Source: Gammaproteobacteria bacterium (GTDB taxonomy: Bacteria > Pseudomonadota > Gammaproteobacteria > Pseudomonadales > Litorivicinaceae). From it: a stretch of DNA of 37,490 bases. A program made the position numbers and the translations under genes. Where the stretch lies: NCBI GenBank assembly GCA_024640985.1, contig JAHEDY010000024.1, positions 1-37,490 of the forward strand, written 5' to 3'. Under the pieces are notes generated by a model, which worked only from the letters and a program-made list of their open reading frames with translations, was not told where the DNA came from and did not search any database. Below are positions 1 to 37,490 of this stretch, piece after piece (position 1 is the stretch's first letter; each line of letters starts with the position of its first letter).

Positions 1-153
1 AACGAAAATACCGAGGACAAAGGGATTGCTGAAATTATTATCGGCAAGCAGAGAAACGGTCCCATCGGAACGATGCGGCTTGCATTCTTGGGTCAGTTCA
101 CACGGTTTGAAGATCTCGCGGAATCCTACTACGAGGACTATCCCCATGAGTAA
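1..153 (+). CDS. dnaB: Replicative DNA helicase DnaB, C-terminal end (partial)
   Basis: Only the last 50 codons are present; the frame is open from base 1 to a TAA stop. The visible tail has the DnaB C-terminal signature [17 protein letters not shown] followed by an [14 protein letters not shown]-like stretch. In the family this region includes the arginine-finger and DNA-binding loop end of the RecA-like ATPase domain. DnaB is the hexameric helicase that unwinds the fork ahead of Pol III. The acidic tail after FEDLA is typical. The last 8 bases overlap the start of the next gene, so the two are probably translationally coupled. Identification rests on a short but very conserved segment. Confidence 0.9.
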
Positions 154-676
154 GTCCTTACAAGATCAACTCCTTGCTCTTGGCGTTGCTGATAAGAAAA
201 AGGCGAAACAAGCCAAGCATCAGCAACGTGTCAAATCAAAAGAGCCAAAGGGTCCGGGAATTCAAGAAAGTTTGCTTGAGTCACAGCAAAAGGCACGTGA
301 AGACAAAAAAGCGCGCGACCAAGCGTTGGCCGCTGAGCGTGAAGCGAAGCGCTTGAGTGCTGAAAAGCTCGCTCAAGTTCGGGATATGGTGAAGTCGAGC
401 TTGATTGATCGTGGACCAGAAGCCGCTCGTGTGGACTTTAGATTCCCTTATGGAAAGAAAATCAGACCATTCCCTGTGGGTGCTGATATTCGCGATCGTC
501 TGGCGCGGGGATTACTGGGTCTCATTGAGATAGATCGTGCGATCTGCATCGTTCCGCGTGACGTTTTAGAGAAGTGTCTTCACCGACTGGATGGCCAAGA
601 TATCTTTTCACATCTTGCGAAGCTTGAAGAGCAAGATGATGACTATCCTCCAATACCTGACGATCTCGATTGGTAA
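146..676 (+). CDS. DUF2058 family (YaiL-like) protein
   Basis: A 176-residue soluble, highly charged protein. The N-terminus [20 protein letters not shown] and the following lysine/glutamate-rich helical region (about residues 1-80) are characteristic of the DUF2058/YaiL family, which is described as nucleoprotein- or polynucleotide-associated; its molecular role is not established. A compact acidic C-terminal domain follows, ending in a [13 protein letters not shown] tail. I chose ATG 146 because the family begins [10 protein letters not shown] and a GAGGA motif sits just upstream inside dnaB; the same frame extends back to 26, but that part is dnaB out of frame. The gene overlaps dnaB by 8 bases and abuts the next gene with no gap. 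Confidence 0.85.
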
Positions 677-1576
677 ATGCCGATCGATGAGCTAGCGGCG
701 CTTGGTGCGTCGCTGTGTTTTGCTGTGGCTGGATTACTTGCCGTCGAACCCTCCCGAGTCCTTGGTGCCATCCGGTTCAATCGGATTCGGATGTTGGTGA
801 TTAGCCTTCTTTTGCTGACGGTTTCTTGGTTCAGTGGCGGAATTGACACGCTGAGCATGGATGTTTTGCCGGTGCTGGCGATCTCGGGGCTGGTTGGAAT
901 CTTTCTCGGCGATACATTTTTATTCGCAGGTTTAAGACGTGTCGGCCCGCGTAGAAATGCTGTGATGTTTGCATTGAATGCTCCATTGACGGCGATTGCT
1001 GGCATTTTCTTTCTGGACGAGGTGCTGTCCTTTCCTGTGTTTCTCGGATGTCTTTTAGTGACCAGTGGCGTGATGATCGCGATTGCTTATGGTCGGCGCC
1101 CCTCAGCATCCAGTCATTGGGAAGCTGTCCACGGGTCACTGCCTCTTGGACTTCTTTTCGGATTTTTGGCCGCCGCCGGGCAAGCGGGAGGCATTTTGCT
1201 ATCGCGGCCATTGATGGAGCAGGGGGTGGATCCAGTTGCCGGGTCTGCAGTTCGTGTCGCCATTGCAGCACTGGCCCTGTTCATCATTTACGGATGGACC
1301 GAGCGAGGGACTCCAAAAGATCATTCAGTCTGGACTCGGACGATCATCTTAAAAACCATCGGAAGCGGTGTGATTGGGATGGGCGTCGGGATGACCCTGG
1401 TCATGTTTGCACTGACTGGTGGAGAGGCTGGGATTGTATCGACGTTAAGTTCTGCTGCCCCAGTGGTGATGTTGCCTGTCTTATGGGTGACTTCACAGGA
1501 AAGACCGGCACTTGGTGCCTGGGCCGGTGCTTTAATTGTTTTTTTCGGAACCGGGCTGATCTTAAACCTCGGATAA
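677..1576 (+). CDS. DMT superfamily (EamA) permease
   Basis: A 299-residue protein with about ten hydrophobic segments arranged as two EamA repeats (roughly residues 1-135 and 150-299). Each half has the small-residue-rich helices typical of drug/metabolite transporters, for example the GDTFLFAGLRRVGPRRNAV stretch near residue 80 and the NAPLTAIAGIFFLDE stretch near 100. It sits in the inner membrane; the substrate cannot be deduced. The start ATG directly follows the previous stop (TAA then ATG), so it probably depends on readthrough from the upstream gene. The first NtrC-type site of the aap promoter begins immediately after its stop codon. Family assignment is firm, specificity unknown. 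Confidence 0.85.
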   Translation: MPIDELAALGASLCFAVAGLLAVEPSRVLGAIRFNRIRMLVISLLLLTVSWFSGGIDTLSMDVLPVLAISGLVGIFLGDTFLFAGLRRVGPRRNAVMFALNAPLTAIAGIFFLDEVLSFPVFLGCLLVTSGVMIAIAYGRRPSASSHWEAVHGSLPLGLLFGFLAAAGQAGGILLSRPLMEQGVDPVAGSAVRVAIAALALFIIYGWTERGTPKDHSVWTRTIILKTIGSGVIGMGVGMTLVMFALTGGEAGIVSTLSSAAPVVMLPVLWVTSQERPALGAWAGALIVFFGTGLILNLG

Positions 1577-1615
1577 TGCACTCAATTTGTGCAAAATATG
1601 CACAAGAATGGCGCA
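1577..1615 (+). promoter_or_regulatory. Tandem NtrC-type enhancer sites upstream of aapJ
   Basis: Site 1 at 1577-1593 reads TGCAC-N7-GTGCA, a full match to the NtrC (GlnG) dyad core. Site 2 at 1599-1615 reads TGCAC-N7-GCGCA, one mismatch. The two centres are 22 bases apart, about two helical turns, as expected for cooperative binding of NtrC dimers. They lie about 130 and 108 bases upstream of the start point predicted from the sigma-54 element, the geometry known from the glnA enhancer. Binding is inferred, not shown. Confidence 0.75.
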
Positions 1616-1688
1616 TTGGTGCTTGTGAAAGGGAGGCCTGAGTGCTAGCTTTTCCAAGCATGGCGGCGGGCACACCCGAATCTTGGCA

Positions 1689-1704
1689 TGGCACAACTGT
1701 TGCT
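1689..1704 (+). promoter_or_regulatory. Sigma-54 promoter of aapJQMP
   Basis: TGGCAC-N5-TTGCT with exactly ten bases between the -24 GG (1690-1691) and the -12 GC (1702-1703), a near-perfect RpoN element. The expected transcription start is about 1714-1715, giving a leader of roughly 70 bases to the aapJ ATG. Together with the NtrC-type sites upstream this predicts induction under nitrogen limitation. Confidence 0.85.
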
Positions 1705-1785
1705 GATGGAAGTGAGGGTGCCTACAGAATATTGATAAGGCCCGTAGGAAGATTAAAACAAACCGCTTAATTCAGGAGTTATTCC

Positions 1786-2808
1786 ATGAAATTTTCTGCA
1801 AAGATTGCAACAACTGTCGCGGCGTCAGCTGTTGCTGTTGCTCAAGTTGCGTCAGCCGGTACGCTGGATGATGTTAAAGCTCGTGGCGAATTGAAATGTG
1901 GCGTCAGTGGTGGCGTTCCAGGTTTCTCAGCGCCGGATGATGCTGGTCGCATGCAAGGTATTGATGCTGCCGTTTGTGATGCTGTTGCTGCCGCCGTTTT
2001 GGGCGATGCAAGCAAGGTGACATTTATCCCACTGACCGCCAAAGAGCGTTTTACTGCACTGGCGTCTGGTGAAGTGGATGTGCTGTCGCGCAATACAACT
2101 CACACACTGACACGTGAAGCGTCACTAGGTCTGAACTTCACCTACTACAACTATATTGATGGCCAGGGTTTCATGGTCATGAAGGATTCTGGCATCAAGT
2201 CGACACTTGAGCTGGACGGCGCAAGCATTTGTGTTCAGGCCGGTACAACCACTGAATTGAACATGGCTGACTACTTCCGAAACAACAATATGTCGTTCAC
2301 ACCAGTGGGTTATGAAACGTCTTCGCAAACGCGCGAAGGTTTCGAAGGTGGTGCTTGTGACGTGTTGACTTCCGATAAGTCACAGTTGGCTGCGTTGAGT
2401 ACGGAAATGAAGGTCGGACCAGCGGGTGTAACGATTCTTCCAGAAACCATCTCCAAAGAGCCTCTCGGACCCGTTGTTCGTCAAGGCGATGACCAGTGGA
2501 TGGATATTGTTGCGATGACTCTGTATGCATTGATCAATGCTGAAGAGCTGGGTATTACCTCAGGAAACATCGATAACCTGAAAGCGAACCCGAGCAATCC
2601 AAATGTTGCCCGCTTGGTTGGTACTGAAGGCAACATGGGCGAGCTTCTCGGCCTTGGTGCTGATTGGTCGTACAATGCGATCAAGCAAGTTGGTAACTAC
2701 GGCGAAATCTATGAGCGCACCGTTGCCAAGATTGGTATTCCACGTGCTGGATCAGTCAATGATCTCTGGACGCGTGGTGGAATCCTTTACGCTCCACCGA
2801 TTCGTTAA
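1786..2808 (+). CDS. aapJ: General L-amino acid ABC transporter, periplasmic binding protein AapJ
   Basis: A 340-residue secreted binding protein. A Sec signal peptide covers about residues 1-24 (lysine, alanine/valine-rich core, cleavage near VASA/GTLDD). The mature part starts TLDDVKARGELKCGVSGGVPGFS, and carries the solute-binding family 3 motif around GIDAAVCDAVAAAVLGD, then KERFTALASGEVDVLSRNTT, all diagnostic of AapJ/BztA-type proteins (about 340 residues, longer than the 250-residue HisJ type). It captures a broad range of L-amino acids and delivers them to AapQM. An AGGAG ribosome site precedes the ATG. It is the first gene after a sigma-54 promoter with NtrC-type sites, and is followed by a stable hairpin that should favour its expression over the permease genes. 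Confidence 0.95.
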   Translation: MKFSAKIATTVAASAVAVAQVASAGTLDDVKARGELKCGVSGGVPGFSAPDDAGRMQGIDAAVCDAVAAAVLGDASKVTFIPLTAKERFTALASGEVDVLSRNTTHTLTREASLGLNFTYYNYIDGQGFMVMKDSGIKSTLELDGASICVQAGTTTELNMADYFRNNNMSFTPVGYETSSQTREGFEGGACDVLTSDKSQLAALSTEMKVGPAGVTILPETISKEPLGPVVRQGDDQWMDIVAMTLYALINAEELGITSGNIDNLKANPSNPNVARLVGTEGNMGELLGLGADWSYNAIKQVGNYGEIYERTVAKIGIPRAGSVNDLWTRGGILYAPPIR

Positions 2809-2821
2809 TCGGAACCAATCC

Positions 2822-2844
2822 AAGACCGGGCACTGCCCGGTCTT
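2822..2844 (+). terminator. Intercistronic hairpin between aapJ and aapQ
   Basis: Perfect inverted repeat with arms AAGACCGGGCA and TGCCCGGTCTT separated by a single C, so about ten pairs with a three-base loop, followed by a pyrimidine-rich TCTTTACT. It could be a partial terminator or an RNA-stabilising 3' hairpin that raises binding protein output over the membrane subunits, as in other binding-protein operons (established for malE-malF). No separate promoter for aapQ is evident. Confidence 0.7.
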
Positions 2845-2869
2845 TCTTTACTAATCATCGGATTGTATT

Positions 2870-4051
2870 GTGACAGAACGTACGCGTATTCCTCTGCATC
2901 GAGACCCTAAATTCCGAGCGCTGGTGATTCAGATCCTGGCTCTGGCTTTTGTGGTTTACGGTTTTTATTCGCTATTTCAAACCACTGTCGACAACTTGGT
3001 TGCCCGTGGTATCCAAACAGGGACGAGTTTTTTTGACGAGGTGGCGCCGTTCCAAATTGGATTCAGTCCATTTTTTGATTACAAACTTGGCGAATCAACT
3101 TATATCGATGTGTTCTTTGTCGGTATCCAGAACACCATTTTAGTTGCTGTATTGGGCATCGTTGCTGCCACCCTTCTCGGATTTTTTATCGGTGTTGTCC
3201 GCTTGTCACCGAACTGGTTGATCTCAAGAGGTGCTCTCGCCTACATCGAAATTTTCCGTAACGTTCCATTGCTATTGCAAATCATGTTTTGGAACTTTGC
3301 GATTTTCCTGCCGTCACTTCCAGCGCCAAAAAATTCCATCGAAATGGGCGCGTTTTATTTAAATGCGCGCGGCTTCCACACGCCACTGCCTGTGATCGAG
3401 GATTCAACGGGTTTTGCCTTGTGGATGGCCATGCTGGCTGTTCTTTGCGTTGGTCTGATTGTGTTTGCCAGACGGGCCAAAGTTCGCTTTCAGGAAACAG
3501 GACAGCAGTTACCAGTCGTTTGGATCTCTCTGGGTGCCATCATTGGTGGTGGTTATCTCCTGTATCTCATCGCCGGTTCGCCATTGATCTTTGATGAGCC
3601 AGTCTTGGGTCGATTTAACTTTAAAGGGGGTGGGCAGCTTCCATTACCCTTATTCTCTTTATGGTTTGCACTGACGCTCTATACGGCAGCATTTATTGCT
3701 GAAAACGTGCGTGCTGGCATTCAATCGGTGTCGCACGGTCAGACTGAGGCATCGCATGCACTTGGTTTGTCTCGCAAAGACACTGTGCGCTTGGTGACTA
3801 TTCCGCAAGCACTTCGGGTCATCATCCCGCCAACCATCAGCCAATATCTGAATTTGACAAAGAACTCTTCATTGGCAGTTGCCGTGGGTTACGAGGAATT
3901 GGTTGCTGTATGGGCGGGAATTACGCTCAACCAGACGGGGCAGGCCCTGGTGATTATCGGAATGACTGTGGCTGTCTATGAATGTTTGAGTTTATTCACC
4001 TCTTTTGTACTGAACTGGTACAACAAGCGTATTCAGTTGACGGAGCGATAA
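2870..4051 (+). CDS. aapQ: General L-amino acid ABC transporter permease AapQ
   Basis: A 393-residue inner-membrane permease of the HisMQ type. The N-terminal hydrophobic segment lies at about residues 20-40. The long periplasmic insertion and extra helices relative to HisM/GlnP (about 220 residues) are typical of AapQ/BztB. The EAA loop that contacts the ATPase is visible near residue 300 as SHGQTEASHALGLSRKDTVR, followed by IPQALRVIIPPTISQYLN. It pairs with AapM to form the channel. Start is GTG 2870; no better ATG is available in frame. The gap after aapJ holds a hairpin, and the stop is one base before the aapM ATG. Confidence 0.93.
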   Translation: MTERTRIPLHRDPKFRALVIQILALAFVVYGFYSLFQTTVDNLVARGIQTGTSFFDEVAPFQIGFSPFFDYKLGESTYIDVFFVGIQNTILVAVLGIVAATLLGFFIGVVRLSPNWLISRGALAYIEIFRNVPLLLQIMFWNFAIFLPSLPAPKNSIEMGAFYLNARGFHTPLPVIEDSTGFALWMAMLAVLCVGLIVFARRAKVRFQETGQQLPVVWISLGAIIGGGYLLYLIAGSPLIFDEPVLGRFNFKGGGQLPLPLFSLWFALTLYTAAFIAENVRAGIQSVSHGQTEASHALGLSRKDTVRLVTIPQALRVIIPPTISQYLNLTKNSSLAVAVGYEELVAVWAGITLNQTGQALVIIGMTVAVYECLSLFTSFVLNWYNKRIQLTER

Positions 4052-4052
4052 G

Positions 4053-5174
4053 ATGGCTGATGTAAAAACCTTCGTTCCTGCACCTGATCGAGCCCCTCCC
4101 AGCAGTGCCGTCGGCCCCATTGCTTGGGTGCGAGACAACCTGTTTGGTTCGATTGGAAGCTCCATCGCCACCTTGGTGTTTTTCTATTTATTTTTCAGTT
4201 ACGTCCCACCCTTTGTCGAATGGGCGTTGATTAACGCAAATTGGACGGGCTCTGATCGATCGGTGTGTGAAGCCAATGCGGCGGGAGCATGCTGGACGTT
4301 CATCAATGTGCGTCTTGAGCAGATCTTGTTTGGTCTCTATTTCGCGTCAAATCCAGACGAATTATGGCGGCCAACGCTGATTTTCATCTTGTTTTTCGCG
4401 TTGCTATTGCCGCTACTGTTTGAGAAAACGCCGGGGAAGAAGTGGTTAACGATCGCATTGTTGGGTGTATTCCCTGTGGTCTTTTACTTCGTCGTTTACG
4501 GTGGATATTTCGGAATTTCACAATCCAACACCACGCAATGGGGCGGGTTTCTTTTAACGTTCGCGCTCGCCTTCGTCGGCATCTTGTTGGCGTTGCCAAT
4601 CGGGATCTTGTTAGCGCTGGGTCGACGGTCTGAGTTACCTGTGATTCGATCGATGTGTGTGATCTACATCGAATTTTGGCGCGGAACACCGCTCATCACA
4701 ATTTTATTCATGGCCTCGGTCATGTTGCCTCTGTTTTTCCCAGCCGGTGTTGAGTTCGATAAAGTCGTGCGGGCGATGATCGGAATTACGCTGTTCCAGT
4801 CGGCGTACACAGCCGAAGCGGTGCGTGGAGGATTGGCTGCGATTCCGAAGGGTCAATCTGAAGCGGCGATGGCACTCGGTTTGGGGTACTGGCGGCGTAC
4901 GGTATTTATCACCCTGCCGCAGGCATTGAAGATTTCGATTCCTTCCATTGTGAATACCTTTATTGCGCTGTTTAAAGACACGTCGCTGGTTTCGATCATT
5001 GGCTTATTGGATCTTTTGAATATGGCGCAGACCACAGCGCGCTCGATGGAGTGGAAGGGTTACGACATCGAAGCCTTTTTGTTTGCTGGATTTGTTTACT
5101 GGGCGTTTTGTTATGGCATGTCGCGATACAGCCAAAACCTTGAGCGCAAACTCGATACCAATCGGAGAAATTAA
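4053..5174 (+). CDS. aapM: General L-amino acid ABC transporter permease AapM
   Basis: A 373-residue inner-membrane permease, partner of AapQ. Hydrophobic segments begin near residue 30 ([16 protein letters not shown]); the C-terminal half has the HisMQ core with EAA loop [19 protein letters not shown] near residue 275 and the adjoining [20 protein letters not shown] segment. The N-terminal half contains the periplasmic extension with [11 protein letters not shown] that is characteristic of AapM/BztC. It begins one base after aapQ and ends one base before aapP, so the three are translated from one message. The role in broad amino-acid import is inferred from family and gene order. Confidence 0.93.
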
Positions 5175-5175
5175 G

Positions 5176-5949
5176 ATGACCACCGATACACAGATGGCAC
5201 CGGCCGAACTCGGTGAAAGCATTATCACCATTGATGGCCTGAACAAATGGTACGGGCAATTTCATGTTCTGAAAGATATCGATTTGGATGTGAAGCGTGG
5301 CGAACGGATCGTCATTTGCGGACCATCAGGGTCTGGTAAGTCGACACTGATTCGCTGCATCAACCGCTTGGAAACTCACCAAGAAGGGTCAATCGTGGTG
5401 GATGGAATTGAACTAACTGACGATACCAAACACATCAACGATATTCGTCGTGAAGTTGGAATGGTGTTTCAGCACTTCAACTTATTCCCACATTTGACGG
5501 TGTTGGAAAACTGCACACTGGCTCCAATTTGGGTGCGGAAAACGCCCAAGCGGGAAGCCGAAGAGATTGCGATGCAATATCTTGAGCGAGTGAAAATCCC
5601 CGAGCAAGCCAATAAGTATCCGGGGCAGTTGTCTGGTGGTCAGCAACAGCGTGTTGCGATCGCTCGGTCACTCTGCATGAACCCTCGCGTGATGCTGTTT
5701 GATGAGCCAACATCTGCGCTCGACCCCGAGATGATTGCAGAAGTGTTGGATGTCATGGTTGGTCTTGCTGAAGATGGCATGACGATGCTTTGTGTGACTC
5801 ACGAAATGGGTTTTGCTCGTAAAGTTGCTAACCGCGTGATCTTTATGGATGGCGGTCAGATTGTTGAGCAAAATGAGCCTGAAGAGTTCTTCAACAACCC
5901 TCAAAATGACAGGACTCAATTGTTCCTTTCACAAATCTTGCAACACTGA
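5176..5949 (+). CDS. aapP: General L-amino acid ABC transporter ATP-binding protein AapP
   Basis: A 257-residue ABC ATPase that powers AapQM from the cytoplasmic face. Walker [10 protein letters not shown] at 49-57, Q-loop QHFNLFPH around 99-106, signature LSGGQQQ at 152-158, Walker B VMLFDE at 172-177, D-loop SALD at 180-183 and the switch histidine H209 are all intact, so it should be active. I used ATG 5176 rather than the upstream in-frame ATG at 5083, because the latter would place 31 unrelated residues encoded within aapM, and GGAGAAATTAAG supplies a ribosome site for 5176. Last gene of the aap unit; a hairpin follows. Confidence 0.95.
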
Positions 5950-5973
5950 TCATTTAACGGTGGAAAAGCTGAT

Positions 5974-5998
5974 CACTGCCCCTATGATAGGTGCAGTG
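5974..5998 (+). terminator. Probable terminator of the aap operon
   Basis: Dyad CACTGC / GCAGTG with inner arms CCTAT / ATAGG, interrupted by one C-T mismatch. In RNA this gives roughly ten pairs. It is followed by TTTCATTAATTT, a moderately U-rich run. It lies 25 bases after the aapP stop and ends 27 bases before the hflK ATG, so it separates the two units. Confidence 0.55.
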
Positions 5999-6025
5999 TT
6001 TCATTAATTTGGCTAAGGAGTCTCC

Positions 6026-7231
6026 ATGGCTTGGAATGAGCCCGGAAATAATGGCCGCGACCCCTGGGGTGGCGGTAACCGAAATAATCAAGGTCCACCT
6101 GACCTTGACGAAGTCGTAAAGAAACTGCAACAGGGCCTCGGTGGACTCTTCGGGAAGTCGGGCGGTTCTGGCGGTGGTTCAGATTCAGGCGATGGTCCCG
6201 GATTTGAGTTTTCCGGAAAGATAGTGGGGGTGTTGGCGGTCATCGCACTTGTGGCCTACGGTGCGCTCGGTCTTTACAAGGTCGACGAACAAGAGCGGGC
6301 TGTTGTTCTGCGTTTCGGTCAGTTTTTAGAGACGAAGACTCCAGGTCTTCGCTGGAATGCGCCCGTAATTGACGAGGTGAACAATATCAACGTGACTCGA
6401 GTTCGGACGCATACGTCGCAAGGAGTGATGCTGACCGAAGACGAGAACATCGTGGATGTGACACTGGCGGTTCAGTATGTGATTTCAAATCCACGGGATT
6501 TCTTGCTGAACGTCCGTGAGCCTGAAGTCACACTGACGCACGCAACCGATTCGGCCGTTCGCCATGTGGTGGGTTCAGCTGAGATGACTGCGGTGATCTC
6601 TGAGGGTCGTGAAGCGCTTGGTGGTGATGTGCAGGTGCGTCTACAGGAATATCTCGATAATTACGTCGCGGGCCTTCGGGTTGTGAAAGTGAACTTGGAA
6701 AACAGCCAACCACCCAGCCAGGTGCAAGCGGCTTTCGATGACGTGATCAAAGCGCGAGAAGATGAGCAGCGTCTCAAAAACCAAGCAGAAGCGTATTCTA
6801 ATGGTGTGATTCCAGAAGCGCGTGGTCGTGCACAACGGGTGCTCGAAGAAGCGAATGCTTATCGCGAACAAGTCGTCGCGAGAGCTCAAGGTGAGGCCGA
6901 CCGTTTCTTGAAACTTCTGGCTGAGTATCGCAAGGCACCTGACGTTACACGTCAGCGTCTCTACATCGATGCGGTTCAGGAAGTGATGCAGCGCTCCTCA
7001 AAGGTCATGGTGGATGTGGGTTCCGGCTCGAACATCATGTATCTGCCGTTGGATCGGATCGCAACCCAGGCTGCCCCTTCGATTGCTAACCAGAATCGCG
7101 GTTCATCGTCTTCGGTGCAACAGTCTGGCGCTGGCATGACGCCTGGTGATATTCGGTCATTGACTGACCAGGTCATCCAAGAGCTTCGCTCGCGTCAAAC
7201 CGATGATTCACAAAGAGGGAGTATCCGCTAA
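6026..7231 (+). CDS. hflK: FtsH protease modulator HflK
   Basis: A 401-residue SPFH/prohibitin protein that forms the large HflKC cage around the membrane protease FtsH and limits its access to substrates. The N-terminus is a glycine/asparagine-rich cytoplasmic tail (about 1-62) with MAWNEPGNNGRDPWG, the recognised HflK start; one membrane helix follows at about 65-84; then KVDEQERAVVLRFGQF opens the periplasmic SPFH domain, followed by the long AQGEADRFL coiled-coil region around 290 and a low-complexity serine/glutamine tail. TAAGGAG lies just before the ATG. The stop overlaps the hflC start by one base. Here hflKC is not preceded by hfq-hflX as it is in E. coli. Confidence 0.96.
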   Translation: MAWNEPGNNGRDPWGGGNRNNQGPPDLDEVVKKLQQGLGGLFGKSGGSGGGSDSGDGPGFEFSGKIVGVLAVIALVAYGALGLYKVDEQERAVVLRFGQFLETKTPGLRWNAPVIDEVNNINVTRVRTHTSQGVMLTEDENIVDVTLAVQYVISNPRDFLLNVREPEVTLTHATDSAVRHVVGSAEMTAVISEGREALGGDVQVRLQEYLDNYVAGLRVVKVNLENSQPPSQVQAAFDDVIKAREDEQRLKNQAEAYSNGVIPEARGRAQRVLEEANAYREQVVARAQGEADRFLKLLAEYRKAPDVTRQRLYIDAVQEVMQRSSKVMVDVGSGSNIMYLPLDRIATQAAPSIANQNRGSSSSVQQSGAGMTPGDIRSLTDQVIQELRSRQTDDSQRGSIR

Positions 7232-8103
7232 TGTCAGGACGTCAAATGAGCATTCTGATTGGATTGGTGGTTCTTTTGGCCATTGTGTCCAATTCCTTGT
7301 ACGTAGTGAACGAACGTGAGCGAGCTGTACTGTTGAAGTTTGGTGAGGTGGTATCGACCGATATCCAGCCAGGATTACACTTCAAGATTCCGGTAGTGAA
7401 CGATGTGCGTCGTTTTGAGTCACGGTTGATTACCTTAGATTCCAGTCCGCAACGGTATTTAACGGCTGAAAAGAAAGCCTTGATTGTTGATTCGTTCGTC
7501 AAATGGCGGGTTGCTGATGCTGGAAAGTACTACACCGCGACAGGTGGTGATGAATTTTCAGCAAATAGTCTGCTGGCGTCCCGGGTTGATAACGGATTGC
7601 GGAACAAGTTTGGTGAGCGGACTGTCTATGAGGTTGTTTCCGGTGAGCGTGATGCGCTGATGGCAGAAATTACCAAAGAGCTCGATGATATTGCGCTCAA
7701 TGAGTTGGGAATTCACGTGTTGGATGTCCGGGTGAAAGGGATTGATCTTCCCCCTGAAGTGTCCAATGCGGTGTATTCACGGATGAGCACAGAGCGTGAG
7801 CGTGAAGCTCGCGATCATCGCTCGCGTGGTCGAGAGTTGGCCGAAGGGATTGAAGCTGATGCTGATCGTCAAAATACGGTGATCGAGGCGAATGCTTATC
7901 GTGAAGCGGAACAGATCCGAGGTGAAGGGGATGCGATTGCGGCTGAGATCTACGCGACCGCCTACAATCAGGATCCTGAGTTCTACTCATTCCACCGATC
8001 GATTCAAGCCTATAAGGATTCCTTTGCTGGCAAAGAAGATTTGCTGGTGATCGATCCTGAGTCTGACTTCTTCCGGTATCTCAAGGATCCAACTGGAAAA
8101 TAA
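7231..8103 (+). CDS. hflC: FtsH protease modulator HflC
   Basis: A 290-residue partner of HflK in the SPFH complex that modulates FtsH in the inner membrane. A single N-terminal membrane anchor lies at about residues 6-25 (MSILIGLVVLLAIVSNSLYV), followed by VNERERAVLLKFGEV, the SPFH opening motif. The region around residues 185-245 is charged and helical with REREARDHRSRGRELAEGI and the EANAYREAEQIRGEGDAIA repeat typical of HflC. It is somewhat shorter than the E. coli protein (334), mostly in that coiled region. It starts on the last base of hflK (TAATG), so translation is coupled. A hairpin shared with convergent psd follows. Confidence 0.96.
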   Translation: MSGRQMSILIGLVVLLAIVSNSLYVVNERERAVLLKFGEVVSTDIQPGLHFKIPVVNDVRRFESRLITLDSSPQRYLTAEKKALIVDSFVKWRVADAGKYYTATGGDEFSANSLLASRVDNGLRNKFGERTVYEVVSGERDALMAEITKELDDIALNELGIHVLDVRVKGIDLPPEVSNAVYSRMSTEREREARDHRSRGRELAEGIEADADRQNTVIEANAYREAEQIRGEGDAIAAEIYATAYNQDPEFYSFHRSIQAYKDSFAGKEDLLVIDPESDFFRYLKDPTGK

Positions 8104-8111
8104 TTGGATTG

Positions 8112-8136
8112 CTCGGGCAACCTAGAGTTGCCCGAG
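8112..8136. terminator. Shared hairpin between convergent hflC and psd
   Basis: Perfect ten-base arms CTCGGGCAAC / GTTGCCCGAG with loop CTAGA. The loop contains the psd stop codon (TAG on the minus strand, 8122-8124), so the structure lies across the end of psd and just after hflC. No strong U-tract is seen on either side, so it may act as a transcript-end stabiliser or a weak bidirectional terminator. Confidence 0.55.
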
Positions 8137-8970
8137 TGACTCACCCATTTTGACAGACTGTCCGTCTGTGATTGCTGAGCTAAATCCTTTCATGGACGGT
8201 GGCAGGACCGTGATGACGGTCGAGCCGTATTGGAAGCGCCCCACTTCATCGCCCTGAGCAAATTTGTGATGCGGCCCACGATGATAATTCCACTCGGTGA
8301 CACCGCGACCTGGCGGGGTAATTAATCCCGCAAATGGCGTTTCAACCGAAGCGACCAACATCGCACCAACTAAGACCATGCAGAAGGGTCCGTACTCGCT
8401 TTTGAAGTGCAGGATGACACGTTCATTTCGGGCAAAGACCGCCGGGATGGTCGTGGTCGTCGATTCATTGACCGAGAACAATCGCCCCGGTACGTGAACC
8501 ATGTGTTTAAGTTCGGCATCGATTGGACAATGCACCCGATGATAGTCCTTGGGAGACAAATAGATCGTCAGGTAGTGACCTTCCTGATAGGTCTTGTCGT
8601 ACTCATGACCTCCAAATAATTCAGCTAATGCAAAATGATGCCCCTTTGCGGTGAGCCGCGTGTCGCCCGAGAGTTGTCCGCCACTGAAGACGGTGCCATC
8701 GGCTGGTGAGGCGATCTGCTCACGGCCAGCGAGTGGTCGAATGCCGGCTTTCAACGCACGTGTGAAAAACGCATTAAAATGTGGATAGGCATCGAGAGAG
8801 GGCTCGGCGACCTCCTCCATCTGAATGTCAAAGCGCTTAATGAACTGTTGAATCAGTGTATTTTTCACCTGTGGAATTTCGCAGAAGGCCAGTTGACCAA
8901 CCGCGCGCGAAAGCATGTGGCCAGGGAGGCCATATTGAATCAGTGTGTTGAGATTCTGCATCAGACTCAT
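8122..8970 (-). CDS. psd: Phosphatidylserine decarboxylase proenzyme
   Basis: A 282-residue pyruvoyl enzyme that converts phosphatidylserine to phosphatidylethanolamine at the inner membrane. The self-cleavage motif appears as YGST, with Ser250 predicted to become the pyruvoyl group of the alpha chain. Other family motifs are SPADGTV near residue 88, the YHRVHCP segment with catalytic histidine, and PFAGLITPPGRGV. Length suits the bacterial Psd-I type (E. coli 322, slightly longer). The ATG overlaps the rsgA stop (ATGA) and GGAGGAAACGC supplies a strong ribosome site inside rsgA. The rsgA-psd pairing is common in gammaproteobacteria. Confidence 0.96.
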   Translation of the reverse strand: MSLMQNLNTLIQYGLPGHMLSRAVGQLAFCEIPQVKNTLIQQFIKRFDIQMEEVAEPSLDAYPHFNAFFTRALKAGIRPLAGREQIASPADGTVFSGGQLSGDTRLTAKGHHFALAELFGGHEYDKTYQEGHYLTIYLSPKDYHRVHCPIDAELKHMVHVPGRLFSVNESTTTTIPAVFARNERVILHFKSEYGPFCMVLVGAMLVASVETPFAGLITPPGRGVTEWNYHRGPHHKFAQGDEVGRFQYGSTVITVLPPSMKGFSSAITDGQSVKMGESLGQL

Positions 8971-10007
8971 GCGTTTCCTCCGCTTAAGGTATCGAGAATG
9001 CGGTAAAAGGATTCAAGACGTCGTTTCGACAATTTGCCTTTCTGCACCGCATCGATCACAGCGCAGCCGGGCTCTTGGCGATGTCTGCAATCACGAAAAC
9101 GGCATTGATCAGAAAATTCCCGGATATCAATGAAGCCCTGTTCGACGTCCGTCCTCGAAATCTGTTCTAGTCCAAAATCCCGAATTCCAGGTGAATCAAT
9201 AATGGAGCCACCTTCGGCGTAGGAATAAAGGCGTGCCGTTGAGGTGGTGTGTCGGCCGAGCCTTGTTTGTTGATGCAAATGCCCGACTCGGATTTGTTCG
9301 TCAGGCAGAAGCGCTTGAACCAGGCTTGATTTTCCGACACCGGATTGACCAATAAATACGGAGCTTTTGTTGATTAAGTGTTTGGAGAGTTCATCAAGAC
9401 CACCGGTTTCTTTCGTGGTGGCTTCGACGACTGTGTAACCGATGATCTCATAGAGATTTTTGATTGCTGCTAAGAAATTTCGGTTCACTTCAGACTGACG
9501 CAGTAGATCCACTTTATTCATCACAATTAATGGCGGAATCCCAGCAACTTCTGTCGCCACCAAATATCGGTCGAGAAGCTCCGGTTGCGGTGCAGGTTCC
9601 AAGGCGGTGACGATCACCAGTTGGTCGATATTGGCCGCCATTGCCTTGATGACACCGCGCGAATCTGGACGTTCAAGGACGTTTCTGCGTGGTTCGCAGG
9701 CAGTGACGATGCCAGCATCATCGGTGGTTTGGAAGACGACCTGGTCGCCGGTGACGAGCGATGATAAGTTAGCGCGCAGGTGGCAACGGACCGGTTCGGC
9801 GATCGGTTGGCCAAGGCCGTCCACAGCAACGACTTCGACTTGTTTGCCAAATCGTGCGACAACCCGGCCGGCCTGTTCTTGACCAAGAGCGCCTGATTCG
9901 AGCAAATCCTCGACCTGTACTTTGTGCCGTGAGGCTCGGTCGAGACGCTCTTTCTGAATTTTTTCGATGCGCCACGCCTGCTGACGCGTGAGTTTTCTTT
10001 TGCTCAT
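8967..10007 (-). CDS. rsgA: Ribosome small subunit-dependent GTPase A
   Basis: A 346-residue circularly permuted GTPase that acts late in 30S subunit maturation. An N-terminal basic extension and OB domain (about 1-110) precede the G domain with motifs in permuted order: G4 NKVD at 164-167, G1 GQSGVGKSS at 220-228 and G3 DSPG at 271-274. The C-terminal zinc site is complete with C302, C307, H309 and C315. Length matches E. coli RsgA (350). It is divergent from rnr with a 69-base gap that must hold both promoters. In many gammaproteobacteria orn is the divergent neighbour, so the rnr neighbour is a local rearrangement. Confidence 0.96.
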   Translation of the reverse strand: MSKRKLTRQQAWRIEKIQKERLDRASRHKVQVEDLLESGALGQEQAGRVVARFGKQVEVVAVDGLGQPIAEPVRCHLRANLSSLVTGDQVVFQTTDDAGIVTACEPRRNVLERPDSRGVIKAMAANIDQLVIVTALEPAPQPELLDRYLVATEVAGIPPLIVMNKVDLLRQSEVNRNFLAAIKNLYEIIGYTVVEATTKETGGLDELSKHLINKSSVFIGQSGVGKSSLVQALLPDEQIRVGHLHQQTRLGRHTTSTARLYSYAEGGSIIDSPGIRDFGLEQISRTDVEQGFIDIREFSDQCRFRDCRHRQEPGCAVIDAVQKGKLSKRRLESFYRILDTLSGGNA

Positions 10008-10024
10008 GTTATTTCAAGCGATGC

Positions 10025-10053
10025 GTGACTTCCGTTAGATCGAACCTCATTAT
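10025..10053 (+). promoter_or_regulatory. Weak candidate sigma-70 promoter for rnr
   Basis: GTGACT (10025-10030), a 17-base spacer and CATTAT (10048-10053); each hexamer matches the consensus at four of six positions. It lies 23 bases before the rnr ATG within the only space available between the divergent rsgA and rnr genes. Such matches occur by chance, so this is only a candidate. Confidence 0.25.
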
Positions 10054-10076
10054 TGCAGGCATTGAAAGGAGAAACT

Positions 10077-12419
10077 ATGTCTGATCCCTATGGAGATGCT
10101 GAAGCATCCCGATACGAGAACCCGGTTGCCTCAAGGAAGTGGCTTTTGGAGTTGCTTGAAGAGGCGGGTCGCCCTCTGGATTATGAGGAATTAGCCGTAT
10201 TAACGAAGACCATTGAAGAGAATCGCGATGGATTATTTGCGCGGCTTGCTGCGATGTGTCGGGATGGCCAGGTGATTACGGATCGGATTGGTCGATACGT
10301 TTTGGTCGATCGTGCTGGGCTCTTATCGGGTCGTGTCGTTGCGCATCGTGATGGATTCGGGTTTTTTGAGCCGGATGAAGGGAGCGATACGTTATATCTG
10401 CACGATCGCCAAATGCGCAAAGTGTTTCACGGAGATCGGGTTTTGGTTGCTGTGATGCCACCGTCACGGCATTCGAAAAGTAAACGTGAAGCTCGGATTG
10501 TTGAGGTGCTCGAACGCACCCATCAGCGGATTATCGGCCGGTTGCGTGAACAGGCCGGCGTTCAGTTTGTAACACCCGAAGATGATCGATTTCTGCACGA
10601 AATTTTAATTCCTGATCATCAACTCAATGGCGCGAAATTTGGTCAGTTTGTAGTGGTCGAACTCGATCATTTCCCTGAGTCTAACCGTCAACCAGTCGGG
10701 CACATTGTTGATGTCGTCGGTGCCGCATCTGATCCAGGCATTGAGGTTCAAGTCGCGGTCCGGACTCATGATCTGCCGTATCAATTCGCTGAGGAAGCAA
10801 TGGCACAAGCCGAAGCCTTCGGCGATACCATTGATGCACAGACCGCCAATTCTCGGTTGGATCTCAGGGATCTGCCGTTTGTCACAATTGATGGTGAGGA
10901 TGCCAAGGATTTTGATGACGCTGTTTGCGCAACTCCGCGTGGCAAAAATGGCTGGACGCTTTGGGTCGCTATTGCTGATGTCGCCCACTATGTGACGGAC
11001 AATTCACCTCTGGATCAGACTGCCATTGAGCGCGGGACTTCGGTGTATTTCCCAAGTGAAGTGATTCCGATGCTTCCGGAGACACTCTCAAATGGGCTGT
11101 GTTCATTGAATCCGCATGTGGATCGATTGGCGCTGGCTGTGTGTCTTGAGATCGCCTCGACAGGTCGGGTGACCAAATACCGCTTCCACGAGGTGGTCTT
11201 CCAATCTCAGCAACGACTCACCTACAACCAAGTGCAGGACGCATTGGATGCGGTTTCCGCCGATCATCATTCGCCTGAGGCTCTGGCGACGGCGATTCAG
11301 AAAACGGGACGTTTCAGTTCAAATGCTGTGGCACAGAACGTGGCTGATCTGTATTCGCTGTATCAGGTCCTGCGTTCTGCTCGAGAAGATCGCGGTGCAC
11401 TCGATTTCGATTCTGTTGAGCCGAAATTCAGTTTTGATGAAAAAGGCAAAATCACGGGTGTTGTGCCGCGTGAGCGTTTGGAGGCTCATAAGCTTATTGA
11501 AGAGTGCATGCTCGCGGCTAACGTGGCTGCTGCCCGGTGCTTGAAGAAGTTTAAATTGCCAACGTTGTATCGGATTCACGAGGGACCGAGTGATGAGCGG
11601 TTGGCTGCATTACGACAATTTTTAGGATCGATGGCCTTGGGCTTGGGTGGTGGCGTGAAACCCGAACCATCGGATTATCAAAGCTTGCTTGAGCAAGCCC
11701 ACGCACGTCCGGATTTTGCATTGATTCAGGCGATGATCCTTCGCTCGATGCAGCAAGCGAAATACGCACCTGACCCGGATATTGGCCATTTTGGCTTGTC
11801 TTACGATCATTACACCCATTTCACCTCACCCATTCGTCGCTATCCGGATTTAACCGTGCATCGACTGTTAAAGCGGATCGTGCAAACCGGTGCACAGGAT
11901 GATGCTGCGCACTTGGTTCGAGACGGGTTACCAGATATGCAACGTATGGTGGCTTTGGGTGAGCATTGTTCGATGACCGAGCGGCGGGCTGATGAAGCCA
12001 GTCGCGACGTGGGACAATGGCTAAAGTGCCAGTTTATGCGTGAAAAGTTGGGCGAAGAGTATCAAGGCACCATTACCGGTGTGGCGGGCTTTGGTCTGTT
12101 TATTCTTCTCGATGCGCTCTTCGTGGAAGGGATGGTGCATGTGACCCAGTTGCCTGCCGATTATTGGGTGTTCAGTGAACAACAACATACGCTGACCGGT
12201 GAGCGCACGCATCAGGTATTCCGCTTGGCAGATTCCGTGCGAGTCAAAGTGGCGCGGGTAGATCTTGATGCGCGTCGAATTGATTTTGCGCTTGCAGGTG
12301 ATGGCCCGGTCGGTCGACCAAGAAAGTCCAGTGTGAGATCGCGGTTGAAGGAAGGAAAGATCCCGGGGAAGAGTCAACCGAAGGATCGTTCGAAAAAATC
12401 AGGGAAGAAGCGCCGATGA
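10077..12419 (+). CDS. rnr: Ribonuclease R
   Basis: A 780-residue processive 3'-5' exoribonuclease that degrades structured RNA and takes part in rRNA quality control and tmRNA processing. Order: N-terminal winged helix (about 20-80, RKWLLELLEEAGRPLDYEEL), cold-shock domains (GRVVAHRDGFGFF near 83), RNB catalytic domain from about 270 with DGEDAKDFDDAV carrying the metal-binding aspartates, YHYTHFTSPIRRYPDL-like motif near 580 (here YDHYTHFTSPIRRYPDL), an S1 domain near 655 and a lysine-rich tail. ATG 10077 is chosen because AAAGGAGA lies five bases upstream; an in-frame ATG at 10053 lacks this. It overlaps rlmB by 4 bases and opens the long plus-strand unit. Confidence 0.97.
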   Translation: MSDPYGDAEASRYENPVASRKWLLELLEEAGRPLDYEELAVLTKTIEENRDGLFARLAAMCRDGQVITDRIGRYVLVDRAGLLSGRVVAHRDGFGFFEPDEGSDTLYLHDRQMRKVFHGDRVLVAVMPPSRHSKSKREARIVEVLERTHQRIIGRLREQAGVQFVTPEDDRFLHEILIPDHQLNGAKFGQFVVVELDHFPESNRQPVGHIVDVVGAASDPGIEVQVAVRTHDLPYQFAEEAMAQAEAFGDTIDAQTANSRLDLRDLPFVTIDGEDAKDFDDAVCATPRGKNGWTLWVAIADVAHYVTDNSPLDQTAIERGTSVYFPSEVIPMLPETLSNGLCSLNPHVDRLALAVCLEIASTGRVTKYRFHEVVFQSQQRLTYNQVQDALDAVSADHHSPEALATAIQKTGRFSSNAVAQNVADLYSLYQVLRSAREDRGALDFDSVEPKFSFDEKGKITGVVPRERLEAHKLIEECMLAANVAAARCLKKFKLPTLYRIHEGPSDERLAALRQFLGSMALGLGGGVKPEPSDYQSLLEQAHARPDFALIQAMILRSMQQAKYAPDPDIGHFGLSYDHYTHFTSPIRRYPDLTVHRLLKRIVQTGAQDDAAHLVRDGLPDMQRMVALGEHCSMTERRADEASRDVGQWLKCQFMREKLGEEYQGTITGVAGFGLFILLDALFVEGMVHVTQLPADYWVFSEQQHTLTGERTHQVFRLADSVRVKVARVDLDARRIDFALAGDGPVGRPRKSSVRSRLKEGKIPGKSQPKDRSKKSGKKRR

Positions 12420-13225
12420 GTCAACATCGACGAAAGCCGTCGAAAAAACAAGACAATCCGGGTCAGGTCGCCGTTTCGGGAATGCATCCTGTCCGAGTGG
12501 TATTGAAGCAAGATCGTGTCTCTGAAGTCTGGATCCGTGACGGCGCCAACGAACATCGTGTGAAAGATGTGGTGATGACCGCGAAATCCCAAGGTGTTCG
12601 TGTGGTTGAGGTGGCCTCGCGTGATTTTGATGAGGCTCTCTCCAGTGAGACTAATCATCAGGGCGTGATTGCCTTTACTAAACCGCGTGACATGGAGCCT
12701 GAAAATGCCTTGCCGATTCTTTTGGATGGTTTGGATAACCCCTTGATACTGGTTCTGGATGGCGTGACAGATCCGCATAACTTCGGCGCCTGTCTTCGTT
12801 CTGCAGAAGCTTTTGGTGCAGCCTGCGTGGTGGTTCCTAAAGATCATTCCGCGCCGTTAAACCAAGTGGCAAGAAAAACATCATCGGGTGCGAGTGAACT
12901 GATTCCTGTGGTGAAAGTGACAAACCTCGCGCGCTGTTTGCGAACGCTGCAAAACGAAGGCTTTTGGGTTGTTGGTGCAGCCGGTGAGTCGACCGTCGGA
13001 CTAGATGCAGCAGCTCATCAAGGACCAATGGTTTTGGTCATGGGATCCGAAGGTGGTGGGTTGCGCCGGTTGACCCGGGAGGTCTGTGATGCGCTGGTCG
13101 CAATCCCGATGCCTGGACATATTGAAAGCCTCAATGTCAGTGTTGCAACCGGGGTCTTATTGTACGATTTTCAACATCGGCGTGGAGTTCTAGAAGCCTC
13201 CCGTGCTTATGAGGAGCGAGTGTAA
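12416..13225 (+). CDS. rlmB: 23S rRNA (guanosine-2'-O-)-methyltransferase RlmB
   Basis: A 269-residue SpoU/TrmH-family enzyme that methylates the 2'-O of G2251 in 23S rRNA using SAM. An N-terminal substrate-binding domain (about 20-100, [12 protein letters not shown] start) precedes the knotted catalytic domain with [14 protein letters not shown] near residue 122, [11 protein letters not shown] near 208 and the AdoMet-binding knot motif [15 protein letters not shown] near 230. It is slightly longer than E. coli RlmB (243) through a basic N-terminus. ATGA overlap with rnr and TAATG overlap with nrdR show coupling. The rnr-rlmB pair is conserved in gammaproteobacteria. Confidence 0.95.
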
Positions 13226-13677
13226 TGCGCTGTCCGTTCTGCCAAGCGCTAGATACCAAAGTCATTGATTCACGATTGCATGCGGAAGGTTCACAGATTC
13301 GCCGCCGTCGTGTTTGCCCAGCCTGTGATCAGCGATTTTCCACCTATGAGAGTGCGGAGCTGGTAATGCCACGCATCGTCAAAAGTAATGGGCAACGCGA
13401 GAACTTTGATGAAGACAAATTACGCAGGGGTCTTATCCGGGCGCTGGAAAAACGACCTGTCAGCACCGTGCAGATTGATGCCTGTATCCAGCGAATCAAG
13501 CGTGCGCTGCAGTCAGAGTCTGATAAAGAAATTGAGTCTCGGCGAATTGGTGATCACGTGATGCGTGAGTTGAAGGCCCTCGACCAGGTTGCTTATGTGC
13601 GTTTTGCGTCGGTCTATCGAAGCTTCAGTGATGTGACAGAATTTATCGGTGAGATCGAGAAATTATCGGATGAGTGA
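13225..13677 (+). CDS. nrdR: Transcriptional repressor NrdR
   Basis: A 150-residue regulator of ribonucleotide reductase genes; it senses ATP/dATP through an ATP-cone and binds NrdR boxes at nrd promoters. The zinc ribbon is complete with C3, C6, C31 and C34, and the family-typical [23 protein letters not shown] segment is recognisable. The ATP-cone spans about 49-139, starting at [21 protein letters not shown]. Length matches E. coli (149). It starts on the last base of rlmB and overlaps ribD by 8 bases in an ATGAGTGA junction. No NrdR box or nrd gene is seen in the window, so its targets lie elsewhere. Confidence 0.97.
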
Positions 13678-14794
13678 GTATCGTGATCTCGAGCGTTTGG
13701 CGATGCGCCGAGCGTTGTTATTGGCCACTCAGGGGCTCTACTCCACTGGAGAAAATCCTCGGGTGGGAGCCTGTTTGATCCAAGGGAAGGAAATCATTGC
13801 CGAGGGTTTTCATCGCGCTCCGGGTCTGCCGCATGCGGAAATTGAAGCAATTCGAGAAGCGAAAGGCGCGTCATTGCAGGGGTCGACCTGTGTCGTGACT
13901 TTAGAGCCATGTTCCCATGTTGGAAAGACGGGTCCCTGCGTTGACGCTTTGATTCAAGCCGGCGTTTCTCGCGTGGTTGTGGCGATGGAGGATCCGAATC
14001 CATTGGTTGCCGGACAAGGACTTGCTCGGTTACGCAAGGCCAACATTGAAGTCGCGGTTGGGCTTTATGAAGCAGAGGCTCGTCGATTGAACCCTGGATT
14101 TATTTCACGGATGACTAAAGAAAGACCCTATGTGTGGTTGAAGTCGGCTGCGAGTCTTGATGGGAAGACCGCGATGGCGGATGGTGAATCGCAATGGATT
14201 ACAGGAGTAGAGGCGAGACGAGATGTTCAGCAGCTGCGCGCACGGTGTCAGGCATTGATGACTGGGATTGAGACGGTGTTGAAGGATGATCCGAGACTCA
14301 CAGTCCGTTTTGAGGAGTCTGAGATCCGGCTGCCTGAGGGTGTCGAGCCCCTTCAGCCGTTTCGGGTGATTCTCGATACTCACGGACGCCTCCCTAAGAC
14401 AGGTGCGTTATTTGATGCAGAGGGACCGATTGTGTGGGTGACCGGCGATGATTACCCCCATCCGCAATATGAGTCCGGTCGGATCGAACGATGGGTCACA
14501 CCACTGGTGGACGGTCGAATCGATGTTCGTGCGGTCTTGTTGTCCTTGGCAGAGCGAGGGGTCAACGAGGTATTGGTTGAGGCAGGCGCGACCTTGGGTG
14601 GATCATTGATCAACCAAGGTTTGGTGGATCAGGGCGTTCTCTATCTCGCACCGAAACTCCTTGGGCGGTCCGCGCGATCCCTGTATGATGTCGCCCCCGC
14701 ACAACTGGCCGATGCGCCAGACGTTTTGATTCAGGAGATCCGTGCGGTGGGTGATGATCTTCGAATGGACTGGACACTAAGGACAAGCGCATAA
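13670..14794 (+). CDS. ribD: Bifunctional riboflavin biosynthesis deaminase/reductase RibD
   Basis: A 374-residue enzyme catalysing two middle steps of riboflavin synthesis. The N-terminal cytidine-deaminase-like domain (about 1-145) keeps the zinc site: HAE at 55-57, C81 and C90 within [13 protein letters not shown]. The C-terminal reductase domain (about 150-374) begins [19 protein letters not shown] with QWITG following, the NADPH-dependent RibD_C hallmark. ATG 13670 is favoured since the family starts a few residues before the first helix, and an upstream in-frame ATG (13649) would only add nrdR-derived residues. Overlaps nrdR by 8 bases and ends one base before ribB. Riboflavin synthase, expected next in Pseudomonas-type clusters, is missing. 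Confidence 0.96.
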
Positions 14795-14795
14795 C

Positions 14796-15902
14796 ATGGC
14801 TTTGGCATCTGTCGAAACATTGATTGCTGATATCCGCGCCGGAAAAATGGTCATCCTGATGGATGATGAGGATCGCGAAAATGAAGGCGATCTGGTGTTG
14901 GCTGGGGCGCATTGCGCGCCGGAACAGATTAACTTCATGGCCAGGCATGCCCGTGGTCTGATTTGTTTGACCCTGACTGAGTCTCGGTGTCGTCAGCTTG
15001 GTCTCCCACCCATGGTGGTTGAGAACACCGAACGGCATAAGACAGCATTTACCGTCAGTATTGAAGCGGCCGAAGGCGTGACAACAGGCATCAGTGCTGC
15101 TGACCGTGCTCGGACCGTTCAGGCGGCTGTTGCCGCCAATGCAAGACCCAGTGATTTGGTCCAGCCTGGACATATTTTCCCGGTTCAGGCACGGCCGGGT
15201 GGCGTATTAATGCGCGCAGGTCATACCGAAGCGGGTTGTGATTTAGCACGCCTGGCTGGTCTTGAACCTGCAGCCGTGATTTGTGAAATCATGAATGACG
15301 ACGGCTCCATGGCGCGTCGTCCAGAATTGGAGGCCTTTGCCGAGGCTCACGGGCTTGCCATTGGAACCATCGCAGATTTAATTCAGTACAGAGCGACCAC
15401 TGAGACGACCGTTGAAATGGTTCGTGAAGAAGCTATTGAGACTGAGTTTGGCCCCTTCCGTTTGCAGATGTTCCAGGATCAGATCTTAGGTGGTACTCAT
15501 CTGTGTTTAATTAAGGGGCAGCCCTCGCCGGATCGGCCCTGTTTGGTTCGGGTGCATGTTCCGGATACGTTACGCGATTTGGTGCAAGTGTCTTGGCAGG
15601 GTCGTGGCAGTTGGCCATTACCGCAAGCATTGAAAATGGTTGCCGATGCCGGAGAAGGTGTGGTGGTGATCTTGGAGAATCGTGGCGATGAGCCGATTGA
15701 AGAACGGTTGGCCCAGTATGTAGGTGATACCTTACCGAAGCCTGGTACACGATTGGTTCCGTATTTAACAGTTGGGACGGGTTCGCAAATCTTGAAACAT
15801 GCGAATGTGGGTAAAATGCGTTTGTTATCGACGCCAATGAAATTCAGCGCAATCTCGGGTTTTGAGCTTGAGGTTGTGGAATATGTGGAATACGAGGGGT
15901 AA
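14796..15902 (+). CDS. ribB: 3,4-dihydroxy-2-butanone-4-phosphate synthase with degenerate GTP cyclohydrolase II-like domain (RibBX type)
   Basis: A 368-residue fusion. The N-terminal RibB domain (about 1-200) is intact: [10 protein letters not shown] at 23-32 (metal and substrate site), TGISAADRA near 100, [10 protein letters not shown] near 147 and [12 protein letters not shown] near 165, so it should make the four-carbon riboflavin precursor from ribulose 5-phosphate. The C-terminal part resembles GTP cyclohydrolase II in fold signals (PCLVRVH) but where RibA has SECLTGD and RCDCG this protein has no cysteines, and the RQEGRGIGL motif is replaced by LENRGDEPI. The second activity is therefore probably lost, the RibBX arrangement known in Proteobacteria. 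A complete ribA lies eight steps downstream in the same strand block. Confidence 0.92.
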
Positions 15903-15906
15903 ACCC

Positions 15907-16374
15907 ATGCAAATGATTGAAGGACAATACACAGAAGCCGACGGCCGCTATGCCATCGTGGTTGGACGGTTTAACCAGTTTGTGGTGGACTCGTTAGTTG
16001 AAGGCGCAGTTGATGCGTTGGTGCGTCATGGAGTGGATGAGGACAACATCACCGTGATTCGTGTCCCTGGGGCTTATGAAATCCCACTTGCTGCTCAGGC
16101 AGTGGCTGAGAAGGGCGACGTTGATGCGATCATTGCCTTGGGTGCGGTGATTCGCGGATCCACGCCGCATTTTGATTATGTTGCCGGCGAGTCTGCCAGT
16201 GGCTTGAACAAGGTGCAGATGGACACCGGTGTTCCTTGTGCATTTGGTGTGTTAACCGTTGATACCATCGAGCAAGCGATTGAGCGAGCGGGCACCAAAG
16301 CGGGGAATAAGGGCGCAGAAGCGGCATTGGTTGCGATTGAAATGGTCTCGGTACTGAGACAGATCAGTGAGTGA
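15907..16374 (+). CDS. ribH: 6,7-dimethyl-8-ribityllumazine synthase
   Basis: A 155-residue enzyme that condenses the RibB and RibD/phosphatase products to lumazine and assembles as a pentamer or icosahedral cage. The family motifs are clear: [15 protein letters not shown] near residue 21, [12 protein letters not shown] near 55, [17 protein letters not shown] near 80 with the catalytic histidine in the HFDYV segment, and [16 protein letters not shown] near 114. ATG 15907 has GAGGGG upstream and gives the usual length (E. coli 156); the frame runs open further back into ribB. It overlaps nusB by 8 bases. The next enzyme in the pathway, riboflavin synthase, is not encoded nearby. Confidence 0.96.
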
Positions 16375-16837
16375 GACACAGTCGGCTCAGCCGACGGCTT
16401 CACAGCGCCACCGAGCGCGCGAAGCGATCATTCAAGCGCTCTATCAGTGGGAACTCTCCGGTTATCCGCTGACTCAGGTGGTCGCCATGTTTCGGGCGGA
16501 TCATGATCTGAAGCGTGCCGATACCGCTTTTTTTCATGATGCTTTATCGGCTATTGATCTGAATCATGACACGTTGGTGGATGCGTTAAAGCCCTATTTA
16601 TCGCGTGAATTTTCTGATTTGACGCCTATTGAGCGCAATATTCTGCTGCTCGGTGCCTATGAGTTGTCTTATCGCATTGATATTCCATTTCGAGTGGTGA
16701 TTTCTGAAGCGGTGGCATTGAGTAAGAAGTTTGGTGCCACCGATGGTCATAAATTCGTCAACGGTGTTCTTGATCAGCTTGCTGTGAACGCACGGGCGAT
16801 TGAAGTTCAAGCACACGGGTCTCGTGAACGAGTTTGA
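16367..16837 (+). CDS. nusB: Transcription antitermination protein NusB
   Basis: A 156-residue all-helical protein that binds boxA RNA together with S10 (NusE) during rRNA antitermination. The start region [20 protein letters not shown] (arginine-rich RNA-binding helix, about residues 14-33) and the [14 protein letters not shown] and [17 protein letters not shown] segments near 88 and 107 are diagnostic, as is [10 protein letters not shown] near 128. It starts with GTG 16367 in a GTGAGTGA overlap with ribH, mirroring the ATGAGTGA overlap of nrdR and ribD. About 15 residues longer at the N-terminus than E. coli NusB (139). The end overlaps the likely thiL start. Confidence 0.95.
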
Positions 16838-17753
16838 ACTGATTCAAACCTACTTTCAGAGGGATGCTCTGGATCCTTCCGTGATTCTTGATAATGGTGA
16901 TGATGCCGCGGTTTTTTCTCCGCGACTGAATTGTGAGACGGTGGTCTCTGTGGATTCTGTCATTGCTGGCCGTCATGTCCCGGATCTCTGTCCGCCAGAT
17001 GGATTTGCTGCTCGGCTCATCGGTCGAGGGTTGAGTGATCTAGCCGCGATGGGTGCGACTCCACGGTATGTTTTACTGTCATTAAGTTTGCCAACACTCG
17101 AGGTCGGTTGGGTGGAGCATTTTGCCCAGCGTTTCCATCAGTTGTGTGTGCGCTTTGGTGTTGATCTCATCGGGGGTGATACAACCAAAGGGCCCTTGAG
17201 TGCCCACATCACTGTGATTGGGGATGTGCCGAAAGGGATGGCGGTTAGTCGACAAGGCTTAAAGCCAGGCGATGATCTGTGGCTATTTGGACCAGACTTA
17301 GGTGGTGCGCGAGCCTACCTCGACGTCCTGCAAAACACTCAAGCCGATCATGCGCTTTGGGCGGAGCGCTATTGGCGTCCTGAACCGCAGTTCGATTTCG
17401 GCATTGCGTTACGTAATGTGGCGAGCGCCATGATCGATATTTCTGATGGCCTCTGTCAGGATCTCATGCATTTGGTCGAGCGCGCGAAAAAACCGGCGTC
17501 GATCAAACTGCAATCTAAGATGATTCCGCTATGTGCGGATTTAGTCGATCGATTGGGTACTCAAACAGCACTCGAATATGCACTAACCGGCGGTGATGAT
17601 TATTGTCTCTTAGCATCGATTCCATCGACGGCGCGAGTCCCTGAAGGTGGGCATCGTATTGGTCTGGTTGTGCAACCAGAGAATGAATCCATCCTCTTGG
17701 ATGGACAGCCACTGCCTGAATCTTGGCAGTTGGGATGGGATCATAGCCGATGA
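16824..17753 (+). CDS. thiL: Thiamine-monophosphate kinase
   Basis: A 309-residue enzyme that phosphorylates thiamine monophosphate to the diphosphate cofactor. Members of the PurM-like fold; motifs visible: GDDAAVF near residue 25 (metal-binding aspartates), SVDSVIAGRHV near 44, RGLSDLAAMGATPRY near 67, LIGGDTTKGPLS near 112 and MIDISDGLCQDL near 203. Start is uncertain: GTG 16824 gives MNEFELI, in line with the family (E. coli begins a few residues before EFSLI), whereas TTG 16800 adds eight residues; neither has a clear ribosome site, so translation probably depends on coupling with nusB. The stop overlaps pgpA by 4 bases. Confidence 0.93.
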   Translation: MNEFELIQTYFQRDALDPSVILDNGDDAAVFSPRLNCETVVSVDSVIAGRHVPDLCPPDGFAARLIGRGLSDLAAMGATPRYVLLSLSLPTLEVGWVEHFAQRFHQLCVRFGVDLIGGDTTKGPLSAHITVIGDVPKGMAVSRQGLKPGDDLWLFGPDLGGARAYLDVLQNTQADHALWAERYWRPEPQFDFGIALRNVASAMIDISDGLCQDLMHLVERAKKPASIKLQSKMIPLCADLVDRLGTQTALEYALTGGDDYCLLASIPSTARVPEGGHRIGLVVQPENESILLDGQPLPESWQLGWDHSR

Positions 17754-18226
17754 ATCAACTGAAATTCTGGGTTGCCGTTGGGCTTGGGAGCGGGTTGTCT
17801 CCGAAAGCTCCAGGGACCACTGGAACGCTCGGCGTTCTGCCTTTGCTGGTCGTGGTTTGGGATGCGTCATTGCTCGTTTGGGGCCTTGGTTTTATCACGC
17901 TTTGTGCGCTGTCGATCTGGAGTATTCCTGAGGCTGGCCGTCGACTTGGGGAGCCTGATCACGGTCAGATCGTCATTGATGAATGGGCCGGTATGTGGCT
18001 CGCCGCCTTTGGCATCAATGCCTTTACAGAAACATCTGTGGGGCTCGGTCTTTTCGTTGGCTTTATCGGTTTTCGAGTGTTCGACATTGCCAAGCCTTGG
18101 GCTGTCTCTTGGTGTGAACGACATATCCCCGGTGCCTGGGGTGTTTTGATGGATGACGTAGTCGCGGGCGGATATGTTCTTATTCTTGCGCTGGTCTTTG
18201 GTATGCTTAGCGGCCACTCAGGATAA
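17750..18226 (+). CDS. pgpA: Phosphatidylglycerophosphatase A
   Basis: A 158-residue inner-membrane enzyme that dephosphorylates phosphatidylglycerophosphate to phosphatidylglycerol. The N-terminal GLGSGLSPKAPGTTGTL signature (about 8-24) and the DHGQIVIDEWAGMWLA segment (about 68-83) carry the conserved residues of PgpA. Three to four membrane helices are visible, with the terminal segment DDVVAGGYVLILALVFG. Starts with ATGA overlapping thiL, the order thiL-pgpA being standard in gammaproteobacteria. Its stop lies four bases before the ribA ATG. It is slightly shorter than E. coli PgpA (172) at both ends. Confidence 0.95.
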   Translation: MNQLKFWVAVGLGSGLSPKAPGTTGTLGVLPLLVVVWDASLLVWGLGFITLCALSIWSIPEAGRRLGEPDHGQIVIDEWAGMWLAAFGINAFTETSVGLGLFVGFIGFRVFDIAKPWAVSWCERHIPGAWGVLMDDVVAGGYVLILALVFGMLSGHSG

Positions 18227-18230
18227 GACC

Positions 18231-18836
18231 ATGACCATCGAACACATCGACAATTGCCAACTCCCGACTCAATGGGGCACCTTCGACATGCACGGATTTA
18301 GGGAAACCGAATCTGGGAAGGAGCATGTGTGTCTGGTGATGGGCGATCCAGGCCATGAACAACCTGTATTGATCCGGGTGCATTCGGAGTGTTTGACGGG
18401 CGATGCGCTGTTTTCTCAACGCTGTGATTGTGGTGCGCAGTTGGAGCATGCCATGGCGGCTGTTGCGGCGAAAGGCTCAGGGATGATCTTGTATTTGCGC
18501 CAGGAAGGTCGGGGTATCGGTCTTCTCAATAAAATTCGTGCCTATCATTTGCAGGATGAAGGGGCAGATACTGTGGACGCCAATGAAGCCCTAGGCTTTG
18601 CACCAGACCAGCGTGATTATTCGATTGTTGGACCGATGTTGCATCATTTTGGTGTGACCGAAGTCGAATTACTGACTAATAACCCAAGAAAAGTTGAGGC
18701 ACTGGAGTCACTCGGGATTTCAGTGGTGAAACGGCACTCGATCGAGACGGGTCTGACGCCGCATAATCAGAACTATCTGAAAACCAAACTCAATCGACTC
18801 GGTCACTTACTGAGTCAATCTGAAAACTTCAGCTAA
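18231..18836 (+). CDS. ribA: GTP cyclohydrolase II
   Basis: A 201-residue zinc enzyme that opens the riboflavin pathway by converting GTP to the diaminopyrimidine precursor. All zinc cysteines are present at C54, C65 and C67 (SECLTGDALFSQRCDCG), and the catalytic LRQEGRGIGLLNKIRAY segment is intact near residue 93, with TNNPRKVEAL near 148. This supplies the activity missing from the C-terminal domain of the RibBX fusion upstream. ATG 18231 is chosen: the open frame extends back into pgpA, but family length (E. coli 196) and numbering of cysteines fit this start. The last 8 bases overlap the 3' end of dxs on the other strand. Confidence 0.97.
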   Translation: MTIEHIDNCQLPTQWGTFDMHGFRETESGKEHVCLVMGDPGHEQPVLIRVHSECLTGDALFSQRCDCGAQLEHAMAAVAAKGSGMILYLRQEGRGIGLLNKIRAYHLQDEGADTVDANEALGFAPDQRDYSIVGPMLHHFGVTEVELLTNNPRKVEALESLGISVVKRHSIETGLTPHNQNYLKTKLNRLGHLLSQSENFS

Positions 18837-20709
18837 GCCGGTCGACAATCGCGGCGGTGATGCCGCGAGCATCGAGTCCGACGCGCTCAAGCATCGCTTC
18901 AGGCTTACCGTGGGCTTCAAATCGATCAGGAAGGCCTAAGCTGAGTAAGGCGACTGAGAAGCCTTGATCCACGTAAAATTCACCAACTGCAGATCCTGCG
19001 CCACCCATACGCTGATGTTCTTCGACTGTGACGATGAGTTTGGCGTCGGCATGTTGTCTTAAAGTCTCCTCATCGAGTGGTTTGACCCAGCGCATGTCAA
19101 TGACTGTGGCATCCAAGGTGTCGCCTGCTTCGAGCGCTGCAAAAACGCGCGATCCAAAGCCTAAGATGACGATTCCAGATTGTCCTTCACGACGAACGAC
19201 TGCCTTTCCGACATCGACGGTGTTGAGGCTGCCATCTGGGTATTCACCAGGCCCCTGGCCTCGCGGGTAGCGCACAGCGGCTGGGCCTGGATGTTGATAG
19301 CAGGTTGAGAGGAGTAAGCGGCACTCGGCCTCACTGGAGGGTGCTGCAATGATGATTTCAGGAAGCGTTCGTAAATATGCGTAGTCATAGACACCAGCAT
19401 GTGTTGGCCCGTCTTCACCAACCAGGCCTGCTCGATCAATGGCGAAGGTGACATCCAACCCTTGCACACAGACATCATGAATGACCTGATCATAGGCGCG
19501 CTGCAAGAAGGTGGAGTAAATGGCAATAACAGGTTTGCTGGTTTGTGTAGCCAATCCTGCACCAAGGCAGACTGCGTGTTGTTCGGCAATGGCAACATCA
19601 TAGTAACGATCAGGGAATCGATTCGAGAATTCGATCAGATCAGAGCCTTCGCGCATGGCAGGCGTGATGCCAACCAGTCGTGAATCCTGTTCGGCCATGT
19701 CACATAACCACTGGCCAAAAATATTCGAGTAGGTTGGTTTCGGTGTTGCTTCGGAGTCTGATTTGGCTTTCAGTTTTCCGATCGCGTGATATTTAATGGG
19801 ATCATCTTCGGCGGGCACAAAACCGCAGCCTTTTTGTGTGACCACATGGAGGAACTGTGGCCCAGGAAGGTCCTTCATATTCTGCAATGTGGTGACAAGA
19901 CCTGTGATGTCATGGCCATCGATGGGGCCTATGTAGTTAAACCCAATCTCTTCAAAGAGTGTGGCTGGGCTGACCATTCCTTTGAGATGCTCTTCGGTCT
20001 TTTTGGCAAATTGAGCCAGTGGCGGTAGGGGCTCAAGCAGTTTCCGGGCTTCATCACGGCTTCGTGTATAGGCTTTGGATGACAGGAGTTTGGCGAGGTA
20101 ATCCCGAATGCCACCGACATTTCTTGAAATGGACATGTCGTTATCATTGAGGATCACAAGGAGATTGGCTTTTTCACTCGCAGCATGGTTGAGCGCTTCA
20201 AAAGCAAGACCTGCCGTTAACGCGCCATCACCAATGACCGCGACATGCCGACGACTGGATTGATTGATTTTCGCATCCAGCGCCATTCCTAAGGCTGCAC
20301 TAATAGAAGTACTCGAGTGTCCAACGCCAAAGGTATCGTATGGGCTTTCTTTGCGATCTGGGAAGGCCGCAAGGCCTCCTTCTTTTCGGATGGTTGTGAG
20401 CTGTTCACGACGGCCGGTCAGGACTTTGTGTGGGTAGGCCTGATGACCAACATCCCAAACCAGTTGGTCAAAGGGTGTGTCCAGACAGAAATGCAAGGCC
20501 ACAGTCAGTTCGACCACTCCAAGTCCCGCCCCAAAGTGGCCCCCTGAGATGCTAACCGAGTAAAGAAGATACTCTCTCAGCTCATCGGCTACCTGCCGCA
20601 GTTGGTCTCGATGTAACGAACGCAGATCATACGGTGAGTTGATGCCTTCCAATAATGGAATACTCGGGTGTTCACCCGGGATGGTGTGGAAGAGTTTCAT
20701 GGATGGCAT
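18829..20709 (-). CDS. dxs: 1-deoxy-D-xylulose-5-phosphate synthase
   Basis: A 626-residue thiamine-diphosphate enzyme that condenses pyruvate and glyceraldehyde 3-phosphate, the first step of the MEP isoprenoid pathway. Motifs: GGHFGAGLGVVELTVALH near 57 with the catalytic histidine, WDVGHQAYPHK near 84, the ThDP/Mg site GDGALTAGLAFEALNH near 160, YDVAIAEQHAV near 374 with the catalytic glutamate, and RAGLVGEDGPTHAG near 425. Length matches the family (E. coli 620). ATG 20709 overlaps the ispA stop by one base; a second ATG three codons later is a possible alternative. It is the last gene of the minus-strand unit and converges on ribA, a compact arrangement with no terminator space. Confidence 0.96.
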   Translation of the reverse strand: MPSMKLFHTIPGEHPSIPLLEGINSPYDLRSLHRDQLRQVADELREYLLYSVSISGGHFGAGLGVVELTVALHFCLDTPFDQLVWDVGHQAYPHKVLTGRREQLTTIRKEGGLAAFPDRKESPYDTFGVGHSSTSISAALGMALDAKINQSSRRHVAVIGDGALTAGLAFEALNHAASEKANLLVILNDNDMSISRNVGGIRDYLAKLLSSKAYTRSRDEARKLLEPLPPLAQFAKKTEEHLKGMVSPATLFEEIGFNYIGPIDGHDITGLVTTLQNMKDLPGPQFLHVVTQKGCGFVPAEDDPIKYHAIGKLKAKSDSEATPKPTYSNIFGQWLCDMAEQDSRLVGITPAMREGSDLIEFSNRFPDRYYDVAIAEQHAVCLGAGLATQTSKPVIAIYSTFLQRAYDQVIHDVCVQGLDVTFAIDRAGLVGEDGPTHAGVYDYAYLRTLPEIIIAAPSSEAECRLLLSTCYQHPGPAAVRYPRGQGPGEYPDGSLNTVDVGKAVVRREGQSGIVILGFGSRVFAALEAGDTLDATVIDMRWVKPLDEETLRQHADAKLIVTVEEHQRMGGAGSAVGEFYVDQGFSVALLSLGLPDRFEAHGKPEAMLERVGLDARGITAAIVDRLS

Positions 20710-21584
20710 TAATTCGTTCGCTCCACGCTTAATCGCGCTAATGTTTCTAACATGGTGGTGTCTTTGTCGATCTGCGCAAGGGCGTTGATGGCAATTTCGA
20801 CTAATGCAGAGGCTTCTTGTTCACTGGCTTCGATGCCCATCAAACTTGGAAAAGTCGATTTACCGAGCATTTGGTCGCGACCTTGTGTCTTTCCTAGCGT
20901 TTCTGTCGAAACGGTCTCATCGAGAATGTCATCCTGGATCTGAAACGCTAAACCGATCGCTTCACCGGCTTGTGTTAGTGCATCCCAATCGGAATCGCTA
21001 GCTTCGCCACAGGCTGCTCCCATGAGCAGACTGGCAGTGATTAGTGCACCGGTTTTTTTCGCATGCATCGCCTTTAAGGCATCGAGAGAGACTGCTTTGC
21101 CTTCCGATTCCAAATCGATGGCTTGTCCCAAGGCCATTCCTTGAAAACCCACAGCGTCACCTAAGAGCCTGAGTTGTTTCACGCGGACGGCATTGGTTCG
21201 CGAATCGTCTTGTCCAAGAATGGAAAAGGCCAGCGCTTGCAGTGCATCACCCGCCAAAATAGCGGTCGCCTCATCAAAGGCGATGTGCGTTGTGGGTTGA
21301 CCTCGGCGCAATGCGTCATCATCCATGGCGGGTAAATCATCATGGATGAGTGAGTAGGCGTGGAGCAGTTCAACTGAGATCGCAGCTGCGTCTGCTGCAT
21401 CTTGGGAGGCATCGACTGCTTCGGCTGCTGCATAGACCAATGCCGGACGCAAACGCTTACCACCCCGAAGGACGCTATATCTGGCGGCCTCTAAGAGCTT
21501 TGAGTCGCCCAAATGGGCGCCAAGTGCATGGTCTAATGCTGCATCGATCCGAATTCGGATGTGGTCGAGCCAATCTTGATCCAA
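20709..21584 (-). CDS. ispA: Farnesyl diphosphate synthase (short-chain polyprenyl synthase)
   Basis: A 291-residue all-helical prenyltransferase that builds geranyl and farnesyl diphosphate from isoprenyl units. The first aspartate-rich motif is HDDLPAMDDD near residue 85 with the following LRRGQPTTH, and the second QIQDDILDE lies near 220; both Mg-binding sites are intact. RYSVLRGGKRLRPAL near 32 is the isopentenyl diphosphate site. Length fits E. coli IspA (299). The start is TTG 21584: no ATG fits, and GGAGG from the end of xseB lies upstream. Five bases separate it from the xseB stop and it overlaps dxs by one base, the classical xseB-ispA-dxs order. Confidence 0.95.
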   Translation of the reverse strand: MDQDWLDHIRIRIDAALDHALGAHLGDSKLLEAARYSVLRGGKRLRPALVYAAAEAVDASQDAADAAAISVELLHAYSLIHDDLPAMDDDALRRGQPTTHIAFDEATAILAGDALQALAFSILGQDDSRTNAVRVKQLRLLGDAVGFQGMALGQAIDLESEGKAVSLDALKAMHAKKTGALITASLLMGAACGEASDSDWDALTQAGEAIGLAFQIQDDILDETVSTETLGKTQGRDQMLGKSTFPSLMGIEASEQEASALVEIAINALAQIDKDTTMLETLARLSVERTN

Positions 21585-21589
21585 TGCGT

Positions 21590-21817
21590 TCAGGCCTCCG
21601 GATCAAAAGGCGCTTCTTCGCCAGACTGTTTGATTTCAGTGACTTTCTGAGAGGCCGTATCGAGGATCGCATGACATTCTTTCGCCAACTTGACGCCTTT
21701 TTCAAAGGCTTCCAGTGAGGTATCCAGTGGCATGGACCCTTGTTCCATTTGGCGGACAAGCGCTTCAAGCTCTGAGAGTTTGGCTTCAAATGACGGTGTG
21801 GTGTTTGAATCAGACAT
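21590..21817 (-). CDS. xseB: Exodeoxyribonuclease VII small subunit
   Basis: A 75-residue protein. The signature SFEAKLSELEALVRQMEQGSMPLDTSLEAFEKG... is split here as FEAKLSELEALVRQME (about 9-25) and LDTSLEAFEKGVKLAKEC (about 31-48), the two helices of XseB. It binds XseA to form exonuclease VII, which degrades single-stranded DNA from both ends. Length near E. coli (80). It begins two bases after the small membrane-protein gene and is followed by ispA after five bases, so all are in one transcript. The large subunit gene xseA is not in this window. Confidence 0.95.
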   Translation of the reverse strand: MSDSNTTPSFEAKLSELEALVRQMEQGSMPLDTSLEAFEKGVKLAKECHAILDTASQKVTEIKQSGEEAPFDPEA

Positions 21818-21819
21818 CT

Positions 21820-22056
21820 TCAGGCCCCGATAAAGAAGGTGTGGTAAACAAGCCGCACAACGACACCTAAGATCATTAAACCAAGACCAATCCGGTTCAC
21901 GACAAATTCCTGGCGAGTCAACTCGAGACGTTTCTGCCAGAAAAAGATGACGGCTTTGAAATCACCTGTTCGCTTGATATAGAGCGCAAATGATAGCAGC
22001 ACGATCAAGGCGCCAAGGCCAAGTGAGCCCTGTTCGACTTGGACTAGCCAATCCAT
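21820..22056 (-). CDS. Small two-helix membrane protein of unknown function
   Basis: A 78-residue protein that I do not recognise. Two hydrophobic segments are evident: about residues 10-27 (LGLGALIVLLSFALYI core) and about 53-75 (NRIGLGLMILGVVVRLVYH core), joined by a 25-residue amphipathic, basic linker with WQKRLELTRQE. Both ends may face the periplasm or the cytoplasm; topology cannot be fixed. It is likely real because it fits exactly between slt (three bases after its stop) and xseB (two bases before its ATG), with no other good frame there. I infer an inner-membrane accessory protein. No function is proposed. Confidence 0.7.
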   Translation of the reverse strand: MDWLVQVEQGSLGLGALIVLLSFALYIKRTGDFKAVIFFWQKRLELTRQEFVVNRIGLGLMILGVVVRLVYHTFFIGA

Positions 22057-22059
22057 GGG

Positions 22060-23940
22060 TTATTCCTTTTTCGTAATTTGCGATGCGGCGACTGATTCCA
22101 ACCGCGTCATCGCACCAGTATAGCGCCACTCGTAGATCACTTGTGCGGAGAGTACACGTTGAACGTAATTTCGAGTCTCAGTAAAGGGAATTGAGGCCAC
22201 CCAGGCATCGAGAGGCATCGATTCATTGGGCATCCACTGCTTCACACGATGTGGCCCCGCATTGTAAGCCGCTGTCGCTAGGGCTGGATGGCCAAATCGA
22301 TCAAGCTGTTTTGCCAGATAGTAACTGCCGATTCGGATATTCGTGGAGGGGTTGATGAGGGTGTTATTGCCCCGCCATCTGAGATTGAGCTCTTTAGCCG
22401 TTTGTCGACCGGTTCTTGGCATCACTTGCATGAGTCCAAGGGCGCCAGCAGGGCTTCGGATGTCATGCATGAACAGGCTTTCTGACCGCATCAGTCCAGA
22501 CAGCCAAGACAGCGAGATATCGTGGCGTTTGGCTGCATTTTTCAGGGGTTTCTCAAAGGCGAGCGGGTAGCGCAGTTCGTAATCATCGGTGAGTCCTGAT
22601 TGATGGGCGGTGACTGCAGATCGTGAATGCCAATTCCATCGGTTGGCAAGCACAGCCGCTGCTTTTTGTTCTTCTTCATTCAATCGTCCCGTAACAAAGT
22701 CCCATTGTCTACGAGCCATGACAGTCAGCCCTTCTTCAAACAACAGTCGCGCGACGGTAACATCGGTTCTCTCATTGACCTTTACGATCAATGTTTCGGG
22801 TGGTCGTTTGGTTTTTGGCGTCAGGTTGTAGGTCATCCCCAGATAGTCAGCAGCCAAGAATCCATACCAGGAGTTGGATTCAGCAACCTTGCGAAACCCT
22901 TCAAATGCGAGATCCGAGCTGCCGGTCATCGCCAATGCTCGGGAGGCCCAATAATTCCATTCAATTTCATTGCGCTCTTCTGGGGCAAGCTTAGAAATTG
23001 CTGTTAGGACATCGGCCCATTCTTGGAAGTGAATAAAATATCGCACTCGCCAATGGTTCAAGATCGGGTGTGATGGCAAGTCCATGCGAAGCAGTGGGGC
23101 AGCTGCGGGATCTAAGTTGATCGCCATGGTGCGTGCCGCGCCTAAAATGGCCTGGTTTCGGACAGCATCAGGAATCTGTCGGTCCTGGATCAAGCCAAGT
23201 AGCCGGTCAGGATTGCGGCTCGCGAGTCGTGACGCGGCCATATCCACCCATTCTGGAAATTGAGCTGCTTGCTTGGTCAAAAATGCGGCAGGTTGTCTGC
23301 GCGCCTGGGCCCAGGCATTGATGTGTTTGGTGGCGGATTGATCCAAGGGCTTGGCAAGCCATCTTGCTAACTGAAGTTGACGTTTCTCCAGTGCATTATC
23401 AATCCTGCGAAGGCGGACTTCCTTGGTGATCAATCCACGTTTTTGGATCAAAGCAAACAGGGTGTCGCAGGCTTTTGGTTGGCTTTTCCCGTGGGTCCAT
23501 AACCGAACAGCCTCGCGATGATCGGCGTCTTTGTCTTGTTTGAGGCGGTAACGCGCTTCCAGCTTGTAACAATTCAGCTCAACGCTATCTGTGGGTCGAT
23601 AAAGAAAGAGAAAGTCTTTGTGCCAGTTGGCTCGGCCGAGTCGAAATAACTTTTTCCAACGCAGATTCGCAATGGCTGCACTATCGGGATACTTCGCCAT
23701 TAAGGTTTCGAGGTCTTGCGCAGAAATAGATCCCAGACGTTTTTCCGTCGACTCAGCGATGAGTTCGGGATAGAGCGGGGAGTTTTGCCAGGCATTTTTC
23801 AGTGCGTTACTGATTTTTCCGGTGCGTTCGACCGAGACCCATGCTCGGGTAAAGGAATCCGCGGTCGCTGTGGTTACCGTACCCATAGCGACGCATCCGA
23901 TGATCGCGATTCTTTTGATAATGTCGCTGATGCCTTGCAC
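22060..23940 (-). CDS. slt: Soluble lytic murein transglycosylase (Slt70 type)
   Basis: A 626-residue periplasmic enzyme that cleaves the MurNAc-GlcNAc bond of peptidoglycan to form 1,6-anhydro ends. A signal peptide is visible (SDIIKRIAIIGCVAMG core, cleavage near TTATA/DSF). The long helical doughnut region (about 30-465) precedes the C-terminal goose-lysozyme-like domain: catalytic Glu487 in LMRSES, then SPAGALGLMQVMPRTGRQTA, NPSTNIRIGSYYL and TAAYNAGPHRV. GTG 23940 is chosen because AAAGAGG lies just upstream; TTG 23958 would add six residues. Its length is close to E. coli Slt70 (645). First gene of the slt-orf78-xseB-ispA-dxs unit, divergent from the epimerase-like gene. Confidence 0.93.
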   Translation of the reverse strand: MQGISDIIKRIAIIGCVAMGTVTTATADSFTRAWVSVERTGKISNALKNAWQNSPLYPELIAESTEKRLGSISAQDLETLMAKYPDSAAIANLRWKKLFRLGRANWHKDFLFLYRPTDSVELNCYKLEARYRLKQDKDADHREAVRLWTHGKSQPKACDTLFALIQKRGLITKEVRLRRIDNALEKRQLQLARWLAKPLDQSATKHINAWAQARRQPAAFLTKQAAQFPEWVDMAASRLASRNPDRLLGLIQDRQIPDAVRNQAILGAARTMAINLDPAAAPLLRMDLPSHPILNHWRVRYFIHFQEWADVLTAISKLAPEERNEIEWNYWASRALAMTGSSDLAFEGFRKVAESNSWYGFLAADYLGMTYNLTPKTKRPPETLIVKVNERTDVTVARLLFEEGLTVMARRQWDFVTGRLNEEEQKAAAVLANRWNWHSRSAVTAHQSGLTDDYELRYPLAFEKPLKNAAKRHDISLSWLSGLMRSESLFMHDIRSPAGALGLMQVMPRTGRQTAKELNLRWRGNNTLINPSTNIRIGSYYLAKQLDRFGHPALATAAYNAGPHRVKQWMPNESMPLDAWVASIPFTETRNYVQRVLSAQVIYEWRYTGAMTRLESVAASQITKKE

Positions 23941-23958
23941 ATGCACCTCTTTGCCCAA

Positions 23959-23971
23959 ACACTGTCAGTGT
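23959..23971. repeat. Palindrome in the slt / epimerase intergenic region
   Basis: ACACTG-T-CAGTGT, perfect six-base arms around one base. It sits in the 69-base gap between the divergent slt and yfcH-like starts, directly upstream of the slt start region. It may be an operator for one or both genes; no known regulator consensus is matched. Confidence 0.45.
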
Positions 23972-24009
23972 GACGAAACCAATCGTCAGTCGCAATGGGG
24001 GGAGTGATC

Positions 24010-24909
24010 ATGGCGCAAATTCTTTTAACCGGTGCTACTGGATTTGTGGGCGACGCACTACTGCCTGCCCTTCTCAACGACGGTCATTCGCTGATCTGCC
24101 TGACGCGTGATCCTAACAAAGCGGCCAAACGGTTCTCGACGATTGCTGCATCGATCCAGTGGATCAGTGATGTAGAGCAGGTCACAGTTATGCCTGAATG
24201 CGTGATTAATTTGTCCGGTGAAGGGATCGCGGATTCCCGATGGACCGATCGCCGAAAGCGAGTCCTGCGCGCGTCGCGGATCGCGGTGACCGAAGCGTTA
24301 GTCAAGCATTTCAATTCGCTCCCCGGTGAGCCGGCTGTGGTGATCTCGGGAAGTGCTGTTGGTTACTATGGACCCCAGACTCAGGAAGTCACAGAAGATC
24401 AAGCGCCCGGATGGGATTTTGCGGCCCGTTTGTGTGCCGATTGGGAGGCGTCAATCGATCGGCTGGAGACTGATCAAACCAAAGTCTACAAATTGCGAAT
24501 CGGCGTGGTGCTTGGTCGCCCGGGCGGATTTTTGGGCCGCCTAGAGCTGCCATTTAAGCTCGGCCTCGGAGGGGCTCTGGGAAAAGGTCGCCAACAGTTT
24601 TCATGGATTCATCGGGATGACTTAGTGGCCATGATCCGTTGGCTGATGTCTGGGACTCCTGATGCCGGCCCCTACAACGCCACGAGCCCACACCCGGTGA
24701 GTAATGAAGAATTTACTCAAGCCTTTGGTCGTGTGCTGAAACGCCCAACCATTCTGCGAGTGCCTGAATTTCCGATGCGGATCGTGTTGGGGGAACTTGC
24801 CGATTTATTATTCAAAGGACAAGCGGTCATCCCAAAACACGCACTCGATCAGGGTTTTCAATTTGATCACCCTGATCTTGAGGAGGCGTTGACGCATTTA
24901 TTCCGGTGA
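24010..24909 (+). CDS. TIGR01777 family epimerase-like protein (YfcH-like)
   Basis: A 299-residue protein of the extended short-chain dehydrogenase fold. The NAD(P)-binding motif is TGATGFVG (about 7-14), with INLSGEGIADSRWT near residue 65 and SGSAVGYYGP near 117, both typical of the YfcH/SDR39U1 group; ISGSAVGYYG includes the active-site tyrosine region. A DUF1731-type C-terminal segment (PEFPMRIVLGELADLL) follows near 260. Its substrate is unknown. ATG 24010 is favoured over 23995 because GGGGGGAG lies seven bases upstream. The 3' end overlaps the convergent lipoprotein gene by 12 bases. Confidence 0.92.
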   Translation: MAQILLTGATGFVGDALLPALLNDGHSLICLTRDPNKAAKRFSTIAASIQWISDVEQVTVMPECVINLSGEGIADSRWTDRRKRVLRASRIAVTEALVKHFNSLPGEPAVVISGSAVGYYGPQTQEVTEDQAPGWDFAARLCADWEASIDRLETDQTKVYKLRIGVVLGRPGGFLGRLELPFKLGLGGALGKGRQQFSWIHRDDLVAMIRWLMSGTPDAGPYNATSPHPVSNEEFTQAFGRVLKRPTILRVPEFPMRIVLGELADLLFKGQAVIPKHALDQGFQFDHPDLEEALTHLFR

Positions 24910-25365
24910 GACGCGAGCCAGTGCGCCTTGTGTCAGTACCCGAACCCGTTGTCCTTCACGGAAGACGTTGACGTTGTCAACTTCCTGCACGATCGAAAGG
25001 GTTTTTCCTGAGTCCATCTTGATGGTGAGTTCTAAGCCCTGTGATCGTGTGGCTTGTTCTTCAATCATGCTTCCGACGACCGCACCGCCGACAGCACCAA
25101 GGATCGTGAAGATTTGTTGGCCTTTGCCTTCGCCAACGGATGAGCCCGCAACGCCGCCGATGATGGCGCCGGGTAATTGCCCTGCTCCCGATTGTTTGCC
25201 TTCGATCACTACGGGGTTGGTGCTTAAGACTGTTCCAAATTCGACTTCTTGGACTTGTCGAGCTTCTGACCTCGAATAGGTGCTGCCCTGAAGCCCTGAG
25301 ACGCAACCTGTGAGTCCCAATGTTAAAAGGCTGATACTGATTGCTGTGAGTATTGATCGGTTCAT
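24898..25365 (-). CDS. slyB: Outer membrane lipoprotein, SlyB/Pcp glycine-zipper family
   Basis: A 155-residue lipoprotein, the same length as E. coli SlyB. A signal peptide with lipobox LTGC (leader about residues 1-20) is followed by a mature chain starting CVSGLQGSTYSRSEARQVQ. The Gly-zipper 2TM region around residues 65-105 shows GAIIGGVAGSSVGEGKGQQ then GAVGGAVVGSMIEEQ, and the C-terminal domain has LTIKMDSGKTLSIVQE. Members stabilise the outer membrane; in enterics slyB belongs to the PhoP regulon. ATG 25365 is preferred, as the frame can start 13 codons earlier but the signal peptide fits here and GGGAG lies upstream. The 3' end overlaps the epimerase-like gene by 12 bases. Confidence 0.93.
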   Translation of the reverse strand: MNRSILTAISISLLTLGLTGCVSGLQGSTYSRSEARQVQEVEFGTVLSTNPVVIEGKQSGAGQLPGAIIGGVAGSSVGEGKGQQIFTILGAVGGAVVGSMIEEQATRSQGLELTIKMDSGKTLSIVQEVDNVNVFREGQRVRVLTQGALARVSPE

Positions 25366-25398
25366 CCTGTACTCCCTAGTCCGGTTGTGATGTCTGAA

Positions 25399-25439
25399 TG
25401 TCATATAGTGTCATCGAATTGTGATTTAAACGTGACACT
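25399..25439. promoter_or_regulatory. TGTCAT direct repeats and AGTGTCA/TGACACT dyad between slyB and the PhoH-family gene
   Basis: TGTCAT occurs at 25399-25404 and 25409-25414, ten bases apart; a third TGTC lies at 25391. AGTGTCA (25407-25413) is mirrored by TGACACT (25433-25439). The direct repeats recall a PhoB box, whose period is 11 rather than 10. A candidate promoter follows: GTGACA (25432-25437), 18 bases, GTTAAT (25456-25461). A regulatory role is inferred from position between divergent genes. Confidence 0.4.
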
Positions 25440-25485
25440 CTGCCATAGTAATACTGTTAATGACTTGCCTGGGGCCCGCCATTCC

Positions 25486-26874
25486 ATGACCAAAAAAACC
25501 TTCGTACTCGATACTAACGTTCTTCTGCATGATCCGATGAGTGTATTCAATTTTCATGAACATGCTGCAGTCATTCCGATGACTGTACTTGAAGAGCTGG
25601 ATGACATTAAAGATCGCAAGAAAAATGTCGCTGCTGAAGCACGCTCGGCGATTCGTATGATTGATGAAGTGCTCGGACATTCGACCCCAGAGGCGATCGC
25701 GCGAGGTGTCGAGATCCCAATTGCCTTGAAAGGAGATAGTGGGACTCAACTTGGGACCTTGGCGATTCATCGATCACCGCTCGCTGATGAATCAAGAGGT
25801 CGGCTTGATGACATTGAGTCCAATGACAACCGGATTATTAACTGCGCGCTTGAGATTCAAAATAGCGACCCATCGCAGGAAGTGATCCTGGTGACCAAAG
25901 ACATCAATATGCGCTTAAAAGCCCTGGGTGCTGGTTTGAATCGCGTCGAGGATTACCGACGGGATCAGTTAGTCAGCGATGTGGAATTGCTCCCGTCGGG
26001 TCACTTGGAATTTGAGACTGAATTTTGGAAGTTGGTTTCCGATGTAGATTCTTGGAGCGAAGGGGCGAAAACCTATCATCGTGTTCCCAAGACGATTTTT
26101 ACTGAAGAAATTTATGCCAACCAGTACGTGATTGATTCTACCGATGAGTTCGCCGCACGCATCAGTCAAATCGAAGATGAATCTGTGGTGTTGTTGGATA
26201 TTGGTCGTCACCGACTGGAAGAAATGGAAGCCTGGGGTATTCGTCCACTCAATGTCTATCAGGGGATGGCCATGCATGCCTTGTTGGATCCAGGCCTTGA
26301 TCTGAATCTGTTGATTGGGGCGGCAGGGTCTGGAAAAACGCTCTTGTCTCTGGCTTGCGCGCTTGAGATGGTGGTTGAACAAAAACGCTACTCGAAGATT
26401 GTGGTGACCCGGTCCACACCACCTGTGGCTGAGGACATTGGTTTCCTCCCAGGCACTGAAGAAGAAAAAATGATGCCTTGGTTGGCCGCGATTCATGACA
26501 ACTTAGAAGCGCTTCATGAGCACGATGACAATCCGGAGGCATCCATTCGATTTGCCCTAGAAAAGGGCAATATTCAGTTTAAATCGTTGAATTTCATTCG
26601 GGGTCGCTCGATTCAGGATGCGATGATTTTGCTGGATGAGTCACAAAATTTAACCCCACAGCAACTCAAAACCATTATCACTCGGTGTGGCAAAGGCTCA
26701 AAAATTGTGTGTTTGGGGAACCTTGCGCAGATCGACAGCAACTATCTAACCGCGTTAACCTCTGGGTTGACCTATGTGGTCGAACGATTCAAGGGTTGGA
26801 CGGGAGCCTCCACTCAGCATTTGGAGGGTGTCGTTCGTTCGCGTTTGGCCTCTTATGCGGAGCAAAATCTGTAA
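25486..26874 (+). CDS. PIN domain plus PhoH-type ATPase (PhoH2-like)
   Basis: A 462-residue fusion. The N-terminal PIN RNase-like domain (about 1-150) has TFVLDTNVLLHDP with D9 and N11, ELDDIKD near 37 and VTKDINMRLKA near 136, the acidic cluster expected for nuclease activity. The C-terminal PhoH P-loop domain carries Walker A GAAGSGKT at 278-285, SLNFIRGRSIQDAMILLDE with Walker B at 381-385 and CLGNLAQID near 410. Such PhoH2 proteins are reported as RNA helicase/RNase in other bacteria; the cellular role here is uncertain. ATG 25486 is used because the family begins at the PIN domain; the frame extends to 25387 through the promoter region. The next gene starts directly after the stop. Confidence 0.92.
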   Translation: MTKKTFVLDTNVLLHDPMSVFNFHEHAAVIPMTVLEELDDIKDRKKNVAAEARSAIRMIDEVLGHSTPEAIARGVEIPIALKGDSGTQLGTLAIHRSPLADESRGRLDDIESNDNRIINCALEIQNSDPSQEVILVTKDINMRLKALGAGLNRVEDYRRDQLVSDVELLPSGHLEFETEFWKLVSDVDSWSEGAKTYHRVPKTIFTEEIYANQYVIDSTDEFAARISQIEDESVVLLDIGRHRLEEMEAWGIRPLNVYQGMAMHALLDPGLDLNLLIGAAGSGKTLLSLACALEMVVEQKRYSKIVVTRSTPPVAEDIGFLPGTEEEKMMPWLAAIHDNLEALHEHDDNPEASIRFALEKGNIQFKSLNFIRGRSIQDAMILLDESQNLTPQQLKTIITRCGKGSKIVCLGNLAQIDSNYLTALTSGLTYVVERFKGWTGASTQHLEGVVRSRLASYAEQNL

Positions 26875-28335
26875 GTGCGCATTTGGATTCTTTTGGTTGG
26901 CTTGGTTGCGCTCATTGTCTTGAGCCTTGGAGCTGTTCCGGTCCATTTTGATGAAGCGCAATACACCACCTGGCTCGCCCATCAAGATTTAAGTTATCAA
27001 ACCAAAGGCCCGTTGGTGACGGCGACTCAGTCGATCACTCATGGGATCGAGTGGCTACCACAACTGGTTCAAGTCAGGCTTCCCGCCTGGCTTGCTTGGC
27101 TATTATCCGGCGTCCTTTTGGTTTGGCTGGGTCGGCTTGCCGGTTTTGACCAAGAGGCTGGGCGTCGACTATTGATCCTTTTTGTCACCAGTCCGATGAT
27201 TTTTGCGTTGGGCATGGTGCATACCACGGATATTTGGCTACTCTTTTTCATGTTGTTGGCCTTGTGTGCGTTTGCCTCGATTTTGCATTGTCGACCGAAC
27301 CAGCAAACTGAGCTTTGGTGGCTGTTACTCGGTGCCTCGCTTGGCCTGGGGGCGCTTGCGAAGTTATCGATCGCTCTGGTGCCTTTATCGATCTTGCCTT
27401 GGGTCGTGATTCGAAGTCCGCGACTCATTTTTACCCCGGGACCTTACTTGGGGGCGCTCTTATGCGCCTTTGTCATGACCCCTTGGATTCTGTGGAATAT
27501 GGATCATGAGTTTGCCCACCTCTCGCATGAGTTTGGACATGTGAATTCAGAGAACGATAGCCTTTGGCATACGATTGATTGGATTCCAATGGTGCTGATG
27601 TCTGCAATTCCGGTCATGCTTTTGTCGCTGCTTGGTGGGTTAAAGGTCAAGCTCGATGATTTGGCAAACGAGCGTGAAGAAGCAGTTCGCGACATGCTTC
27701 TGTACAGTTTTTGCATATTAATTGTCCTGTTTGTCATCAAAGGATTCATGGGCGAAGTGCTCTTAAATTGGGTGTTACCTCTCGTGCCCGTGTTGTTGAT
27801 GATGTTTGCGATCCGGATGCGTTGGTCTCCCTCCAATACCTTGATTGCGGGCACGGTTCAGATGGGCATTTTAGTCGCACTACTTTATCCCTATGCATTG
27901 GGGTTGAGTATGAAACAGGATCCGTTTCAAAAGATCAGGGGCTGGGATCGTGTGGTTGAGGCGTCTGCCGAGCGTGCGGGTCCGACAGAAGTTGTGACCA
28001 CCGATCATTACTCAACGTTGGCCTGGGCCTTATATTTTTGGCCATCAGATGTCGATAATGCTCGGCGATATCTGTCGCCAACAGGGCAGGTGATTCCGAG
28101 CGTGACGCGCAGGCGGAATCAATATGACAACTGGGATGTTTTGAATCAGCCTTACCCTTCACTGGTTCACATTGGCCAGTACTCTGAGCAACTGGCCAGG
28201 CGTTGTCTTGAGTTTCAAGATTTGGGAGAAGTGTCGCAAGTGATGCCAGACGGCACCATTCGCTCCACCCTGAATGTCTTCCGCTGCCTTGGTTTTAGCC
28301 CCGATCCGCCCTGGCCTTCGGTCAATTCCCATTAA
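26875..28335 (+). CDS. Membrane glycosyltransferase, GT39/ArnT-like
   Basis: A 486-residue integral membrane protein with about ten to eleven hydrophobic helices. After the first helix the sequence VHFDEAQYTTWLAHQ (about 24-38) gives the acidic first-loop motif of GT-C enzymes, and HTTDIWLLFFMLLALCAF near 113 matches the second conserved motif of dolichyl/undecaprenyl-phosphate-sugar glycosyltransferases. A periplasmic C-terminal part follows (about 360-486). It most likely transfers a sugar from a polyprenyl phosphate donor to lipid A, a protein or another glycan; acceptor unknown. Start GTG 26875 abuts the previous TAA. The 3' end overlaps the convergent ComF-like gene by four bases. Confidence 0.85.
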   Translation: MRIWILLVGLVALIVLSLGAVPVHFDEAQYTTWLAHQDLSYQTKGPLVTATQSITHGIEWLPQLVQVRLPAWLAWLLSGVLLVWLGRLAGFDQEAGRRLLILFVTSPMIFALGMVHTTDIWLLFFMLLALCAFASILHCRPNQQTELWWLLLGASLGLGALAKLSIALVPLSILPWVVIRSPRLIFTPGPYLGALLCAFVMTPWILWNMDHEFAHLSHEFGHVNSENDSLWHTIDWIPMVLMSAIPVMLLSLLGGLKVKLDDLANEREEAVRDMLLYSFCILIVLFVIKGFMGEVLLNWVLPLVPVLLMMFAIRMRWSPSNTLIAGTVQMGILVALLYPYALGLSMKQDPFQKIRGWDRVVEASAERAGPTEVVTTDHYSTLAWALYFWPSDVDNARRYLSPTGQVIPSVTRRRNQYDNWDVLNQPYPSLVHIGQYSEQLARRCLEFQDLGEVSQVMPDGTIRSTLNVFRCLGFSPDPPWPSVNSH

Positions 28336-28757
28336 TGGGTCATTAGGCAGAGCGTTCGTGTGGTGGGTTCCTTCGGTGGATAACGGCATAGCTGGATCTG
28401 TCTGAGGCTCTGACGAGACTGCGTTGCGCATGCATGGTGCGGATCATGTTCAATGATCGTTTTGACAAGGGCACCTAATACATAGTCATCAGAAGGCGCG
28501 ATCCAAATCCTGGCTTGTCTCGGAAGGATTGGGATGAGCTTTTGTACGATTGGAGTGAGAGCCCGGAGTTGGCCGGTTCGGTCATAATGCTGGATGAGCT
28601 GCATGATAGTCTCATTGCCGAGAAACCAGGCCTCTGTGAGTGCATTGATCTCGAATGGTCCGACTTGGAGATGCCGACGACAGAGACGACACAATACTTG
28701 TCGAGTTTTGTTTCGGCACCGGATGCAGGGTTCGCTGTAAAGTTTTATGACCTTCAT
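28332..28757 (-). CDS. Short ComF-like zinc-ribbon protein, no PRPP loop
   Basis: A 141-residue protein. The N-terminus has a CxxC...CxxC ribbon (C11, C14, C23, C26), followed by INALTEAWFLGNETIMQLIQ and RALTPIVQKLIPIL, which I align by eye to the linker and first helices of ComF/GntX, and IWIAPSDDY near 84 to the phosphoribosyltransferase start. The DDVxTTG-type PRPP loop and the rest of that domain are missing, so it is a reduced or decaying ComF relative, or an unrelated ribbon protein. ATG 28757 is used; the frame runs back to 28808 over the bioY promoter. Position beside a biotin gene fits comF context in other gammaproteobacteria. It overlaps the GT39 gene by 4 bases. Confidence 0.55.
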   Translation of the reverse strand: MKVIKLYSEPCIRCRNKTRQVLCRLCRRHLQVGPFEINALTEAWFLGNETIMQLIQHYDRTGQLRALTPIVQKLIPILPRQARIWIAPSDDYVLGALVKTIIEHDPHHACATQSRQSLRQIQLCRYPPKEPTTRTLCLMTH

Positions 28758-28761
28758 AGAA

Positions 28762-28790
28762 TTGACGAGTCCTCCAATTTGCTCTTCAAT
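28762..28790 (+). promoter_or_regulatory. Candidate sigma-70 promoter for bioY
   Basis: TTGACG (28762-28767), 17 bases, TTCAAT (28785-28790): five and four matches to the consensus at ideal spacing, 34 bases before the bioY ATG. A small dyad TTTCA-N3-TGAAA (28803-28815) lies between it and the ribosome site. No BirA- or BioR-type operator is recognised. Confidence 0.45.
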
Positions 28791-28824
28791 GCCCTGAGAA
28801 TGTTTCATGTTGAAAGGTAGAAGT

Positions 28825-29412
28825 ATGTTGCAAGCACAGCGTTTGGTATTGATTGATGCACTTTTGGACAGGGGCCAGAGCCAGTTTCGAACACTCTTTT
28901 TGGTGTTGGCAGGTTCAATGGTCTTGACGCTGTCGGCTAAAGTTCAGGTTCCATTTTATCCAGTTCCAATGACCCTTCAGACGTTGGTGGTCTTATTGAT
29001 TGGTGTTGCCTTCGGTTGGCGGATGGGTGTTGCCACGGTCTTGGCTTATCTGGCTCAAGGAGCCATGGGATTGCCAGTGTTTGCTGGAACACCTGAGAAA
29101 GGGCTTGGTCTTTTATACATGGCTGGTCCCACCGGTGGATATCTCGTGGGCTTTGCATTAGCGGCCGCGGTCACCGGTTGGTTAGCTGAGCGTGGATTGG
29201 ACCGTACTGTAATCGGAACTGCGGTTGCGATGATCGCAGGTACTGTTGTCATTTATGCCTGCGGATTGGTGTGGCTCTCGAATTTCGTGGGCATAGAAAA
29301 GGCAGTCGCCTTTGGGATGACACCATTTTTATTCGGTGATTTGGTGAAGGTGGCATTGGCGACCGCGACACTCCCGATGATTTGGAAGTTGATCAACCGC
29401 CACCAGTTGTGA
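28825..29412 (+). CDS. bioY: Biotin transporter BioY
   Basis: A 195-residue inner-membrane S component of the biotin ECF transporter. Six hydrophobic helices are visible; the diagnostic segments are VQVPFYPVPMTLQTLVVLL near residue 46, GFGWRMGV-like FGWRMGVATVLAYLAQGAMGLPVFAG near 65-90 (two parts), and GPTGGYLVGF near 104. ATG 28825 has AAAGG upstream; an in-frame ATG at 28807 is outside this spacing. No bioM or bioN energising module is present here, so this is a solitary BioY, which may use ECF ATPases elsewhere or act alone, as reported for some bacteria. Divergent from the ComF-like gene; ends near a shared hairpin with the PfkB kinase gene. Confidence 0.94.
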   Translation: MLQAQRLVLIDALLDRGQSQFRTLFLVLAGSMVLTLSAKVQVPFYPVPMTLQTLVVLLIGVAFGWRMGVATVLAYLAQGAMGLPVFAGTPEKGLGLLYMAGPTGGYLVGFALAAAVTGWLAERGLDRTVIGTAVAMIAGTVVIYACGLVWLSNFVGIEKAVAFGMTPFLFGDLVKVALATATLPMIWKLINRHQL

Positions 29413-29415
29413 TGG

Positions 29416-29444
29416 TTTGAGGCGACTTATTGAGTCGCTTCAAA
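29416..29444. terminator. Shared hairpin between convergent bioY and the PfkB kinase gene
   Basis: Arms TTTGAGGCGACT (29416-29427) and AGTCGCTTCAAA (29433-29444), loop TATTG, twelve pairs including one G-U. It begins four bases after the bioY stop and covers the last codons and stop of the kinase gene, so both convergent transcripts end in the same structure. No clear U-tract follows on either strand. Confidence 0.6.
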
Positions 29445-30431
29445 TTCCTCAAGAAGGACCGCATGGCTTGCCAGTCCAAGCCTCGGTCCATATTGCGTAA
29501 TTAAGTATCCGGACGCATGTACGCCAAAGCGTGCAGATCGTTCAAAATCCCAGCCATTGGCTTGCCCAAACAAAAAAGCCCCTGCAAACATATCGCCGGC
29601 ACCGTTCGTGTCGACGGGTGTCACAATCCGACCAGCAACATCGATGCGTGTCTGTCCATCAAACACCGAGGCGCCGTCTTTGCCTCGGGTGCACACCCAC
29701 TGCCTTGCTGTGTTTGAGAGAGCTGACAGCGCATCTTCAATGGATGCCTGTCCAGTCCAAGTCATGGCCTCCTGTTCATTACAAAACAGTAAGTCCACGC
29801 CATCACCGACCATGTCTGTGACTTGATCTTTAAAATAAGTAACCATGGCAGGGTCTGAGAATGTCAGTGCGATCTTAATGCCTGTTTCTTTGGCGATTTG
29901 ATGCGCGCGGATCGCGGCTTCTCGCGCCTTCTCTGAACTGGCCAGATAGCCTTCAATGTAGAGCATGTCAGACGCTCTCAAGGCGTCCTCGTCAAGCTCA
30001 TGGGCACCCAAGTCACCGGTGATTCCCAAAAAGGTATTCATCGTCCGTTCCGCATCGTCGGTCACCATGACCAAGCAGCGGCCAGTCGTGCCTGCTTCTC
30101 GGATTTGATCAAGGTTGGTGGCGACGCCGGATTCGACTAAGTCTTGGTGATAGAAAGCGCCCAGTTCATCGTCGGCGACTTTGCAGCTGTAAAACACGCG
30201 AGATCCAAAATTAGCCGCAGCGATCAATGAATTCGCGGCAGACCCACCGGACGCCTGTTTTTTCAACACAGCTTGATTGCGCAGTTGCTCTTCGAGATCG
30301 ATCAACTGCGAATCATCGATCAAGGTCATCATGCCTTTTTCGACACCTAGTGCCTCAAGTAGTGAGTCTGAGACGTGGTATTCGGTATCAACAAGGGCAT
30401 TACCGAGACCATAGACATCGTAATGTGCCAT
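29427..30431 (-). CDS. PfkB family sugar/nucleoside kinase, adenosine-kinase-like
   Basis: A 334-residue ribokinase-fold protein. The N-terminus YDVYGLGNALVDTEY, the GGSAANSLIAAANFG segment near 62 (PfkB signature 1), FYSCKVADDELG near 80 and the C-terminal DTNGAGDMFAGAFLFGQ near 283 (signature 2 with catalytic Asp in GAGD) mark it as PfkB. Closely similar proteins are annotated as adenosine kinase; I infer but cannot prove that substrate. ATG 30431 overlaps the aspC stop (TGATG), so it is translationally coupled to aspC; TTG 30434 is a possible but unnecessary upstream start. The 3' end lies within a hairpin shared with bioY. Confidence 0.88.
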   Translation of the reverse strand: MAHYDVYGLGNALVDTEYHVSDSLLEALGVEKGMMTLIDDSQLIDLEEQLRNQAVLKKQASGGSAANSLIAAANFGSRVFYSCKVADDELGAFYHQDLVESGVATNLDQIREAGTTGRCLVMVTDDAERTMNTFLGITGDLGAHELDEDALRASDMLYIEGYLASSEKAREAAIRAHQIAKETGIKIALTFSDPAMVTYFKDQVTDMVGDGVDLLFCNEQEAMTWTGQASIEDALSALSNTARQWVCTRGKDGASVFDGQTRIDVAGRIVTPVDTNGAGDMFAGAFLFGQANGWDFERSARFGVHASGYLITQYGPRLGLASHAVLLEEFEATQ

Positions 30432-31618
30432 CAAAGGACCTTCGCAATCGCGTCACAGAGTGGATCGATATTCGCAGGCGTGATTCCTGCGACATTGATG
30501 CGACCGGAACCAACGATGTAGATGTGATTATCATGACGAAGTTTCAGGACTTGATCTTGGGTGAGCCCTGAAAAACTAAACATCCCTTTTTGATGGTTGA
30601 TAAAATCGAAGTCAACGGTCTGCTGGCGATCGGTCATGCCTTGCACAAAGGCTTGGCGCATGTTTTTAATCCGAGCTCGCATGTCAGCTAACTCCTGAAT
30701 CCACAGTGCTTTCAGAGACTCATCACCGAGGATGGTGGCGACAATCTTACCGCCATGAGCGGGTGGGCTTGAGTAGATGGCTCGGATTGCTGCTTGAATG
30801 TGGCTGAATGCATTGACCGCTTCTTCAGCAGTCTCTTCCACAACGGTAATTGCGCCGATCCGCTCGTTATACAAGCCGAAATTCTTGGAGTAAGAGCTGG
30901 CAACCAAAACGGCTAAGCCTGCATTGAGCAGTACATGAAGACCGGATCGATCTTCTTCTAAGCCTTCACCAAACCCTTGATAGGCGAAGTCGACCAGGCA
31001 AACCAAATTTTTCGCAGTCGCCTGATGCGCGATCGCCTCCCAGGCGGTTTGGTCAAGATCGATGCCTGATGGGTTGTGGCAGCAACCGTGAAGGATCAGG
31101 ACATCGCCATCGGCCACGCCTTCTAGATCAGCCATGAAGCCTTCGCCATTTAGGCCTTGGGACGCTTTATCGTAGTAACGATAATCCTTCACAGGGAAGC
31201 CTGCGGCTTCAAAAATGGTGCGATGATTGGCCCAACTTGGATTGGAAAGCCAGACGGTTGCTTTAGGTCTTGCTCGTTGTAAAAAGTCGGCTGCCACACG
31301 TAACGCACCAGTGCCTCCGGGAGTTTGCGCGGTTTTTGCACGGCCTTCGCGAATGATGGCATGGCCTTCTCCGAAGAGGAGGTCCTGCGTGTGACTGGCA
31401 ACTTCTGGCACACCGGGGATCGAGAGGTAGCTCTTGCTAGTTTCAGTTTCAAGCAGGCGCCTCTCGGCTTGCTTGACAGCTTCTAAGATCGGCGTTTGAC
31501 CTGTGGCGTCCTGATAGACGCCGACACCCAAATTGATTTTGTCGGGATGAGTATCTGCTTTAAAGGTTTCAGTGAGGCCAAGGATGGGATCGGCAGGAGC
31601 CAGGTCGAGTTGGAACAT
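30431..31618 (-). CDS. aspC: Aspartate aminotransferase (class I, AspC/TyrB type)
   Basis: A 395-residue PLP enzyme (E. coli AspC has 396) that interconverts aspartate/2-oxoglutarate and oxaloacetate/glutamate, with possible aromatic activity. PLP lysine is K245 in SSYSKNFGLYNER; other motifs: APADPILGL near 7, AQTPGGTGALRVAADFL near 97, NPSWANH near 126 and HGCCHNPSGID near 178. The motifs match AspC more closely than TyrB by eye. ATG 31618 is selected with GGAG eight bases upstream; GTG 31627 is in frame but without its own site. It is followed by the PfkB gene with TGATG overlap and preceded, after 74 bases, by cmoB on the same strand. Confidence 0.94.
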   Translation of the reverse strand: MFQLDLAPADPILGLTETFKADTHPDKINLGVGVYQDATGQTPILEAVKQAERRLLETETSKSYLSIPGVPEVASHTQDLLFGEGHAIIREGRAKTAQTPGGTGALRVAADFLQRARPKATVWLSNPSWANHRTIFEAAGFPVKDYRYYDKASQGLNGEGFMADLEGVADGDVLILHGCCHNPSGIDLDQTAWEAIAHQATAKNLVCLVDFAYQGFGEGLEEDRSGLHVLLNAGLAVLVASSYSKNFGLYNERIGAITVVEETAEEAVNAFSHIQAAIRAIYSSPPAHGGKIVATILGDESLKALWIQELADMRARIKNMRQAFVQGMTDRQQTVDFDFINHQKGMFSFSGLTQDQVLKLRHDNHIYIVGSGRINVAGITPANIDPLCDAIAKVL

Positions 31619-31692
31619 TGAAGTCACTCCAGAGACATCAGTCGGGAAAGGCGCGATTGTCGCATAATTTTGCTCGCAAACGCGAGGTTCGA

Positions 31693-32649
31693 TCAGGCTT
31701 GGGGGAGGATGGCGCGGAGCGCTGCACGTGTCGGTCGTGGGAGCCCTTCCACGGTGAGATCGGGATTGTTGGGGTCTAGCGCATGCTCAAAGGATTCAAA
31801 TGGCATCCAGTCAGTTGTCCGCTGTTCATCGATGGTGGTGATTGAGACATCAAGGCACTCGATGTCTTGAAACCCAACACGACTGAGCCACCGGGATAAC
31901 GCGGCAACCGAGGGTAAAAACCAGACGTTATTCATTCGGGCATAACGATCTGGTGGAAGCAAACAGGCGGTCTCATCGCCATCGATCACCAAGGTCTCAA
32001 GGATGAGTTGTCCCCCAGGTTTGACCCATCGTTTTAACTGCTCAAGATGATGGATTGGGTCTTTTCTGTGGTACAGCACACCCATCGAAAATACCGTATC
32101 AAAGGCAAGAATTCCTGCGTCAAACTCTTCAAGAGTGACAGGTAGAGATGCGGCTTTCGGGTTGCCAAGGAGGTGCTTGATCAAGGCGAATTGGCAATGA
32201 AACAACACGCTCGGATCAATGCCCAACACCTCTGAAGCACCTGCCTCAAGCATCCGCCATAAGTGATAGCCAGACCCTGAGCCAACATCTAGGACGCGAT
32301 GATCGGTGAGATCGAGGTGGGTTTGCAGTCGGTCCCATTTCAGGTCAGAGCGCCACTCGGTATCTACATGAATCGGCCCAAATTGAAACGGGCCTTTGCG
32401 CCAGGGCATCAGCCCCTCAAGGGCTGATCGGAGTGCCGCCTCAGAGTCGCGTGGAATCGAAGTCAGTCCAACGAAGCGTCCAAACATGGCCTGATCGGAT
32501 TCGATGGTGGGTGTTTTGGCGAGCGCTTTTGACCAACGTGTTAAATCACCATGACTGAGTCGTCGATCAATCAGGGGTTGATGCGTATTGACCAATGCTT
32601 CAAGCCATGGGAGTTCTTGGTGCGTCCAGGCATGATCAATCCCAATCAT
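31693..32649 (-). CDS. cmoB: tRNA U34 carboxymethyltransferase CmoB
   Basis: A 318-residue enzyme (E. coli 323) that transfers the carboxymethyl group from carboxy-SAM to 5-hydroxyuridine 34 of tRNAs, completing cmo5U formation. SAM-type motif I is VLDVGSGSGYHLWRML near 119, followed by VLGIDPSVLFHCQF near 142 and FDTVFSMGVLYHRKDPIHHL near 185, the CmoB hallmark. The N-terminal part with GPFQFGPIHVDTEWRSDLKW near 90 is also typical. ATG 32649 overlaps the cmoA stop (ATGA), giving the conserved cmoA-cmoB pair; the frame extends further back to 32664 in cmoA but lacks a reason to start there. Confidence 0.95.
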   Translation of the reverse strand: MIGIDHAWTHQELPWLEALVNTHQPLIDRRLSHGDLTRWSKALAKTPTIESDQAMFGRFVGLTSIPRDSEAALRSALEGLMPWRKGPFQFGPIHVDTEWRSDLKWDRLQTHLDLTDHRVLDVGSGSGYHLWRMLEAGASEVLGIDPSVLFHCQFALIKHLLGNPKAASLPVTLEEFDAGILAFDTVFSMGVLYHRKDPIHHLEQLKRWVKPGGQLILETLVIDGDETACLLPPDRYARMNNVWFLPSVAALSRWLSRVGFQDIECLDVSITTIDEQRTTDWMPFESFEHALDPNNPDLTVEGLPRPTRAALRAILPQA

Positions 32650-33380
32650 GCAACCGCCATCCAAGCTTTAAAATTCAGGCAATGAAAAAATTCGGTGACC
32701 TCGGAAAATCCGGCCTCGTGGAGCCGGCTGATGTGTGCGTCTGAGGTTTCTGGAATCAATACATTTTCGATGGCTTGACGTTTCCCTGCGATCTCGAGTT
32801 CGGAATATCCGTTGGCGCGTTTGAAATCGAGGTGCAATTCCGTCAATGCTTGTTGAGACTTGGTATTCTGAAGCACCACTTTCTCAGCCAAAATGAGAAC
32901 ACCTCCGGGTACCAGGGCTTCGTTGATGGAAGCCAGTAGTTGCATGCGCTTTTCCAGCGCGATGAACTGCAGTGTGAAATTCAATGCAACGACCGAACAG
33001 GGTTCAAATGGCAGATCGACGATATCGTGACAGACCCATTCGATGGGTAATGGGTCAAGTAGGCGATCGGAGGTTGTTTGTCGAGCTTGAGTCAGCATGG
33101 CTTCGGAATTATCGACCGCAATGATTCGACAACCCTCAGCCCTCACTTGGTTGGCCATCGCGAGAGTTGTCGCTCCCAACGAGCAGCCGAGGTCATAGAT
33201 TGCGGTATTTGGTTTGGCATGGCGTTTGGCGATCAATGCACTTGATCCAATGACCTGTCCATAGCCTGGGACACTTCGCCGAATCATATCGGGGAACACC
33301 TGAGCCACCTTTTCATCAAAACGAAATTCGCCAACGCCAGCAAAAGGCGTTTGAAACAAATGATCTTCACGATCTGCCAT
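32646..33380 (-). CDS. cmoA: Carboxy-S-adenosyl-L-methionine synthase CmoA
   Basis: A 244-residue SAM-fold enzyme (E. coli 247) that makes carboxy-SAM from SAM and prephenate for use by CmoB. Visible motifs: FRFDEKVAQVFPDMIRRSVPGY near 19, IYDLGCSLGATTLAM near 60 (glycine-rich loop), IIAVDNSEAMLTQAR near 87 and the VVALNFTLQFI segment near 127. ATG 33380 has GGAG five bases upstream; a TTG one codon earlier is less likely. Forms an ATGA-coupled pair with cmoB. It is divergent from rmuC; the 65-base gap must hold both promoters, though no convincing one was seen. Confidence 0.96.
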   Translation of the reverse strand: MADREDHLFQTPFAGVGEFRFDEKVAQVFPDMIRRSVPGYGQVIGSSALIAKRHAKPNTAIYDLGCSLGATTLAMANQVRAEGCRIIAVDNSEAMLTQARQTTSDRLLDPLPIEWVCHDIVDLPFEPCSVVALNFTLQFIALEKRMQLLASINEALVPGGVLILAEKVVLQNTKSQQALTELHLDFKRANGYSELEIAGKRQAIENVLIPETSDAHISRLHEAGFSEVTEFFHCLNFKAWMAVA

Positions 33381-33445
33381 CAAGACTCCGGTGGTGAGGT
33401 TGTCGTTGGGATGTCATCATACCGGAGGACGAGGAGATCTGAGAC

Positions 33446-34603
33446 ATGGAAATCACAGGGGTATTGGCAGTTATTGCAGTTCTCGGGGTCGGGTTCGCTG
33501 CCTACTTTGCAAAATTGTGGCTGTCGGCGAAAGCTGAGTTAGCTGAACTTGCTGCCCGATCAGAAGCCAATACCGATTTGGATCAAAAAACCGCATTGAT
33601 GAAAGCCGAGTTTGAAGCTCTGTCTCAGCGGCTTTTGAATGAACGCGCGAAGGAATTGACCTCGCAGCATAATGACTCGCTCACGCAAATTTTAAAACCG
33701 CTGTCGACCGAGCTCGATACCTTTAAAAAGCGGATTAACGAGGTCTACGAAAATGAGACTCGTGATCGTGTATCGCTCCGCCAAGAAATTGTGTCCCTGA
33801 AAGCGCTCAATCAGAAGATGTCTGAAGATGCGATCAATCTAACGCGGGCATTGAAAGGTGAAAATAAAACCGCCGGGAATTGGGGTGAATTGGTGCTTGA
33901 GCAAGTGTTGAGTACCTCCGGACTTCGCGAAGGGTATGAGTATTCGAGACAACAAAGTTTCGCTGGAGAGGAAGGGTCGAGATTGCAGCCAGATGTGGTG
34001 ATCTCGTTGCCGGATGAGAAGTGTTTGATCGTTGATGCGAAGCTGTCGTTAAAAGACTACGAACGTGCCATGTCTGCGGTTGATGATCGTGAACGACTAG
34101 ATGCCTTAAAGGCCCATGCGAACTCGTTGAAAGCGCACGTTCGTGGGTTATCAGGGAAGAATTATGCGGGACTGCCCGGGATCACGACGGTTGATTTTGT
34201 CATCATGTTTGTCCCGGTTGAGCCTGCGTTTTCAGCAGCGTTCGAAACGCATCCGCAATTGTTCACTGATGCACTCGCCCAAGGAGTGGTGATCGCTTCC
34301 CCCTCGACCTTGTTGGCATTATTGCGGACGGTGGAGCATGTCTGGCGGATCGAGCATCAAAATCGAAACACCCGGCAAATCGCAGATCTTGGCGGGAAGC
34401 TTTACGATCAGTTCGTGTTGTTTGCCGAAAGCTTCCAAGATGTGGGCGATAAGATCAGGCGGTCTCAAGAGGCCTTTGAGAAAGCAGGTCAGCGACTATC
34501 GACTGGCCGCGGAAATTTGGTGCGTCGAGCTGAGCAACTAAAAACCTTAGGCGTCTCTTCCACGAAACAGATGCCGGGTGAGCTTCAGGATCTGGACGAC
34601 TGA
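33446..34603 (+). CDS. rmuC: DNA recombination protein RmuC
   Basis: A 385-residue member of the RmuC family, reported to restrain inversions at short inverted repeats. An N-terminal hydrophobic anchor lies at about residues 3-25 (GVLAVIAVLGVGFAAYFAK), then a coiled coil (about 30-130) and the nuclease-like RmuC domain with KTAGNWGELVLEQVLSTSGL near 145, DAKLSLKDYERAM near 196 and the FVIMFVPVEPAFSAA segment near 250. GAGGAGATCTGAGAC precedes the ATG. Shorter than E. coli RmuC (475), mainly in the coiled coil and C-terminal tail. It overlaps the convergent reductase gene by 19 bases. Confidence 0.94.
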   Translation: MEITGVLAVIAVLGVGFAAYFAKLWLSAKAELAELAARSEANTDLDQKTALMKAEFEALSQRLLNERAKELTSQHNDSLTQILKPLSTELDTFKKRINEVYENETRDRVSLRQEIVSLKALNQKMSEDAINLTRALKGENKTAGNWGELVLEQVLSTSGLREGYEYSRQQSFAGEEGSRLQPDVVISLPDEKCLIVDAKLSLKDYERAMSAVDDRERLDALKAHANSLKAHVRGLSGKNYAGLPGITTVDFVIMFVPVEPAFSAAFETHPQLFTDALAQGVVIASPSTLLALLRTVEHVWRIEHQNRNTRQIADLGGKLYDQFVLFAESFQDVGDKIRRSQEAFEKAGQRLSTGRGNLVRRAEQLKTLGVSSTKQMPGELQDLDD

Positions 34604-35772
34604 AGTCGGGCAAAGACTGAGCCTGCCTGAAGAAGATCATCGAGCGCTAAGTCACCTTGATCCAACAACCGTCGTGCTGCCATGAACTCTTTAGCGGAAT
34701 TCAGTGCTTCAATGGCGGTGACCCGCTGGCCTTGATGCCGGATCATCACCAGTTCTGTCTCGGATTCGATCAAACAGGTTTCTTCATCTGTGCGGTCGCA
34801 GAGACCTGCGATTTGCAGTTTCGCGTCGCCCTGATCAGACCAGAACCAGGGAATTGTCTGAAAAGGCTCGGGATGTCCGAGCAGTCGCTTGGCGCAGACG
34901 CTTGCTGAATCATTGGCTTCAGAGATCGATTCGATGCGTTGAATACGGTTGAGGTGCGGTTGGTGGTGAAGGCTGACTTCACCGATAGCAGAGACCTTAG
35001 GGTGAGCGGTTTGCATGAACTCATCGACCGGAATGCCATCACTTGATCCGAGACCACAAGCTGTGGCCAGTTCGGCATTGGGTTGTGCGCCGATGGCAGC
35101 GATGACGAGATCGGTGGGAATTGATCCATGGTTCGTGACTAGGGCCTTTGTGGTCTCATCGAAGCGTTCAATCTCAACGCCTACTCGGATCGAGGCGGGC
35201 GCCTGATCAACCAGGCGATCGGCGGTTTTCACTGCGACTTGTGGGAGTGCTCGTATGCCTTTGGCTAGAATCCGGATGGTTCGCGATGGATCTGCGAGAC
35301 TCGAGGCGAGCTCAAACGCCAAAAAGCCTGCGCCGATAATGGTGATATTGGTCACGCCCTCGAGGCTTTTCTTGAGTCTTAGTGCATGATCCAAGGTTCT
35401 GATGACATGGATGGATTCAGATGCGAGTCCTGGAATCGAGGGTTTGATGGCTGTCGTTCCGGTTGCAAGTACCAAGTGATCAACCGAATAAGTCCCTTGA
35501 TCTGTGGTGACTAACCCCTGATCAGGAGATAACGACTGAACAGATGTCTGGATCCATTGAATCGACGGATGTGTTTCAAGTGGTTCTGGAAGTAGCCGAA
35601 GTGATGTTGGGTCATCGGAGGTTTTAAGCCAATTTTTGGATAAAGGTGGCCGTTGGTAGGGGGCGTGGGTTTCACCGTTAAAGACCAAAATGTCGCCTTT
35701 AAAGTCACCGCGGATCAGTTCGGCGATCAGTGTGCACGCGGCTTGTCCCGCACCGACGATTCCGAGTCTCAT
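34585..35772 (-). CDS. NAD(P)H-ferredoxin reductase, FAD-dependent
   Basis: A 395-residue pyridine-nucleotide disulfide-type flavoprotein of the rubredoxin/ferredoxin reductase group. FAD Rossmann motif GIVGAGQAAC at 4-13, YQRPPLSK at 39-46 (typical of ferredoxin reductases of oxygenase systems), ATGT at 103-106, the second NAD(P) motif ITIIGAGFLAFELA at about 143-156, and a second FAD motif near AIGEVSLH around 265 are all visible. It likely passes electrons from NAD(P)H to the adjoining 2Fe-2S ferredoxin. ATG 35772 overlaps the ferredoxin stop (TGATG), so both are made together. No oxygenase or P450 partner is encoded in the window. It overlaps the rmuC 3' end by 19 bases. Confidence 0.88.
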   Translation of the reverse strand: MRLGIVGAGQAACTLIAELIRGDFKGDILVFNGETHAPYQRPPLSKNWLKTSDDPTSLRLLPEPLETHPSIQWIQTSVQSLSPDQGLVTTDQGTYSVDHLVLATGTTAIKPSIPGLASESIHVIRTLDHALRLKKSLEGVTNITIIGAGFLAFELASSLADPSRTIRILAKGIRALPQVAVKTADRLVDQAPASIRVGVEIERFDETTKALVTNHGSIPTDLVIAAIGAQPNAELATACGLGSSDGIPVDEFMQTAHPKVSAIGEVSLHHQPHLNRIQRIESISEANDSASVCAKRLLGHPEPFQTIPWFWSDQGDAKLQIAGLCDRTDEETCLIESETELVMIRHQGQRVTAIEALNSAKEFMAARRLLDQGDLALDDLLQAGSVFARLQSSRS

Positions 35773-36092
35773 CAATATTGGCGTTTGGCAACTGCGAGCG
35801 TTAAACCCTCATGCTGATCAGTCAATCGAACTTGGCATGCGAGTCGCGAATAGGGTGTTGGATCAACGGCAAAAGACAACATATCTGCTTCTTGGACGCT
35901 CGGTTCTTCGAGCGTTCCGTCCCAATTTCCATTTAAAATGACATGGCAGGTGGCACATGAGCAACCACCACCACATTCTGCCAAGATTCCATCGACACCT
36001 GCGCGATAGGTCGCTTGAAGAATGGTTTCGCCCGGTTCAAATGACACATCGATGGCTTGTTCGTTTGGGTTGATGCACGTCAGTTGTGGCAT
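35772..36092 (-). CDS. 2Fe-2S ferredoxin (adrenodoxin/putidaredoxin type)
   Basis: A 106-residue ferredoxin. The cluster ligands are C40, C46, C49 and C86 in the C-x5-C-x2-C...C pattern, here CGGGCSCATC; the GGGCSCATCHV loop and the C-terminal SRLACQVRL motif mark the vertebrate/bacterial adrenodoxin-type group that serves oxygenases and Fe-S assembly. ATG 36092 has AAGGAG seven bases upstream; the frame could start at 36146 but those residues do not fit the family. It pairs with the downstream reductase by TGATG overlap. Electron acceptor not identifiable from this window. It is not the isc-type Fdx, since no isc genes are near. Confidence 0.92.
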   Translation of the reverse strand: MPQLTCINPNEQAIDVSFEPGETILQATYRAGVDGILAECGGGCSCATCHVILNGNWDGTLEEPSVQEADMLSFAVDPTPYSRLACQVRLTDQHEGLTLAVAKRQY

Positions 36093-36202
36093 GAAGGCTC
36101 CTTGTATTCGTGCCAATACGGATTGAAATTGATGGCCGCAAAGCACTTTGAAACATGAATTTAGGCATTAGAGTATGGGCAAACAGGAAAAAGGAAAGAG
36201 TC

Positions 36203-37051
36203 ATGCGTTCAATTGCACGAGTAGTTAACGGTCGACGCGTCTCGGACGGGGCAGGTGTTGATATCCGCCGAGTCATTGGAGTCCCCGGCGCAGACTACGT
36301 GGATCCGTTTTTGATGTTCGACGATTTTCGAAACGATGATCCGTCAGGATATGTTGCAGGTTTCCCTCCCCATCCGCATCGGGGATTTGAGACTGTGACC
36401 TATATGCTGAAGGGGAAAATGCGTCATCGCGATTCCAATGGCAATGCCGGTCTCTTGGAAGACGGTGCGGTGCAATGGATGACTGCCGGGCGAGGGATTT
36501 TACATTCAGAAATGCCAGAGCAAACCGACGGTAGTCTTTGGGGATTTCAGATTTGGCTAAATCTCCCACAACGATTGCAAATGGCTGATCCGGGTTATCA
36601 AGACATTCCGGGATCTGAGATTACCGAGTTTGCAAAAGACGGCGTTGACTACCGTTTAGTGACTGGTGAGCTCTTTGGGCACAAGGGTCCTGCGGAAACG
36701 CACCTGCCGGTATTGATGGTTGATGTGGCACCCAATGGCGGCCAGACAACCATTCCATTAACTGACGGTGAAACGACCATTTTGTTTTGCTTTGAGGGTG
36801 AGTTGTCAGTTGCTGGTGAAGCCATCGAAGACGGTGATATGGCTGTGCTGGAGGGCGCAGGCGGTGTGTTGATCGAGGGGGCTGGGCGCGGACTATTGTT
36901 ATCATCCGCACCGCTGAATGAGCCAATCGCCCGCCATGGACCGTTCGTGTTGTCCACAGAGGGCGAGTTGAAAAAAGCTTTTATGGATTACCAACTGGGG
37001 CAGTTGGCTCCGAATCAGGCGGAGTTTCTGGCGTCAGGTGGCCGCGGGTAA
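36203..37051 (+). CDS. Pirin family protein
   Basis: A 282-residue cupin protein. All four iron ligands of human pirin are conserved by position: H57 and H59 in PPHPHRGFETVTYMLKG, H101 and E103 in RGILHSEMP. N-terminal RVVNGRRVSDGAGVDIRRVIG is typical. Bacterial pirins have been linked to quercetinase activity and stress responses, but the physiological role is not settled. The C-terminal domain (about 165-255) with LPVLMVDVAPNGGQTTIPL completes the two-cupin fold. ATG 36203 has AAGGAAAGAG upstream; the frame extends back 16 codons without support. The gene is divergent from the ferredoxin and overlaps the MarR gene at the 3' end by 71 bases. Confidence 0.94.
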   Translation: MRSIARVVNGRRVSDGAGVDIRRVIGVPGADYVDPFLMFDDFRNDDPSGYVAGFPPHPHRGFETVTYMLKGKMRHRDSNGNAGLLEDGAVQWMTAGRGILHSEMPEQTDGSLWGFQIWLNLPQRLQMADPGYQDIPGSEITEFAKDGVDYRLVTGELFGHKGPAETHLPVLMVDVAPNGGQTTIPLTDGETTILFCFEGELSVAGEAIEDGDMAVLEGAGGVLIEGAGRGLLLSSAPLNEPIARHGPFVLSTEGELKKAFMDYQLGQLAPNQAEFLASGGRG

Positions 37052-37490
37052 CCTCGCCTCGGTCTAACAGGGGAGCGGCGTCGATATGGCGGGCTCCCAT
37101 CATCTCTGCAACCTGTTTTAACACAAACACCAATTGATGTTGCTCCCATTCACGGAGTCGTTCGAACCGATGCAAGAAATTTTCTTGGAGCGGTTTGGGA
37201 GCCTTGGTTAACAGTTCTTTGCCAGCATCGGTAATGACCAGAAAAACTTTGCGTCGGTCAACGCCCGAGCGTTGTCTTTCCAGAAGTCCGCGCCGCTCGA
37301 GCCGATCCACGATTGATGTCACTGTTGCTTGAGACAGGTTTACCTCAGCGCTGATTGCACGAATGGGTTGCTCTTGCGTCGTTGCTACCGTTTGCAAGAC
37401 CAATAATTGCGGTGTCGTTAGACCAAACTCTTTACCGAGTCGGCTCGAGTGCTGATCAATGGCTTGTACGATACGCCTGAGAGCCACTAA
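36981..37490 (-). CDS. MarR family transcriptional regulator (5' end outside window)
   Basis: The frame is open to the edge of the window, so the N-terminus is incomplete; at least 169 residues are present. The winged helix-turn-helix is clear: LTTPQLLVLQTVATTQEQPIRAISAEVNLS... with NLSQATVTSIVDRLERRGLL as the recognition part and GVDRRKVFLVITDAG as the wing. Flanking helices form the dimer interface. A hydrophilic proline-rich tail of about 35 residues follows, encoded mostly opposite the end of pirin. Ligand and target are unknown; MarR proteins usually sense phenolic or oxidative signals and often control adjacent genes, pirin being the nearest candidate (inference). Confidence 0.88.
   Translation of the reverse strand, partial: LVALRRIVQAIDQHSSRLGKEFGLTTPQLLVLQTVATTQEQPIRAISAEVNLSQATVTSIVDRLERRGLLERQRSGVDRRKVFLVITDAGKELLTKAPKPLQENFLHRFERLREWEQHQLVFVLKQVAEMMGARHIDAAPLLDRGEVTRGHLTPETPPDSEPTAPVGNP

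Follow-up and report, generated by a model that had tools for sequence, protein, structure and literature searches.

The 37,490-nucleotide stretch of DNA analysed here, referred to as the window, includes an operon for an aapJQMP-type amino-acid importer that we propose is under two layers of control, one consisting of NtrC and a sigma-54 promoter and the other of a conserved leader driven by a promoter-like element named p1. We assign this reading a probability of about 0.6. The window belongs to a 1.63-Mb genome, assembled in 44 contigs, of a Litoricola/OM252-type gammaproteobacterium; OM252 bacteria, of which HIMB30 and LSUCC0096 are cultured strains, are marine oligotrophs of cosmopolitan distribution. 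The nearest aapJ relatives of the window are those of Litoricola sp. NorthSea_HE361-13_B09 (locus L001, 99%) and HIMB30 (L002, 98%), and that of LSUCC0096 (L009, 92%) is somewhat more distant. Excerpts of PMC8269220 describe HIMB30 and LSUCC0096 as OM252 strains and attribute a PII nitrogen-response system to OM252 bacteria.

The first gene of the operon, aapJ (1786-2808, + strand), encodes an AapJ-type periplasmic amino-acid-binding protein that includes an SBP_bac_3 domain and whose best NCBIfam match, TIGR01096, is under the cut-off. It is followed on the same strand by aapQMP-type genes (2870-5949) encoding two permeases (2870-4051 and 4053-5174, BPD_transp_1 in both cases) and an ATPase (5173-5949, ABC_tran). 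The label aapJQMP-type is a naming by this analysis, the NCBIfam matches being under the equivalog cut-offs. The gap between aapJ and aapQ includes a terminator-like hairpin (2822-2844) of 10 pairs followed by TCTTT, which probably lowers expression of the permeases relative to the binding protein. The ORF located upstream of the importer (677-1576) encodes an EamA-type permease. A search of plasmid records with nucleotides 1570-1800 produced no match.

Motif scans identified two NtrC-type dyads upstream of aapJ, neither with an assigned strand. The distal one, TGCAC-N7-GTGCA with 0 mismatches, encompasses nucleotides 1577-1593 (centre 1585) and begins directly after the stop codon of ORF 677-1576; the proximal one, with 1 mismatch, encompasses nucleotides 1599-1615 (centre 1607), 22 bp from the first. 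They are followed on the + strand by the sigma-54 -24/-12 box TGGCACAACTGTTGCT (1689-1704), which has 0 mismatches to TGGCACNNNNNTTGCW. The consensus of this kind of box is TGGCAC-N5-TTGCW with GG-N10-GC. When C1703 is taken as -12, the predicted sigma-54 start is at about nucleotide 1715 and the dyads are at about -130 and -108. Thus the earlier note, made from the letters of the sequence, located the dyads, the box and their distances to the predicted start correctly. The NtrC consensus is given in the consulted part of PMC8743547 as the 17-bp palindrome TGCACCAnnnTGGTGCA, and the predicted dyad positions fall within the range of about 80-150 bp upstream that excerpts of PMC4987338 give for NtrC enhancers. 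Taken singly, loose versions of these motifs are no more frequent in the window than chance predicts: with up to 2 mismatches, 16 dyads were observed and 22.1 expected, and 23 boxes were observed and 23.9 expected, the box at 1689-1704 being the only one among the 23 matches listed with 0 mismatches to TGGCACNNNNNTTGCW. The evidence therefore rests on the combination of the motifs.

This combination is rare. Dyads with at most one mismatch were found 39 times in the genome of the window versus 18 times for a reversed-pattern control, and among the matches listed only two close pairs of dyads exist, located at glnA and at aapJ. A composite pattern consisting of a dyad, 50 to 80 nucleotides and a box, which was designed with the glnA and aapJ sites both in view, matched the genome of the window at these two loci only (control, 0). 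Across 25 genomes of the family it matched 31 places, of which 22 are at glnA, four at aapJ (genomes G000, G002, G008 and G010) and five elsewhere (G003:C29:25154, G008:C1:73083, G015:C18:10153, G023:C201:16623 and G024:C182:4309). As the control gave a similar number (3), the latter five are perhaps due to chance. Two other perfect dyads were seen in the genome of the window. One (G000:C32:28748-28764, positions 1501-1517 of L060) is located between a carboxyltransferase-like ORF on the minus strand and a small ORF and has neither a close second dyad nor a composite match. The other (G000:C1:26230-26246, L058) is within a ribosomal-protein gene cluster, in an rpsC-like ORF, and probably arose by chance.

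The regulators that such a promoter would need are encoded in the genome. The earlier note had proposed a search for ntrC and rpoN, and both were found above the cut-off, a curated one in the case of ntrC (713.6 versus 558.6 bits for ntrC, 478.5 versus 277.35 bits for rpoN). The ORF that precedes ntrC and overlaps its start encodes a kinase, which we take to be NtrB-like, and just upstream on the same contig is glnA, presumably encoding GlnA. In the family, ntrC is above the cut-off in 21 of the 25 genomes and rpoN in 19, several of the assemblies being incomplete. The 410 contigs of G010, the genome of L003, which has both aapJ dyads, yielded no glnA and no ntrC match above the cut-off; rpoN was not found in G019 (L011), although the box is present there. 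The upstream regions of glnA served as the reference. Out of 22 loci, one of which was cut or unusable, all 21 readable regions include a GG-N10-GC box; one or more dyads within 1 mismatch are present in 20 and two in 15, and wherever two dyads are recognisable they are 31-32 bp apart. In many genomes the region between the proximal dyad and the box at glnA (e.g. L122) includes an extra conserved string, TGCACCACAATAG, which is possibly a second promoter or a half-site. The presence of ntrC and rpoN, the conserved glnA reference and the occurrence of the composite only at glnA and aapJ make NtrC/sigma-54 control the best reading of this region, and such control of the importer is likely in the sub-lineage of the window. 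The idea of NtrC/sigma-54 control put forward in the earlier note is therefore supported. The claim that the site reproduces the known glnA layout is not, as the 22-bp spacing at aapJ differs from the 31-32 bp found at glnA in this family, and neither is the epithet "textbook"; conservation, described below, is patchy.

At aapJ the dyads are kept in part of the relatives. Both are within 1 mismatch in four of 14 genomes (the window, L001, L003 and L009), one is in three (L002, L006 and L045), and seven have none (L004, L005, L007, L008, L010, L011 and L019), so that the conservation in close relatives on which the earlier note had made its case depend was found only in part. The distal position is kept within 1 mismatch in the window, L001, L002, L003, L006 and L009, and the proximal one in the window, L001, L003 and L009, with 2 mismatches in L002. 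Variants also exist: the one in L011 has N6, and pairs of dyads 32 bp apart are present in L019 and L045, with 2+3 and 1+2 mismatches, respectively. The GG-N10-GC box is more widespread, being intact in 11 of the 14 genomes (missing in L007, L008 and L010) and free of mismatches to TGGCACNNNNNTTGCW in five. Several genomes that have no aapJ dyads still carry ntrC and rpoN. On the AapJ tree the dyad label changes four times, a number as low as which was reached in 108 of 500 shuffles, and clustering is therefore not clear. Nitrogen control at aapJ looks real in these sequences, but it appears far less constant than at glnA.

The facing half-sites of the two dyads form an inner palindrome, TTGTGCA-N5-TGCACAA (1587-1605, no strand assigned, read from the sequence), which might be taken as the operator of another regulator, for example of the LysR type, acting on p1, the likeness to NtrC sites being secondary. 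The palindrome is exact in the window, L001, L002, L003 and L009 and has 1 mismatch in L006, while L002 and L006 have a degenerate fourth half-site, as such an operator would allow. However, any two NtrC dyads with a spacing of 22 bp generate this palindrome by themselves, glnA has half-sites of the same type, and the outer TGCAC of the distal dyad is kept in five of these six genomes. We consider an operator of this kind very improbable and retain NtrC as the candidate protein for the dyads.

The earlier note overlooked a second set of features, namely p1 and a conserved leader that encloses the sigma-54 box. The p1 element (1622-1651, + strand), with CTTGT-N16-TGCTA at 1622-1647, can be read as a -35 sequence TTGTGA (1623-1628) and an extended -10 sequence TGC-TAGCTT (1643-1651), with a weak match to the consensus and a predicted start at about nucleotide 1658. 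A sigma-70 consensus scan of nucleotides 1560-1800 found no promoter, p1 included, so that p1 as a promoter rests on conservation: CTTGT-N16-TGCTA is present in all 14 genomes, and its spacer varies in sequence. The leader (1658-1785, + strand; matched by the covariance model R1 at 1655-1778) has a mean identity of 78% in nine genomes. Its 5' block, GGCG-GCGGGC-A-CACC (1662-1676, + strand), includes the 5' strands of three putative helices, P1 (1662-1665), P2 (1666-1671) and P3 (1673-1676), and its 3' block (1717-1767, + strand) the corresponding 3' strands of P3 (1717-1720), P2 (1740-1745) and P1 (1764-1767). In the same nine genomes identity is 95% over nucleotides 1661-1675 and 87% over 1716-1785. 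It is lower over 1676-1715 (59%) and over the stretch with the dyads (62%), and lower also at the third codon positions of aapJ (57%) and at 156 fourfold sites (49%). The leader is thus conserved beyond the neutral level. A coding leader peptide was considered and ruled out: the reading frames are interrupted or shift among the relatives and none is kept, the 36-codon frame that starts at ATG 1660 in the window being common only to the near-twin L001.

These data bear on the simplest alternative, a plain NtrC/sigma-54 promoter with a single relevant start at about 1715, the conserved blocks upstream of it being DNA-level binding sites with no RNA role. Everything said above about the dyads, the box, ntrC, rpoN and the glnA reference agrees with it as well, as does the outcome of the sigma-70 scan, and the RNA covariation described below is modest when the divergent locus L010 is left aside. 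The 5' block nevertheless precedes the predicted sigma-54 start, and a sigma-54 promoter by itself does not explain it; this most conserved segment of the region is also kept in the genomes of L007 and L008, from which not only the dyads but also the box has been lost. Furthermore, p1 is present in all genomes, including that of L010, where dyads and box are both absent, and the conserved blocks are nested complements of each other. A plain promoter is for these reasons unlikely, and we favour the two-layer reading, in which the leader is transcribed from p1.

Three pairs of complementary blocks, GGCG/CGCU, GCGGGY/GCCCGU and CACC/GGUG, are nested within the leader, and the halves of the sigma-54 box form a putative apical stem, P4 (1689-1693 with 1701-1705). 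The near-identical L001 was excluded from alignments A3 and A4 and L010 was excluded from A3 and added in A4; the leader of genome G012 (L116) was left out because stops inside its aapJ copies show the assembly to be indel-ridden. In 12 leaders 91.3% of the cells were paired versus 88.6% after shuffling (1 of 500 shuffles) and the covariation score was 0.181 versus 0.145 (3 of 500), while the number of pairs changed on both sides, four, was ordinary (115 of 500). Addition of L010, which was fitted to the model and whose P4 loop was picked by hand, raised this number to 10, one each being in P2 and P3, a value reached in none of 500 shuffles. The RNAalifold energy had a z of -4.4 against column shuffles (0 of 300 as low), compared to -2.3 for an upstream control stretch (2 of 200), and the RNAalifold consensus had a different local 5' hairpin in place of P2 and P3. 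When six leaders were folded singly, the model fold was at minimum energy in L003, L004 and L007 and in the centroid for L005, and was absent for the window and L010; for the window leader the minimum-energy fold, at -28.4 kcal/mol, differs from the model fold, at -13.9 kcal/mol (14.5 above the minimum). A structured leader RNA is therefore plausible, the covariation leaning on one divergent genome, that of L010.

The double nature of the box raises the question of whether it is a promoter at all. It could instead be the apical hairpin of the leader that resembles the sigma-54 consensus by coincidence, in which case the dyads, bound by NtrC or another protein, would serve p1 from about -73 and -51. 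The sigma-54 consensus is inherently hairpin-forming (GGCA and TGCT around seven bases), a property that accommodates this possibility and at the same time deprives the inner stem of value as independent evidence. An RNA role is favoured by L007, which lost GG and GC but kept all five inner pairs through changes on both sides, and L008 kept them through wobbles; the box also persists in L004 and L005, which have no convincing dyads. Outer P4 gave a weak signal when L010 was excluded (28 of 48 cells paired versus 24.1 expected, 266 of 5,000 shuffles); shifting the register by -2 raised the count to 31. A more perfect hairpin in genomes that have no dyads was only a trend (Mann-Whitney p 0.09; when L019 was taken as dyad-less, 0.30) and was left out of account. 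On the other hand, conservation forms an island exactly on the -24/-12 halves (A3 columns 40-43 and 50-55), separated by a spacer whose length is constant and whose sequence is weakly conserved, a pattern that favours a sigma-54 box; the consensus is perfect where the dyads are good (the window, L001, L003 and L009), and the genome of the window has just one composite besides that at aapJ. We consider a chance resemblance quite improbable. The box may be both a promoter and an RNA hairpin. In the divergent leader of L010 (2881-2985, genome G013), where a p1-like element is kept, the position of the box is occupied by a hairpin of its own with a 7-base loop.

Among confident matches the leader is found only upstream of aapJ in the OM252/Litoricola genus. 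R1 detected it in 14 of the 25 family genomes, 13 times directly upstream of aapJ and once, in G012, upstream of broken aapJ copies; a further weak match was found in G019:C13 (E 0.18). L010 is a distant fourteenth aapJ leader found by direct search only (E 0.0036), and apart from it a search of 38 loci (37 from aapJ relatives or outgroups plus L010) gave only the chance-level match L034 (E 0.27). Three wider draws of genomes were even and made with strict filters, such that rare relatives may escape them: a draw of 390 genomes from the order gave 12 strong covariance-model matches, all in the same genus, and four more at E 0.02-0.06; 369 genomes from the class gave nothing convincing beyond the genome of the window (three others at E 0.004-0.05), and neither did 398 from the phylum (one other at E 0.01). 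The window and the leader had no match in Rfam release 15 at E up to 5 and neither did the leaders of 11 loci of relatives at E up to 1, and a known RNA family for the leader was set aside on these grounds. One sub-threshold match to SorX, in L107, lies outside the leader.

In the mechanism that we propose, nitrogen limitation would lead to binding of phosphorylated NtrC to the dyads in the sub-lineage of the window, and the bound protein would activate sigma-54 polymerase at nucleotides 1689-1704 for transcription from about 1715. The older promoter p1 would produce a longer transcript from about 1658 with the conserved, probably structured leader. This leader would act in cis to tune aapJ expression, translation being the most likely level since the Shine-Dalgarno sequence (GGAG, 1775-1778, + strand, read from the sequence) follows 8 bases after the end of the last putative helix. 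Because the sigma-54 box is located inside the leader, the nitrogen-driven transcript would have none of the 5' strands of P1-P3 and may thereby escape leader control. Should the nested leader prove real, a handful of bases would function both as a sigma-54 promoter in DNA and as an RNA stem, and the start site used would determine whether a leader switch is part of the message. The conserved blocks would suit a switch if they had two mutually exclusive pairings, which is a guess. It is a tentative possibility that the aapJ leader of OM252/Litoricola is an undescribed cis-regulatory RNA, perhaps a riboswitch for an amino acid or a nitrogen metabolite, and that the nested sigma-54 promoter of the sub-lineage, the halves of which are the apical stem, generates a truncated transcript that bypasses the switch. 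Of the two layers, the nested conserved leader holds the greater interest and is the less certain; NtrC/sigma-54 control provides in itself a testable tie of nitrogen status to organic-nitrogen uptake in OM252 through a broad amino-acid importer.

One open-access literature collection yielded no report of a Litoricola riboswitch or of riboswitch bypass via an internal promoter, and nothing but unrelated-looking Vibrio work on an aapJ-linked riboswitch. The aapJ leader resembles the amino-acid riboswitches and leader RNAs of Rfam in having conserved complementary blocks before an amino-acid transport operon, and differs from those described in having no Rfam match and in that its confident matches are confined to a genus. 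With respect to the importer, excerpts of PMC3596328 place aapJQMP of Sinorhizobium meliloti in a cluster raised under nitrogen limitation, and those of PMC4987338 include the importers gltIJKL, glnHPQ and argT among the Salmonella NtrC targets. These are amino-acid ABC importers tied to nitrogen limitation or NtrC, as the operon studied here probably is; the excerpts of both papers do not describe for them the nesting of a sigma-54 box within a conserved leader that is seen at aapJ in the window. The upstream region of aapJ shares with glnALG-type promoters, such as that of glnA in this family, the arrangement of two dyads and a GG-N10-GC box about 100 bp downstream. Unlike at glnA, the aapJ dyads are closely spaced and conserved in part of the genus only, and a strongly conserved leader occupies the interval from the enhancer to the box. 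The proposed order of the two promoters at aapJ, with p1 as the upstream one, is that of glnAp1 and glnAp2 of E. coli, where a sigma-70 promoter is located upstream of a sigma-54 promoter.
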